From Anaerolineae bacterium (GTDB lineage: Bacteria; Chloroflexota; Anaerolineae; Caldilineales; Caldilineaceae): a stretch of DNA of 48,681 nt. The stretch spans positions 1 to 48,681 of the forward strand of contig JAUIHI010000044.1 in the NCBI GenBank assembly GCA_030432295.1. Reading direction: 5' to 3'. The notes below the pieces were generated by a model. That model was not told the origin of the DNA. It saw nothing but the letters and a program-made list of their open reading frames with translations, and did no database searches. Below, one piece after another: positions 1-48,681 of the stretch (position 1 is its first letter; each line of letters begins with the position of its first letter). Made by a program: the position numbers and the translations under genes.

Positions 1-906
1 TCGTCGTAGATACCCGCATATGTGGCGTTGCCCAAATCCACTTCACTGAAGTCTGCATCCGCAGAAAGCTCCACCAGCGCGCCCTGCTCCAGAGCGTAGA
101 TGAAACGGGTGCGCAGACTGGGGCAACACATCGGATCGCTGTCGGCAAAGGTCGCCGCCACCACCTCAATCTGTCCATCGACAATCGCTACCGATTCCAC
201 CTGCACTCGGTCGCCCAGGAGCAGTGTGACACCGGTGGCCGGTGTGTCGCCGTCCGCCAGCAGCGCGGCCAGATAGACGAAACTGCCGCTGCCGCCGGAA
301 TTCTCCACCAGCACAGCCGCGCCGTCGGCCAGCCCATCGCCGTTCAGATCGCCAGTCGCGGTTGTTTCCGGCTGCAAATTCACTGTCGGGCGGGACGCAC
401 CGTCAGCCACAAACGGCTCACCCGCATACGCGCCGTCAGTCAGCGTCACCGGCTCGTCGTAGATACCCGCATATGTGGCGTTGCCCAAATCCACTTCACT
501 GAAGTCTGCATCCGCAGAAAGCTCCACCAGCGCGCCCTGCTCCAGAGCGTAGATGAAACGGGTGCGCAGGCTGGGGCAACACATCGGATCGCTGTCGGCA
601 AAGGTCGCCGCCACCACCTCAATCTGACCATCGACAATCGCCAGGGATTCCACCTGCACCCGGTCGCCCAGGAGCAGTGTGACGCCGGTGGCCGGTGTGC
701 CGCCGTCCGCCAGCAGCGCGGCCAGATAGACGAAACTGCCGCTGCCGCCGGAATTCTCCACCAGCACAGCCGCGCCGTCGGCCAAGCCATCGCCGTTCAG
801 ATCGCCAGTCGCTGTGGTCTCTGGCTGCAAATTTACCGTCGGGCGGGAAGCACCGTCAGCTACAAACGGCTCACCCGCATACGCGCCGTCAGTCAGCGTC
901 ACCGGC
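1..906. repeat. 453-bp in-frame tandem repeat (two complete copies)
   Basis: Positions 1-453 and 454-906 are near-identical, and 907 onward restarts the same sequence for about 40 bp before diverging. The unit is exactly 151 codons, so copy-number change would keep the reading frame. Confidence 0.95.
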
Positions 907-1469
907 TCGTCGTAGATACCCGCATATGTGGCGTTGGCCAGATCGATTTCTCTGGCACCTGCGTCCGCGGCAGCCTCCGGGGCCGGGGCATAGACCAGTA
1001 GACTGCCTGAGCTGTCGTAGGTCACGTGCAGTTGGCCGTCCACAATCGCATAGGAAAGGGCGCTGCCCAGGGCCTGGCTGTAGACGGGAAAGATCGCATC
1101 CTCAGGGCAGAAGGCACGGGTCGTCGCAATCGGCCCAAAGACCAACTTGTCCCCGTCCAGTTCATAGCTGCCCGACATCCGGTTGCACTGAAGCTGACCG
1201 CTGAATCTGCCGTCTGCGTCAAAGGCAAGTGTGTAGTCTGACGGATTACCGACAACCAACACCTGGTCGCCGGACTGGTGAATCTCGACCAGTTGCCACT
1301 CCACGCCGAGCAAATCTGCCACATCGCCAGCAGCATTTACCCCGCGGCTGCTCGCAGTCGGGGCAATGGGTGGCGGGGGAAGGGTGGCGCAGCCGGTGAG
1401 CAAGAGAGCGGCAAACAAAATTGCCAATCGTAGGGGTCGAGAAAATGGATTTCGAGAAAACACAGTCAC
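1..1469 (-). CDS. META-domain lipoprotein with 151-residue tandem repeats (5' part; runs off the left edge)
   Basis: The reading frame starts at a GTG (1467-1469) preceded by AAGGAG and stays open to the window edge, about 489 codons. Residues 1-27 form a lipoprotein signal (basic start, hydrophobic LAILFAALLLTGC, lipidated Cys27), so the product should be anchored on the outer face of the membrane. Residues about 50-150 (from LLGVEWQLVEI, through an F-x-G-x-x-x-CN motif, to SGSLLVYAP) match the META/HslJ-like domain. After this come units of 151 residues containing DLNGDGLADGAAVLVEN and a CCPS motif; two full copies (453 bp each) are visible and another begins at the edge. The repeats are almost identical in DNA, implying recent duplication. 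Function is unknown; an envelope role is inferred from the lipobox and the META domain. Confidence 0.8.
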   Translation of the reverse strand, partial: MTVFSRNPFSRPLRLAILFAALLLTGCATLPPPPIAPTASSRGVNAAGDVADLLGVEWQLVEIHQSGDQVLVVGNPSDYTLAFDADGRFSGQLQCNRMSGSYELDGDKLVFGPIATTRAFCPEDAIFPVYSQALGSALSYAIVDGQLHVTYDSSGSLLVYAPAPEAAADAGAREIDLANATYAGIYDEPVTLTDGAYAGEPFVADGASRPTVNLQPETTATGDLNGDGLADGAAVLVENSGGSGSFVYLAALLADGGTPATGVTLLLGDRVQVESLAIVDGQIEVVAATFADSDPMCCPSLRTRFIYALEQGALVELSADADFSEVDLGNATYAGIYDEPVTLTDGAYAGEPFVADGASRPTVNLQPETTATGDLNGDGLADGAAVLVENSGGSGSFVYLAALLADGDTPATGVTLLLGDRVQVESVAIVDGQIEVVAATFADSDPMCCPSLRTRFIYALEQGALVELSADADFSEVDLGNATYAGIYD

Positions 1470-1588
1470 GCTGTACTCCTTATTTTTGGACTAAATTGGT
1501 TTAGATTTGCGGGCCGATGATTCGATTCGGACGCCGCACTGCCATAGGACGAGCCGCGCCAAGCGATTGTTCCCCAAATCTATTCAGA

Positions 1589-1617
1589 TTGTAAATCCCC
1601 TCGGCCTGCGCTACAAT
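1589..1617 (+). promoter_or_regulatory. sigma70-type promoter for the first sulfatase
   Basis: TTGTAA (1589-1594), a 17-bp spacer and TACAAT (1612-1617) lie about 45 bp before the ATG at 1663. The location argues against the longer open frame that begins at 1507. The remainder of 1470-1588 shows no other clear signal. Confidence 0.6.
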
Positions 1618-1662
1618 TCCCAGGCAACGCAGCAACCACCTCACACTGAATGGAGCGCCGCT

Positions 1663-3147
1663 ATGTCCGATCAGCCCCACGTCCTGCTCATCTCCACCGA
1701 TCACTGGCCTGCCAATCTGTTGGGAGCGGCGGACCATTCCGCCATCCGCACACCGACGCTGGATACACTGGCCGCGTCTGGTGTGCGCTACACGAACTGC
1801 TATGGCGAGTGCCCGGTCTGCATCCCGGCCCGGCGCACACTGATGACCGGCGTCACCCCTCGCACCCACGGCGACCGGGAGTTCAAAGTCCAGGAGCCAA
1901 TGCCCCGGCTGCCCACAATGGCCCAGACCTTCCGCGACGCGGGCTATCAGGCCTACGCGGTGGGCAAATTGCACGTCTTCCCCCAGCGGGACCGCATCGG
2001 CTTCGACGATGTGATTCTGGCCGAGGAGGGCCGTCCGATTCTGGGCGCAATCGATGACTACGACCTCTGGCTGACCGAGCAGGGCTATCCCGGCCTCTCC
2101 TACGGCCACGGCATGAGCAACAACGAATACGTCTACCGGGCCTGGCATCTGCCCGAACGTGCCCACGCCACCAACTGGGCCACAGAGCAGATGTGTCGGA
2201 TGATCCGCCGCCGGGACCCCACCCGGCCCGGCTTCTGGTATCTCTCCTACTGCCATCCCCACCCGCCCCTGGTCCCCCTCCAGTGGTATTGGGATTTCTA
2301 CGCCGACGCCGAGATTCCCCTGCCCCACAGCAGCCCCTGGGCACAGGCAGCGGAAGAGCTACCCTACGCCCTGCGGGTGATCCAGCAGCGCTACGGCACA
2401 AAGTTTTCAGACGCGGAACTGCGGGGCATCCGTCGGGCCTTCTACGCGCTCTGCACCCACATCGACCACCAGTTGCGGCTGGTCATCGGAACCCTGCGCG
2501 AGGAGCAACTGCTGGAAAACACAATCATCTGCTTCACCGCGGACCACGGGGATATGCTGGGCAATCACGGCCTGTGGGCCAAGCGCCTCTACTACGACGA
2601 TGCGGCCAATATCCCACTGATTCTGTTGGGGCCTGGCGGCGATGCACGCACGCCCGCGGGCACAACTGACGACCGCATTGTCGGCTGGCAGGATGTGATG
2701 CCCACACTGCTCGATCTGGCGGGGATTCCCGTTCCGGAGACGGTAGAGGGGACTTCGATGGTGAGCGAGCGGCGGCGGGATTATCTCTACGGCGAAGTGG
2801 GCGACGGGCCGATGGGAACCCGGATGATCCGGGCGCAGCAGTACAAGCTCATCTACTACCCCACAGGCAACTACACCCAGCTTTTCGATTTGGACGCGGA
2901 CCCGTTGGAACAGAACGATCTGAGCCAGTCGCCAGAGCACGAGGAGGAACGGGAATGGCTGACCTCCCGGCTCATCGGCGAACTCTACGGTGGCGATGAG
3001 GCTTGGGTGCAGGACGGCCAACTGGTCGGCACGCCAGACCGAGAGTTCCAGCCCGCCCCCAACCGGGGACTCTCCGGTCAGCGGGGGACCCACTGGCCGC
3101 CGCCCCCCCTGGACCTGCGGGGCAAGCAGGTGGGGATGCCGGGTTAG
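1663..3147 (+). CDS. Sulfatase (S1 / alkaline phosphatase superfamily)
   Basis: A 494-residue arylsulfatase-fold protein. The N-terminal HVLLISTDHW carries the first metal-binding Asp, and Cys53 in CIPAR fits the C-x-P/A-x-R site that is converted to formylglycine. It is therefore a Cys-type enzyme needing a formylglycine-generating enzyme or anaerobic maturase, neither of which is in the window. FTADHGDMLGNHGLWAK supplies the second metal-binding DHG motif. No signal peptide is visible, so it may be cytoplasmic. The ATG at 1663 is preferred because a promoter lies just upstream. The substrate is not readable; neighbouring fucosidases suggest a sulfated sugar. It is followed by a palindrome and then the HisD-family gene. 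Confidence 0.9.
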   Translation: MSDQPHVLLISTDHWPANLLGAADHSAIRTPTLDTLAASGVRYTNCYGECPVCIPARRTLMTGVTPRTHGDREFKVQEPMPRLPTMAQTFRDAGYQAYAVGKLHVFPQRDRIGFDDVILAEEGRPILGAIDDYDLWLTEQGYPGLSYGHGMSNNEYVYRAWHLPERAHATNWATEQMCRMIRRRDPTRPGFWYLSYCHPHPPLVPLQWYWDFYADAEIPLPHSSPWAQAAEELPYALRVIQQRYGTKFSDAELRGIRRAFYALCTHIDHQLRLVIGTLREEQLLENTIICFTADHGDMLGNHGLWAKRLYYDDAANIPLILLGPGGDARTPAGTTDDRIVGWQDVMPTLLDLAGIPVPETVEGTSMVSERRRDYLYGEVGDGPMGTRMIRAQQYKLIYYPTGNYTQLFDLDADPLEQNDLSQSPEHEEEREWLTSRLIGELYGGDEAWVQDGQLVGTPDREFQPAPNRGLSGQRGTHWPPPPLDLRGKQVGMPG

Positions 3148-3160
3148 CAACCAGCAAATT

Positions 3161-3222
3161 GGGACGCAGATGAACGCTGATAAACGCAGATTTCATCCGT
3201 GTTTATCAGCGTTCATCAGTGG
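3161..3222. repeat. Intergenic palindrome, GATGAACGCTGATAAAC family
   Basis: Perfect 17-bp arms at 3169-3185 and 3201-3217 are separated by 15 bp. The left half recurs at 31479-31496 and a degenerate right half at 34826-34858. Confidence 0.9.
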
Positions 3223-3249
3223 CTATTCTCAGGTCAGGAGTAAAAGACG

Positions 3250-4530
3250 GTGGCTGAAATTCTGAAAGCGGGCAAGAGCGATTCCGAACTCTACGAGGCT
3301 GACCGCAAAGTGCGGGAGACGGTGGCCGGGATTCTGGACGACATCCGGCAGCGGGGCGAAGGCGCAGTGCGGGAACTCTCCCAGCGCTTCGACAGTTGGG
3401 ATCCGCCCAGTTTCCGCCTGTCAGACGCGCAGATCGCCGACGTCATCGCCCAGGTTCCCCAGCGCACAATCGACGACCTGAGCTTCGCCCAGGCCCAGAT
3501 TCGACGTTTTGCCCAGGCCCAGCGGGCCGCGTTGCAGGATGTGGAGGTGGAGACCCTGCCCGGCGTCATCCTCGGCCACAAGAATATCCCCGTCAACAGT
3601 GTGGGCTGCTACGTCCCCGGTGGCCGCTACCCGATGGTGGCCTCGGCCCACATGAGCGTGCTGACCGCAAAAGTCGCGGGCGTGCCCCGGGTAATCGCAT
3701 CCACACCCCCCATCAACGGCGAACTGCCCCGGGAGACCATCGCGGCCTTGCACCTGGCCGGCGCGGATGAAATTCACGTCATCGGCGGGGTGCAGGCGAT
3801 TGCCCGCATGGCCCTGGGCACGGAAGAGGTAGCCTCGGTAGATATGCTGGTGGGGCCGGGCAACGCCTACGTGGCCGAGGCCAAGCGCCAGTTGTTCGGC
3901 AAAGTAGGCATCGATCTGCTGGCCGGGCCGACGGAAGTGCTGGTCATCGCCGACGAATCCGCAGACGCGGAGATGGTGGCGACGGACTTGCTGGGCCAGG
4001 CCGAACACGGCCCCACCAGCCCGGCCATACTCATCACCACCAGCCGCGGCCTGGCCGAAGCGGTAGCGGTAGAGATTGGCCGCCAGTTGGAGACTCTGCC
4101 CACCGCTGACATTGCGGGGGTAGCCTGGCAGGAATACGGCCAGGTGATACTGGTGGCAGACCACGCGGAGGCGGCGACCGAGGCCGATCGCATCGCCTGC
4201 GAGCACGTGGAGGTGTTGACGACGGACAACGACTTTTTCCAGCGCACGCTGACCAATTACGGCGCGCTCTTTCTAGGGCCGCGCACGAATGTGGCCTACG
4301 GCGACAAAGTGATCGGGACCAACCACACCCTTCCTACCAAACAGGCGGCCCGCTACACCGGCGGGCTGTGGGTGGGCAAGTTCATCAAAACAGTGACCTA
4401 TCAGAAAGTTCTGACCGACGAGGCCAGCGCGCTGGTGGGCGAATACTGCGCCCGGCTCTGCGCCATCGAACGCTTCTGGGGCCACAAAGCCCAAGCCGAT
4501 CTGCGGGTGGAACGCTATGGGAAAAAGTGA
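3250..4530 (+). CDS. HisD-family NAD-dependent alcohol dehydrogenase (HpsN-like, probably not histidine synthesis)
   Basis: A 426-residue member of the histidinol dehydrogenase family with a GTG start preceded by AGGAG. Zinc and catalytic residues of the family are present: Gln250 and His253 in GQAEHGP, the Glu318-His319 pair in CEHVEV, and Asp352 before the GTNHTLPT motif. The segments [20 protein letters not shown] and [13 protein letters not shown] resemble the branch that includes sulfopropanediol dehydrogenase HpsN rather than biosynthetic HisD. No other his gene is nearby, and the neighbours are a sulfatase and an SDR. A two-step oxidation of a hydroxylated, possibly sulfonated or sugar-derived, alcohol is inferred; the substrate is not fixed. 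The downstream SDR follows at once. Confidence 0.85.
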
Positions 4531-4540
4531 GGATAGTCAA

Positions 4541-5296
4541 ATGACGCAAGACACATCCCTGCAAGGACAGGTCGCCCTCGTCACCGGTGGGGGCGGCGGC
4601 ATCGGCTCGGCTATCAGCCGGCGGCTGGCCGCGGCCGGGGCCAGCGTCGTCATCACCTGGCACACGGACGAAACCAAAGCCCGCAAAGTGGCCGACGGTC
4701 TGGCCGGGCAAAATCATACGGTTATGCAGGCGTCGGTCACAGACAGCTATGCGCTGGCGGCGCTGGCAGCACAGATCACCGAGCGCTACGGACGGCTGGA
4801 CCTGCTGGTCAACAACGCGGGCATCACCACCCCCGTCCCCCACGACGACCTGGACGCGCTGAGTGACGAGTGGATCGACCGCATCTTCCAGACCAACTGG
4901 CGGGGGGCCTTCGCGACCATCCGCGCCTGCAAGGAACTGCTGCTGGCCGGCGACGGCGGCACTGTCGTCAACCTCTCCTCCGTGGCCGCAGTCACAGGCA
5001 TCGGCAGCAATGTGGCCTACTGCGCATCCAAAGCCGCGATGGACTCGATGACCCGCTCTCTGGCGCGCGCCCTGGCCCCCAAAGTGCGGGTAGTCTCTGT
5101 CTCGCCGGGCTGGGTGCTGGGCGAATATGCCAAGCGGATGGACCCGGCCTACATCCAGCAGCAGGCGGATCTGACGCCTCTCAAACGGCTGGCCTCACCG
5201 GAAGATGTGGCGGAGACTGTGTGGGCTGTGGCCGCCAAACTCACATTTATGACGGGCAATATCGTGCCGGTGGACGGCGGACGGCCTTTGGCCTGA
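4541..5296 (+). CDS. Short-chain dehydrogenase/reductase (FabG-like SDR)
   Basis: A 251-residue classical SDR. It shows the glycine-rich cofactor loop (VTGGGGGIGSA), NNAG, and the catalytic Tyr160-x-x-x-Lys164 (YCASK) preceded by a Ser-containing strand. The C-terminal TGNIVPVDGG is typical of FabG-like enzymes. The ATG at 4541 has AGGAT at good spacing; an in-frame ATG at 4517 would overlap the upstream dehydrogenase stop. The gene is almost certainly co-transcribed with the HisD-family dehydrogenase and may act on the same substrate, as HpsO does with HpsN. That pairing is inference. Confidence 0.85.
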   Translation: MTQDTSLQGQVALVTGGGGGIGSAISRRLAAAGASVVITWHTDETKARKVADGLAGQNHTVMQASVTDSYALAALAAQITERYGRLDLLVNNAGITTPVPHDDLDALSDEWIDRIFQTNWRGAFATIRACKELLLAGDGGTVVNLSSVAAVTGIGSNVAYCASKAAMDSMTRSLARALAPKVRVVSVSPGWVLGEYAKRMDPAYIQQQADLTPLKRLASPEDVAETVWAVAAKLTFMTGNIVPVDGGRPLA

Positions 5297-5329
5297 GAAG
5301 CCGGGTTTCTGGCTGAAACTCGGCTTCTC
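5295..5329. terminator. Bidirectional hairpin between convergent genes
   Basis: 15-bp arms (5295-5309 and 5315-5329, one G-T wobble) and a 5-nt loop lie between the SDR stop and the end of the minus-strand nitroreductase. Confidence 0.65.
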
Positions 5330-5343
5330 GTGTGCCCATTCCA

Positions 5344-6114
5344 TCAGTCAGCCAGGGAAAAACCCTGCTCAGCCAGAATCTCCCGCAGGTCGGCCCGCAC
5401 CCGCTGGGAAACACGGCGGGCTGAATGTTCGGTCCAGCCATAGGCTTCCATCTGCTCCGGCTGACCGGGCACGGGCACTTGCCGATTGTCATAGATACCG
5501 GTGGCAGCCATCGCCTGATCATAGGCGTGTAGATGTTCTGTCACCTTCGGATCGCCATAACTCTCCCAGTGCAGGACTGTGTCCAGCGCGAGCCGTGGGC
5601 GGAGGGTGGCCTCGGCAGCGGGCCAACCCAGGGTCATCCCAGAGACGGGGAAGGTGAGCCGGGGCAGGCCGAGCAGTTCCATCACCGGGCGGGGATTGTT
5701 GCGGATAGCCCCGATGTAGCACATGCCCAGGCCCAAGGATTCAGCAGCCACAGCCGCATTCTGCATAAAGAGAGCCACATCCATCGCCGCCACCAGAAAA
5801 CTTTCCACCGTATCGGTCTTCTGCTCATAGCCGCGCATCTGGCAGGCGTGATCCAGCCGCGCCCGGTCCACGCACCAGGCGATGAAGACCGGGGCCTGGC
5901 GGATCTGTTCCTGATTGCCGCACAATTCAGCCAGCCGCAGCCGTTTGCTCTCATCGGTCACGGCGACGGCGGTGGTGAACTGCATATTGGAAGAAGTGGA
6001 GGCCCGCTGGCCAGCCGCGACAATTGTCTCGACCAGCGCCCGTGGCACGGGGTCTGGCTTGTAGGCACGGATGGACGCGTGCTTGTGTAGTTGGTCGATT
6101 GTGGGGGTAGTCAT
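5344..6114 (-). CDS. Nitroreductase-family flavoprotein (NfsA/FRP-like)
   Basis: A 256-residue FMN-dependent oxidoreductase. The N-terminal HASIRAYKPDPVP matches the phosphate-binding R-S/A-x-R region of the family. RASTSSNMQ and LGMCYIGAIRNNP are the NfsA/FRP FMN-contact segments, and the C-terminal extension (about residues 200-256) is also typical of this branch. The likely role is NAD(P)H-dependent reduction of flavins, quinones or nitro compounds in the cytoplasm. It is a single gene convergent with the SDR and divergent from the next sulfatase, with AGGCGG before the ATG. Nothing ties it to the sulfatase cluster except position. Confidence 0.85.
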   Translation of the reverse strand: MTTPTIDQLHKHASIRAYKPDPVPRALVETIVAAGQRASTSSNMQFTTAVAVTDESKRLRLAELCGNQEQIRQAPVFIAWCVDRARLDHACQMRGYEQKTDTVESFLVAAMDVALFMQNAAVAAESLGLGMCYIGAIRNNPRPVMELLGLPRLTFPVSGMTLGWPAAEATLRPRLALDTVLHWESYGDPKVTEHLHAYDQAMAATGIYDNRQVPVPGQPEQMEAYGWTEHSARRVSQRVRADLREILAEQGFSLAD

Positions 6115-6238
6115 ATCAGAACCGCCTGTTGTGATTGATTGAATAGGTGTGGCCCATTACGTGCAGCCGGGAATCCTGCCCCACTATTATGCGGAAAAAG
6201 CGGACGCAGTACAACCTACACACATCGAGAGGACAAGA

Positions 6239-7645
6239 ATGACTACTACCCCACCCACGACTCCACCCAATATTTTGCTCATTTTGGACGATCAGCACCG
6301 TTTTGACTATCTCGGCTGTGCTGGCGCAGATTGGGTATCCACACCGAATATTGACCGGCTGGCACAGAGGGGAACTCGCTTCACCAGTTGCACGGTCAAC
6401 AGCCCCATCTGTGCGCCCTCCCGAATCAGCCTGGCTACGGGGATGCTGGCCCATCGGGTGGCCCCCTATGACAATGCCAGCTTCCTATCCCACACCCAGA
6501 CTACCTACTACCAGCGACTGCGGGATCACGGCTACCGGGTGGGCTGTGTGGGCAAGCTGGACCTGGGCAAGCCAGACACTTACAACGGGCGCTACGGAGA
6601 TCGCCCGATGGCCTACAGTTGGGGCTTCACCCATCCAGAGGAATGCGAGGGCAAAATGCACGCCGCCCATTTTGACGATCCCGTTGGGCCGTATACTCAC
6701 TTTTTGCAGGAGCGGGGGCTATTTCAGCCATTCTGCGCCGACTATCGGCAGCGGATGAACGAGGCACCCCATCACAAACCCGGAGCCAGCCAGTGGGTAG
6801 AAACCGGTTCCGACGATTCTGTGCTGCCAACCGACGCGTTTGAAGACACTTACATCGGTCAACGCGCGGCCCGCTGGATCGAAAATGTGCCCGACGACTT
6901 TCCCTGGCACTATTTTGTCAGCTTCGTCGGTCCCCACGACCCCTTCGATCCGCCCGCCGAGTATGCAGAACGCTACCGAAATGGGGAGATGCCCGCGGCC
7001 ATTCCCCACAATCCTGACGGGCGACCCGGCTGGATACAACAGCGCTCGCTGGAGCGGGACCCAGAAACGGTGGCAACGGTGCGTCGCCAGTATTGTGCGC
7101 TGATTGAACTGATCGACCACCAGATTGGGATGATTCTGGAGGCGCTGGAGAAACGGGGTATGGCCGAAAATACGATCGTCATCTTTGCCAGCGATCACGG
7201 GGAGATGCTGGGCGATCACGGCATGTTCCAGAAAAGTTGCGCCTATGAGTCAGCCCTGCGGGTCCCATTGATTGTAGCTGGGCCAGGCGTACAGCCGGGC
7301 GTCGTCTCCCATGCACTGGTAGAACTGAGCGATCTGAATCCGACCATCTGCGATCTTGCCGGTCTGCCGCCGCAACCCCACATCGACGCCCGCTCCATCG
7401 GGCCGATTCTCGACGGTCAGGCTTCTGCCCATCGGGAAGAGACAGTCACATCCATGCAGAATTTCCGGGCCATCCGCACGGCCACCCACAAATTCATCCA
7501 GAACTTCAACGACCGGGACGAACTGTATGACCTTGTGGCAGACCCCCTGGAACAGCACAATCTGATAGACAAAGAGGCTGTCCTCGCTGATGCGCTGAAC
7601 CGACGCATGACAGCCCGGATGCGAGAAGGAAAAGGTTTGCGCTAA
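6239..7645 (+). CDS. Sulfatase (S1 family), second copy
   Basis: A 468-residue Cys-type sulfatase. PNILLILDDQHRFDYLG provides the first Asp pair, Cys58 in CAPSR is the formylglycine site, and IFASDHGEMLGDHGMFQK the second metal-binding segment. The ATG at 6239 has GAGAGGA upstream; the frame is open from 6149 but that extension has no ribosome site. There is no signal peptide. Sequence differs clearly from the other two sulfatases of the window, so they probably cut different sulfate positions. Loosely grouped with the glycosidase-like gene that follows. Confidence 0.92.
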   Translation: MTTTPPTTPPNILLILDDQHRFDYLGCAGADWVSTPNIDRLAQRGTRFTSCTVNSPICAPSRISLATGMLAHRVAPYDNASFLSHTQTTYYQRLRDHGYRVGCVGKLDLGKPDTYNGRYGDRPMAYSWGFTHPEECEGKMHAAHFDDPVGPYTHFLQERGLFQPFCADYRQRMNEAPHHKPGASQWVETGSDDSVLPTDAFEDTYIGQRAARWIENVPDDFPWHYFVSFVGPHDPFDPPAEYAERYRNGEMPAAIPHNPDGRPGWIQQRSLERDPETVATVRRQYCALIELIDHQIGMILEALEKRGMAENTIVIFASDHGEMLGDHGMFQKSCAYESALRVPLIVAGPGVQPGVVSHALVELSDLNPTICDLAGLPPQPHIDARSIGPILDGQASAHREETVTSMQNFRAIRTATHKFIQNFNDRDELYDLVADPLEQHNLIDKEAVLADALNRRMTARMREGKGLR

Positions 7646-7665
7646 ACTCCCTCATCCGGTGGATC

Positions 7666-7698
7666 AGACCTGCCAGGTTTTGAAAACCTGGCAGGTCT
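7666..7698. repeat. Perfect intergenic palindrome, ACCTGCCAGG family
   Basis: 16-bp perfect arms (AGACCTGCCAGGTTTT and its complement) around a single base. A related hairpin lies inside the GH95 gene at 13866-13900. Confidence 0.9.
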
Positions 7699-7771
7699 CT
7701 CCATAACCGGGATGTGGGATACACCCAAACTCAACAGGACGTTCGATCTTCTACGGCTTCTGTGGCACAAT

Positions 7772-7801
7772 AAATGGGAGCGGTCACTTCCGCTCCCATT
7801 T
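7772..7801. repeat. Hairpin with 12-bp perfect arms
   Basis: AAATGGGAGCGG (7772-7783) and its exact complement (7790-7801) flank TCACTT. It lies 31 bp before the next start codon; it may terminate the sulfatase transcript or structure the next leader. Confidence 0.6.
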
Positions 7802-7831
7802 GCTTCCATTGCCCAGCCAGGAGCCATCCCC

Positions 7832-9223
7832 ATGACCTCCAGCCCCCGATTTCTTGGCGTGACCACACTCAGCCCTTTCTTTCAAGTCGAAGGCGTCGAG
7901 CCTGTCCTCGACCGCCTGCAAGCGGTCGGCGTCAACGCCGTGGCCGTCAATACATCGGTCACCGCGCCGGGCGCGGAAGGGGAAGGCAGCTACCAGCCGC
8001 CGGATGACGGCGGAACCAGCCCCCGACTCTTTGACCGCCCGCTCTGGGGCCAGCGGGGACTCTGGCTGACCAGCGCGCCGGGCCACGCCTTCCGCTCCGA
8101 ATTCTTTGCCGACAGTCCCTATCAGCCCCGCCCGGCCAACGAACTGACTGCCAGCGCCGGGCCGATTATCGGTGATTTTATTCGCGCAGCCAAAGGGCGA
8201 GGGATGCGGGTCTACATTCAGACCAGCGCGGCCGCGCCCGCGGGCCTGCGGGACGAAGACCGGCCCCGTCTGCCCGACGGTTCCCTGCCCCCCTATCGCA
8301 TGGCCGACACCGCTAGCCTGGCTTCCCCGGCTGTGCGTGCCTGGAATCGGGCCTGGACCCAAGACATCTTCGCCCAATACCCAGAGATCGACGGCATTCG
8401 CCCGGACTGGCCCGAATATCCCTGCTACACACTCAACGAAGTCTTCAGCGATTTGGGGCCGCATGTGGAAAGCTGGGCAGTGGCTCACGGCTTCAACTTC
8501 GCAGCCATCCAGCAGGAAACCCTGGCCTTCTGGCGTTATCTCCACGGCAGCCTGCGCAACGCCGACATCGCCGACTTTGCCGAGGCCGACGGGGGACGCT
8601 TTGCCCAGGCCAGCCTGCTCACCCGCTTCCCCGGCGTGACCGAATTCTTCCGGCTGAAAGCAGCCCTCTCGGCTGATCTGTTGGCAGACTGGCGTTCTGC
8701 CATCACCGACGCCGCGGGGCCGGAGAAGGAGCTATCGGCCAACGCCTTTATGGCTCCCTACAGCTTCTTCACCGGGCTGGACTTTGCCCGCATCGGCGAG
8801 AACTGCGGCTCGGTCTCGGCCAAACTCTACACAATGCACTGGTGTCAGATGGTGGAGTATTGGGGGCGGGAACTTCTCGACGCCAATCCGGGACTGGACG
8901 AGGGATTGCTGGTGCGGGCGCTGGTCGCTCTGATGGACATTGCCGAACCGGGCAGGGGTGGGCGCACTTTGGCCGACTATCACTACCCGGAACCGGACGA
9001 GGCACACCCGATTCCCAGCGAAACCCAGGCCCGCAAGCTGCGTCAGGTGGTGCGAGCCGTAGGTGGCCGGGCGCAGGTCCACGCGCTGGTCCACGGTTAC
9101 GGCCCGCTGGACGACTTCCGCCGCCGCTTTGCGTTGGCTGTGCAGAGTCCGGTGGATGGCATTTGGGTCAACCGCTACGGCTATCTGAGCGATGAGAAGC
9201 TGGCCGCGATGGGGGAAGGTTGA
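7832..9223 (+). CDS. Putative TIM-barrel glycosidase-like protein, unassigned
   Basis: A 463-residue protein I cannot place in a named family. The start (GVTTLSPFFQVEGVEPVLDRLQAVGVNAVAVNTS) and the segment GPIIGDFIRAAKGRGMRVYIQTS read like the first strands of a TIM barrel in which a sugar-active enzyme searches along a helix-strand pattern. IDGIRPDWPEYPCYTLNEVF holds the acidic residues most likely to be catalytic. The C-terminal strands (PVDGIWVNRYGYLS) fit the barrel closure. The ATG at 7832 has CAGGAG upstream. No signal peptide. Position between a sulfatase and fucosidases supports a carbohydrate role, but this is inference. Confidence 0.6.
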   Translation: MTSSPRFLGVTTLSPFFQVEGVEPVLDRLQAVGVNAVAVNTSVTAPGAEGEGSYQPPDDGGTSPRLFDRPLWGQRGLWLTSAPGHAFRSEFFADSPYQPRPANELTASAGPIIGDFIRAAKGRGMRVYIQTSAAAPAGLRDEDRPRLPDGSLPPYRMADTASLASPAVRAWNRAWTQDIFAQYPEIDGIRPDWPEYPCYTLNEVFSDLGPHVESWAVAHGFNFAAIQQETLAFWRYLHGSLRNADIADFAEADGGRFAQASLLTRFPGVTEFFRLKAALSADLLADWRSAITDAAGPEKELSANAFMAPYSFFTGLDFARIGENCGSVSAKLYTMHWCQMVEYWGRELLDANPGLDEGLLVRALVALMDIAEPGRGGRTLADYHYPEPDEAHPIPSETQARKLRQVVRAVGGRAQVHALVHGYGPLDDFRRRFALAVQSPVDGIWVNRYGYLSDEKLAAMGEG

Positions 9224-9347
9224 CCGCAGACCATCCACGCCGGAGATTCCTGTCGAAATGGGATGGACGCCGAATTCAAAAAACCGAGTCATAGCCTCCC
9301 AGCGGATTCGTGTTGTATATTAATGACAAAAACCGGATGATGGCCAG

Positions 9348-11636
9348 ATGATCGAAACTTCTCCTCATGACAAGTTGCCGCACCCAGAATGGGTGACTGG
9401 ATTGTTGTTGTTCAGCTTTTTGCTCTCTCTTTATCTTCTCACATACACAGGGGAAATTTCATCGGCTGACGAAGTCTCAATGCTTGCTGTTACCGAAAAT
9501 TTCGACAAGCGGCAAACATTCAATACCGATCAACTGGTATGGACAGTCTGGGCTCACAATTGGATGGCCCAGGGGTCCCTCGGCGTGGATGGCCATATTT
9601 ATTCAAAAAAAGGTGTGGGTATATCGCTGCTGGTATGGCCGTTTTATCGATTGGCTCGGTATTTTGGCACCATCAGTCAGGTTCATCTGGTCTTTCTCTT
9701 CAATCCGATTGTCTGTGCTGCTACCGGGATTCTGGTCTGGCTGACAGCCAAATCTTGGGGCTATAAACGTTCGATCGCGTTGTCGTTGGGATTGTTGACG
9801 GGGAGCGCGACGATGCTATGGCCCTATGCAAAAACACTCTTTCTGGAACCTGCGGTTGGATTGGCCTTGCTTTCTCTGGTCTACTGTATTACAGGCACGC
9901 ATTCACGGATACGAATCTATTTGGGTGGTTTGGCACTTAGCCTCGCCCTCTCCCTGCGGCTGACCAATGCATTAGCCGGACTGCTGTCTGCTTTGTATCT
10001 TCTAGCTGTAATGCACAGGGAAAACCCAAAAGGGTATAAAGAGAGAGTCACAGATATCTTTCATCTGGCCCTGTTGCCCACACTGGCGGCTGGTCTTCTA
10101 CTCTACTTCAATTGGCTGCGCTTCGGCGAATGGCTTTCGTCGGGCTATACACCACAGGAGACATTTTCTACGTCCTTTGGAATTGGGCTGTTGGGACTCC
10201 TCCTTAGCGCAGATAAAAGCATCTTCATCTTCTCACCAATTTTGTTATTGGCTTTGCCAGGGGGCATAGCGCTCATTCGTTCCCCGCGCCGGCATGAAGC
10301 CATACTCGTTTTTACCCTAGCCTTGACCAATTTGTTAGTTTTTGCCAGCTGGTACGATTGGGGTGGTGGTTTGGCATGGGGTCCACGTTTCCTGGTGGCG
10401 CTGATACCCATACTCATGCTCCTAACGGCCCCAGTTTTTGACTGGGCTTCCCGTAGGACAAGCGGAGGTTTGGTGGTCGGGTTGTTGGCTGTCATAAGTG
10501 TTGCCATACAGATCGCAGGCGCGTTTACATCCTATCACCGCTCCTATGCACCAGAATACGGCAGCGGACCCATTGCCACGGCATTTGGTCTTTTGCGGAC
10601 TGGCCAGTGGGATAATGCCTGGATGTCGGCTACTGGCGAATTCCTGTGGCCCGTTGTGACCGGATCACTTGGGATAGGGGGCCTGGCTGCCATTCTGCTT
10701 TGGCTCTACACTGGGCCAAAAATATTGCGGCCATGCCCTTGGGTAACCATCAATTCTTGGCCGTGGGTAGGAATTGCGTCGATCATTCTGACGATTGGTA
10801 TCTTGGCCTTGGCAGGATGGGGACTAAGCCACATTTTTTCAGACCAGCGACTGCGCGCCGGGGATGATTACCGGACATTGGCCCAATACCTTGACAAACA
10901 AGCCCAGGCATCCGATGCTATAATACTGGATGACCATACACTGACCGAATTTTTTCTTTATTATGATAATAGCCCAGCACGGCGTTATGATTTTCTGCGT
11001 AGCAGCGCTCTCACACCAGAGGAAGAGGCTCTGCTAGAGAAGCTAGTGACTGCCTACACCACAATTTGGCTGATCAGTCGGCCCGCAACTGAAGGAATTC
11101 GTGAAACAGAGGAGAGTTGGCTCGATACCAACGCCTATTTTGTCGAGGAGCAAAGATTCAGTGACTTTGCCCGCCTTCGCGAGTATTTTATACCGCCACC
11201 AGAAAGCATTGAGCTGGAGAAAGTCACAATTGATTACAGCATTGGCGTCCAACTGCACGGGTTGGAACTCCCCACAACATCAATGTGGAAGCCGGACGGA
11301 GTAGTTCCAGTGGCAGTGCATTGGGATACGACAGGATCGACTTTGCCTATGCGCACTTCTCTACAACTCCTGAATTCCCAGGAACAGATCATTTGGCAAC
11401 GGGACGAATCATTGGAGGGAGTGCAGATCAACTTTGCTCTGCACTACGCAATTCCCCTACCAGCCAATCTACCCACAGGCGACTACCTCATCGCACTGAT
11501 TGTCTACAATGCACAGAATGGTCAGAGATTCATTCCGAGGGGTCTGGACCAGACATCCAACGCCGATTTTCTGACTATACAAACGCTTCATGTGCAAACA
11601 ACAGAAAATTACGCAGAAACTGTATTGGTCAGATAG
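9348..11636 (+). CDS. Polytopic membrane protein, GT-C glycosyltransferase-like, with soluble C-terminal domain
   Basis: A 762-residue protein with about 10-12 hydrophobic helices in residues 1-500 followed by a soluble region of about 250 residues. An acidic pair (SADEVSML) lies just after the first membrane helix, as in GT-C enzymes that use lipid-linked sugars. The C-terminal part ends in a beta-rich segment (VQLHGLELP, VPVAVHWDTTG, LPTGDYLIALIVYNAQNG). It probably transfers a sugar from a polyprenyl donor to a protein or glycolipid at the outer face of the membrane, but donor and acceptor are unknown. It uses more A/T-rich codons than the genes around it, which may indicate separate origin. 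The upstream gap (9224-9347) holds no obvious element. Confidence 0.65.
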   Translation: MIETSPHDKLPHPEWVTGLLLFSFLLSLYLLTYTGEISSADEVSMLAVTENFDKRQTFNTDQLVWTVWAHNWMAQGSLGVDGHIYSKKGVGISLLVWPFYRLARYFGTISQVHLVFLFNPIVCAATGILVWLTAKSWGYKRSIALSLGLLTGSATMLWPYAKTLFLEPAVGLALLSLVYCITGTHSRIRIYLGGLALSLALSLRLTNALAGLLSALYLLAVMHRENPKGYKERVTDIFHLALLPTLAAGLLLYFNWLRFGEWLSSGYTPQETFSTSFGIGLLGLLLSADKSIFIFSPILLLALPGGIALIRSPRRHEAILVFTLALTNLLVFASWYDWGGGLAWGPRFLVALIPILMLLTAPVFDWASRRTSGGLVVGLLAVISVAIQIAGAFTSYHRSYAPEYGSGPIATAFGLLRTGQWDNAWMSATGEFLWPVVTGSLGIGGLAAILLWLYTGPKILRPCPWVTINSWPWVGIASIILTIGILALAGWGLSHIFSDQRLRAGDDYRTLAQYLDKQAQASDAIILDDHTLTEFFLYYDNSPARRYDFLRSSALTPEEEALLEKLVTAYTTIWLISRPATEGIRETEESWLDTNAYFVEEQRFSDFARLREYFIPPPESIELEKVTIDYSIGVQLHGLELPTTSMWKPDGVVPVAVHWDTTGSTLPMRTSLQLLNSQEQIIWQRDESLEGVQINFALHYAIPLPANLPTGDYLIALIVYNAQNGQRFIPRGLDQTSNADFLTIQTLHVQTTENYAETVLVR

Positions 11637-11648
11637 ATATTTGAAATT

Positions 11649-11697
11649 TAACACAAAGGGCGCAGAGAACAGCTTTGCGTCTTTCCATCTTTACATC
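11649..11697. repeat. Degenerate CGCAAAG-type repeat
   Basis: The stretch contains CACAAAGGGCGCAGAG and TTGCGTCTTTCC and is followed by ATTGCGTTGAG. It resembles the arms of the element in the broken toxin gene at 44810-44954. The rest of 11637-11829 shows nothing I can name. Confidence 0.4.
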
Positions 11698-11829
11698 ATT
11701 GCGTTGAGAATCGGCAGTTCAAGCTGTTGTTGACCAATATCAAATCACGCAGAAACCAATGAGAATCAGTGACAAACATAGCAATCGATTCACATTTACA
11801 TCTCACCTAACCGGAATGAACCTTTACCT

Positions 11830-13143
11830 ATGCCCACCACCAGCGAACATTACCAACTTGCCCAACAGTACCTGCCAGGCGGGGTCTCGGCGACGGCCCG
11901 GGCCAACGCCGCCATCGGCCATCCCCTTTTTGTCAGCCGGGGCGATGGACCCTTTGTCTATGACATCGAAGGCAAAGAATTTGTGGATATGTGCCTCTCC
12001 CACGGCGCGTCGTTGCTGGGGCACAACCACCCGGCAGTGGTGGCGGGCGTGCAGAAGGCCCTAGAAATGGGTGTCATCTGCTCCTACGAGACGGTACATC
12101 ACACAGAGCTGGCCCGCCGGGTGACGGAGCTGATCCCCTGTGCCGAGATGGTGCGCTTCGCGGGCTCGGGCACAGAAACGGTGATGCACGGGCTGCGGCT
12201 GGCACGCGCCGCCACGGGACGAGAGAAGATCATCAAATTCGAGGGCCACTTTCACGGCTACGCGGACGCGCTCAACCTGAGCGTCGCGCCACCGCTGGCT
12301 GTGGCCGGGCCGGAGAGCAACCCGACCGCCTATCCAGAATCCGCCGGGATTCCGTACAATGTGCGGGAAAATATTGTGATTGTCCCCTTCAACGATCCGG
12401 CAGCGTTGGAAGCCGCCTTTGCCGTCCACGGCGACGAGGCCGCGGTGCTGCTGATGGAACCGATCAATTACGACCAGGGCTGTATTCTGCCCAAGCCCGG
12501 CTTTCTCCAACTCTGCCGGGAGTTGTGCGACCGCTACGGGGTCATCCTCTTTTTCGATGAGGTGCTGACCGCCTTCCGGGTGGCTCCCGGCGGCGCGCAG
12601 GAGTATTTTGGGGTGACGCCGGATTTGTGTGTGCTGGGGAAGGCGTTTGGTGGGGGCACGCCCATCAGTGCGCTGACCGGGCGGCGGCGGGTGATGGAGC
12701 ATCTGCGTCCCCTGGGCAATGCGGAGATGAGCGGGACATATCTGGCCCATCCGACGACTGTGCTGGGCGCGCTGGCCGCGCTGGGGGAATACAGCAAACC
12801 GGGCTTTTACGAGCGGCTGGACGCGGTGGGCGAGTATTTCTACAGCGGCTTCCAGAAGCTCATCGACCAGCACGAAATTCCTCTGCGTCTGCAATACGCT
12901 GGTCCCCGTTTTGGGCTATACTTTGGCGTGACCAGCGAAGTGACAAACTATCGCCAGGCTGCGGCCAAGCGCAAGGATATGGAATTCGCCTTCATCGACG
13001 GCTGCTACCGGCGGGGTGTCTATTTTGCGGTCTCGCCCCATCACGGCTTTTCCGCCGCGCATACGGAAAGGGAGATGGACCGGGTGCTGGCGGCAGTGGA
13101 CGGGGCGTTGGGGGAGGTGGGGGAGAAGTACGGGGCGGGATGA
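11830..13143 (+). CDS. Class III aminotransferase, glutamate-1-semialdehyde aminomutase-like
   Basis: A 437-residue PLP enzyme. The N-terminal YLPGGVSATAR and FVSRGDGPFVYDIEGKEFVDM are typical of the GSA-aminomutase-like branch. FAGSGTETVMHGLRLARAATGR and KFEGHFHGYAD are cofactor-binding segments; ILFFDEVLTAFRVAPGG carries the Asp that contacts the PLP nitrogen, and LGKAFGGGTPI the Schiff-base Lys. No heme genes are near. Its position before a fucosidase suggests a catabolic or sugar-related transaminase or aminomutase rather than HemL, but the substrate cannot be read. Confidence 0.85.
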   Translation: MPTTSEHYQLAQQYLPGGVSATARANAAIGHPLFVSRGDGPFVYDIEGKEFVDMCLSHGASLLGHNHPAVVAGVQKALEMGVICSYETVHHTELARRVTELIPCAEMVRFAGSGTETVMHGLRLARAATGREKIIKFEGHFHGYADALNLSVAPPLAVAGPESNPTAYPESAGIPYNVRENIVIVPFNDPAALEAAFAVHGDEAAVLLMEPINYDQGCILPKPGFLQLCRELCDRYGVILFFDEVLTAFRVAPGGAQEYFGVTPDLCVLGKAFGGGTPISALTGRRRVMEHLRPLGNAEMSGTYLAHPTTVLGALAALGEYSKPGFYERLDAVGEYFYSGFQKLIDQHEIPLRLQYAGPRFGLYFGVTSEVTNYRQAAAKRKDMEFAFIDGCYRRGVYFAVSPHHGFSAAHTEREMDRVLAAVDGALGEVGEKYGAG

Positions 13144-13163
13144 AAGCGCGAGACTGCATATTT

Positions 13164-13324
13164 CGTATTGCGTATTTCGTAAGCAGTGGCGATTGAGCCG
13201 CGTCTGTTTGTTGAAGCTGTCGGATGAAGTTACGTTCACCAACGGTTTTTGCCGTTGCCCAGCCCATTTGATCCTGACACCCACCCAACTACCACTACTT
13301 ACGAAATACGCACTACGCAATACG
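13164..13324. repeat. Widely spaced inverted repeat, CGTATTTCGTA family
   Basis: The left arm (13164-13183, CGTATTGCGTATTTCGTAAG) is complementary to the right arm (13308-13324, with one insertion). About 120 bp of unrelated sequence lies between, suggesting a palindrome opened by a later insertion. Confidence 0.7.
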
Positions 13325-13336
13325 GAGACACACTCG

Positions 13337-15781
13337 ATGACAATCACCTCCCCCCTCACCCTATGCTACACAACCCCGGCGACCGCCTGGGAAGAAGCCC
13401 TGCCGATTGGCAATGGACGGATGGGCGCGATGATTTTTGGCGGTGTGGAGGAGGAGCGCATTGGGTTGAACGAGGATACGCTCTGGTCGGGCGGGCCGAA
13501 GGATACGACGAATCCCGGCGCGAAGGATGTACTGCCGGAGGTGCGCCGGTTGCTCTTTGCCGGGGAGTACGCGGCGGCGAATGATCTGTGTAAACAGATG
13601 CAGGGGCCGTATAGTCAGGCGTATCTGCCATTGGGGGATCTGCGGCTGCGCTTTGACCCGACGGCGGACGGCGGACCGCAGACGGCGTATCGACGGGCGC
13701 TGGATTTGGACATGGCGCTGGCGACCGTTGACTACGCACAAAATGGCGTGGCGTTTCGGCGGGAGGCGTTTGTGAGTTTCCCGGATCAGGTGCTGGTGGT
13801 GCGGCTGATGGCGGATCGGCCCGGCGCGCTCAATTTTGTGGTGGGGTTGGATAGTCTGTTGCGACACACCTGTCAGGTTTTGGAAAAGCTGACAGGTGTT
13901 ATACCCCACCCTGACCCTCCCCATTCTGGGGAGGGGACTGGATCGGCTCCTCCCCCAGAGTGGGGGAGGTCGGGAGGGGGTGAAGGGCTGGCAGGTGTTG
14001 TGATGCGCTGCGATGTGCCTGTGAATGTGGACCCGCCCTATCAAAGCGGCGACGATCCGATCCGCTACGGCGAGGGGATGCGGGCCGAGGCACATTTGCG
14101 CGTCGTTGCGCTGGGTGGCCGCGTGGAGCCAACGCCAGACGGGGAGATCGCAGTCAGCGGCGCGGACAGCGTCACCCTTTTTCTGGCCGCGGCCACCAGC
14201 TTCAACGGCTTCGACAAGCATCCGAGGCACGAGGGCGTTGACCCAGCCAGCCGGATTTTGCCGGTGCTGGAAGCGGCCCTAGCTCGCCCGTATGAAGAAC
14301 TGCGCGCCCGCCACATCGCCGATCACAAGACCCTCTTTCGTCGCGTGACGTTAGATTTGGGTGTTACGGACGCAATCAACCAATCAACCAGTGAACGAAT
14401 CGTCCGCTTTTCTTCCCAAAACGATCCCCAACTGATCGAACTCCTTTTCCAATACGGGCGCTATCTGCTCATCGCCAGCTCGAGGCCGGGCACGCAACCA
14501 GCCAACTTGCAGGGCATCTGGAATCCCCACATGCGGCCGCCGTGGAGCAGCAATTACACGCTGAATATCAATCTGGAGATGAACTATTGGCCGGCGGAGG
14601 TGACGAATCTGGCCGAATGCCACGGGCCGCTGCTGGCGTATGTGGCCGAGAGTGCGGTGACGGGCGCGGCGATTGCGACGGCGAACTACGGCTGCCGGGG
14701 CTGGACGACCCATCACAACGGGGACCTGTGGCGGCACGCCGCGCCGGTGGGCAACTACGGCGGGGGCAATCCCCAGTGGGCGATGTGGCCGTTGGGCGGG
14801 GCGTGGCTGAGCCAGCATCTGTGGGAATATTTCGCTTTTGGCGGGGATGTGGCGTACTTACGGGAGACGGCTTTCCCAGTGATGCGGGAGGCGGCGCGTT
14901 TCTGTCTGGACTGGCTGGTGGAGGGGCCGGATGGGTTTCTAGTCACCGCGCCAGGCACGTCGCCGGAGAATACGTTTACGACGGCGGACGGGCAGACCGC
15001 GGCGGTGAGCATCGGCCCCACCGGGGATATGGCGATGATCCGGGATTTGTTCGAGAACTGTCTGGAGGCCGGGGAAGTGCTGGGGGTGACGGATGCTTTG
15101 CAGGCAGAGATTGCCGACGCGCAGTCCCGGCTGCTGCCCTATCGCATCGGGCGCCTGGGCCAGTTGCAGGAATGGAGCGAGGATTGGGACGACCCGGAGG
15201 ATCATCACCGCCACGTCTCCCATCTGTTCGGACTGCATCCGGGGCGGCAGATTTCGCGGCGAGGGACGCCGGAACTGTGGGCTGCGGCTATGCGCTCGTT
15301 GGAACTGCGGGGCGACGAGGCAACCGGCTGGTCGATTGGCTGGAAGACGCTCTTCTGGGCGCGCTTTGAGGACGGGGATCACGCGTTGCAGATGATCCGG
15401 CTGCTTCTGCGTCCCGTCGCTCCGGGGGCACAGATGAGCGCGACGGGCGGCGGGGTCTATCCGAATCTCTTCGACGCGCATCCGCCCTTTCAGATCGACG
15501 GCAATTTCGGCGTGACAGCGGGGATTGCCGAGATGCTCCTGCAAAGCCAGAATGGGGAGTTGCATCTGCTCCCTGCACTGCCTGCGGCCTGGCCGAATGG
15601 ATCGGTGACGGGTCTGCGGGCGCGGGGTGGGTATACGGTGGATATCGCGTGGCGGGACGGGATACTACACGAAGCGGTCATACGGGCCGATCGGAGTGGG
15701 GTTTTCCCAGTGCGAATTGGAAAAAATCGGGTCGTTCATTTGGAATGCGAAGCTGGCGGCATCTATACACTACCCGGCTGA
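13337..15781 (+). CDS. Alpha-L-fucosidase, glycoside hydrolase family 95
   Basis: An 814-residue GH95 enzyme, an inverting exo-fucosidase acting mainly on alpha-1,2-linked fucose. The N-terminal beta domain begins with WEEALPIGNGRMGAMIFGG and contains ERIGLNEDTLWSGGP. The (alpha/alpha)6 barrel carries Asn410 and Asn412 (LNINLEMNYWPAE), the acid Glu544 (TSPENTF) and Asp721 (QIDGNFG), all catalytic positions of the family. The start at 13337 follows GGAG; the longer open frame from 13016 would run through the upstream aminotransferase and the repeat. No signal peptide. Residues about 177-221 are a foreign, Pro/Gly-rich insertion made of intergenic repeat DNA, and residues 347-354 hold another repeat fragment, both in frame. 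The gene ends with a 19-bp overlap with the minus-strand small gene. Confidence 0.93.
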   Translation: MTITSPLTLCYTTPATAWEEALPIGNGRMGAMIFGGVEEERIGLNEDTLWSGGPKDTTNPGAKDVLPEVRRLLFAGEYAAANDLCKQMQGPYSQAYLPLGDLRLRFDPTADGGPQTAYRRALDLDMALATVDYAQNGVAFRREAFVSFPDQVLVVRLMADRPGALNFVVGLDSLLRHTCQVLEKLTGVIPHPDPPHSGEGTGSAPPPEWGRSGGGEGLAGVVMRCDVPVNVDPPYQSGDDPIRYGEGMRAEAHLRVVALGGRVEPTPDGEIAVSGADSVTLFLAAATSFNGFDKHPRHEGVDPASRILPVLEAALARPYEELRARHIADHKTLFRRVTLDLGVTDAINQSTSERIVRFSSQNDPQLIELLFQYGRYLLIASSRPGTQPANLQGIWNPHMRPPWSSNYTLNINLEMNYWPAEVTNLAECHGPLLAYVAESAVTGAAIATANYGCRGWTTHHNGDLWRHAAPVGNYGGGNPQWAMWPLGGAWLSQHLWEYFAFGGDVAYLRETAFPVMREAARFCLDWLVEGPDGFLVTAPGTSPENTFTTADGQTAAVSIGPTGDMAMIRDLFENCLEAGEVLGVTDALQAEIADAQSRLLPYRIGRLGQLQEWSEDWDDPEDHHRHVSHLFGLHPGRQISRRGTPELWAAAMRSLELRGDEATGWSIGWKTLFWARFEDGDHALQMIRLLLRPVAPGAQMSATGGGVYPNLFDAHPPFQIDGNFGVTAGIAEMLLQSQNGELHLLPALPAAWPNGSVTGLRARGGYTVDIAWRDGILHEAVIRADRSGVFPVRIGKNRVVHLECEAGGIYTLPG
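13866..14003. repeat. Composite palindromic repeat inserted in frame in the GH95 gene
   Basis: A hairpin of the CCTGTCAG family (13869-13899) is followed by a C-rich/G-rich palindrome (about 13903-13982, CCCTCCCCATTCTGGGGAGG and CCCCCAGAGTGGGGGAGG words) and then a second GGCAGGTGTTGTG. The whole segment is free of stops in the gene frame. Confidence 0.8.
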
Positions 15782-16041
15782 GTGGCAGAAAGCTGCGTCT
15801 CGTATTCGGCAATCGTCTCGCGCAGGGCCTGACTACCGCCAAAGGTTTCGACGAGAGTTTTGAGGCCATCCATAAATTTCTCGGTTGCGGCTGGGGGCGT
15901 GATGTCACGTTTTTCCAGTTCAACCATTAGGTGGTAGACGCTGATGCCTGCATAGCGTGCCGCTGCCGACATATCGACTTCGCAGCGCGCGAAGGACTGA
16001 ATGGCTTGTTCAAATTTGACCGACTGTTGTTGTGATTTCAT
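15763..16041 (-). CDS. Small UPF0175-like helix-turn-helix protein
   Basis: A 92-residue protein. Residues about 10-50 (FEQAIQSFARCEVDMSAAARYAGISVYHLMVELEKRDI) have the pattern of UPF0175-type proteins, which hold a small helix-turn-helix and often act as antitoxins. The C-terminal half is a second helical region without recognisable motif. Its 3' end overlaps the GH95 gene on the opposite strand. No PIN-type partner is next to it on either side, so an orphan antitoxin or small regulator is possible. Confidence 0.55.
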   Translation of the reverse strand: MKSQQQSVKFEQAIQSFARCEVDMSAAARYAGISVYHLMVELEKRDITPPAATEKFMDGLKTLVETFGGSQALRETIAEYETQLSATQPGSV

Positions 16042-16073
16042 AGGCCAGAGAATATCACACTATTTCACCGGCA

Positions 16074-16180
16074 TCAACCACAAATCCGTGAAAATCCATC
16101 TCATCCATCCAAATCCGTGTTCTTTATTTTTCATCCGCACTCATCCGCCTAATCAGCATCATCCGCGTTCTATCAAAGGA
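16074..16180. repeat. Cluster of ATCCGTG/CATCCG word repeats
   Basis: The words AAATCCGTG, CATCC and TCATCCGC recur. The same vocabulary appears at 33990-34035 and 40076-40150. The ribosome site AAAGGAG of the next gene follows directly. Confidence 0.6.
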
Positions 16181-16189
16181 GAAATCTCA

Positions 16190-17119
16190 ATGTTGCGCAA
16201 ACAATTCGGCAAACTGGGCTGGCCCGTTTCGGTCGTCGGCCTGGGCACGTGGAATATCGGCAACCAGTGGGGCGAGATCGACGATACCACCGCCTGGGCC
16301 ACCATCCGCGCCGCCTACGAAGCGGGAATGACCCTCTTCGACACAGCGGAGTCCTACGGCATCCCCAACGGGCTGTCGGAGTTTCGCCTGGGCCGAGCGT
16401 TGGCGGGTATCCGCCACAACGTCGTTGTCGTCAGCAAAATCGGCAACTGGGGCAAACGCACAGGCGGCGAAGTGCCCAAGACCGGCGTGGATTCCATCCG
16501 GGTCAGCGGCCACGCCATTCTGGGCCGTCTGCGCACGGACTGGGTGGATGTGATCCTCTGCCACGAGGGGGATGTGCAGGACCCGACGGTCTATCTGGAA
16601 GGCTTCGAGGCACTAAAAGCCGAAGGAAGTCTGCGTGCCTATGGCATCTCCACCAACAGTCTGGACGTGCTGAAGAAGTTCAATGTCAACGGCACGTGCA
16701 GTGTGGTGCAGGTGGACTACTCCCTGCTCAACCGCGCGCCAGAAGCCGCCTTCCTGCCATACTGCCAGGAGCACGGCATTGGGGTTATGGTGCGGGGGCC
16801 GTTGGCGAAGGGCGTGCTTTCCGGGCGCTATAACGGCGAATCCACCTTCACCGATACGGTGCGGGCAGGCTGGAACGATGACGGTGCGGCCCGGTCGAAG
16901 TTCCTGGAGCAGGTAGGACAGGTGGAGAAGCTGGCGGAGATCGTGCCCCCCGGCCCGGAGATGGTAGCCGCGGCCATTCGCTACACGGCCAGCCATCCTG
17001 CGGTTTCGGTGACGATTCCCGGCGCCAAGTCCGCGGCACAGGCTGCCACCAACGCGGCCGCGGGCGAGCGTCTCTACACCGACGCCGAAATGCGCAAGCT
17101 GGCCGCAGTAGTCAGTTGA
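16190..17119 (+). CDS. Aldo/keto reductase, possible L-fucose dehydrogenase
   Basis: A 309-residue AKR with the full catalytic tetrad Asp51, Tyr56 (LFDTAESYG), Lys83 (VVVSKIGNWG) and His125 (VILCHEGD). AAAGGAG precedes the ATG. In Xanthomonas the first step of non-phosphorylated fucose oxidation is performed by an AKR. Here the gene lies between a fucosidase and two sugar-acid dehydratases, so oxidation of L-fucose (or a related sugar) to a lactone is a reasonable inference. A general aldehyde reductase cannot be excluded. Confidence 0.8.
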   Translation: MLRKQFGKLGWPVSVVGLGTWNIGNQWGEIDDTTAWATIRAAYEAGMTLFDTAESYGIPNGLSEFRLGRALAGIRHNVVVVSKIGNWGKRTGGEVPKTGVDSIRVSGHAILGRLRTDWVDVILCHEGDVQDPTVYLEGFEALKAEGSLRAYGISTNSLDVLKKFNVNGTCSVVQVDYSLLNRAPEAAFLPYCQEHGIGVMVRGPLAKGVLSGRYNGESTFTDTVRAGWNDDGAARSKFLEQVGQVEKLAEIVPPGPEMVAAAIRYTASHPAVSVTIPGAKSAAQAATNAAAGERLYTDAEMRKLAAVVS

Positions 17120-17123
17120 ATTC

Positions 17124-17195
17124 TGACGGCGGACGATGGACGGAAGACGAACGATTGTGGAATTCGTTCGTCTTTCGTCCACCGTCCCTCGTCCC
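17124..17195. repeat. Intergenic palindrome, GGACG...CGTCC family, copy 1
   Basis: The left arm contains GACGGCGGACGATGGACGG and the right arm CGTCTTTCGTCCACCGTCC. The same element recurs at 18401-18471 and 19665-19738, that is after each of three consecutive genes. Confidence 0.9.
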
Positions 17196-17234
17196 CAATC
17201 AATTTATCTTCATTTCACGGAGAATCTTCCCCCA

Positions 17235-18398
17235 ATGAAAATCACAGACATCAAATCCTACCCGGTTTGGGTGGGCCACCGCAACCAAATGGTGGTGAAG
17301 GTGGAGACCGACGAGGGCATCTACGGCCTGGGCGAGGCAGGGCTTTCCGGGCGAGAGATGGCCGTCGTCGGGGCCGTCAACCACTACCGGGAGTGGCTGA
17401 TCGGGCGAGACCCGATGCGAATGGGCGCGCTCTGGCAGGAGATGTATCGCAGCCAATATTTCGAGGGCGGACGGGTGCTCACCGCGGCCATCGCGGCCAT
17501 CGACATCGCCCTCTACGACATCGCGGGCAAGGCGCTGGGTGTGCCGGTCTATCAACTGCTGGGCGGCAAACAGCGGGAGTGGATTCCCTGCTTCCCGTCG
17601 ATGGGCGGCTCGTCCATCGAGGAGGTGATCGACAACGCCCGGCTGCTGCTGGCCAACGGCTGGAATGTCATGCGGGTCGGCCCCACCTACGACGGCGACC
17701 GGGGCGAGGACGGGATGATCTTCGAGCCGTGGGAGTCCATCGGCATTACCGCCCAGTGGCTGACAGCCCTACGTGAGGCCATCGGGCCGGGGCCAAGCAT
17801 TGGCCTGGACTATCACCACCGGTTGAGCGTGGCCGAGGCCGCCTCCTTCTGCCAGCGCATGCCCAGCGGCACACTGGACTGGCTGGAAGAACCCATCCGG
17901 GACGAGACGCCGGAAGCCTACGAGGCCCTGCGTCGAATGACCGGCGTGCCCTTTGCCATCGGCGAGGAGTTCGCCAGCAAATGGCAATTCCTGCCCTATA
18001 TCGAGCGGGGCATCACCCAATACGCTCGGGTCGATGTTTCGAATGTGGGCGGGCTGACCGAATCGATGAAAGTGGCGGCGATGGCCGAGGCCCACTATAT
18101 CGATCTGATGCCCCACAACCCGCTTGGCCCCATCTGCACCGCGGCGACGGTCCATCTGGCCGCGGCTGTGCCCAACTTTGCCTGGCTGGAAGTGCGTTCG
18201 TCGCCCACGGAAAAGGGCCGATTCTACGACCCGGACTGGTTCCCCGTCCAGGCCCAACAGGACGGCCCCCGCTATCTCATCCCCGAAACGCCGGGGCTGG
18301 GCGTTGAGTTCAACGAAGAGCGGGCCAAAGCCACCGAGTTCAAGTATTGGGAAGCGCCCCATCTGCGACGGCGGGATGGATCGTATACGAATTGGTAG
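17235..18398 (+). CDS. Enolase-superfamily sugar-acid dehydratase (MR subgroup), paralogue 1
   Basis: A 387-residue mandelate-racemase-type enzyme. The capping domain begins at MKITDIKSYPVWVG. Barrel metal ligands are Asp192 (GLDYHHRLS), Glu218 (WLEEPI) and Glu244 (IGEEFAS), and the general base His294 is in MPHNPLGPICTAA. The D-x-H motif resembles mannonate/galactonate dehydratases rather than the K-x-K type known for fuconate dehydratase; the second strand has MRVGP, with Arg where K-x-K enzymes have Lys. It should remove water from an aldonic acid to give a 2-keto-3-deoxy acid. Context (fucosidases, AKR, HpaI aldolase) favours a fucose-derived or related acid. Confidence 0.85.
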   Translation: MKITDIKSYPVWVGHRNQMVVKVETDEGIYGLGEAGLSGREMAVVGAVNHYREWLIGRDPMRMGALWQEMYRSQYFEGGRVLTAAIAAIDIALYDIAGKALGVPVYQLLGGKQREWIPCFPSMGGSSIEEVIDNARLLLANGWNVMRVGPTYDGDRGEDGMIFEPWESIGITAQWLTALREAIGPGPSIGLDYHHRLSVAEAASFCQRMPSGTLDWLEEPIRDETPEAYEALRRMTGVPFAIGEEFASKWQFLPYIERGITQYARVDVSNVGGLTESMKVAAMAEAHYIDLMPHNPLGPICTAATVHLAAAVPNFAWLEVRSSPTEKGRFYDPDWFPVQAQQDGPRYLIPETPGLGVEFNEERAKATEFKYWEAPHLRRRDGSYTNW

Positions 18399-18400
18399 AA

Positions 18401-18471
18401 CGACCGCGGACGATAGACGAAAGACGAACCAATTCCACAATCGTTCGTCTTTCGTCCACCGTCCGTCGTCA
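18401..18471. repeat. Intergenic palindrome, GGACG...CGTCC family, copy 2
   Basis: GACGAAAGACGAACCAATT on the left pairs with the TCGTTCGTCTTTCGTCCACC right arm. It separates the two tandem dehydratase paralogues. Confidence 0.9.
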
Positions 18472-18503
18472 CATTCTTCATCCCCTACTTATGGAAATAT
18501 CCA

Positions 18504-19664
18504 TTGAAAATCACCGACATCAAACCCTACCCGGTCTGGGTGGGCGGGCGCAACCAACTGATTGTGAAAGTGGAGACCGACGAGGGCATCTATGGCTGGG
18601 GCGAATCCGGCCTGGCCGGACGGGAGATGGCCGTCGTCGGGGCCCTCAACCACTACCGGGAATGGCTGATTGGCCGAGACCCCACGCGGATGGGCGCGCT
18701 CTGGCAGGAGATGTACCGCAGCCAATATTTCGAGGGTGGGCGGGTGCTGGCCGCGGCCATCTCTGCCATCGACATCGCCCTCTACGACATCGCGGGCAAA
18801 GCTCTGGGCGTGCCGGTACATCAACTGCTGGGCGGCAAGCAGCGGGAATGGATTCCCTGCTTTGCCAGCACCAAAGCGGCGATGGGACCGCAACTGGTCG
18901 AGCACGCCCAATTGCTGGTGGAGCGGGGCTGGCCCGCCATCCGCACATTCTTTCACGGCGCGCCGGGCTATGACGAGGCTGGTAGCTTCGACCCGATTGA
19001 ATCCATCGGCCACACCGCGCACTGGCTGGCAAAAGTGCGGGAGGCGATTGGGCCAGGACCGGTGCTGGGCGTGGACTATCACCACCGGCTGAGCGTGGCC
19101 GAGGCCGCGTCCTTCTGCCAACGGATGCCAACCGGCACGCTGGACTTCATCGAAGAACCGATCCGGGACGAGACGCCGCAAGCCTACGAGAACCTGCGCA
19201 AGCTGACGGCCATCCCCTTTGCCATCGGCGAGGAGTTTGCCAGCAGTTGGCAGTTTGCGCCCTATCTCGAACGGGGCATCACCCAATACGCCCGCATCGA
19301 TGTCTGCAATGTGGGCGGGCTGACCGAAGCGCTGAAAGTGGCAGCCCTGGCCGAAAGCCACTACGTGGATGTGATGCCCCACAACCCCCTGGGCGCGATC
19401 TGCACCGCGGCGACGGTCCATCTGGCCGCGGCTATCCCCAACTTTGCCTGGCTGGAGATGCGCCGCTCCCCTACCGAGCAGGGCGGCTACTACGACCCGG
19501 ACTGGTTTCCCATCCAGCCCACACTGGACGAATACCGGCTGCACATTCCAGACGCGCCGGGGCTGGGCGTGGAATTCAACGAAGAGCGGGCGAAGCGGAC
19601 GGAGTTCAAATTTTGGGAAGCGCCCCACCTGCACCGCGCAGACGGATCTGTTACGAACTGGTAG
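18504..19664 (+). CDS. Enolase-superfamily sugar-acid dehydratase (MR subgroup), paralogue 2
   Basis: A 386-residue protein very similar to the preceding one throughout, with the same ligands (Asp191 in GVDYHHRLS, the FIEEPI Glu, the GEEF Glu, the MPHNPLG His). It differs mainly in residues about 115-165, where the active-site lid and second strand read AIRTFFHGAPGYDE instead of MRVGPTYDGDRGED. That points to divergence in substrate choice after a tandem duplication. The start is a TTG at the position of the ATG in paralogue 1; a nearby ATG at 18491 is out of frame. Confidence 0.85.
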   Translation: MKITDIKPYPVWVGGRNQLIVKVETDEGIYGWGESGLAGREMAVVGALNHYREWLIGRDPTRMGALWQEMYRSQYFEGGRVLAAAISAIDIALYDIAGKALGVPVHQLLGGKQREWIPCFASTKAAMGPQLVEHAQLLVERGWPAIRTFFHGAPGYDEAGSFDPIESIGHTAHWLAKVREAIGPGPVLGVDYHHRLSVAEAASFCQRMPTGTLDFIEEPIRDETPQAYENLRKLTAIPFAIGEEFASSWQFAPYLERGITQYARIDVCNVGGLTEALKVAALAESHYVDVMPHNPLGAICTAATVHLAAAIPNFAWLEMRRSPTEQGGYYDPDWFPIQPTLDEYRLHIPDAPGLGVEFNEERAKRTEFKFWEAPHLHRADGSVTNW

Positions 19665-19738
19665 CGACGACGGCGGACGGCAGACGGCAGACGAACGGAT
19701 TCGCAATCGTTTGTCTTTCGTCCATCGTCTGCCGTCAA
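19665..19738. repeat. Intergenic palindrome, GGACG...CGTCC family, copy 3
   Basis: GACGGCGGACGGCAGACGG on the left and TCGTCCATCGTCTGCCGTC type words on the right. It lies between paralogue 2 and the GH29 gene. Confidence 0.9.
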
Positions 19739-19775
19739 CTCACAAACGAGTATTCAGCGACGAAAGTGAGAAAAT

Positions 19776-21113
19776 ATGGCAACGAGCGACAATCTACCCG
19801 ACGCCTGGCGCTGGTTTTCCCAGTCCCGCTATGGAATGTTCATCCACTGGGGACCCTACGCCGAGCACGCGCGGGGCGAGCAGGTGCTTTTCCGGGAGCA
19901 TCTGGACCAGGCAGCGTATGAACAAAAGGCTTGTGGCTGGAATCCCCAGCGCTTCGACGCGGCGGCCTGGGCGAAAACTGCTGTGGCCGGTGGGATGAAA
20001 TACGCGGTCCTCACCAGCCGCCATCACGACGGCTACTGTCTGTGGAATTCGGCCCTGACCGACTACACAAGCGTGCAGCAGGCTCCCAAACGAGACTTTG
20101 TGGCTGAGTATGCGGAGGCTTTCCGGGCCGCGGGGCTGCGGGTGGGGCTCTATTATTCCCTGGCCGACTGGCGCGTGCCCGCCTATTGGGACGGGCCATC
20201 CCGGGACCCGGAGGGCTGGGCCGCGTTCCGAGCTTACGTCCACGGCCAAGTGCGGGAACTGCTGACCAACTACGGCAAAATCGATGTCATCTGGTTCGAC
20301 GGGGCCTGGCCCCAGGCCGCGGCCGACTGGCGCAGCGACCGGCTGGTGGAGATGATGCGCGATTTGCAGCCGGAGATTCTCATCAATAACCGGCTGGGCG
20401 CGGACGATCCCGCCGATGACATCCCCGGTTCGGTCGTGCCCAGCACAGGCCGCTCCCGCCATCTGGGCGACTTCGGCACACCGGAGCACGAAATCCGCGC
20501 CCAGGACGGGCTGTGGGAGTCCTGTCAGGTGAGCACCTGGCGGCTGTGGGGCTACACCGCAGGCGAGCAGTGGCGGCCTGTGGAATTGCTGTTGGATATG
20601 CTGGTGGAGAGCGCGGGCAAAGGCGGCAATCTTCTGATGAATGTGGGGCCGACCGCGGATGGCGAACTGCCAGCGCCCTTTGTGGAGCGGACCGACGCCA
20701 TCGGGCGATGGCTGGCGGTCAACGGCGAGGCTATCTACGGGGCAGAGGCCGGGGACGTCTGCGAGTTTATCACCTACGGACGGCAGACCCGCAAGGGCGA
20801 CAATCTCTATCTGATCGTGCGCTTCTGGGACGGCACGGGACAGGTCCATTTGGGCGGGCTGGCCACGCCGGTCAAACGGGCGGTGCTGCTGGCGACAGGT
20901 CAGGAAGTCACCTTTCAGCAGGACGAGGACCACCTCTGGCTGAGCGGCCTGCCTTTTGAAAAACCGGGCGAATTCTTCCCGGTCATCCGTCTGGAGTGCG
21001 ACGGCCCGCCCCAGCCCACAGCCTGGGCCGTAAACCGGCTCTGGCAGGGCGATCCCAGCCGGATGACGGCCTGGGCGCGGCAGCGGGGCGAGAGCGTCTG
21101 GGTGGGTCGATAG
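19776..21113 (+). CDS. Alpha-L-fucosidase, glycoside hydrolase family 29
   Basis: A 445-residue retaining fucosidase. The catalytic domain opens with WFSQSRYGMFIHWGPYAEHARGE, the fucose-binding His-rich segment AVLTSRHHDGYCLW follows, and the nucleophile is Asp175 in VIWFDGAWP. A C-terminal beta domain begins at about residue 320. There is no signal peptide, so it probably acts on imported oligosaccharides. It completes a set of fucose-releasing enzymes with GH95 and the GH151-like gene, and it sits in the same run as the dehydratases and aldolase. Confidence 0.93.
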   Translation: MATSDNLPDAWRWFSQSRYGMFIHWGPYAEHARGEQVLFREHLDQAAYEQKACGWNPQRFDAAAWAKTAVAGGMKYAVLTSRHHDGYCLWNSALTDYTSVQQAPKRDFVAEYAEAFRAAGLRVGLYYSLADWRVPAYWDGPSRDPEGWAAFRAYVHGQVRELLTNYGKIDVIWFDGAWPQAAADWRSDRLVEMMRDLQPEILINNRLGADDPADDIPGSVVPSTGRSRHLGDFGTPEHEIRAQDGLWESCQVSTWRLWGYTAGEQWRPVELLLDMLVESAGKGGNLLMNVGPTADGELPAPFVERTDAIGRWLAVNGEAIYGAEAGDVCEFITYGRQTRKGDNLYLIVRFWDGTGQVHLGGLATPVKRAVLLATGQEVTFQQDEDHLWLSGLPFEKPGEFFPVIRLECDGPPQPTAWAVNRLWQGDPSRMTAWARQRGESVWVGR

Positions 21114-21243
21114 ATAATCGCCCCAAAGCTTGAATCGGCAAATGACGAATCCCGGATTCTGTGATACCCTAAACCCGTTTGCTTGCAGTGGTTCTACCGC
21201 AGTTCAAATCAACAACCCCATCTATCCTGAAAGGTAAAGACCC

Positions 21244-21999
21244 GTGTACCCCAATCCCCTGAAAGAAAAGCTGCGCAACGGCCAGACTGTGCTGGGTACG
21301 GCCCTGGCTGCGCCTACGGCCAGCGTCACCGCGGCCACCTGCAAGGCCGACATCGACTTCATTTGGATGGACACCGAGCACGCCCCCTACGCCAGCGAAA
21401 GCCTGGAAGGGTTGCCGATCCTCGCCCGTCAGAACGGCGTGGCCCCGATGATTCGGGTGGCCTGGAACGATCCCGCCCTGATCAAAAAGGCCTTCGATGT
21501 GGGCGCGGTAGCGGTGATGGTTCCCCAGGTTACCACTGCCGAAGAGGCCGCTCGCGCGGTGGAGTACGCCTTCTATCCGCCCATCGGCAAGCGGGGCGTC
21601 TCGCCCAACTGGCCGAATGTCGCGGGGGTCGATTGGAACCACGTGATCCGCACAGCCAACCAGGAAACGGTCCTGATTGTGCAGATCGAGAGCGTAGAGG
21701 CCTACGGCAATCTGGAAGAGATCGCGGCGGTCCCCGGCATTGATGTGCTCTTCATCGGCCCGATGGATATGTCGGCCTCCCTGGGAGCGATCACCCAAAT
21801 GCAGGACCCGCGCTTGCAGGAGATGATGAAGGAGTTCCCGAAGATTCTGGCGGAGAAGGGTATCCCCGCGGGGACGACGCTGGCGGATATTGAGGAGGTC
21901 AAGCAGAAGCTCTCCTGGGGCTATCGCTTTATGAATGTGGGGAATCCGATGGCCTTCGGCGTCCAGGCGTTGAACGGCTATCTGGCTGAGATGCGCTAA
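21244..21999 (+). CDS. HpcH/HpaI-family aldolase (2-keto-3-deoxy sugar acid type)
   Basis: A 251-residue class II pyruvate aldolase. His46 (WMDTEHAPY), Arg in MIRVAWND, the metal-binding Glu in VQIESVEAYGN and Asp in LFIGPMDMSASLG match the HpaI/GarL/YfaU family. GTG start preceded by GAAAGG. The enzyme would cleave a 2-keto-3-deoxy acid to pyruvate and an aldehyde, the expected last step after the dehydratases upstream; for deoxyfuconate the aldehyde would be lactaldehyde. That specificity is inference. The gap before it (21114-21243) holds no clear element. Confidence 0.87.
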   Translation: MYPNPLKEKLRNGQTVLGTALAAPTASVTAATCKADIDFIWMDTEHAPYASESLEGLPILARQNGVAPMIRVAWNDPALIKKAFDVGAVAVMVPQVTTAEEAARAVEYAFYPPIGKRGVSPNWPNVAGVDWNHVIRTANQETVLIVQIESVEAYGNLEEIAAVPGIDVLFIGPMDMSASLGAITQMQDPRLQEMMKEFPKILAEKGIPAGTTLADIEEVKQKLSWGYRFMNVGNPMAFGVQALNGYLAEMR

Positions 22000-22030
22000 C
22001 AAGCAGCCACGTAGTTACATTTTTGTTTTT

Positions 22031-22072
22031 GCGATGCGAAGTGCGTGGGCTGCTACACGCACTTCGCATCGC
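22031..22072. repeat. Intergenic hairpin with 17-bp perfect arms
   Basis: GCGATGCGAAGTGCGTG (22031-22047) and its exact complement (22056-22072) flank an 8-nt loop. Preceded by a T-rich run, so it could terminate transcription on the minus strand or be another palindrome family. Confidence 0.8.
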
Positions 22073-22103
22073 GTCAGAAGCCAATTGCACAGGAGCCACC
22101 CCA

Positions 22104-24140
22104 ATGAACCAATCCGACTTTCTCCGCTACCGCCAAATCCACCTGGACTTCCACACCTCCGAACAGATCGTCGGCATCGGCTCCGAGTTCGACGCGGAGG
22201 CCTGGGCGCAGATGCTGGCCGACGCCCACGTGAACTCCATCACCTGCTTCGCCCGCTGCCATCACGGGATGATCTATTACGACAGCGCGCTCAACCCGGA
22301 ACGCCGCCACCCCCACCTGACCCGCAATCTACTGGCCGAACAGATCGAAGCCGCCCACGCCCACAACATCCGGGTCCCCATCTACACGACAATTCAGTGG
22401 GACTATTTTACCGCGCAGGAGCATCCCGAATGGGTGCAGGTGACGCCGGAGGGGGCGATTGTCGGCCAGAAGCCCTACGAAGCCGGTTTCTACGCTCGGC
22501 TCTGCGTCAACAGCCCCTATGTGGACTTCCTCAAAGCCCACGTGACGGAAATGTTCGAGACCCTGCCCGCGGTGGACGGCTTCTTCTTCGATATTGTGGG
22601 GGACCAGGACTGCTCCTGCGCTTACTGCCGCCGGGAGATGTTGGAACGGGGCTTCGACCCGTCAAACGGGGAGGAGAGGCGAAAATTTGGCCGCCAGGTG
22701 ATCAACCGTTTCCAGCGGGAGCTGAGCAGTCACGTGCGCAGCTATAGCGCGGAGGCCACAATCTTCTACAACGCGGGCCACATCGGCCCCCGCCATTGGG
22801 AAGCCCAGGAAGAGTTCAGCCATTGGGAGCTGGAATCCCTGCCCAGCGGCGGCTGGGGCTATCTACACTTTCCCCTGGCCCAGCGCTACGCCCGCACCCT
22901 CGGCAACGACTGTCTGGGCATGACCGGCAAATTCCATACCTCCTGGGGCGACTTCCACTCCTACAAAAACGAGGCCGCGCTCCAATTTGAGTGCTTCCAA
23001 ATGCTGGCCCTCAACGCCAAATGCTCCATCGGCGATCAGTTGCACCCCACCGGGCGCAATGACCAGGCGACCTACGATTTGGTCGGTGCGGTCTACGCCG
23101 AAGTGGAGAAGAAAGAGCCGTGGTGCATCGGCGCGCGGCCGGTCACAGACATCGGCCTCTTCACGCCGGAGGAATTCACTGGCCAGCGCCTGACCCCGGA
23201 GACGCTGGGCGCGATTCGGATGCTGACCGAAGGGGGCCATCAGTTCGACATTCTGGATAGCCGGGGCGATTTTGATGCGTACCGGGTGTTAATTCTACCC
23301 GACATCGCGCCCTTCGGCCCGCAACTGGCGGCCAAAGTGGAGCAGTACATCGCCAAGGGCGGGCAGGTGATCGCTTCTTTTGAGGCGGGGCTGAAACCGG
23401 ACAGCAGCAACTTTGCCCTCCCAGCCTGGGGCGTGGAGAAGACCGGGGACGGGCCGACTGACGAAAATGGACAGCCCGTGGCCGGGCGCAACTTTGCCAA
23501 AGGCGACTACGTGGACTATCTGCTGGCCGAAGGCAGCCTGGCCCGGGGCTTGCGGGAGACGGAATATGTCATGTATATGCGAAGTCTGCCTATCCGTGCT
23601 GGCGAGGATGCGGAGGTGCTTGCCAGTGTCGTCCCCGCCTACTTTGACCGCACCTGGCGTCACTTCTGCTCCCACCGGCAGACCCCCTCCACAGGTGACG
23701 TGGCTGGCCCGGCAGTCACCAGAACGGGCAATGTCATCTATTTCGCCCATCCCATTTTCCGCCAATACAACCAGAACGCGCCCCGCTGGTGCAAGCTGAT
23801 GCTGCTCAACGCGCTGGACCTGCTCCTGCCCGATCCGCTTCTGCGCCACCAGGGACCGAGCAGTCTGGTCACGGCCATCAATGCCCAGGACGAGCAGAAC
23901 CGCTGGATCGTCCATCTGCTCCACTACATTCCGGAGCGGCGGGGGCTGGAATTTGATGTGATTGAAGATGTGATTCCCCTGCACGATTTGGCGGTTTCGC
24001 TGAATGTGCCAGGCCCGGTCAAGAGCATCCGCACTGCGCCGGAGGGGGTTGAATTGAAGTTTGTGGCCGTGGGTGGCCGGGTGAATTTTCTGCTGCCGCG
24101 GCTGAACGGGCATCAGATGGTAGAGGTGAGCTTCGCGTGA
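22104..24140 (+). CDS. GH151-like alpha-L-fucosidase (GHL6 barrel plus trimerisation-like domain)
   Basis: A 678-residue protein. Residues 1-330 form a TIM barrel of the GHL6 type (FARCHHGMIYYDS, IPIYTTIQWDYF-like strand, VDGFFFDIVGDQDCSCAYCRR), in which the Asp of FFFD is a candidate nucleophile. Residues about 350-560 (DIGLFTPEEF, YRVLILPDIAPFGPQLAAKVEQYIAKGGQVIASFEAG) match the beta-galactosidase trimerisation fold, and a small beta domain ends the chain. This architecture is that of GH151, which includes characterised fucosidases. The ATG follows AGGAG. No signal peptide. It would be the third fucosidase family in this cluster. Confidence 0.75.
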   Translation: MNQSDFLRYRQIHLDFHTSEQIVGIGSEFDAEAWAQMLADAHVNSITCFARCHHGMIYYDSALNPERRHPHLTRNLLAEQIEAAHAHNIRVPIYTTIQWDYFTAQEHPEWVQVTPEGAIVGQKPYEAGFYARLCVNSPYVDFLKAHVTEMFETLPAVDGFFFDIVGDQDCSCAYCRREMLERGFDPSNGEERRKFGRQVINRFQRELSSHVRSYSAEATIFYNAGHIGPRHWEAQEEFSHWELESLPSGGWGYLHFPLAQRYARTLGNDCLGMTGKFHTSWGDFHSYKNEAALQFECFQMLALNAKCSIGDQLHPTGRNDQATYDLVGAVYAEVEKKEPWCIGARPVTDIGLFTPEEFTGQRLTPETLGAIRMLTEGGHQFDILDSRGDFDAYRVLILPDIAPFGPQLAAKVEQYIAKGGQVIASFEAGLKPDSSNFALPAWGVEKTGDGPTDENGQPVAGRNFAKGDYVDYLLAEGSLARGLRETEYVMYMRSLPIRAGEDAEVLASVVPAYFDRTWRHFCSHRQTPSTGDVAGPAVTRTGNVIYFAHPIFRQYNQNAPRWCKLMLLNALDLLLPDPLLRHQGPSSLVTAINAQDEQNRWIVHLLHYIPERRGLEFDVIEDVIPLHDLAVSLNVPGPVKSIRTAPEGVELKFVAVGGRVNFLLPRLNGHQMVEVSFA

Positions 24141-24173
24141 GGAGTGCTGGGTGAAACGTGCGTTCGTTCGGCA

Positions 24174-24207
24174 AGAAGTTCGACTTTTCCGAAAAAGTCG
24201 AACTTCT
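24174..24207. terminator. Bidirectional terminator hairpin between convergent genes
   Basis: Perfect 15-bp arms AGAAGTTCGACTTTT (24174-24188) and AAAAGTCGAACTTCT (24193-24207) with a 4-nt loop, placed just after the GH151-like gene and just before the end of the minus-strand hydrolase. Confidence 0.75.
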
Positions 24208-24210
24208 CAA

Positions 24211-24945
24211 TCAGCGATTGGCGACCAGAAAGTCCACAGTCGCTGTGATCAGTTGCGCCTGCTGCTCCTCCCGGCTAATCGTCGCTGGGTTATCCCCTGG
24301 CTGGGTTCCGTACCAGCCACACTGGGCGTGATTGCCGCCAGCTATCTCTACCCAATCGGCGGTGGAAGGCAAAAGGGTTCGGCTGGCTTCGATTCCATCC
24401 AGGCCCATATCCTGTGAGCCAAAGACGGAGAGAATCGGAAAATCCGGGCGCTGGCTAAAGTCACTGCCACCCGCGGGGTAGCTGGCCCACAGCACCAGCC
24501 CATCCACACTTTCCGGGTTGTTATAGGCAAAACTGGCTGCCATTGCCCCGCCCAAAGAATGGCCGCCCACAAACCAGCGTTTGATGGCCGGATTGGCCGC
24601 GATGACATCGGCGGCGATGTCCGGTGCAAAGACAGCCAGATTAAGGGGCACAGGCGGAATCGCCACCAAATAGCCCTGGGCGGCGATGGCCCGGGCCGCG
24701 GGCGCGTAACTCACCGGGTCCACCCGCCCGCCGGGATAGAAGATCAGGCCGACGGCTGGGGTCTTTTCCGAAGGGGCAAAGAGCAGCCAGGGGTCGGTCT
24801 GCACTGCCACATCCCCGTTGCTCTCCAGAGCCGCGACGGCTTCGGGCATGGGTCCCAGGGGAGTTTCGGCCCAGATCACAAACCCGCCCACGGCCAGAAC
24901 CAGCACAGCCAACAGGCCAATCAGAGCGACGCGCAAGCGCTTCAT
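24211..24945 (-). CDS. Alpha/beta hydrolase with N-terminal membrane anchor
   Basis: A 244-residue hydrolase. Residues about 5-27 form a membrane helix or uncleaved signal (LRVALIGLLAVLVLAVGGFVIW). The nucleophile elbow is GGHSLGG near residue 130, with a later Asp (FGSQDMGLDG) and His (GGNHAQCGW) completing a Ser-Asp-His triad. The fold resembles alpha/beta hydrolases of the dienelactone-hydrolase group; natural substrate unknown. Its ATG overlaps the TAA of the upstream SRPBCC gene by one base (TAATG), so the two are translationally coupled. Confidence 0.82.
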   Translation of the reverse strand: MKRLRVALIGLLAVLVLAVGGFVIWAETPLGPMPEAVAALESNGDVAVQTDPWLLFAPSEKTPAVGLIFYPGGRVDPVSYAPAARAIAAQGYLVAIPPVPLNLAVFAPDIAADVIAANPAIKRWFVGGHSLGGAMAASFAYNNPESVDGLVLWASYPAGGSDFSQRPDFPILSVFGSQDMGLDGIEASRTLLPSTADWVEIAGGNHAQCGWYGTQPGDNPATISREEQQAQLITATVDFLVANR

Positions 24946-25394
24946 TACGATTTGCCCTCCACAGCGCGCCGGGTGGCCCAGGCACGCCAGGCGAAAAGGA
25001 AAGTCAGGCCCAGTTTGCCAAAGAGCAGACGACTGAGCAGCCCTTGCAGCCCAGGCGCGTATTCGTATTCGATCTGTTCGCTGACACGGGTGGTATTGGC
25101 ATCCACCGGCGCGAAGGAGTGGGTGTGCTTCCAGTAGGCCAGCGGACCGCTCTCCTGGGTGTCGGTAAAGCCCCGCTCGCTCACATCGCTATGCACAGCC
25201 CGCCAGCGGATTGGCAACGGTCCCATCCACAGGGTAAACTCAGAAACAGAGCCTTCGCCTAAGGGATCGACCCGATGCAACTGGACGAGAATGGGTGGCG
25301 GATTCAGTTTCTTTAGTGCGCTGGTATCGTCGTGAAAAGCTGCGACATCCGCTAACGGCGCCTGGACGGTGAAAGATGTGGCAAAGGTGGGCAT
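24945..25394 (-). CDS. SRPBCC-family (START-like) protein
   Basis: A 149-residue SRPBCC/polyketide-cyclase-like protein. It begins with FATSFTVQAPLADVAAFHDD, the strand-helix start of the fold, has alternating strands to about residue 120 and ends with the long helix GLLSRLLFGKLGLTFLFAWR. Such proteins bind hydrophobic ligands in a cavity; no ligand is predictable. The ATG at 25394 follows GGGAAG; a TTG nine codons earlier is possible but has no ribosome site. It is the first gene of a two-gene operon with the hydrolase, read from the promoter at 25450-25478. Confidence 0.78.
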   Translation of the reverse strand: MPTFATSFTVQAPLADVAAFHDDTSALKKLNPPPILVQLHRVDPLGEGSVSEFTLWMGPLPIRWRAVHSDVSERGFTDTQESGPLAYWKHTHSFAPVDANTTRVSEQIEYEYAPGLQGLLSRLLFGKLGLTFLFAWRAWATRRAVEGKS

Positions 25395-25449
25395 ACTCTT
25401 CCCTGTAAGGAAATTGGGCAAAAAACAAATGCCTGTTGATTATGCGAAA

Positions 25450-25478
25450 ATAATACACCAAACACCCGCCCTTGTCAA
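25450..25478 (-). promoter_or_regulatory. Consensus sigma70 promoter for the SRPBCC-hydrolase operon
   Basis: On the minus strand TTGACA (25478-25473), 17 bp, TATTAT (25455-25450), giving a leader of about 50 nt to the ATG at 25394. The gap is shared with the divergent sulfatase. Confidence 0.75.
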
Positions 25479-25523
25479 TACTTTGCACACATATATTCAA
25501 ATTTAACCAAACAGGAGTCCATT

Positions 25524-26942
25524 GTGATCGACCCCAGACCCAATATCCTCTTCATTATGTCCGACGATCACGCATCCCACGCCATGAGCTGCTACGGCAG
25601 CCGCATCAACCGTACGCCAAATCTGGACCGGATCGCCGACGACGGGATGCGCTTCGACAACTGCTTCTGCACCAACTCCATCTGCACACCCAGCCGGGCT
25701 GTGATTTTGACAGGCACGTACAATCACATCAACGGGGTGACGACCCTGGACTCACGGCTGGACGGACGGCTGGTGACGATGCCAAAACTGTTGCAGGCCG
25801 CGGGCTACCAGACCGCGATTGTGGGCAAGTGGCATCTGGGCCACGGGGGCGAAGCGGACCCCACCGGCTTCGACTACTGGAATGTGCTGCCCGGCCAGGG
25901 CCTCTATCACAACCCGGAAATGATCGAGATGGGCGAGCGCAAGACCTTTCCCGGCTACGCCACGGACCTGATCACCGACTTCTCTCTGGACTGGCTCAAC
26001 CAGCGGGACCCGGATCGCCCCTTCTTTCTGATGTGCCACCACAAGGCCCCCCACCGCCCCTGGGAGCCAGACGAAAAGCATGCGAAACTATACGAAAACG
26101 AAGAGATTCCCTATCCGGAGACCTTCAACGACGATTACAGCAACCGGGCCGCGGCCGCGGCTGCGGCTAAAATGCGCATCGATCGGGATATGACCCTGAC
26201 CGATCTCAAGCAGCCCACGCCAGAAGGACTGACACCGGAAGAGGAGAAAAAGTGGAAGTACCAGCGCTACATCAAAGACTATCTGCGCTGTGTGGCGTCG
26301 ATCGATGACAATGTGGGCCGTCTGCTCGATTGGCTGGAAGCGGAGGGGCTGGCCGAAAATACGATTGTCGTCTACACATCGGATCAGGGCTTCTTCCTGG
26401 GTGACCACGGATGGTATGACAAGCGCTTTATGTATGAAGAATCCCTGCGTATGCCCTTTATCATCCGCCACCCTGCCTCCATCACGCCCGGATCGGTCAA
26501 CGAGCAGATGATTCTGAATGTGGATTTCGCCTCCACCTTTCTAGACTATGCGAATGTTGACATCCCGGAACACTTCCAGGGCAGCACATTCCGCGCCCTA
26601 TTGGAAGGCGGGACACCAGACGGCTGGCAGAACTCCATGTATTATCGCTATTGGATGCACCTGGCCCACCATCACGTCTACGCCCACTACGGCGTGCGGA
26701 CTCTTCAGCACAAGCTGATCTACTATTACGCGGACGCGCTGGGCCAGCCGGGCGCAATCGACGATTCCAGAGAGCCGGAGTGGGAGCTTTTCGATCTGGA
26801 CGCCGACCCGTACGAGCTAATGAATGTCTATCACGACCCGGCCTACGCGGCAGTGAAGGCGGAACTGACCGCAGAATTGCATCGTTTACAGGCCAAAGTA
26901 GGGGATGTACCCTACGATCATCCGTCGGCCCAGGGAAACTAA
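25524..26942 (+). CDS. Sulfatase (S1 family), third copy
   Basis: A 472-residue Cys-type sulfatase. PNILFIMSDDHASHAMSCYG gives the Asp pair, Cys54 in CTPSR the formylglycine site, GKWHLG the Lys/His pair that contacts sulfate, and VYTSDQGFFLGDHGWYDKR the second metal-binding segment with DQG in place of DNG/DHG. GTG start with CAGGAG upstream. No signal peptide. It resembles the large glycan-sulfatase subfamilies more than the first two copies do. Downstream lies a lipoprotein gene after 31 bp. Confidence 0.93.
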   Translation: MIDPRPNILFIMSDDHASHAMSCYGSRINRTPNLDRIADDGMRFDNCFCTNSICTPSRAVILTGTYNHINGVTTLDSRLDGRLVTMPKLLQAAGYQTAIVGKWHLGHGGEADPTGFDYWNVLPGQGLYHNPEMIEMGERKTFPGYATDLITDFSLDWLNQRDPDRPFFLMCHHKAPHRPWEPDEKHAKLYENEEIPYPETFNDDYSNRAAAAAAAKMRIDRDMTLTDLKQPTPEGLTPEEEKKWKYQRYIKDYLRCVASIDDNVGRLLDWLEAEGLAENTIVVYTSDQGFFLGDHGWYDKRFMYEESLRMPFIIRHPASITPGSVNEQMILNVDFASTFLDYANVDIPEHFQGSTFRALLEGGTPDGWQNSMYYRYWMHLAHHHVYAHYGVRTLQHKLIYYYADALGQPGAIDDSREPEWELFDLDADPYELMNVYHDPAYAAVKAELTAELHRLQAKVGDVPYDHPSAQGN

Positions 26943-26973
26943 ATTTTGTGTTTTGTGACAAAGGAGAACGATT

Positions 26974-28011
26974 TTGCAGAGTAACAGATTAAGATATACG
27001 GTCATCCGCCTGCTCTCAGTGCTGCTGGTGGCTCTCGTACTCAGCGGTTGCGCAACAATAGTTCGCGAGCATTTGTCCGAGTACAAGCAAATGCACGGAA
27101 CCAACCCGCCGATTGAGTTGACACTGGCCCCCACAAACACCCCCCTCGCGGTGGAAGAAGAAGCAGCGACGCCCACCGAGGCAGATGTTCCAGCAGAAAC
27201 CGCTGCTCCGGTAGAAACCGCTGCTCCGGCAGAAGAAACGCCTCTCGCCGAGCCGACTGTACTGCCGACAGAGACGCCGACGGATCTTCCCCCGCCGACA
27301 GCAACGGCCATAGACACAGCAGGAAATACGCTCCCGACGGTCACACCAACCGCTGCCGCCCAGCAGCCGACTGTGACACCCCGCGCAGCCGTTGCCCGGG
27401 CGACGGCCACAGTCACGCCGACGTCCAGGCCGACACCAGTCGTCGTTATCCCCAACGGCTTTACTGTGCAGACGGACAGCGTGCGCGGCTATTCCCTGGC
27501 CCTACCCCGAGGCTACTCACTGCTCGACCTGCGCAGCGCCCAGTTCCGCAACCTGGCCAACACAGTGGGGATGGGTGGTCAGATGGCAAGCCTCACCGAA
27601 TTTCTCGACTCCCCCGCGGGCCAATCTGTGGGTATACTGGCCGCGTCTGACCTGACCGGGATGATCTTCGGTGGACTGCCGACAATTGCCCAGGTGATGG
27701 TGGTGGACGCCAAAGGCGCCAGCCAGGACACGGCCCAGGTATCCATCAACAGCCTGCTCACCGGCCAGGGAGGATTTCTGAGCAACCCGGTAATCGAAAC
27801 GATGGAGAATGTCACCATCAACAATTTGCCCGGTGTGCGGGCGACGGTGACGGGCACGATGTCCGGGTCCACCCGGGCCATGGCGGGGAAAGTGGTGGGG
27901 TTGCTGGCGAACGACAAGTTCTATGTGCTGATGCAACTGACCGAAGCCACCAAACTGACAGCCAAAGAAGCCATTTTCGACCAGATTATCGGAACTTTTC
28001 GCCCGGAGTAA
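26974..28011 (+). CDS. Lipoprotein with Thr/Pro-rich linker
   Basis: A 345-residue protein starting at TTG (AAGGAG 9-14 nt upstream). Lipobox VALVLSGC with Cys26. Residues about 45-155 are a low-complexity Thr/Pro/Ala/Glu linker with imperfect ETAAPVETAAPAEE repeats, typical of a spacer through a cell wall or surface layer. Residues 160-345 form a compact domain (VRGYSLALPRGYSLLDL, VSINSLLTGQG, KFYVLMQLTEATK) resembling PsbP/DUF-type folds; I do not recognise its function. It is followed by a strong terminator. Confidence 0.75.
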   Translation: MQSNRLRYTVIRLLSVLLVALVLSGCATIVREHLSEYKQMHGTNPPIELTLAPTNTPLAVEEEAATPTEADVPAETAAPVETAAPAEETPLAEPTVLPTETPTDLPPPTATAIDTAGNTLPTVTPTAAAQQPTVTPRAAVARATATVTPTSRPTPVVVIPNGFTVQTDSVRGYSLALPRGYSLLDLRSAQFRNLANTVGMGGQMASLTEFLDSPAGQSVGILAASDLTGMIFGGLPTIAQVMVVDAKGASQDTAQVSINSLLTGQGGFLSNPVIETMENVTINNLPGVRATVTGTMSGSTRAMAGKVVGLLANDKFYVLMQLTEATKLTAKEAIFDQIIGTFRPE

Positions 28012-28032
28012 ACAACTGGAGTAAGGATCAAA

Positions 28033-28064
28033 AAAAGGGGTTCGGCATATGCCGAACCCCTTTT
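28033..28064. terminator. Bidirectional terminator
   Basis: A perfect 16+16 palindrome centred on CAT/ATG, flanked by A and T runs (AAAAGGGGTTCGGCAT and complement). It separates the lipoprotein from the convergent cold-shock gene. Confidence 0.9.
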
Positions 28065-28110
28065 CATTTCAATCAACTGGGCAAACGCTCAAGCTGATTG
28101 CGCCAGTGCT

Positions 28111-28329
28111 TTAGCCGGCAAGCTTGGTAACGCCAGCCGCCGAAGGACCCTTAGGACCCTGCTCGACGCTGAACTCGACACGTTCACCTTCGGCGAGGCT
28201 GCGGAAGCCCTCGGCAACGATGGCGGAATGGTGGACAAAAACATCCTTCTGTCCGGAATCGGGGGCGATGAAGCCGAAACCTTTCTGATCATTGAACCAT
28301 TTCACGGTTCCCATTTCGCGCTCACTCAT
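28111..28329 (-). CDS. csp: Cold-shock protein (CspA family)
   Basis: A 72-residue OB-fold protein. [20 protein letters not shown] contains RNP1, and DVFVHHSAI is RNP2. It binds single-stranded RNA or DNA and acts as an RNA chaperone in the cytoplasm. The ATG at 28327-28329 has AAAGGAG upstream; the frame is open further 5' but that extension has no family match. A consensus promoter lies about 150 nt upstream, so the messenger carries a long leader, as in classical cold-shock genes. Confidence 0.95.
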
Positions 28330-28480
28330 TGTTGGAAAACTCCTTTTCCCATTTACTGAAACTACAGACGAACGGTTGACGGTACAAAATGGTGGTTCCC
28401 AACAAGGACAGCAAAACCGCCCGGATGTAAGTCCGAGCGGCAGAAATGCATACTCGTGTAAGAACTTACAACATCTTGCA
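28330..28480 (-). promoter_or_regulatory. Long 5' leader of the cold-shock gene with a stem-loop
   Basis: About 150 nt of untranslated RNA is predicted between the promoter and the start codon. A 9-bp stem (CCGCTCGGA with TCCGGGCGG, one G-U, 28417-28440) with a 6-nt loop sits in its middle. A thermosensitive or antitermination role is inferred from known csp leaders. Confidence 0.6.
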
Positions 28481-28485
28481 GAAAC

Positions 28486-28514
28486 AGTGTAGTATAAGTT
28501 ACAAAGTATGTCAA
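28486..28514 (-). promoter_or_regulatory. Consensus promoter of the cold-shock gene
   Basis: Minus strand TTGACA (28514-28509), 17 bp, TACACT (28491-28486). Confidence 0.75.
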
Positions 28515-28556
28515 GTGCAAAAAACAGGAAATTTCTCGATTTCGGCAGGAAAAATA

Positions 28557-29924
28557 ATGAGTGCCATTGCCACATCAAAAGAAGTCAGTTGGGTGAGCCA
28601 TCTGTACGTCATTCTGCCCCACATCGACGAGCGGAAAATCTGGCTCTTGCCTACAGACGGCGGCTGGGCGTTGCCTGCGCTGGATGTGGAAGGGGGCGTC
28701 TGGGCGGGGGACGCGTCCCGGTTGATTCCTCTGCTGAAGGAGCGGTTGGGATTGGCCGGAGAATTCACAATTCTGCGCCATCTGGGCGTGACATATAACA
28801 GCGAGGAACGCTGGGACCAGGCCTATCCTGTATTGGAATGGCGCGCGCCGGGGGCGGATCCCATCCCCAGCGGACGCTGGATGGGCGAGGACGACCTGAC
28901 CAGTCTGCCTCTGGCCGACGCGAGCCAACAGACGCTGCTGGCGGGTTTCCTGGCCGAGAACGAAGCGCCGCCTCTGCGCGCGGCCTGGGCACGTCGGGGC
29001 TGGTTTGCTCAGGCCACAGCGTGGATGGACGAGACGCTGACTGGGCTGGGCCGTACATCCACCGGCCCGGTGGAGCAGCACAAAAGCCTGGGCATCTCTT
29101 GCCTGCTGCGCCAGCCCACAGACGCAGGGACAGTCTATTTGAAGGCCACAGCCCGGCTGCCGCTCTTCGTCAACGAAGGACGGCTGATGGAGACACTCTC
29201 ACGCTACTTCCCCCGCTGGATACCCGCGCCCCTGGCCCGGCAGGACGGCAACAGTTGGATGCTGCTGGAAGATTTCGGGCCAAATCTGCGGGAGCGGGAC
29301 AAGAAGGACGCCGACTTCGCCCCGGCTGCGGCAGAGTACGCCCGGCTGCAACAGGCATCGGCGACGCGGGTAAAGGAGCTACTGACTCTCGGCTGCATCG
29401 ACCGCCGCCTGCCTGTGCTGGCAGAGCAAATAGACCCGCTGCTGGCCCATCCGCTGACCGCCCGCCACGCAAAGGCAGAAGAAATCTCCCAGCTGGTCGC
29501 GCTGGCGCCCCGTCTGCGCCAGCACTGCGCCCGACTGGCAGCCATCGGCCTGCCGGACACACTGGTCCACGGCGATCTGCACCTGGGCAATGTGGCGGGC
29601 AACGGGGAAGGCTATCTCTTTTTCGACTGGTCCGACGCCTGCATTGCCCATCCCTTTCTGGATATGATTACCCCCTACTTTTTGGAAGAGGACGAGGCAA
29701 AGCGGGCACGGGGGAAAGCCCACTACCTGGCCGCGTGGGAGGGCTGGGCCAGCCAGTCCGCATTGGAAGAGGCGTGGCGGCTGGCAAAGCCCCTGGCCGC
29801 GCTACACCAGGCCGTGAGCTATCTGCACATTCTGATCGGCCAGGAGGATGTGGTCCACCCGGAGATGGCCTCGGGCCTACGGGATTTTGTCGAATTCACG
29901 CTCCGTGCGATGGACGAGATTTGA
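28557..29924 (+). CDS. Degenerate Nudix-like domain fused to an aminoglycoside-phosphotransferase-type kinase
   Basis: A 455-residue protein starting at an ATG with AGGA upstream. Residues about 14-135 look like a Nudix fold ([39 protein letters not shown]). However, the REx2EExG catalytic core is replaced by PLLKERLG, so it is probably non-catalytic. Residues 180-440 are an APH/choline-kinase-like fold with the catalytic Asp340 ([10 protein letters not shown]) and metal-binding Asp357 (FFDWSDA). It likely phosphorylates a small molecule or protein-bound substrate recognised by the N-terminal domain; neither is known. Its TGA overlaps the -35 box of the lysine-operon promoter. Confidence 0.78.
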
Positions 29925-29949
29925 CAATCCCTCCCCTCCGGTGTACTCT
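29921..29949 (+). promoter_or_regulatory. Consensus promoter of the lysine operon
   Basis: TTGACA (29921-29926), exactly 17 bp, TACTCT (29944-29949). The -35 box begins at the last codons of the preceding kinase gene. Transcription should begin near 29956, about 30 nt before the leader ORF. Confidence 0.8.
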
Positions 29950-29984
29950 CTATTGCAGTTTCCCACCGTCCGTGGAATCAAACA

Positions 29985-30029
29985 ATGCAATCGCAACCGT
30001 TCGTCGCCAAGAAAAAGAGCAAGAAGCAG

Positions 30030-30041
<12 letters not shown>
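29985..30041 (+). CDS. Lysine-rich leader peptide (18 aa), attenuation sensor
   Basis: ATG at 29985, preceded by GTGGAA, opens an 18-codon frame, MQSQPFVAKKKSKKQKPD, ending with TAG at 30039-30041. Six of the eight codons 9-16 (30009-30032) are lysine codons (AAG AAA AAG, AAG AAG, AAA). It lies between a consensus promoter and a terminator, directly before the homocitrate synthase gene of the lysine pathway. This is the arrangement of ribosome-mediated attenuation: scarcity of charged lysyl-tRNA stalls the ribosome here. Its translation has not been shown; the case rests on position, codon content and the RNA pairings described for the attenuator. Confidence 0.8.
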
Positions 30042-31453
<1,412 letters not shown>

Positions 31454-31465
31454 TGTGGGAAACTG

Positions 31466-32071
31466 ATGGGGAAGGTTGGGACGCAGATGAACGCTGATTT
31501 GAAGAACGATCCCCAGGCGTGGAGAACCAGCGCCACCCGCTCGGCCTTTCGCAACCGCTGGCTGGGGGTGGAGATCGACGAAGTAGAGTTACCCACCGGC
31601 GCGGTCTACGAGTACACCCGTCTGCTGCCCGCGGGTGTGGGCGTGGCGGTCATCGGCTTCAATGCCGCGGGCCAAGTGCTGCTGGAACGGGAGTACCGCC
31701 ACGGGGTGGGTGAGGTCGTCTGGCAGCTTCCCGGTGGGCTGGCTGACAGCGGCGAAGAACTGCGCGACGCCGGGCTGCGGGAACTGTGGGAGGAGACCGG
31801 CCACGCGCCATCCGAAGTGAACGACGAAACGGTGCGCTACTTGGGCAGCATCTGGGACAACCCCGGCTTCGGTACAGCCATCAGCCACGTCTACGCGGCC
31901 TGGGGACTGGAAGAGGTCAGCGCCGCCCGCCGGGACACCGCCGAATTTGTCACCCTCCATTGGGTGTCGCCGGGCTGGCTGAAAGAGGCCGTGCGCGACG
32001 GCACAATCCGCGACCGGGTGGTTGTGGCCGCGGTGGGGTGGCTGATTTTGAACAATTGGTTGATTGGTTGA
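31466..32071 (+). CDS. Nudix hydrolase (ADP-ribose pyrophosphatase-like)
   Basis: A 201-residue Nudix enzyme with a complete box at residues about 90-112 (G-x5-E-x7-REL-x-EETG). VYEYTRLLPAGVGVAVIGF and LEREYRHGVGEVVWQLPGG are typical of ADP-sugar pyrophosphatases. Both gene ends are made of intergenic repeat DNA. Codons 5-11 (GTQMNAD) come from the GGGACGCAGATGAACGCTGAT repeat, and the final codons (LNNWLIG) from the TTGGTTGATTGG palindrome. The true start may therefore be the internal ATG at 31487. Its role inside a lysine operon is unclear. Confidence 0.85.
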   Translation: MGKVGTQMNADLKNDPQAWRTSATRSAFRNRWLGVEIDEVELPTGAVYEYTRLLPAGVGVAVIGFNAAGQVLLEREYRHGVGEVVWQLPGGLADSGEELRDAGLRELWEETGHAPSEVNDETVRYLGSIWDNPGFGTAISHVYAAWGLEEVSAARRDTAEFVTLHWVSPGWLKEAVRDGTIRDRVVVAAVGWLILNNWLIG

Positions 32072-32129
32072 GTAGTTGATTGGTTACCTGATTCGGCAAT
32101 TCTAACCAATCAACCAGTCAACCAATCAA
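32060..32129. repeat. Intergenic palindrome, TTGATTGGTT family
   Basis: 27-nt arms (32060-32086 and 32103-32129) with two mismatches. The left arm supplies the stop codon of the Nudix gene. A fragment of the same word series lies in the GH95 gene at 14374-14395. Confidence 0.9.
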
Positions 32130-32153
32130 CTTTGGGAAACTGGAACAACGACA

Positions 32154-33473
32154 ATGCCTCAAACCTTCGCCCAAAAAGCCCTAGCCCGGGCCGCTGGCTT
32201 CGATTTCGCCGAGGTCGGCCAGGTGGTGGACGCCCGGCCCGATGTGGTGCTGAGCCACGACAACACCGCGGACATCCGCCGCACCTGGCTGGAATTTGGC
32301 CAGGGCCGGGTGACGATCCCGGAGAAGCTGGCGATAACGCTCGATCACGCGGTCCCCGCGCCGACGACGAAGCACGCCCAGAACCACGCGGAGATTCGGG
32401 CCTTTGTGCAGGAGCAGGGCATCCGCAACGCCTTTGAAGTGGGTCGGGGCATCTGCCATCAGGTGCTCAGCGAGGAGGCGATTGTCCTGCCCGGCCAGTT
32501 GATTCTGGGCGCGGACAGCCACACCCCCCACTTCGGCTGGATGGGCGCGCTGGGCGCAGGCATTGGCCGCACGGAAGTAGCGACCCTCTGGGCCACGGGC
32601 GAACTCTGGCTGCGGGTCCCCGAATCCATGCGCATTGTGCTGGACGGCCCGTTGCCCCCCGGTGTCACCGCCAAAGACTTCGCCCTGCGCATCATCGGCG
32701 ATCTGGGAGCGGACGGCGGTCTCTACGCGTCGGTCGAGTTCAGCGGCAGCGGCATCGAGTCGATGAGCCTGGAAAGTCGAATGGTGCTGCCCAATATGAT
32801 GGCGGAGTTTGGCGTCAAGACGGCATACATTGCGCCGGATGAGAAGGTTTTTGATTATCTGGCAAGGCGGCTGGCGCGACGGCAGACCACGGACGGCGGA
32901 CGAACGGTGACGGAAGCAGAAGTCGCAATTCGCAACTCGCAACTCGCGGCCAACGCGATTTATCCCGATGCTGATGCCAGTTACATCGCCGAGCACATTT
33001 ACGCCGCCGCCGAACTGGAACCCTACGTGGCCTGCCCCCATTCGGTGGACAAACTGGCGACGCTTTCGCAGGTGGCGGGGACTCGGGTGCAGCAGGCATT
33101 TCTGGGAACCTGCACGAATGGCCGGTTGGAAGACATCGCAGCCGCGGTGGAGGTGATCCGGGGCAAACGGGTGGCAGCAGGAACCCGCTTTCTGGTCATT
33201 CCCGCGTCCAGCCAGGTCTTGCAGGACGCGCTGCGCCTGGGCTATATCGAGGCGCTGGTGGAGGCGGGCGCGCATATCGGCACGCCCGGCTGCGGCCCCT
33301 GTATGGGCAACCACATGGGCGTCCCCGCGCCGGGAGAGGTGACCATTTCCAGCGCCAACCGCAATTTCCAGGGGCGAATGGGCACAAAGAATGCCGAAAT
33401 CTACCTGGCAAGTCCGGCGGTTGTGGCGGCGTCTGCGGTGACGGGAATGATTTGTGGGCCCGGTAACCTCTAA
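32154..33473 (+). CDS. lysT: Homoaconitase large subunit
   Basis: A 439-residue aconitase-family large subunit. Fe-S ligands are the Cys in LGTCTNGR and the pair in [27 protein letters not shown] and [12 protein letters not shown] are active-site segments. With the small subunit that follows 14 bp later it converts homocitrate to homoisocitrate. Residues about 243-266 ([20 protein letters not shown] and onward) look foreign: their DNA is built from GGACGGCGGACGAACGG and CGCAATTCGCAACTCGC words typical of the intergenic palindromes. A role in leucine synthesis (LeuC) is possible on sequence alone, but the operon argues for lysine. Confidence 0.9.
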
Positions 33474-33487
33474 GGGATAGGAATATT

Positions 33488-33985
33488 ATGTCAACTACGG
33501 GTCGTGCCTGGAAATATGGCGACAATATCAATACGGATGTGCTCTTTCCGGGCAAGTACACCTACACAGCGCAAGGGCGGGCAGAGATCGCCAGCCACGC
33601 GCTGGAGGATTTGGACCCGGCATTTGTCAAGAATGTGAAACCGGGCGATGTGATTGTGGGCGGAAGTAACTTCGGCTGCGGCTCCAGCCGGGAGCAGGCC
33701 GCGTCCTGTCTGGTCTACAACGGCGTGGCCGCGGTGATCGCCGAGAGTTTCGGGCGCATCTTCTACCGCAACGCCATCAACTTTGGCCTGCTGGTCATCA
33801 CCTGCCCGGAAGCGGCCCGTGCCATCCAGTCCGGCGACGAAGTGACCGTCGATCTGGCCCGGCATCGCATCCTCACAGGGTCCGGCGAGTTCGCTTTTCC
33901 GCCTTTCAGCGCCAGTGTGGGGCAGATTTTGCAGGCAGGTGGGCTAGTGGAGTATGTGAAGACGAAGCTGCGAGAGACCGCTTGA
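33488..33985 (+). CDS. lysU: Homoaconitase small subunit
   Basis: A 165-residue swivel-domain protein. [19 protein letters not shown] and [14 protein letters not shown], with the Ser-Arg substrate contacts, are standard for LeuD/Lys[20 protein letters not shown] follows as expected. It starts 14 bp after the large subunit with AGGAAT upstream, so the two are cotranscribed. Assignment to lysine over leucine synthesis relies on the neighbours. Confidence 0.92.
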
Positions 33986-33989
33986 CAGA

Positions 33990-34035
33990 AACAGAAGAAC
34001 ACGGATTTGCACGGATGGTCACAGATTGACACGGA
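33990..34035. repeat. CACGGATTTGCACGGAT word repeat
   Basis: CACGGATTTGCACGGATGG and GACACGGATT words, of the same family as 16074-16180 and 40076-40150. The TTG start of the next gene lies within it. Confidence 0.7.
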
Positions 34036-34817
34036 TTAAAGAGGAAACGGCCCGCCGGGTGCAGGGGTATGTACAAGTCAAGGCGAGGGCCGGGCGGGAG
34101 TCGCTGATCGTCGGCGGTTTCACACTCTACTTGCCGATGGGCAATGAAACCGGCGGGGTGGCCCTGGCGCTGCCCAATCAGTCGGACTCATCCCTAAAGC
34201 CGTCTGTGCTGGAACGTATCGAGCGGGTTGCCACCAAACGGGGACACACCGCCTGTTTTCACTGGCTGGATTGTTATGCGCCGAAGCTGGCAGGCGCGCT
34301 GGGCCAGGCGGGATATGTCGTGCGGGAAGCGACGCCCCTGCTGGTCTGTCAACCCGGCCAGGTGCTTGTGCCTGCAACCGCGCCGCTGGATATGGTGACG
34401 ATTTCCGCAAACTCGCCGCCAGAGGATGTGGCCGAGAACTGGAACATCAACGCCCGGGGCTTTGACCCATCGGCTACGCTGGCTCAGCCCAGCGATGTGC
34501 TCGAATTTCGGCGCAGTCTGCAAAAGACCCGGGCCTTCACCGCTCGGCTGGGAGGGGTGGGTGTCTCTGCTGGGATGTACACGGACATCCACGAAGGGGT
34601 GACGGAACTGGTGGGAATTGCGACTTTACCCGCATATCGGCGGCGGGGATTTGGCGGGGCGTTGACCGCCTTCGCCACCCGCACCGCCTTTGCCGACGGC
34701 ACATCCCTGGCTTTTCTGACCGCAGCTAACGAAGAAGCCAGCCGGGTCTATCAGCGGGTGGGTTATCAATTGACAGGAAATCTGCTTCTGTTCGCAAAGC
34801 AAATCCAAAGGGGATGA
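34026..34817 (+). CDS. GNAT-family N-acetyltransferase
   Basis: A 263-residue protein. The C-terminal half has the GNAT acetyl-CoA site ([27 protein letters not shown]) and the final strand-helix ([18 protein letters not shown]). The N-terminal half is a second, weaker GNAT-like region. The frame opens at a TTG inside a repeat; a GTG at 34059 is an alternative start that would avoid coding from repeat DNA. Substrate unknown. In a LysW operon acetylation is not needed, because LysW replaces the acetyl group, so its presence is curious. Confidence 0.75.
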
Positions 34818-34825
34818 AGGCAGGT

Positions 34826-34858
34826 TTCATCCGAGTTTATCAGTGTTCATCAGTGGCT
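34826..34858. repeat. Half-copy of the GATGAACGCTG palindrome
   Basis: TTTCATCCGAGTTTATCAGT and GTTCATCAGTGGCTT match the right half of the element at 3161-3222. It ends just before the ATG of the next gene. Confidence 0.75.
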
Positions 34859-34864
34859 TCCAAA

Positions 34865-35911
34865 ATGTACAGAATCGCGTTAATCCCCGGCGACGGGATT
34901 GGAAAAGAAGTGGTCCCTGCGGCGGCGCGGGTGTTGGAAGCGACGGGCCTGCCTCTCCATTTTGTGGAGTTGGAAGCAGGCTGGGAGACCTTTCAGCGCA
35001 CGGGCAACGCATTGCCAACCGAGACTGTGGACGGACTGAAAAAGTGTCACGGCGCGCTCTTCGGCGCGGTCAGCTCCCCCAGCCACCGGGTTCCTGGCTA
35101 TTCCAGTCCGATTGTGGCCTTGCGCAAGATTCTCGATCTCTACGCCAATCTGCGCCCACTGGTCAGCGCACCTGTGCCCGGCAGCCGTCCGGGGGTCGAT
35201 ATGCTGATTGTGCGGGAGAACACCGAATGTCTGTATGTGAAGCGGGAGCGCACAGAAGACGGCGGGGATACGGCGATTGCCGAGCGGGTGATTACCCGAC
35301 GGGCGTCGGAGCGGATTGCCCGGATGGCCTTTCTTCAGGCAGAAAGAAGGCAAAAGGCAGAAAGGAGCGCTGGCGGACCAGCGGAAGGCAAAAGGGCGCT
35401 GGTGACGATTGTGCATAAGGCGAATGTGCTTTCGGTGACCGATGGACTCTTTCGCGAGGCGGCATTGGCTGTGGCAGAGGAGTTTCCACACATCCACGCC
35501 GAAGAGCAATTGGTGGACTCGATGGCCTACCGGATGATTCTGGAGCCGGAACGCTACGATGTGGTGGTGGCCCCCAACCTCTACGGCGACATTCTCAGCG
35601 ACGCGGGCGCGGCCCTGGTGGGCGGGCTGGGGCTGATTCCCAGCGCCAATGTGGGGGACGATTTTGTGTTGGCCGAGCCAGTCCACGGCAGCGCGCCGGA
35701 CATCGCCGGACAGGGCATCGCCAACTCCATCGCCACCATCCGGGCGGCGGGGTTGCTGCTGGCCCATTTGGGCGAAGGTACGGCGGCGCAAGCCATCGAA
35801 CAGGCAGTGCAGAGCGTCCTGGCCGACGGTCCCCGCAGCCGGGATTTGGGCGGGAAGGCAGGGACGGAAGAAGTGACAGACGAAGTGATCAAAAGATTGA
35901 CGATTGGGTAG
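34865..35911 (+). CDS. hicdh: Homoisocitrate dehydrogenase
   Basis: A 348-residue beta-decarboxylating dehydrogenase. [17 protein letters not shown] starts the fold; [14 protein letters not shown] holds the substrate-binding Arg residues; [35 protein letters not shown] and [18 protein letters not shown] carry the catalytic Lys, metal Asp and NAD sites. It oxidises homoisocitrate to 2-oxoadipate. Residues about 158-177 ([20 protein letters not shown]) are unusual: the DNA (35336-35397) is made of AGGCAGAAAGAAGGCAAAAGG words, an apparent in-frame repeat insertion. No convincing ribosome site precedes the ATG, because a repeat abuts it. Confidence 0.88.
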
Positions 35912-35913
35912 AA

Positions 35914-36000
35914 GATATTGGGTATTGGATATTTCGTCGGGCTGTTGACGGCATCGCATAGTCCCGTTTCGTGACTGCCAAATATCCAATACCCAATATC
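35914..36000. repeat. Intergenic palindrome, ATATTGGGTATTGG family, copy 1
   Basis: Perfect 21-bp arms (35914-35934 and 35980-36000) around a 45-bp centre. Copy 2 lies at 47618-47685, more than 11 kb away. Confidence 0.95.
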
Positions 36001-36035
36001 ACTTTTCATAGATTATCAGAAACAGGAGAAGAACA

Positions 36036-36221
36036 ATGGCCTTGAAAACCGTCACCGCGACCGTCGAATGCCCGGAGTGCTTCGGCGAAGTGGAATTGAA
36101 AGATGTGATGCAGAACGAAATCGTCCAGTGTGCCGACTGCGGCGCGGATCTGGAAGTGGTGAGTATTGACCCGGTGGTGCTGGAACTGGCCCCGGACGAA
36201 GAAGAAGACTGGGGCGAGTAA
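36036..36221 (+). CDS. lysW: LysW, amino-group carrier protein
   Basis: A 61-residue acidic carrier. Zinc ligands Cys12-P-E-Cys15 and Cys32-A-D-Cys35 are intact, and the chain ends with the conserved EDWGE, whose C-terminal Glu receives alpha-aminoadipate through its gamma-carboxyl. It holds and protects the amino group through the LysX, LysZ, LysY and LysJ steps. CAGGAG precedes the ATG. This small gene is the strongest proof that the surrounding operon makes lysine by the alpha-aminoadipate route. Confidence 0.97.
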
Positions 36222-36226
36222 GCGCT

Positions 36227-36290
36227 GGGATGGTGAGATAGTGGGATGGTGGGGATTCGTGCTCCGCCATCTCATCATCCCATCATCCCC
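36227..36290. repeat. Intergenic palindrome, GGGATGGTG family
   Basis: The left words GGGATGGTGAGATAGTGGGA and right words CCATCTCATCATCCCATCAT are imperfect complements. Lies between lysW and lysX. Confidence 0.85.
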
Positions 36291-36330
36291 TTTCGGAACC
36301 ATCAAACGGATTCAGGTAGGGGATGCATTT

Positions 36331-37263
36331 ATGAAAGTCGGTATTTTATACAGCCGTGTGCGCGCCGAGGAAAAATTGCTCTTTGACGCGTGCGAACGGC
36401 GGGGCGTGGATTTTGAATTGCTGGACGACGGCCAGTTGATCTTCGACATTTCCGGCGTGAACGGCCATATGAAGCGTTTTGAACAGTTCGATGTGGTGAT
36501 GGAACGCTGTATCAGCCACGCGCGGGCGCTCTACAGTCTGCGCATCCTCAACGATCGAGGAGTGAAGACGGTGAACACAGCCCGGGTGGCCGACATCTGT
36601 GGCAACAAATTGCAGACCACCAGCGCGCTGACCGCGGCGGGTGTGCCTTCGCCCCGCACACTGGTTGCCTTCACCACCGAAGCTGCGCTGGAAGCGATTG
36701 AGGAGTTGGGCTATCCCGTTGTCCTCAAGCCGTCGGTCGGCTCCTGGGGACGGCTGCTCAGCAAAGTCAACGACCGGGAGGCTGCCGAGGCCATTCTGGA
36801 ACACAAGGAAGTGCTGGGAACCTACCACCACTCCATCCACTACATCCAGGAATATATCCAGAAACCCATGCGCGACATCCGGGCTTTTGTGATCGGCAAC
36901 GAGACGATCTGCGCCATCTACCGGGACTCGAAACATTGGATCACCAACACGGCCCGGGGCGGCAAGGCATCGGTCTGCCCTGTCACGCCGGAACTCAACG
37001 ACATCTGCGTGCGGGCGGCCAAAGCCGTGGGTGGCGGTGTCGTCGCCATCGACGTGCTGGAAGACCCGGAACGGGGGCTGATCGTCAACGAAGTCAACTA
37101 TACGATGGAATTTCGCAACAGTGTCATGCCCACGGGCGTAGATATTCCGGGTCGGATGGTGGACTTCGCGCTGGACGTGGCCCGCAATGGCTGGGCCGCG
37201 GCCAACGGCTGGAGCGCAGAGGAAGAGCGCTCTGTCGGGCGGGTGACGTTGACGGGAGAATAA
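36331..37263 (+). CDS. lysX: LysX, LysW-alpha-aminoadipate ligase
   Basis: A 310-residue ATP-grasp enzyme (RimK-like). It couples the amino group of alpha-aminoadipate to the C-terminal Glu of Lys[18 protein letters not shown] is the ATP-grasp loop, [17 protein letters not shown] the central strand, and [12 protein letters not shown] the metal-binding motif; the N-x-N-Y-T-x-E-F pattern belongs to LysX/ArgX. The ATG at 36331 has GTAGGGG upstream. The strand-domain start [20 protein letters not shown] fits the family length exactly. Confidence 0.95.
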
Positions 37264-37264
37264 A

Positions 37265-37332
37265 ATGTGCTGCGTACTGCGTGCTACGTGAGATCATCCA
37301 TCTCTTCCCACGTAGCCCGCAGTACGCAGCAT
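37265..37332. repeat. Intergenic palindrome, TGCGTACTGCGTGCTACGTG family, copy 1
   Basis: Arms at about 37265-37290 and 37309-37332, mostly complementary. Copy 2 at 38415-38471 is on the far side of lysY. Confidence 0.9.
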
Positions 37333-37350
37333 CACGAAAGAAGCGACACA

Positions 37351-38406
37351 ATGAGCAACAAGATTCAGGTCTCCATCCTCGGCGCGTCGGGCTATGCGGG
37401 CGGGGAACTCCTGCGCCTGCTGTTGGACCACCCCCACGTGGAGATCGCCCAGGCCACCAGCGAGCGCAACGCGGGAAATTTTGTCCACTTTACCCACCCC
37501 AATCTGCGGGGGCGCACGAAACTGCAATTCGTCAGCGCCAGCGAACTGGAACCCTGCGATGTGCTGGTCACCGGCCTGCCCCACGGCGGTGCAATGGGGC
37601 GCATTGAGGAATTTGCGGCCCTGGCCGAGCGGGTGATCGATCTGAGCGCGGATTTCCGCCTGCGCAACCCGGACGATTACGTGCGCTGGTATGGCAAGCC
37701 CCACGCCAATCCGGCCTGGCTGGACAAATTTGTCTACGGCCTGCCCGAACTGCACCGGGAAGCCATCCGGGAAGCGCGCTATGTCAGCGGCGTGGGCTGC
37801 AACGCCACCGCCACGAATCTCGCCATCTGGCCCCTCTTCGCCGCGGGGCTGGTGGACGACAGCCGGGATGTAATCTGCGAGCTGAAGGTGGGCAGCAGCG
37901 AAGGGGGCAACAGTTCCAATGACAGCACCCACCACCCGGAGCGGGCGGGCGTCATGCGCAGCTTTGCCCCCACCGGCCATCGCCACACAGCCGAAGTATT
38001 GCAGGCCATCCGTCCTACAGGCAGCACGGCGGATGTCCATCTGAGCGCGACAGCGGTGGACAATGTGCGGGGTGTGCTGGCGACGGCCCACGTCTTTGTC
38101 AAAGAGGGCGTGACCGAGCGGGACCTCTGGAAAGCCTATCGCCAGGCCTATCGGAACGAACCCTTTGTGCGGCTGGTCAAGGAAAAGACAGGCATCTACC
38201 GTTACCCGGAGCCGAAGATTCTGTCCGGCAGCAACTATGCGGATGTGGGCTTCGAGTTCGACGAATCCACCCGTCGCGTCGTCGCCATCAGCGCCATCGA
38301 CAACCTGATGAAAGGCGCGGCCGGCACAGCCGTCCAATGCCTGAATCTGATGCTGGGCTGGGAAGAGACGACCGGGCTAGGCTTTGCCGGGTTGCATCCG
38401 ATCTGA
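37351..38406 (+). CDS. lysY: LysY, LysW-aminoadipyl phosphate reductase (ArgC family)
   Basis: A 351-residue NADPH-dependent semialdehyde dehydrogenase. VSILGASGYAGGELLRLLL is the nucleotide fold, Cys150 in GVGCNATA the nucleophile, and the His in RHTAEV fits the active site. SSEGGNSSNDSTHHPERAG is the insertion seen in LysY/ArgC of LysW systems. It reduces the phosphate made by LysZ to the semialdehyde. ATG with GAAAGAAG upstream. It might serve arginine synthesis as well, as bifunctional versions exist; no arginine gene is in the window. Confidence 0.92.
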   Translation: MSNKIQVSILGASGYAGGELLRLLLDHPHVEIAQATSERNAGNFVHFTHPNLRGRTKLQFVSASELEPCDVLVTGLPHGGAMGRIEEFAALAERVIDLSADFRLRNPDDYVRWYGKPHANPAWLDKFVYGLPELHREAIREARYVSGVGCNATATNLAIWPLFAAGLVDDSRDVICELKVGSSEGGNSSNDSTHHPERAGVMRSFAPTGHRHTAEVLQAIRPTGSTADVHLSATAVDNVRGVLATAHVFVKEGVTERDLWKAYRQAYRNEPFVRLVKEKTGIYRYPEPKILSGSNYADVGFEFDESTRRVVAISAIDNLMKGAAGTAVQCLNLMLGWEETTGLGFAGLHPI

Positions 38407-38414
38407 TGCGTGAG

Positions 38415-38471
38415 GTGTACTGCGTGCTACGCGAGATCGCTCCGGACGATCTCACGTAGCACGCAGCACAC
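38415..38471. repeat. Intergenic palindrome, TGCGTGCTACG family, copy 2
   Basis: 25-nt arms (38415-38439 and 38447-38471) with few mismatches and a 7-nt loop. Between lysY and plsY. Confidence 0.9.
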
Positions 38472-38493
38472 TTCGCCGGGAACGATTCGTTCA

Positions 38494-39066
38494 ATGGCGT
38501 CAACACTCACATCCCTCTTCCTCTCCTATCTCCTCGGCTGCTTCTCCACCGCCTATTATCTGGTGCGTTGGCGGACGGGGGAGGATGTGCGGCTGCATGG
38601 CAGCGGCAACGCGGGCACGACAAACGCGGGGCGGGTGCTGGGGAAGTGGGCCTTTGTGGTGGCGTTGCTCGGCGATATGGGCAAGGGCGTGCTGGCCGTT
38701 CTCCTGGCCGGTTGGCTGACCGGCGGTGATGTCTGGGCCGTAGGGTTGGCCGTGCCCGCTGTGATTACCGGCCACATCTGGCCCGTGCAGTTGGGCTTCC
38801 GGGGCGGCGAAGGTTTTGCCGCGGCTATCGGTGCGCTGGCGACACTGGATTTTGCCTTTATGGCCGTTGTCGGTGGCGCTGCGCTGATCGTCTATCTGCT
38901 CAGCCGCAAACGCTCGTTGGCTGGTGTGACGGGGCTACTGATCGCCCTGCCGCTGACCGTCTATTTCGGCTGGCCGCTGGCTTATCAGACCGGACTGCTG
39001 GTCGTTGTGCTTGTTATGCTGTGGGCTTTTCAGCGGCACATCCGGTCACTCTTTGGGGCAAAATAA
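38494..39066 (+). CDS. plsY: PlsY-like glycerol-3-phosphate acyltransferase
   Basis: A 190-residue integral membrane protein with about five helices. The PlsY motifs are present: GSGNAGTTNAGR (residues 36-47), LLGDMGKG, and RGGEGFAAAIGAL, where the third motif has E-G instead of the usual K-G. PlsY moves an acyl group from acyl phosphate to glycerol 3-phosphate in phospholipid synthesis. The change in the third motif raises a doubt about activity. Its TAA overlaps the ATG of the next gene by one base (TAATG). Its presence within a lysine operon is not explained. Confidence 0.82.
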   Translation: MASTLTSLFLSYLLGCFSTAYYLVRWRTGEDVRLHGSGNAGTTNAGRVLGKWAFVVALLGDMGKGVLAVLLAGWLTGGDVWAVGLAVPAVITGHIWPVQLGFRGGEGFAAAIGALATLDFAFMAVVGGAALIVYLLSRKRSLAGVTGLLIALPLTVYFGWPLAYQTGLLVVVLVMLWAFQRHIRSLFGAK

Positions 39067-39566
39067 TGGCTGAGATTCTCCTGCGTCAACTCAAACACGA
39101 CGGCAGTTGCTATCGGTGGCATCCAGCACAGGTGGTCTACAAAGCAGCGGACGGTTTTGTGCTGCGTACCCCAAAGGGCACATCCATTCGGAACGTGAAG
39201 GACGAGTGGCCGGCCCGCTTCGACTCGTACCGTTACTTTTGGTATGGCCGCTGGTACACTCTGCTGGTGCTCCTTGATGAAAGCGCAAAACCGGTAGAAC
39301 TCTATGTCGACATTGCCGGGCCTGTGCGCTTTGAAGACAGCGTCGTCAGCTACATCGACTACGAACTGGACGTGACGAGCATCGACGGTCCCCGGCTGGT
39401 GGACGAGGACGAATTTGCCGAGGCGGTGGAGAAGTACGGCTATTCCGCCGAGTTGCAGGCCCGGTGCTACGCAGCCGCAGAAGAAGCCCTGGCGCTTGTC
39501 GCCCGTTGGCAGGTGGGTCTGCCACCGCAGGAAGCATTGGCCCAGATCGACGGGATGGGAGTGTAG
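39066..39566 (+). CDS. DUF402-domain protein
   Basis: A 166-residue protein of the DUF402 (FAU-1/YgaC-like) fold. Characteristic features are the basic start (LLRQLKHDGSCYRWHPAQVVY), YRYFWYGRWYTLLVLLDES, ELYVDIAGPVRFEDSVVSYIDYELDV and DEDEFAEAVEKYGYSAEL, which includes the acidic residues that bind metal in relatives acting on nucleotides or RNA. It is translationally coupled to plsY. A nucleotide diphosphatase or RNA-related role is possible; nothing links it to lysine. Confidence 0.75.
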   Translation: MAEILLRQLKHDGSCYRWHPAQVVYKAADGFVLRTPKGTSIRNVKDEWPARFDSYRYFWYGRWYTLLVLLDESAKPVELYVDIAGPVRFEDSVVSYIDYELDVTSIDGPRLVDEDEFAEAVEKYGYSAELQARCYAAAEEALALVARWQVGLPPQEALAQIDGMGV

Positions 39567-39569
39567 CCA

Positions 39570-40070
39570 GTGGAAAATTCCCTGCCCGCGCTGCTATGGA
39601 CGCCCAGCTCCAATCGGGCGACGTTCGACTCGCCCCTCTCACCAGAAGCTGCGCTGGCCCGTTTGCAGGCCGGCTTCGGCGACGAGTTTCGGGGTCGGGT
39701 GGAGGGCAACGGCGTAAAAGTCTGGCGGGCACGGGATTTTTCGGCCAGCCGGGGCACATTTGCGCCGCTCTTCTACGGCGTCGTCACCCCGTCCGCCGCA
39801 GGCAGCCAACTCTCTGGTCACTTTCAGATGCACCCGATGACCCGGCTCTATACCGCGGCCTGGATCGGGTTGAGCGGGCTGCTGGCGCTGGTCTTTCTGG
39901 TGGCCGCTGCCCAGCGGGCCACACCGGATTCCACGGCGGCGGATGCCCTGCCTGTGCTGCTGGTCGCGCTGTTGCCCCTGGCCGGTCTGCTGCTGGTGCG
40001 TTTTCAGCAGGCGAAGGGGCGGGCGGATGAGGCGACGGTGCGGGAATGGATTGAGAAGACGATAAAATAG
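39570..40070 (+). CDS. Small membrane protein, unrecognised
   Basis: A 166-residue protein with GTG start, GGGAG upstream, 3 bp after the DUF402 stop. Residues 1-90 are soluble and contain WRARDFSASRGTFAPLFYGVV. Residues about 95-113 and 125-145 are two membrane helices. The C-terminal tail is charged. I do not recognise a family; the layout resembles small proteins with a pleckstrin- or band-7-like soluble patch. It is cotranscribed with the lysine genes. Confidence 0.6.
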   Translation: MENSLPALLWTPSSNRATFDSPLSPEAALARLQAGFGDEFRGRVEGNGVKVWRARDFSASRGTFAPLFYGVVTPSAAGSQLSGHFQMHPMTRLYTAAWIGLSGLLALVFLVAAAQRATPDSTAADALPVLLVALLPLAGLLLVRFQQAKGRADEATVREWIEKTIK

Positions 40071-40075
40071 GGAAC

Positions 40076-40150
40076 GCAGATTACGCAGAAACGACAGATT
40101 TCGCAGATGAAATCCGTGTAAATCCAAAGGATCCGTGTAAATCCGTGTCC
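40076..40150. repeat. ACGCAGA / ATCCGTG word repeat
   Basis: ACGCAGATTACGCAGAAACG followed by several ATCCGTGTAAATCC words. Same family as 16074-16180 and 33990-34035. Lies before lysZ. Confidence 0.75.
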
Positions 40151-40180
40151 TTTGTTGACAAATTACCTCAGGAGAAAGCA

Positions 40181-40984
<804 letters not shown>

Positions 40985-41001
40985 ATCAGTGACTGCTGCA
41001 T

Positions 41002-41030
41002 TTGACTTCTGCCTATATGCACAATATAAT
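41002..41030 (+). promoter_or_regulatory. Consensus promoter of the arsR-permease operon
   Basis: TTGACT (41002-41007), exactly 17 bp, TATAAT (41025-41030), about 50 bp before the regulator start. Confidence 0.85.
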
Positions 41031-41066
41031 ATATGCAGAGTTTTGAATATACGATTTTGTGCATAT
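41014..41066. promoter_or_regulatory. Candidate ArsR operator: three TATGCA half-sites
   Basis: TATATGCACAA (41014-41024) overlaps the end of the spacer and meets the -10 box. A second TATATGCA follows at 41030-41037, and the inverse TTGTGCATAT at 41057-41066. The outer two form perfect 9-bp arms (TATGCACAA, TTGTGCATA). Binding by the adjacent regulator would block the promoter. Confidence 0.7.
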
Positions 41067-41079
41067 CACGGAAGATACG

Positions 41080-41448
41080 ATGTCAGTTCCCAATTACGAA
41101 CAGATCGGCAATCAATTGAAGGTCCTGGCCCATCCGGTGCGCCTGCGCATTCTGGACGCCCTGCGCCGGGACGCCGAGTGCGTCTGTCATCTGGAGACAC
41201 TGCTAGAAAAGCCCCAACCTTATGTTTCCCAACAGTTGCGCCTGCTGCGGGAGGCTGGTTTCATTCAGGACGAAAAAGAGGGGCAAAACGTCTACTATCG
41301 GTTGATGAATGACGAAGTGCAGAGCTGGCTGGGGGCCATTTTGGACGACCCGCAGGATCTGACAGCGGGTCCCCTGGGACACACCCAATTGGTCAATTGT
41401 GCGTGCCCCAAATGCGCCCGCACAGTCACAGCTTTGGACGTCACATAG
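41080..41448 (+). CDS. ArsR/SmtB-family metal(loid)-sensing repressor
   Basis: A 122-residue winged-helix repressor. LKVLAHPVRLRILDALRR starts the DNA-binding domain; Cys34 and Cys36 in ECVCHLE form the alpha3-type metal(loid) site of arsenite/cadmium sensors; PQPYVSQQLRLLREAGF is the recognition helix. A C-terminal NCACPKC adds three more cysteines, which could form a second site. ATG at 41080 has GGAAG upstream. It probably represses its own operon (permease and thioredoxin-like gene) through the operator overlapping the promoter. Confidence 0.9.
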   Translation: MSVPNYEQIGNQLKVLAHPVRLRILDALRRDAECVCHLETLLEKPQPYVSQQLRLLREAGFIQDEKEGQNVYYRLMNDEVQSWLGAILDDPQDLTAGPLGHTQLVNCACPKCARTVTALDVT

Positions 41449-41547
41449 AACGACGCCATTTTTGCAGAAGTATGCGCGCCTGTATTTGTATTAAATTTTC
41501 TGCACCCCTACCTAATCTCTGCGCATTGCGCAGGAACGGAGGTTGCG

Positions 41548-42651
41548 ATGAGCGACGGTTTTGTTAGCGTACAGCCAGAAGTTTCAGGTGGCTCTTCATC
41601 CCAGATTGCGCCCCAGCACGCGCCAGGCGGTGTTGACTGGAAAGCCTGGGGAACGGTTGTCAGCCTGGGCATTGTGTGGTGGCTTCTCTGGCAGATTTTA
41701 GAACCACTGGCAAATTGGGCATCCTTTCAACTTCTCGGTCTGACGCCTGGGTCCCGGCTGGGCGATGCTGTGGCCTTCTTTCTTTATGACGTGCCGAAAA
41801 TCCTGCTCCTGCTGGCCGGGATGATTTTTTTGGTCTCCACTGTACGCACATTCTTCAGCGTAGAACGTACCCGTCAGCTTCTGGGCGGCAAACGGGAAGG
41901 TGTGGGCAATGTCTTGTCGGCTCTGCTGGGTGTGGTAACACCCTTTTGTTCGTGCTCGGCTGTACCCCTCTTCATCGGATTTGTCGAGAGCGGTATCCCC
42001 CTGGGCGTGACTTTCTCATTCCTCATCGCCACCCCAATGGTCAATGAAATCGCGCTGGTCATGCTTTTCGGTCTCTTTGGCTGGCAGATCGCGGCGTTGT
42101 ATATGGTCACGGGTCTGCTCGTGGCTATCCTGGCTGGCGTGGCTATCGGCCGCATCCCCAATGTGGAAAAGGGTGTGGAAGATTTTGTGTGGAAGATCGC
42201 GGTGGGCCGTGACGCGCATTCGGATGAGTCGATGACCTGGCGCGAACGTTTCCTCAGCGCCTGGGCGATGACCAAAGAAATTGTCGGCAAAGTCTGGCTC
42301 TATGTAATCGTCGGGATTGCGGTGGGCGCAGGCATCCACGGCTATGTACCAGAAGACGCCCTGGCTGGCATTCTGGGCAAGAGCGCCTGGTGGAGCGTAC
42401 CCGCCGGTGTGATACTGGGCATTCCAATGTATTCCAACGCAGCCGGGATTATTCCGGTGGTCCACGCGTTGATGGAGAAGGGCGCAGCATTGGGCACGGT
42501 GCTGGCCTTTATGATGAGCGTCGTTGCCCTCAGCCTGCCCGAAATGATCATCCTGCGCCGGGTATTGAAGCCACGTCTGATCGCTATTTTCGTCGCCATT
42601 GTGGGCGTTGGCATCATTTTCACAGGCTATCTGTTCAACCTGGTACTATAA
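41548..42651 (+). CDS. Permease, UPF0718/ArsP-like efflux protein
   Basis: A 367-residue membrane protein with about eight to ten helices. The family signature TPFCSCSAVPLFIGFVESGIP contains the Cys-x-Cys pair, and a second half-repeat (ILGIPMYSNAAGIIPVVHAL, SLPEMIILRRVL) follows. Related permeases export trivalent organoarsenicals or other metal(loid)s. A hydrophilic N-terminal tail of about 30 residues precedes the first helix. GGAGG lies before the ATG. Regulator upstream and thioredoxin-like gene downstream match this family's common operon. Confidence 0.88.
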   Translation: MSDGFVSVQPEVSGGSSSQIAPQHAPGGVDWKAWGTVVSLGIVWWLLWQILEPLANWASFQLLGLTPGSRLGDAVAFFLYDVPKILLLLAGMIFLVSTVRTFFSVERTRQLLGGKREGVGNVLSALLGVVTPFCSCSAVPLFIGFVESGIPLGVTFSFLIATPMVNEIALVMLFGLFGWQIAALYMVTGLLVAILAGVAIGRIPNVEKGVEDFVWKIAVGRDAHSDESMTWRERFLSAWAMTKEIVGKVWLYVIVGIAVGAGIHGYVPEDALAGILGKSAWWSVPAGVILGIPMYSNAAGIIPVVHALMEKGAALGTVLAFMMSVVALSLPEMIILRRVLKPRLIAIFVAIVGVGIIFTGYLFNLVL

Positions 42652-42683
42652 TCACAGTTCACCATACAAAAAGGAGTTTTTCA

Positions 42684-42929
42684 ATGAACGTCAAGATTTT
42701 GGGAACCGGCTGCGCCAACTGCAAGCGCGCCAAGAGTCTGGCAGCGGACGTAATCAAGGAATTGGGGATCGAAGCCAGTGTGGAAGAAGTAACCGACATC
42801 CAGACGATTATGGGCTACGGTGTCATGAGTACACCTGGGATTGTCATCGACGAAAAAGTCGTCGGCTATGGCGGTGTGCCAAGTCGAGCACAATTCATCC
42901 AGTTTTTGCAAGAGGCAAATGCGGCCTAA
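42684..42929 (+). CDS. Small thioredoxin-like protein (redox-active disulfide protein 2 type)
   Basis: An 81-residue thioredoxin fold without extra helices. Redox pair Cys10-A-N-Cys13 (GTGCANCKRA), cis-Pro segment MSTPGIVIDEKVV, and final helix. AAGGAG precedes the ATG. It is commonly found with UPF0718 permeases and may deliver or reduce the thiol-bound metal(loid) for export; that partnership is inferred from operon position. Confidence 0.88.
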   Translation: MNVKILGTGCANCKRAKSLAADVIKELGIEASVEEVTDIQTIMGYGVMSTPGIVIDEKVVGYGGVPSRAQFIQFLQEANAA

Positions 42930-43051
42930 GACTACCTCAACGAACACACTGCCCAGGCAAAGTTCCCGGCACTTTCTGTCCCAGCGAGTCTGTAAGCCAT
43001 AATCACACCGCTGTCGTTTGTAGAGTGCCGGGGGCTAACGCGGTCGGCACA

Positions 43052-43118
43052 TAAAAATAGCCACGAATAGGATCTACGCAATCTGTCGTTTCAGCGTTCA
43101 TCTTCGTGGCTATTTTTA
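43052..43118. terminator. Long inverted repeat / terminator before lysJ
   Basis: Perfect 16-bp arms TAAAAATAGCCACGAA (43052-43067) and complement (43103-43118) with T-rich ends. A second pair, CCCGGCACT (42966-42974) and AGTGCCGGG (43024-43032), precedes it. The rest of 42930-43187 shows no gene. Confidence 0.75.
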
Positions 43119-43187
43119 TTTTTGGTTTGTCCCCAGGGGCGTTTACACTGTTCATATCCTATACTCTCAATCGAAATGGAACCGCCG

Positions 43188-44396
43188 ATGACACAAAATA
43201 CTGACAGGCTTGCCACTCAGCCCCCCCAATACGCCGCTGTCGAATCCGCTCTGGAGTCTGGCGTCGTCTCCCGCCGGGGAGAAACCGTAATGGTCTCCGG
43301 CGAGGGCTGCTGGATGATCGACAGCGAAGGCAACCGCTATCTGGACTTGACCGCCAGCCAGGGAGTGGCCATGCTGGGCTACGGCCATCCCGCGTTGAGT
43401 GGGGCGATTGCCGAGCAGGCCCAACGGCTGCACGCCTGCCCGGGCTTCTTCAACAACGACACACGGGCGCTCTTTCTGGAAGCGCTGATCGGCGTGATGC
43501 CCGGCCACCTACGCCACGCCTTCATTGCCAACAGCGGCGCGGAGGCCATTGACGGCTGCATCAAATTCGCCCGCTTGACTACCGGACGCACCGGCATTGT
43601 GGCAGCCAAAGGCAGCTTCCACGGGCGCACAATCGGCGCGGTGAGTTTGACGTGGAATCCCAAGTACCGCAAACCTTTCGAGCCACTGTTGCCAGGCGTC
43701 CACCACGTCAAGTACAATGACCTGGACGAATTGGACGCGGCGATTACGGACGAGACCGCGGCTGTCGTGCTGGAAACCGTGCAGGGCGAAGGCGGCGTCA
43801 ATCTGGGCGAAGCGGCGTTTTTGCAGGGAGCGCAGGCATTGTGCCGGGAGCGGGGCGCGCTGTTGGTCATCGACGAAATCCAGACCGGCTTTGGGCGCAC
43901 AGGCAAGTGGTTTGGCTTCCAACACTTCGGGCTGGAACCGGACCTCATCGCCCTGGCCAAAGGTGTGGGCGCGGGTTTCCCGATGGGCGCGATTGTCTAC
44001 ACGGACCGGGTGCAAGAGGCCCTCTTTGTGGGCGCGCACGGCAGCACCTTTGGCGGCAACCCCCTAGCCAGCGCGGCCGGGCTGGCCGCCATCCGCGCCT
44101 ATCGGGACGAAAATCTGATCGAGCGGGCAGAGCAGGCGGGCCAGCGGCTACGCGCCCGGCTGGAAGAAGCCCTGGCGGACTGCCGCGTCGTCCGCGAAAT
44201 CCGCGGGCCAGGGCTGATGATCGGCATCGACCTGCGCACAAAAGTCGGGCCGTATCTCAAATCGCTGATGGAGGACCACCGGGTGCTCACCCTCCCCGCA
44301 GGCACGACAGTCCTGCGTCTGCTCCCGCCGTTGATCATCAGCGACGAGGAAATTGAGATCGGCGTGACTGCGATTGCCGCGGCGCTTTCACAATAG
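43188..44396 (+). CDS. lysJ: LysJ, LysW-lysine semialdehyde aminotransferase
   Basis: A 402-residue class III aminotransferase of the ArgD/LysJ type. [74 protein letters not shown] and [16 protein letters not shown] (PLP Lys) are all present. It transfers an amino group to the semialdehyde made by LysY to form LysW-lysine. The assignment to lysine rests on the LysW operon 2.2 kb upstream; ArgD is the alternative. It is separated from that operon by the arsR cluster. An ATG at 43176 is an alternative start. The peptidase LysK is not in the window. Confidence 0.85.
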
Positions 44397-44520
44397 AACG
44401 CGCAGAACGCGGATTGGGCTGAACAACGCGGATAGGGTATAAATCGAGAAGAAACTGTAGCGAAAAGGACAACAACGAAAGGCATTGACTTTTTGGTCTA
44501 TCAGAGTCAGGATGAATTCT

Positions 44521-44763
44521 ATGATTTCAACAGTCACCCAAAGAAATATGATTACCATCCCGGCTGAAGTAGGACGTCATTATGGCATTAAGCCAGGATA
44601 CCAATTGGATTGGCAGGTTGTCGATGGCACAGACGAAATTCTTGTCCGTGTGATTCCAGATCGCTCTGCGCTGGCACGACAACTCCTGGGAAAAGGACGA
44701 CGCTTTTCTCCCGAGCGCGACGCGGTTCAGGAGCTTGTCGAAGAACGAGCTACAGATGGCTGA
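44521..44763 (+). CDS. AbrB/MazE-type antitoxin
   Basis: An 80-residue protein. VTQRNMITIPAEVGRHYGIKPGYQLDW is the swapped-hairpin AbrB DNA-binding domain at the N-terminus, followed by a charged tail (RSALARQLLGKGRRF) that would bind a PIN toxin. AGGA lies 8 nt before the ATG at 44521; an earlier ATG at 44512 is too close to it. It overlaps the start of the toxin gene by 8 bp. Because the toxin is broken, it probably now acts alone. Confidence 0.82.
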   Translation: MISTVTQRNMITIPAEVGRHYGIKPGYQLDWQVVDGTDEILVRVIPDRSALARQLLGKGRRFSPERDAVQELVEERATDG

Positions 44764-45056
44764 ACCCGTCCGATACTTACTCGATACGTCGGCGTTACTC
44801 GCGCATTTTGTAGTAGTCAAGAAGATGGTGGAATTTTCAACGCAATGACGCAAAGGAGCAGTGACGCAAAGAAATCGCTTTTCTCTCTGTGCCTTTGCCT
44901 CTTTGCATCTTTGCGTTAAGAAATAGCCATTCCACCATCCCGTTGACCAGTACAGTTACTCGCGCATTTTCGCCAGGAAATCGAGATGAGCATATGGCAG
45001 GGATTCCGATAAGTGTACTGCTACAGCAAATCCTCATCGCTGGTTCACTCCAATAA
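44756..45056 (+). pseudogene. VapC-like PIN-domain toxin, interrupted
   Basis: ATG at 44756 overlaps the antitoxin stop. The frame begins MAEPVRYLLDTSALLAHF, the first strand and Asp of a PIN nuclease. It then runs into an inverted-repeat element and stops at 44846-44848 after 30 codons. The sequence GTTACTCGCGCATTTT (codons for ALLAHF) is repeated at 44955-44970, after which the frame could resume (RQEIEMSI) but soon stops; another phase reads on to 45056. No complete toxin remains. The limit at 45056 is approximate. Confidence 0.65.
44794..44970. mobile_element. Miniature inverted-repeat element (about 145 bp) flanked by 16-bp direct repeats
   Basis: Direct repeats GTTACTCGCGCATTTT at 44794-44809 and 44955-44970 enclose 44810-44954. 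The enclosed DNA begins GTAGTAGTCAAGAAGATGG and ends with the approximate complement (CCATCCCGTTGACCAGTAC), including a perfect GATGGTGGAAT/ATTCCACCATC. The interior holds GACGCAAAG and CTTTGCGT words. No ORF. The remaining stretch to 45141 has only possible toxin remains. Confidence 0.75.
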
Positions 45057-45141
45057 GTTTACACGACTGCTGTTCGCACCTGTGGAGGAATCAATCGATC
45101 TACGCCGGACTGAAACTACTGGGCATGACCCTACCCTTCTG

Positions 45142-45948
45142 ATGCTACCCTTTCCTTTGGATGATTTCTGGCCGCAGTGGGATTCACCCCGACCTCAGGC
45201 CATCGCGCTGCTGGGCAGTTACGCCCGGGGCGACGCTGGCCCTTTCAGCGATGTGGACCTGCTCTTTCTGATGGCCGCGGACGCGCCGCCGCCGACACGC
45301 ACCAGCTTTCTGGTGGCGGATCGGCTGGTGACTGTCAACGCCGTCCGTCCAGACCAGATCGACGGCTGGTTCACCGAGCCGGAGCAGGCGGTGAATGGGG
45401 TGGCCGCGCTACGGGATGGAATTGCGCTGCAAGACCCCCACGGGCTATTTGCCCCAATCCAGCGCCGCGCCCACGCCTTCCGGTGGACGGCCGAGATGCA
45501 GGCCAAAGCGGACCGCTTTGCAAGCCGGGAGTTGGTGGGTCTGATCGAGGAGGCCCATAAAGGACTGGAGGGTCTGCGCCGCAACGACATAGGCCGTCTG
45601 CTCAACGCCCGCTTTGGCCTCTCCTGGCTGCTGGCCCGGGTGGTGCGGGTGCAGCGGGGGATTCTGGGCAACAGCGACAATAGCTTCTACGACGACGTGT
45701 GCGCCAGCCTGGGCCAGGAAAGCCGTTGGAGCCGTCTGCTCGCCACCGCTTTTGGCATCGCTACCGCGGACAGCCCATCACCTTCGCTACACGAAGAAGT
45801 CGTGGCAGGGCTGCAACTCTACTGTGAAACGGCCCGTCTGCTCGCCGCGACTTTGCAAGCAGACGACAGACCGCTCATCGACGCAACAGTTAGACGAATT
45901 GAAACGGAACTCCTGGCAACCACGACTATCCACAAAGGGATGGAATGA
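45142..45948 (+). CDS. Nucleotidyltransferase-domain protein (MNT-type, with helical C-terminal domain)
   Basis: A 268-residue protein. ALLGSYARGDAGPFSDVDLLFL is the pol-beta nucleotidyltransferase motif (GS-x10-D-x-D) with both metal Asp residues; a third acidic residue is less obvious. Residues 110-260 are helical (LVGLIEEAHKGLEGLRRNDIGRLL), reminiscent of kanamycin-nucleotidyltransferase or HEPN-type partner domains. It could modify a small molecule or protein; no substrate is visible. The ATG at 45142 lacks a strong ribosome site. Its TGA overlaps the next ATG (ATGA). Confidence 0.72.
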   Translation: MLPFPLDDFWPQWDSPRPQAIALLGSYARGDAGPFSDVDLLFLMAADAPPPTRTSFLVADRLVTVNAVRPDQIDGWFTEPEQAVNGVAALRDGIALQDPHGLFAPIQRRAHAFRWTAEMQAKADRFASRELVGLIEEAHKGLEGLRRNDIGRLLNARFGLSWLLARVVRVQRGILGNSDNSFYDDVCASLGQESRWSRLLATAFGIATADSPSPSLHEEVVAGLQLYCETARLLAATLQADDRPLIDATVRRIETELLATTTIHKGME

Positions 45949-47042
45949 CAATGGCGAAACAATTTCTCCTCCTCCTGGCAAGCAGCCTGCTGCTCTTGAG
46001 CGGCTGTGCCAACAACAGCCCCGCGCCTGCCGCCCAAACGCAAACAGTTGCACCGACGGTTGCAGCAGCAGCCGAGAAGCCGACTGAACCGGTCGCAGCG
46101 CAGTCAGCCGAACAGGCCGAGGAATCGGCCCCAGCCGCCCAGCCATTTGGCGGCGACCCGGCGTTGACGGTGGAGCAGATAGACAGCATCGAAACCTATC
46201 GAATGCACGTGGAGGTGATGAGTGAGGGCGAGCCGACCGCACAGATTGAGGTGGCCCACGTCAAGACTCCCCTGGCCGAAGACGATCAGGTCACGCTCTA
46301 TCAGAACGGCGAGCCGATTCAGGTGGATGTACGTTTCGTCAACGATGTGCTCTACCTGAACAACGGCGAAAAGTGGGCGGTCATCAGCACCTTCAATCTG
46401 GCTGAACTGACTGTCGTGACACCGGCGGGCCTGGCGTCAGCCGCACCGGACATGACGCTGGTGGGCGAGGAGGAGATCAGCGGGCGCACAACCCTGCACT
46501 TGCAGGGTGACAAGACGATTATCCCCGACATTCAGGCAGGCAGTGATTCGCTGAGTGTGAAGGGGGCAGACGCGGCCCAGCTCGACCTCTGGCTGGACGC
46601 TGAGGAGCGTTTTATCGTCAAACTGCTCTTTTCCCTGACTCTGGAAGGCAAGACCTTCACCACTGAATTTCTCTACTACGATTTCAACGCGCCGATTGTG
46701 GTGGAAGCACCGACGAATGTGGAAGAGGTCAATGCACCGCCCACACCCATGCCAGCCGAGATTGTAGCTCTCCTCGGCTTCGACTTCCCCATCCCGGAGG
46801 GTTCCCAGCTTTCAGTGGTGGCCCGCACAGCCAATATTGTGACACCCTTCAGCGTGGCCGAAGCCCGCATCCATCTGGAAGAGGCGATGATCGCTGCTGG
46901 ATTCACGCAGGTGGGCGAGTCGGAAGAACGAGCCAAAGACGAGTTTTTCTACACCTTCCAGCGGGACGACCGTACGGTGACAGCCAACGTCTTCTCAGTC
47001 GTAGCAGGCAAAACGACCATCCAAATCGGAGCAGCGAAATAG
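45945..47042 (+). CDS. Lipoprotein with LppX/LolA-like domain
   Basis: A 365-residue lipoprotein. Signal FLLLLASSLLLLSGC with lipidated Cys21, then a short Ala/Pro/Thr linker to about residue 65. Residues 75-245 resemble the LppX_LprAFG/LolA half-barrel (IETYRMHVEVMSEGE, VDVRFVNDVLYLNNGEKW, LWLDAEERFIVKLLFSL), folds that carry lipids or sense envelope status. A second domain after about 265 (FPIPEGSQLSVVARTANIVTP, FFYTFQRDDRTVTANVF) resembles one often attached to Chloroflexota lipoproteins. Translationally coupled to the nucleotidyltransferase. Confidence 0.75.
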   Translation: MTMAKQFLLLLASSLLLLSGCANNSPAPAAQTQTVAPTVAAAAEKPTEPVAAQSAEQAEESAPAAQPFGGDPALTVEQIDSIETYRMHVEVMSEGEPTAQIEVAHVKTPLAEDDQVTLYQNGEPIQVDVRFVNDVLYLNNGEKWAVISTFNLAELTVVTPAGLASAAPDMTLVGEEEISGRTTLHLQGDKTIIPDIQAGSDSLSVKGADAAQLDLWLDAEERFIVKLLFSLTLEGKTFTTEFLYYDFNAPIVVEAPTNVEEVNAPPTPMPAEIVALLGFDFPIPEGSQLSVVARTANIVTPFSVAEARIHLEEAMIAAGFTQVGESEERAKDEFFYTFQRDDRTVTANVFSVVAGKTTIQIGAAK

Positions 47043-47055
47043 GGGATCGAAGATC

Positions 47056-47127
47056 GGGGATTAGGAATTGGGGACTGGGAAGGACGTGCCCGATTCCCAG
47101 TCCCCAGTCTCTGATTCCCAATCCCTA
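47056..47127. repeat. Intergenic palindrome, GGGATTAGGAATTGGGGACTGGG family
   Basis: GGGATTAGGAATTGGGGACT words on the left pair with CCCAGTCCCCAGTCTCTGAT and CCCAATCCCTA words on the right, with an insertion. It ends just before the next start. Confidence 0.88.
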
Positions 47128-47131
47128 GCCC

Positions 47132-47614
47132 ATGACCATCAAAATCATCGCCACCGGCGGCACAATCGACAAAATCTACTTCGACGCCAAGAGCGCCTTT
47201 CAGGTGGGCGATCCCACCGCGCCGCTGGTGTTGGAAGAAGCCAACATTACTGTGGACTACGAAGTCCAGAGTCTGCTGCGCAAGGACAGCCTGGAGATGA
47301 CCGACGGGGATCGGGCGCTGATCCGCCACGCAGTGGAGGCGTCCGCCCAGGCCCAGATCGTCATCACCCACGGCACGGACACGATGCTGGCCACTGCGCG
47401 AGCGTTGGGCGACATCCCCGGTAAGACGATTGTGCTGACCGGCTCTATGCAGCCCGCCCGTCTGCGCCTCACCGACGCCATCTTCAACATCGGCTTTGCC
47501 CTGGCCGCGGTGCAACTCCTGCCCCCCGGCGTCTACATCGGGATGAATGGCCGGGTCTTTGATCCCTGGCGGTCGAAGAAAAACGTGGCGCTGAATCGCT
47601 TTGAGGATGAGTAG
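47132..47614 (+). CDS. Short asparaginase-like protein (N-terminal domain only)
   Basis: A 160-residue protein matching only the N-terminal domain of type I/II asparaginases. IIATGGTIDKIY has the nucleophile Thr, and VITHGTDTMLATA carries the second Thr-Asp pair; VLTGSMQPAR and NIGFALAAV follow. The C-terminal domain, which usually completes the dimer active site, is missing. The chain ends cleanly (WRSKKNVALNRFEDE) without frameshift. Short asparaginase-like proteins of this length are known in other bacteria, so this is probably a real family and not a broken gene. Activity is uncertain. Confidence 0.85.
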   Translation: MTIKIIATGGTIDKIYFDAKSAFQVGDPTAPLVLEEANITVDYEVQSLLRKDSLEMTDGDRALIRHAVEASAQAQIVITHGTDTMLATARALGDIPGKTIVLTGSMQPARLRLTDAIFNIGFALAAVQLLPPGVYIGMNGRVFDPWRSKKNVALNRFEDE

Positions 47615-47617
47615 TAC

Positions 47618-47685
47618 ATATTGGGTATTGGGTATTTGGTAGTGACAATCCGTGTCATCACTACCAAATATCCAATACCCAATAT
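47618..47685. repeat. Intergenic palindrome, ATATTGGGTATTGG family, copy 2
   Basis: 28-nt arms (47618-47645 and 47658-47685) with one mismatch and a 12-nt loop. Outer arms match copy 1 at 35914-36000, but the centre differs. Confidence 0.95.
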
Positions 47686-47709
47686 CATTTCACCCAACAG
47701 GAGAATTCG

Positions 47710-48531
47710 ATGCAACCAGCTTCTTTTTCTACATTCAGCCAGGAAGCCGAAGACGCCTGGAACGAAAACGCGGCCTATTGGGATGAATTTATGGGCGAGG
47801 GCAACGACTTTGTGAATGTGCTCTGCTGGCCCGCGTTGGAACGACTGCTGTCGCCGGGGCCGGGGATGCGGGTGCTGGATGTGGCCTGTGGCAACGGGCT
47901 GACCAGTCGGCGACTGGGACGGCTGGGCGCACAGGTCACTGCCTTCGACGTTTCCACGGAAATGATCGACCGGGCCAGAACGCGCACCACAGCCGCAGAC
48001 GGCGACATCGACTACCGGGTAATCGACGGCGGGGACGACGCCAGCCTGCTGGCCCTGGGCGAAGGCAGCTTCGACGGGGCGCTCTCCAATATGGCCCTTT
48101 TTGATATGGCCGAGATCGACCCGCTCTTTGCCAGCCTGGCCCGGCTGCTCAAACCCGGCGGTCTCTTCGCCTTTTCGATCATGCACCCCTGCTTCAACAA
48201 TATGCACACCATCCACATGGCCGAGCGGGAGGACCGGGACGGGGAACTGATCACCACTTACAGCATGAAAGTGACCGGCTATATGTCGCCGTCGGTCAAG
48301 CTGGGGTTGGCGATTCCCGGCCAGCAACGCCCCCACCCCTACTTTCATCGCCCGCTGCAGATGCTGCTGGGTGCAGGCTTTGCCGCCGGTTTTGTGATGG
48401 ACGGGCTGGAGGAGCGCACATTTCCGCCCGATCACCCGAAAGGACGCACGCCCCTGGGCTGGGGGCCGGAGTTTTCCGAGATTCCCCCGGTGATGGTGGT
48501 GCGGATGCGTTTGCAAAGCAGTCATCAGTGA
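47710..48531 (+). CDS. Class I SAM-dependent methyltransferase
   Basis: A 273-residue methyltransferase. AYWDEFMGEGNDF precedes the SAM domain; MRVLDVACGNGLTSRRLGRLGAQVTAFDVS is motif I with the acidic loop, and FDGALSNMALFDMAEIDPLFASLARLLKPGGLFAFSI covers motifs II and III. The C-terminal part, with HPYFHRPLQMLLGAGF, is a typical lid-type extension. CAGGAG precedes the ATG. Substrate unknown; the gene stands alone between a palindrome and an insertion sequence. Confidence 0.88.
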   Translation: MQPASFSTFSQEAEDAWNENAAYWDEFMGEGNDFVNVLCWPALERLLSPGPGMRVLDVACGNGLTSRRLGRLGAQVTAFDVSTEMIDRARTRTTAADGDIDYRVIDGGDDASLLALGEGSFDGALSNMALFDMAEIDPLFASLARLLKPGGLFAFSIMHPCFNNMHTIHMAEREDRDGELITTYSMKVTGYMSPSVKLGLAIPGQQRPHPYFHRPLQMLLGAGFAAGFVMDGLEERTFPPDHPKGRTPLGWGPEFSEIPPVMVVRMRLQSSHQ

Positions 48532-48555
48532 TCGGTGACCAGTAATCAGTCAGAA
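48532..48555. repeat. Truncated CAGTGATC/AGTAATCAGT word repeat
   Basis: GATCGGTGACCAGTAATCAG words resemble the left arm of another palindrome, cut by the insertion sequence that begins at about 48556. Confidence 0.5.
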
Positions 48556-48681
48556 TGTACCGTCCTGATATATATTGACAGAGTCAAAACCAAGAAGGAG
48601 ACTCTGGAAAGATGACAAAATCGGTACTCAAGCGATATAGTGTGGCCTTCAAGCAGCATGTTGTAAGAGAGTACGAGACTG
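48556..48681 (+). mobile_element. Left end of an insertion sequence (IS3-like)
   Basis: The sequence TGTACCGTCC at 48556 starts with TG as IS3-type terminal repeats do, and 56 bp later a transposase gene begins. The right end lies outside the window, so the boundary is provisional. Confidence 0.6.
48612..48681 (+). CDS. Transposase OrfA, start only
   Basis: ATG at 48612 with AAGGAG upstream. The 23 visible residues include KRYSVAFKQHVVREYE, the beginning of the helix-turn-helix of IS3-family OrfA proteins. The gene is cut by the window edge. Confidence 0.75.
   Translation, partial: MTKSVLKRYSVAFKQHVVREYET

Follow-up and report, generated by a model that had tools for sequence, protein, structure and literature searches.

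Rickettsia palindromic elements (RPEs; Ogata, 2000, 2002), reviewed in PMC2229807 and PMC10969869, are palindromes of ~100-150 nt that occur both between genes and in frame within conserved genes, where they are read as peptide (PMC2229807, PMC10969869). They are compatible with a working protein, as tested for gmk, and their target duplication is entered as "?" in one of the reviews (PMC2229807). Intragenic REPs have been reported in Opitutus terrae, R. conorii, and others (PMC3733652), and residues have also been added to ORFs by in-frame fusions of ERIC and YPAL (PMC2229807) and by QMITE1 of Coxiella (PMC5896051). The triplex motifs (TM) of E. coli are always intergenic, with no link to mobile elements (PMC4666352). 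Among insertion sequences, ISDge4 (IS66 family, ISBst12 group) has ends GTGACTACTCAGCA/GTAACTGCTCAGCA and makes an 8-nt duplication on transposition (PMC12898284).

Here we analyzed a 48,681-nt stretch of DNA (the window) from a member of the Caldilineaceae, in which two palindromes lie in frame in a GH95 alpha-L-fucosidase gene. As the original prediction had proposed, the locus resembles RPEs, since a palindrome is found in frame in conserved genes and is missing from their orthologues (empty sites for GH95, NFACT, and TilS). The host, however, belongs to the Chloroflexota and not to Rickettsia, and we therefore regard the element as RPE-like in its behavior without counting it among the RPEs. 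Other differences are its C/G-rich sequence, which looks unrelated by inspection, its 8-bp duplications of the target, and the presence of a possible IS66 partner. Moreover, a single codon site here holds two unrelated elements, one inside the other, and sister species still show both of the intermediate states. With the REP, ERIC, YPAL, and QMITE1 cases it shares a short palindromic or MITE sequence that adds residues within ORFs, but it has no GTAG/CGTC tag, and its canonical insertion adds exactly 111 nt and has a single open frame. Its alternating C-rich and G-rich mirror-symmetric tracts (GGGGGAGG...GGAGGGGG) recall TM motifs, although here the tracts form the core of a MITE; the TM-ECO consensus CCCTCNCCCN3-6GGGNGAGGGN3GGGNGAGGG had 0 matches in the window. 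ISDge4 is similar in its ends (GTRACTRYTCAG), its 8-bp duplication, and the single-ORF transposase also present in an element of a sister genome, whereas in the MITE such ends enclose no gene but a C/G palindrome of 103 bp. No description of this element was found in the literature that we searched.

Two Insertions at One Codon Site

The features of the locus are collected in Table 1. The hairpin and the C/G-rich palindrome originally predicted within the GH95 gene are both real: the hairpin arms ACACCTGTCAGGTTTT/AAAAGCTGACAGGTGT are 94% complementary, and the 160-nt stretch that comprises both palindromes has a folding energy of -95.1 kcal/mol, vs. -64.5 +/- 4.6 kcal/mol for shuffled sequences (z -6.7, 0/200). 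The frame is also as predicted. With the true start of the gene at 13337, the reading frame is open throughout, and the insert, in frame and stop-free, corresponds to residues 177-222.

Table 1. Positions in the window of the host gene, the hairpins, and the parts of the later insertion.
Feature	Position	Strand	Details
GH95 alpha-L-fucosidase gene, host of insertions	13337..15781	+	814 aa; Pfam PF14498, PF22124, PF21307; six same-genus orthologues
Hairpin, first insertion, common to G005 and G006	13866..13899		34 nt; dispersed family, consensus AGACCTGCCAGGTTTCGGAAAACCTGGCAGGTCT
Intergenic member of same hairpin family	7666..7698		Perfect 16-nt arms
99-nt in-frame insertion, window genome only	13888..13986	+	From alignment with G005/G006; 33 codons, ~residues 184-217
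Degraded copy of 103-bp MITE	13901..13986	+	GTAACT/AGTTAC ends lost; 13903-13983 match consensus positions 15-95, 88%
Left direct repeat GCTGACAGGTGTT	13888..13900	+	Right arm of hairpin, pairs with left arm
Right direct repeat GCTGGCAGGTGTT	13987..13999	+	Retains ancestral G seen in G006

Six genomes of the same Caldilineaceae genus (G001-G006) have a GH95 orthologue, and aligning these at the DNA level revealed three states at one codon site. Four genomes (G001, G002, G003, and G004) are empty, with 24 nt at the site (in G001, ACG GTG GCC GCG GAG GAT GGC GGG, read as TVAAEDGG). In G005 and G006 the 24 nt are replaced, in frame, by a 30-nt hairpin, which in G005 is exactly ACCTGCCAGGTTTCGGAAAACCTGGCAGGT and is read as TCQVSENLAG. 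Only in the window genome, known from one assembly of one strain, is the hairpin accompanied by an in-frame C/G-rich palindrome of 99 nt (33 codons). The alignment thus shows the first step to be a swap of 24 nt for 30 nt and no simple insertion. Since the hairpin is common to G005 and G006 while the C/G-rich part occurs only in the window genome, the hairpin is the older insertion and the C/G-rich element the younger. This confirms that the insert was built in two steps, and the single composite insertion originally envisaged has to be given up. We also considered that the composite had been copied as one unit; this was rejected, as no second copy of the whole 1-151 query exists in the genome.

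Two Dispersed Families and a Candidate Transposase

The intergenic hairpin that had been assigned to the same family (Table 1) is indeed one member of a dispersed set. Searching with the pattern ACCTGNCAGGTTTTNNAAAACCTGNCAGGT (<=3 mismatches allowed, reversed pattern as control), we found 50 hairpin copies in the window's genome, 3-29 in genus-mates, and 0 with the reversed control. Stem positions are paired in 98% of cases across the 50 copies, and double changes occur at 8 of 13 pairs; these compensatory changes indicate that the structure is kept while the sequence drifts. Twelve of the 50 copies appear in frame within coding sequence, with Pfam-supported hosts that include a threonine/serine dehydratase-like PALP enzyme, a histidine kinase HATPase domain, UreF, an isochorismate-synthase-like enzyme, a NACHT-LRR protein, and a CHAT protein. 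No target duplication was detected beside hairpin copies at offsets 2-12. The window contains more intergenic inverted-repeat families (17116-17202, 18402-18470, 19676-19736, 32059-32130, 35914-36000, and 47618-47685; GACGGCGGACGATGGACG, GTTGATTGGTTGA, and ATTGGGTATTGGGTA types), which look like further dispersed palindromes.

The C/G-rich element has a 103-nt palindromic consensus, GTAACTACTCAGCCACCCCACCCTAACCCTCCCC...GGGGGAGGTTGGGAGGGGGTGAGCAGTTAC, with the ends GTAACT...AGTTAC, and copies are present in all seven genus genomes (7/7). We examined 101 copies, of which the 57 with both ends make up the canonical set; counts for the window's genome rest on searches and ~120 retrieved stretches. 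An 8-bp target duplication is perfect in 24/57 canonical copies and has at most one mismatch in 39/57, while among mismatched flank pairs used as a control the figures are 1/3192 and 5/3192, respectively. Flanks match at offset 8 only, with nothing at offsets 5-7 or 9-11, and a permutation test on a smaller set gave 0/10000. The element is 103 nt long in 49/57 canonical copies, and the net addition is 111 nt in 33/39 copies with a duplication. A canonical insertion of 103 bp with its 8-bp duplication therefore adds 111 nt, or exactly 37 codons. The C-rich/G-rich sequence was correctly recognized as a palindrome in the original prediction, but it is more than that: by its duplications and IS66-type ends, its family can be classed as a MITE.

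Copies of this MITE family also occur outside the genus, elsewhere in the taxonomic family (15/46 genomes, 7/17 genera). In G001, a first look gave >500 C/G-rich candidates, vs. 20-80 in most genus-mates, which would fit a recent burst there, although that genome has no intact IS66 match. A similar C/G-rich core, ~77-79% identical and without GTAACT ends, is found on Azospirillum plasmids, and this sequence similarity suggests that the core predates the MITE or is more widely distributed. A second palindromic miniature element at G001:C18 2415-2508, with GTAACTACTCAGG ends, a perfect 8-bp duplication (CTCGATTC), and the core GGGTGCGACGCACTCGCC, probably represents another IS66-type MITE family. 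Rfam returned only microRNA models, far below gathering scores, which are chance matches to the C/G hairpin.

A candidate for the mobilizing enzyme comes from G005, where two copies (99.9% identical) of a 1549-bp element carry a single ORF for an IS66-family transposase of 486 aa (PF03050, NF033517). This element has GTGACTATTCAGGCTG at both ends and perfect 8-bp duplications (GAAAATAC and CAAATTGA), and G005 also contains a MITE whose ends are GTGACTATTCAGCC and whose duplication is GAATAGGG. The GTRACT... ends are thus common to the MITE and the IS66 element, as expected for a MITE of the IS66/ISBst12 group, and the target duplication of the MITE family has the length of that of its partner (8 bp). 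From these shared ends and duplications, mobilization in trans by an IS66-family (ISBst12-type) transposase would be the best reading. IS66 transposase matches were found in G005, G004, and G006 (a fragment) and none in the window's genome, where the source of transposase may be lost or unassembled.

Alternatively, both palindromes may be REP/BIME-type repeats moved by a RAYT (Y1/TnpA-REP) transposase. The 34-nt hairpin is REP-like in size and structure, Y1_Tnp has seven matches in the window's genome and is present in 6/7 genus genomes, and REPs are known within ORFs (PMC3733652). However, the hairpin consensus AGACCTGCC...GGCAGGTCT lacks the GTAG/CGTC tag of REPs, no hairpin arm lies within ~1.5 kb of any of 12 Y1_Tnp loci, and the 8-bp duplications and IS66-like ends of the C/G module fit a DDE transposase. 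The duplications already contradict a RAYT origin for the C/G module, and for the two palindromes together we regard it as improbable.

MITE Copies Within Genes and the Fate of the Host Enzyme

One of six reading combinations is stop-free in the canonical MITE variants that we translated. Coding-potential analysis of the flanks yielded 15 open copies for which the coding sequence to the left and to the right is on the same strand and in the same frame, all of them sense. Nearly all read ...PHPNPPQIGEGT...WGRLGGGE..., although a protein search supplied 11 of the 15 loci, which biases these toward that frame; the unbiased, DNA-derived part of the sample has four copies in frame and open vs. five on the same strand that are not open and may represent neighboring genes. 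The hosts of in-frame copies are NFACT_N, AMP-binding, GT4, TilS, GNAT, and PMT_2 genes. The MITE lies inside a domain in the NFACT/RqcH-like gene of the window's genome (contig C33) and in the AMP-ligase, and the GNAT gene carries a tandem pair. The TilS copy is in G004:C114; TilS is essential in many bacteria. Both the NFACT and the TilS sites are empty in genus-mates, and a search for an AMP-binding orthologue for the same comparison gave only paralogues of ~30-38% identity. At G002:C641:6393-6651, three tandem C/G-rich copies spaced by ~90 nt lie in one open frame of 655 aa.

The original suggestion that the enzyme may survive with a surface loop agrees with the models. An AlphaFold2 model of the window GH95 built on 49 sequences has a mean pLDDT of 91.6, and the predicted fold superposes on the solved structure 2rdy with Z 56.4 and an rmsd of 1.4 over 763 residues. 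Insert residues 190-215 have pLDDT <50 and lie between strands 176-182 and 218-226. The catalytic residues N410, N412, E612, and D721 are unchanged in 49/49 sequences of the GH95 alignment. Domains, predicted fold, and catalytic residues are all those of a GH95 enzyme. Pairwise dN/dS is 0.14-0.20 in comparisons with the window gene vs. 0.15-0.20 among the other orthologues, and selection is thus not relaxed. The predictions indicate an intact GH95 fold in which the insert would form a disordered Pro/Gly/Ser loop of the N-terminal beta domain, and they point to a working gene with such a loop, or else to a very recent insertion.

An alternative is that the gene is dying, with an insertion that inactivates the enzyme and is in frame only by chance. 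The insert is 33 codons long and one in six combinations is open, making chance open insertions possible, and the genome has a second GH95 gene (contig C13). Yet the 814 codons remain open, with intact catalytic residues, unraised dN/dS, and an intact predicted fold, and the same MITE is in frame in the NFACT and TilS genes. We therefore think it quite improbable that the gene is decaying.

Two additional observations concern orthologues of this gene. That of G006 has two extra in-frame insertions that the window gene lacks: its N-terminal domain carries NAETQRRGGAEETGEGYSSFPSLRAGTSPGRSASPEGSN and its catalytic domain DTRPGPRPSRPDRPAGGDVG... The G005 protein has HTCTEPVECD close to its C-terminus. 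Small repeats seem to accumulate at several places in the GH95 gene.

The Window Copy and Its Edges

The copy in the window has neither canonical termini nor a clean 8-bp duplication and is instead flanked by a 12/13-nt direct repeat, so that the mechanism has to be read from the family and not from this copy. The upstream repeat has an A that pairs with a T of the left hairpin arm, and the downstream repeat has the ancestral G. The repeats would be better explained by a single event, a C-to-T change followed by copying of the arm from the left arm, than by two independent matching changes. The length of the insertion (99 = 111 - 12) is consistent with trimming in whole codons.

These edges also bear on a rival origin, in which replication slippage or a template switch at a palindrome able to form a triplex or cruciform, and not transposition, produced the 99-nt segment. 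The direct repeat of the hairpin arm flanks both edges, the pairing A of the upstream arm looks as if copied from the left arm, and the mirror-symmetric C/G tracts resemble intrastrand triplex motifs that have been linked to instability (PMC4666352). Slippage does not, however, bring in a core 88% identical to a dispersed 103-bp element that has target duplications elsewhere, making it a very improbable source of the segment, although it may explain the lost ends and repaired arm of the window copy.

Comparison with more distant homologues, the check proposed with the original prediction, shows how unusual the loop is. Between alignment anchors the window protein has 49 residues vs. 11-16 in 47/48 homologues, and the 48th has 48 residues unrelated in sequence to the window insert; over a wider stretch, most of the 48 have 37 +/- 1 residues, the window protein 72, and G005 39. 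Homologues in which the segment recurs with conserved protein sequence were looked for, and the 33 C/G-rich codons occur in none, whether among the six same-genus orthologues or the 48 wider homologues. The expected absence from relatives thus holds for the C/G-rich part but not for the hairpin part, which G005 and G006 share. That the loop is an old GH95 subfamily feature lost by relatives, for which we found no supporting evidence, is refuted by the orthologue series, in which only two of six have even a 10-residue hairpin part, together with the wider homologues.

Proposed History and Implications

We favor, with a probability of roughly 0.8, a history in which two mobile palindromes arrived in succession at one tolerant beta-turn, the second being a MITE moved by an IS66-type transposase, and in which the protein tolerated both. 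As the orthologues show, a hairpin of the dispersed 30-34-nt family replaced the turn (24 -> 30 nt, in frame) in a common ancestor of the window genome and two sister species, and the MITE then entered the right arm of the hairpin in the window genome only. A canonical MITE (103 bp, GTRACT ends) would, together with its 8-bp duplication, have added 111 nt (37 codons), and a later loss of its termini would leave the net 99 nt in frame. Movement in trans by a single-ORF ISBst12-type IS66 DDE transposase would account for the common ends and the 8-bp duplications. The sole stop-free frame of the MITE reads ...PHPNPPQIGEGT...PPPIWGRLGGGE..., and selection would retain the genic insertions read in this way. 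The protein would survive because the insert is predicted to be a disordered Pro/Gly/Ser loop between two strands that leaves the fold and the catalytic residues intact.

It is conceivable, although we hold this only tentatively and think it unlikely, that the MITE is a frame-neutral coding element whose 111-nt length and single open frame are maintained as genic insertions survive, and which acts as an IS66-driven donor of loops. If true, an IS66-driven MITE would repeatedly give disordered Pro/Gly-rich linkers to proteins of this genus, and one such donated loop would sit within an element that had reached the same site earlier.

Rickettsia provides the best-known examples of protein-coding palindromes, and the system described here appears comparable in a free-living member of the Chloroflexota. 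What it adds is that, for palindromes of this kind, the target duplication is clear, at 8 bp, and an IS66-type transposase can be named as a candidate. The empty, hairpin, and hairpin-plus-MITE states form a natural series of one enzyme, with which one can directly test both what selfish DNA does to a protein and how such elements move.
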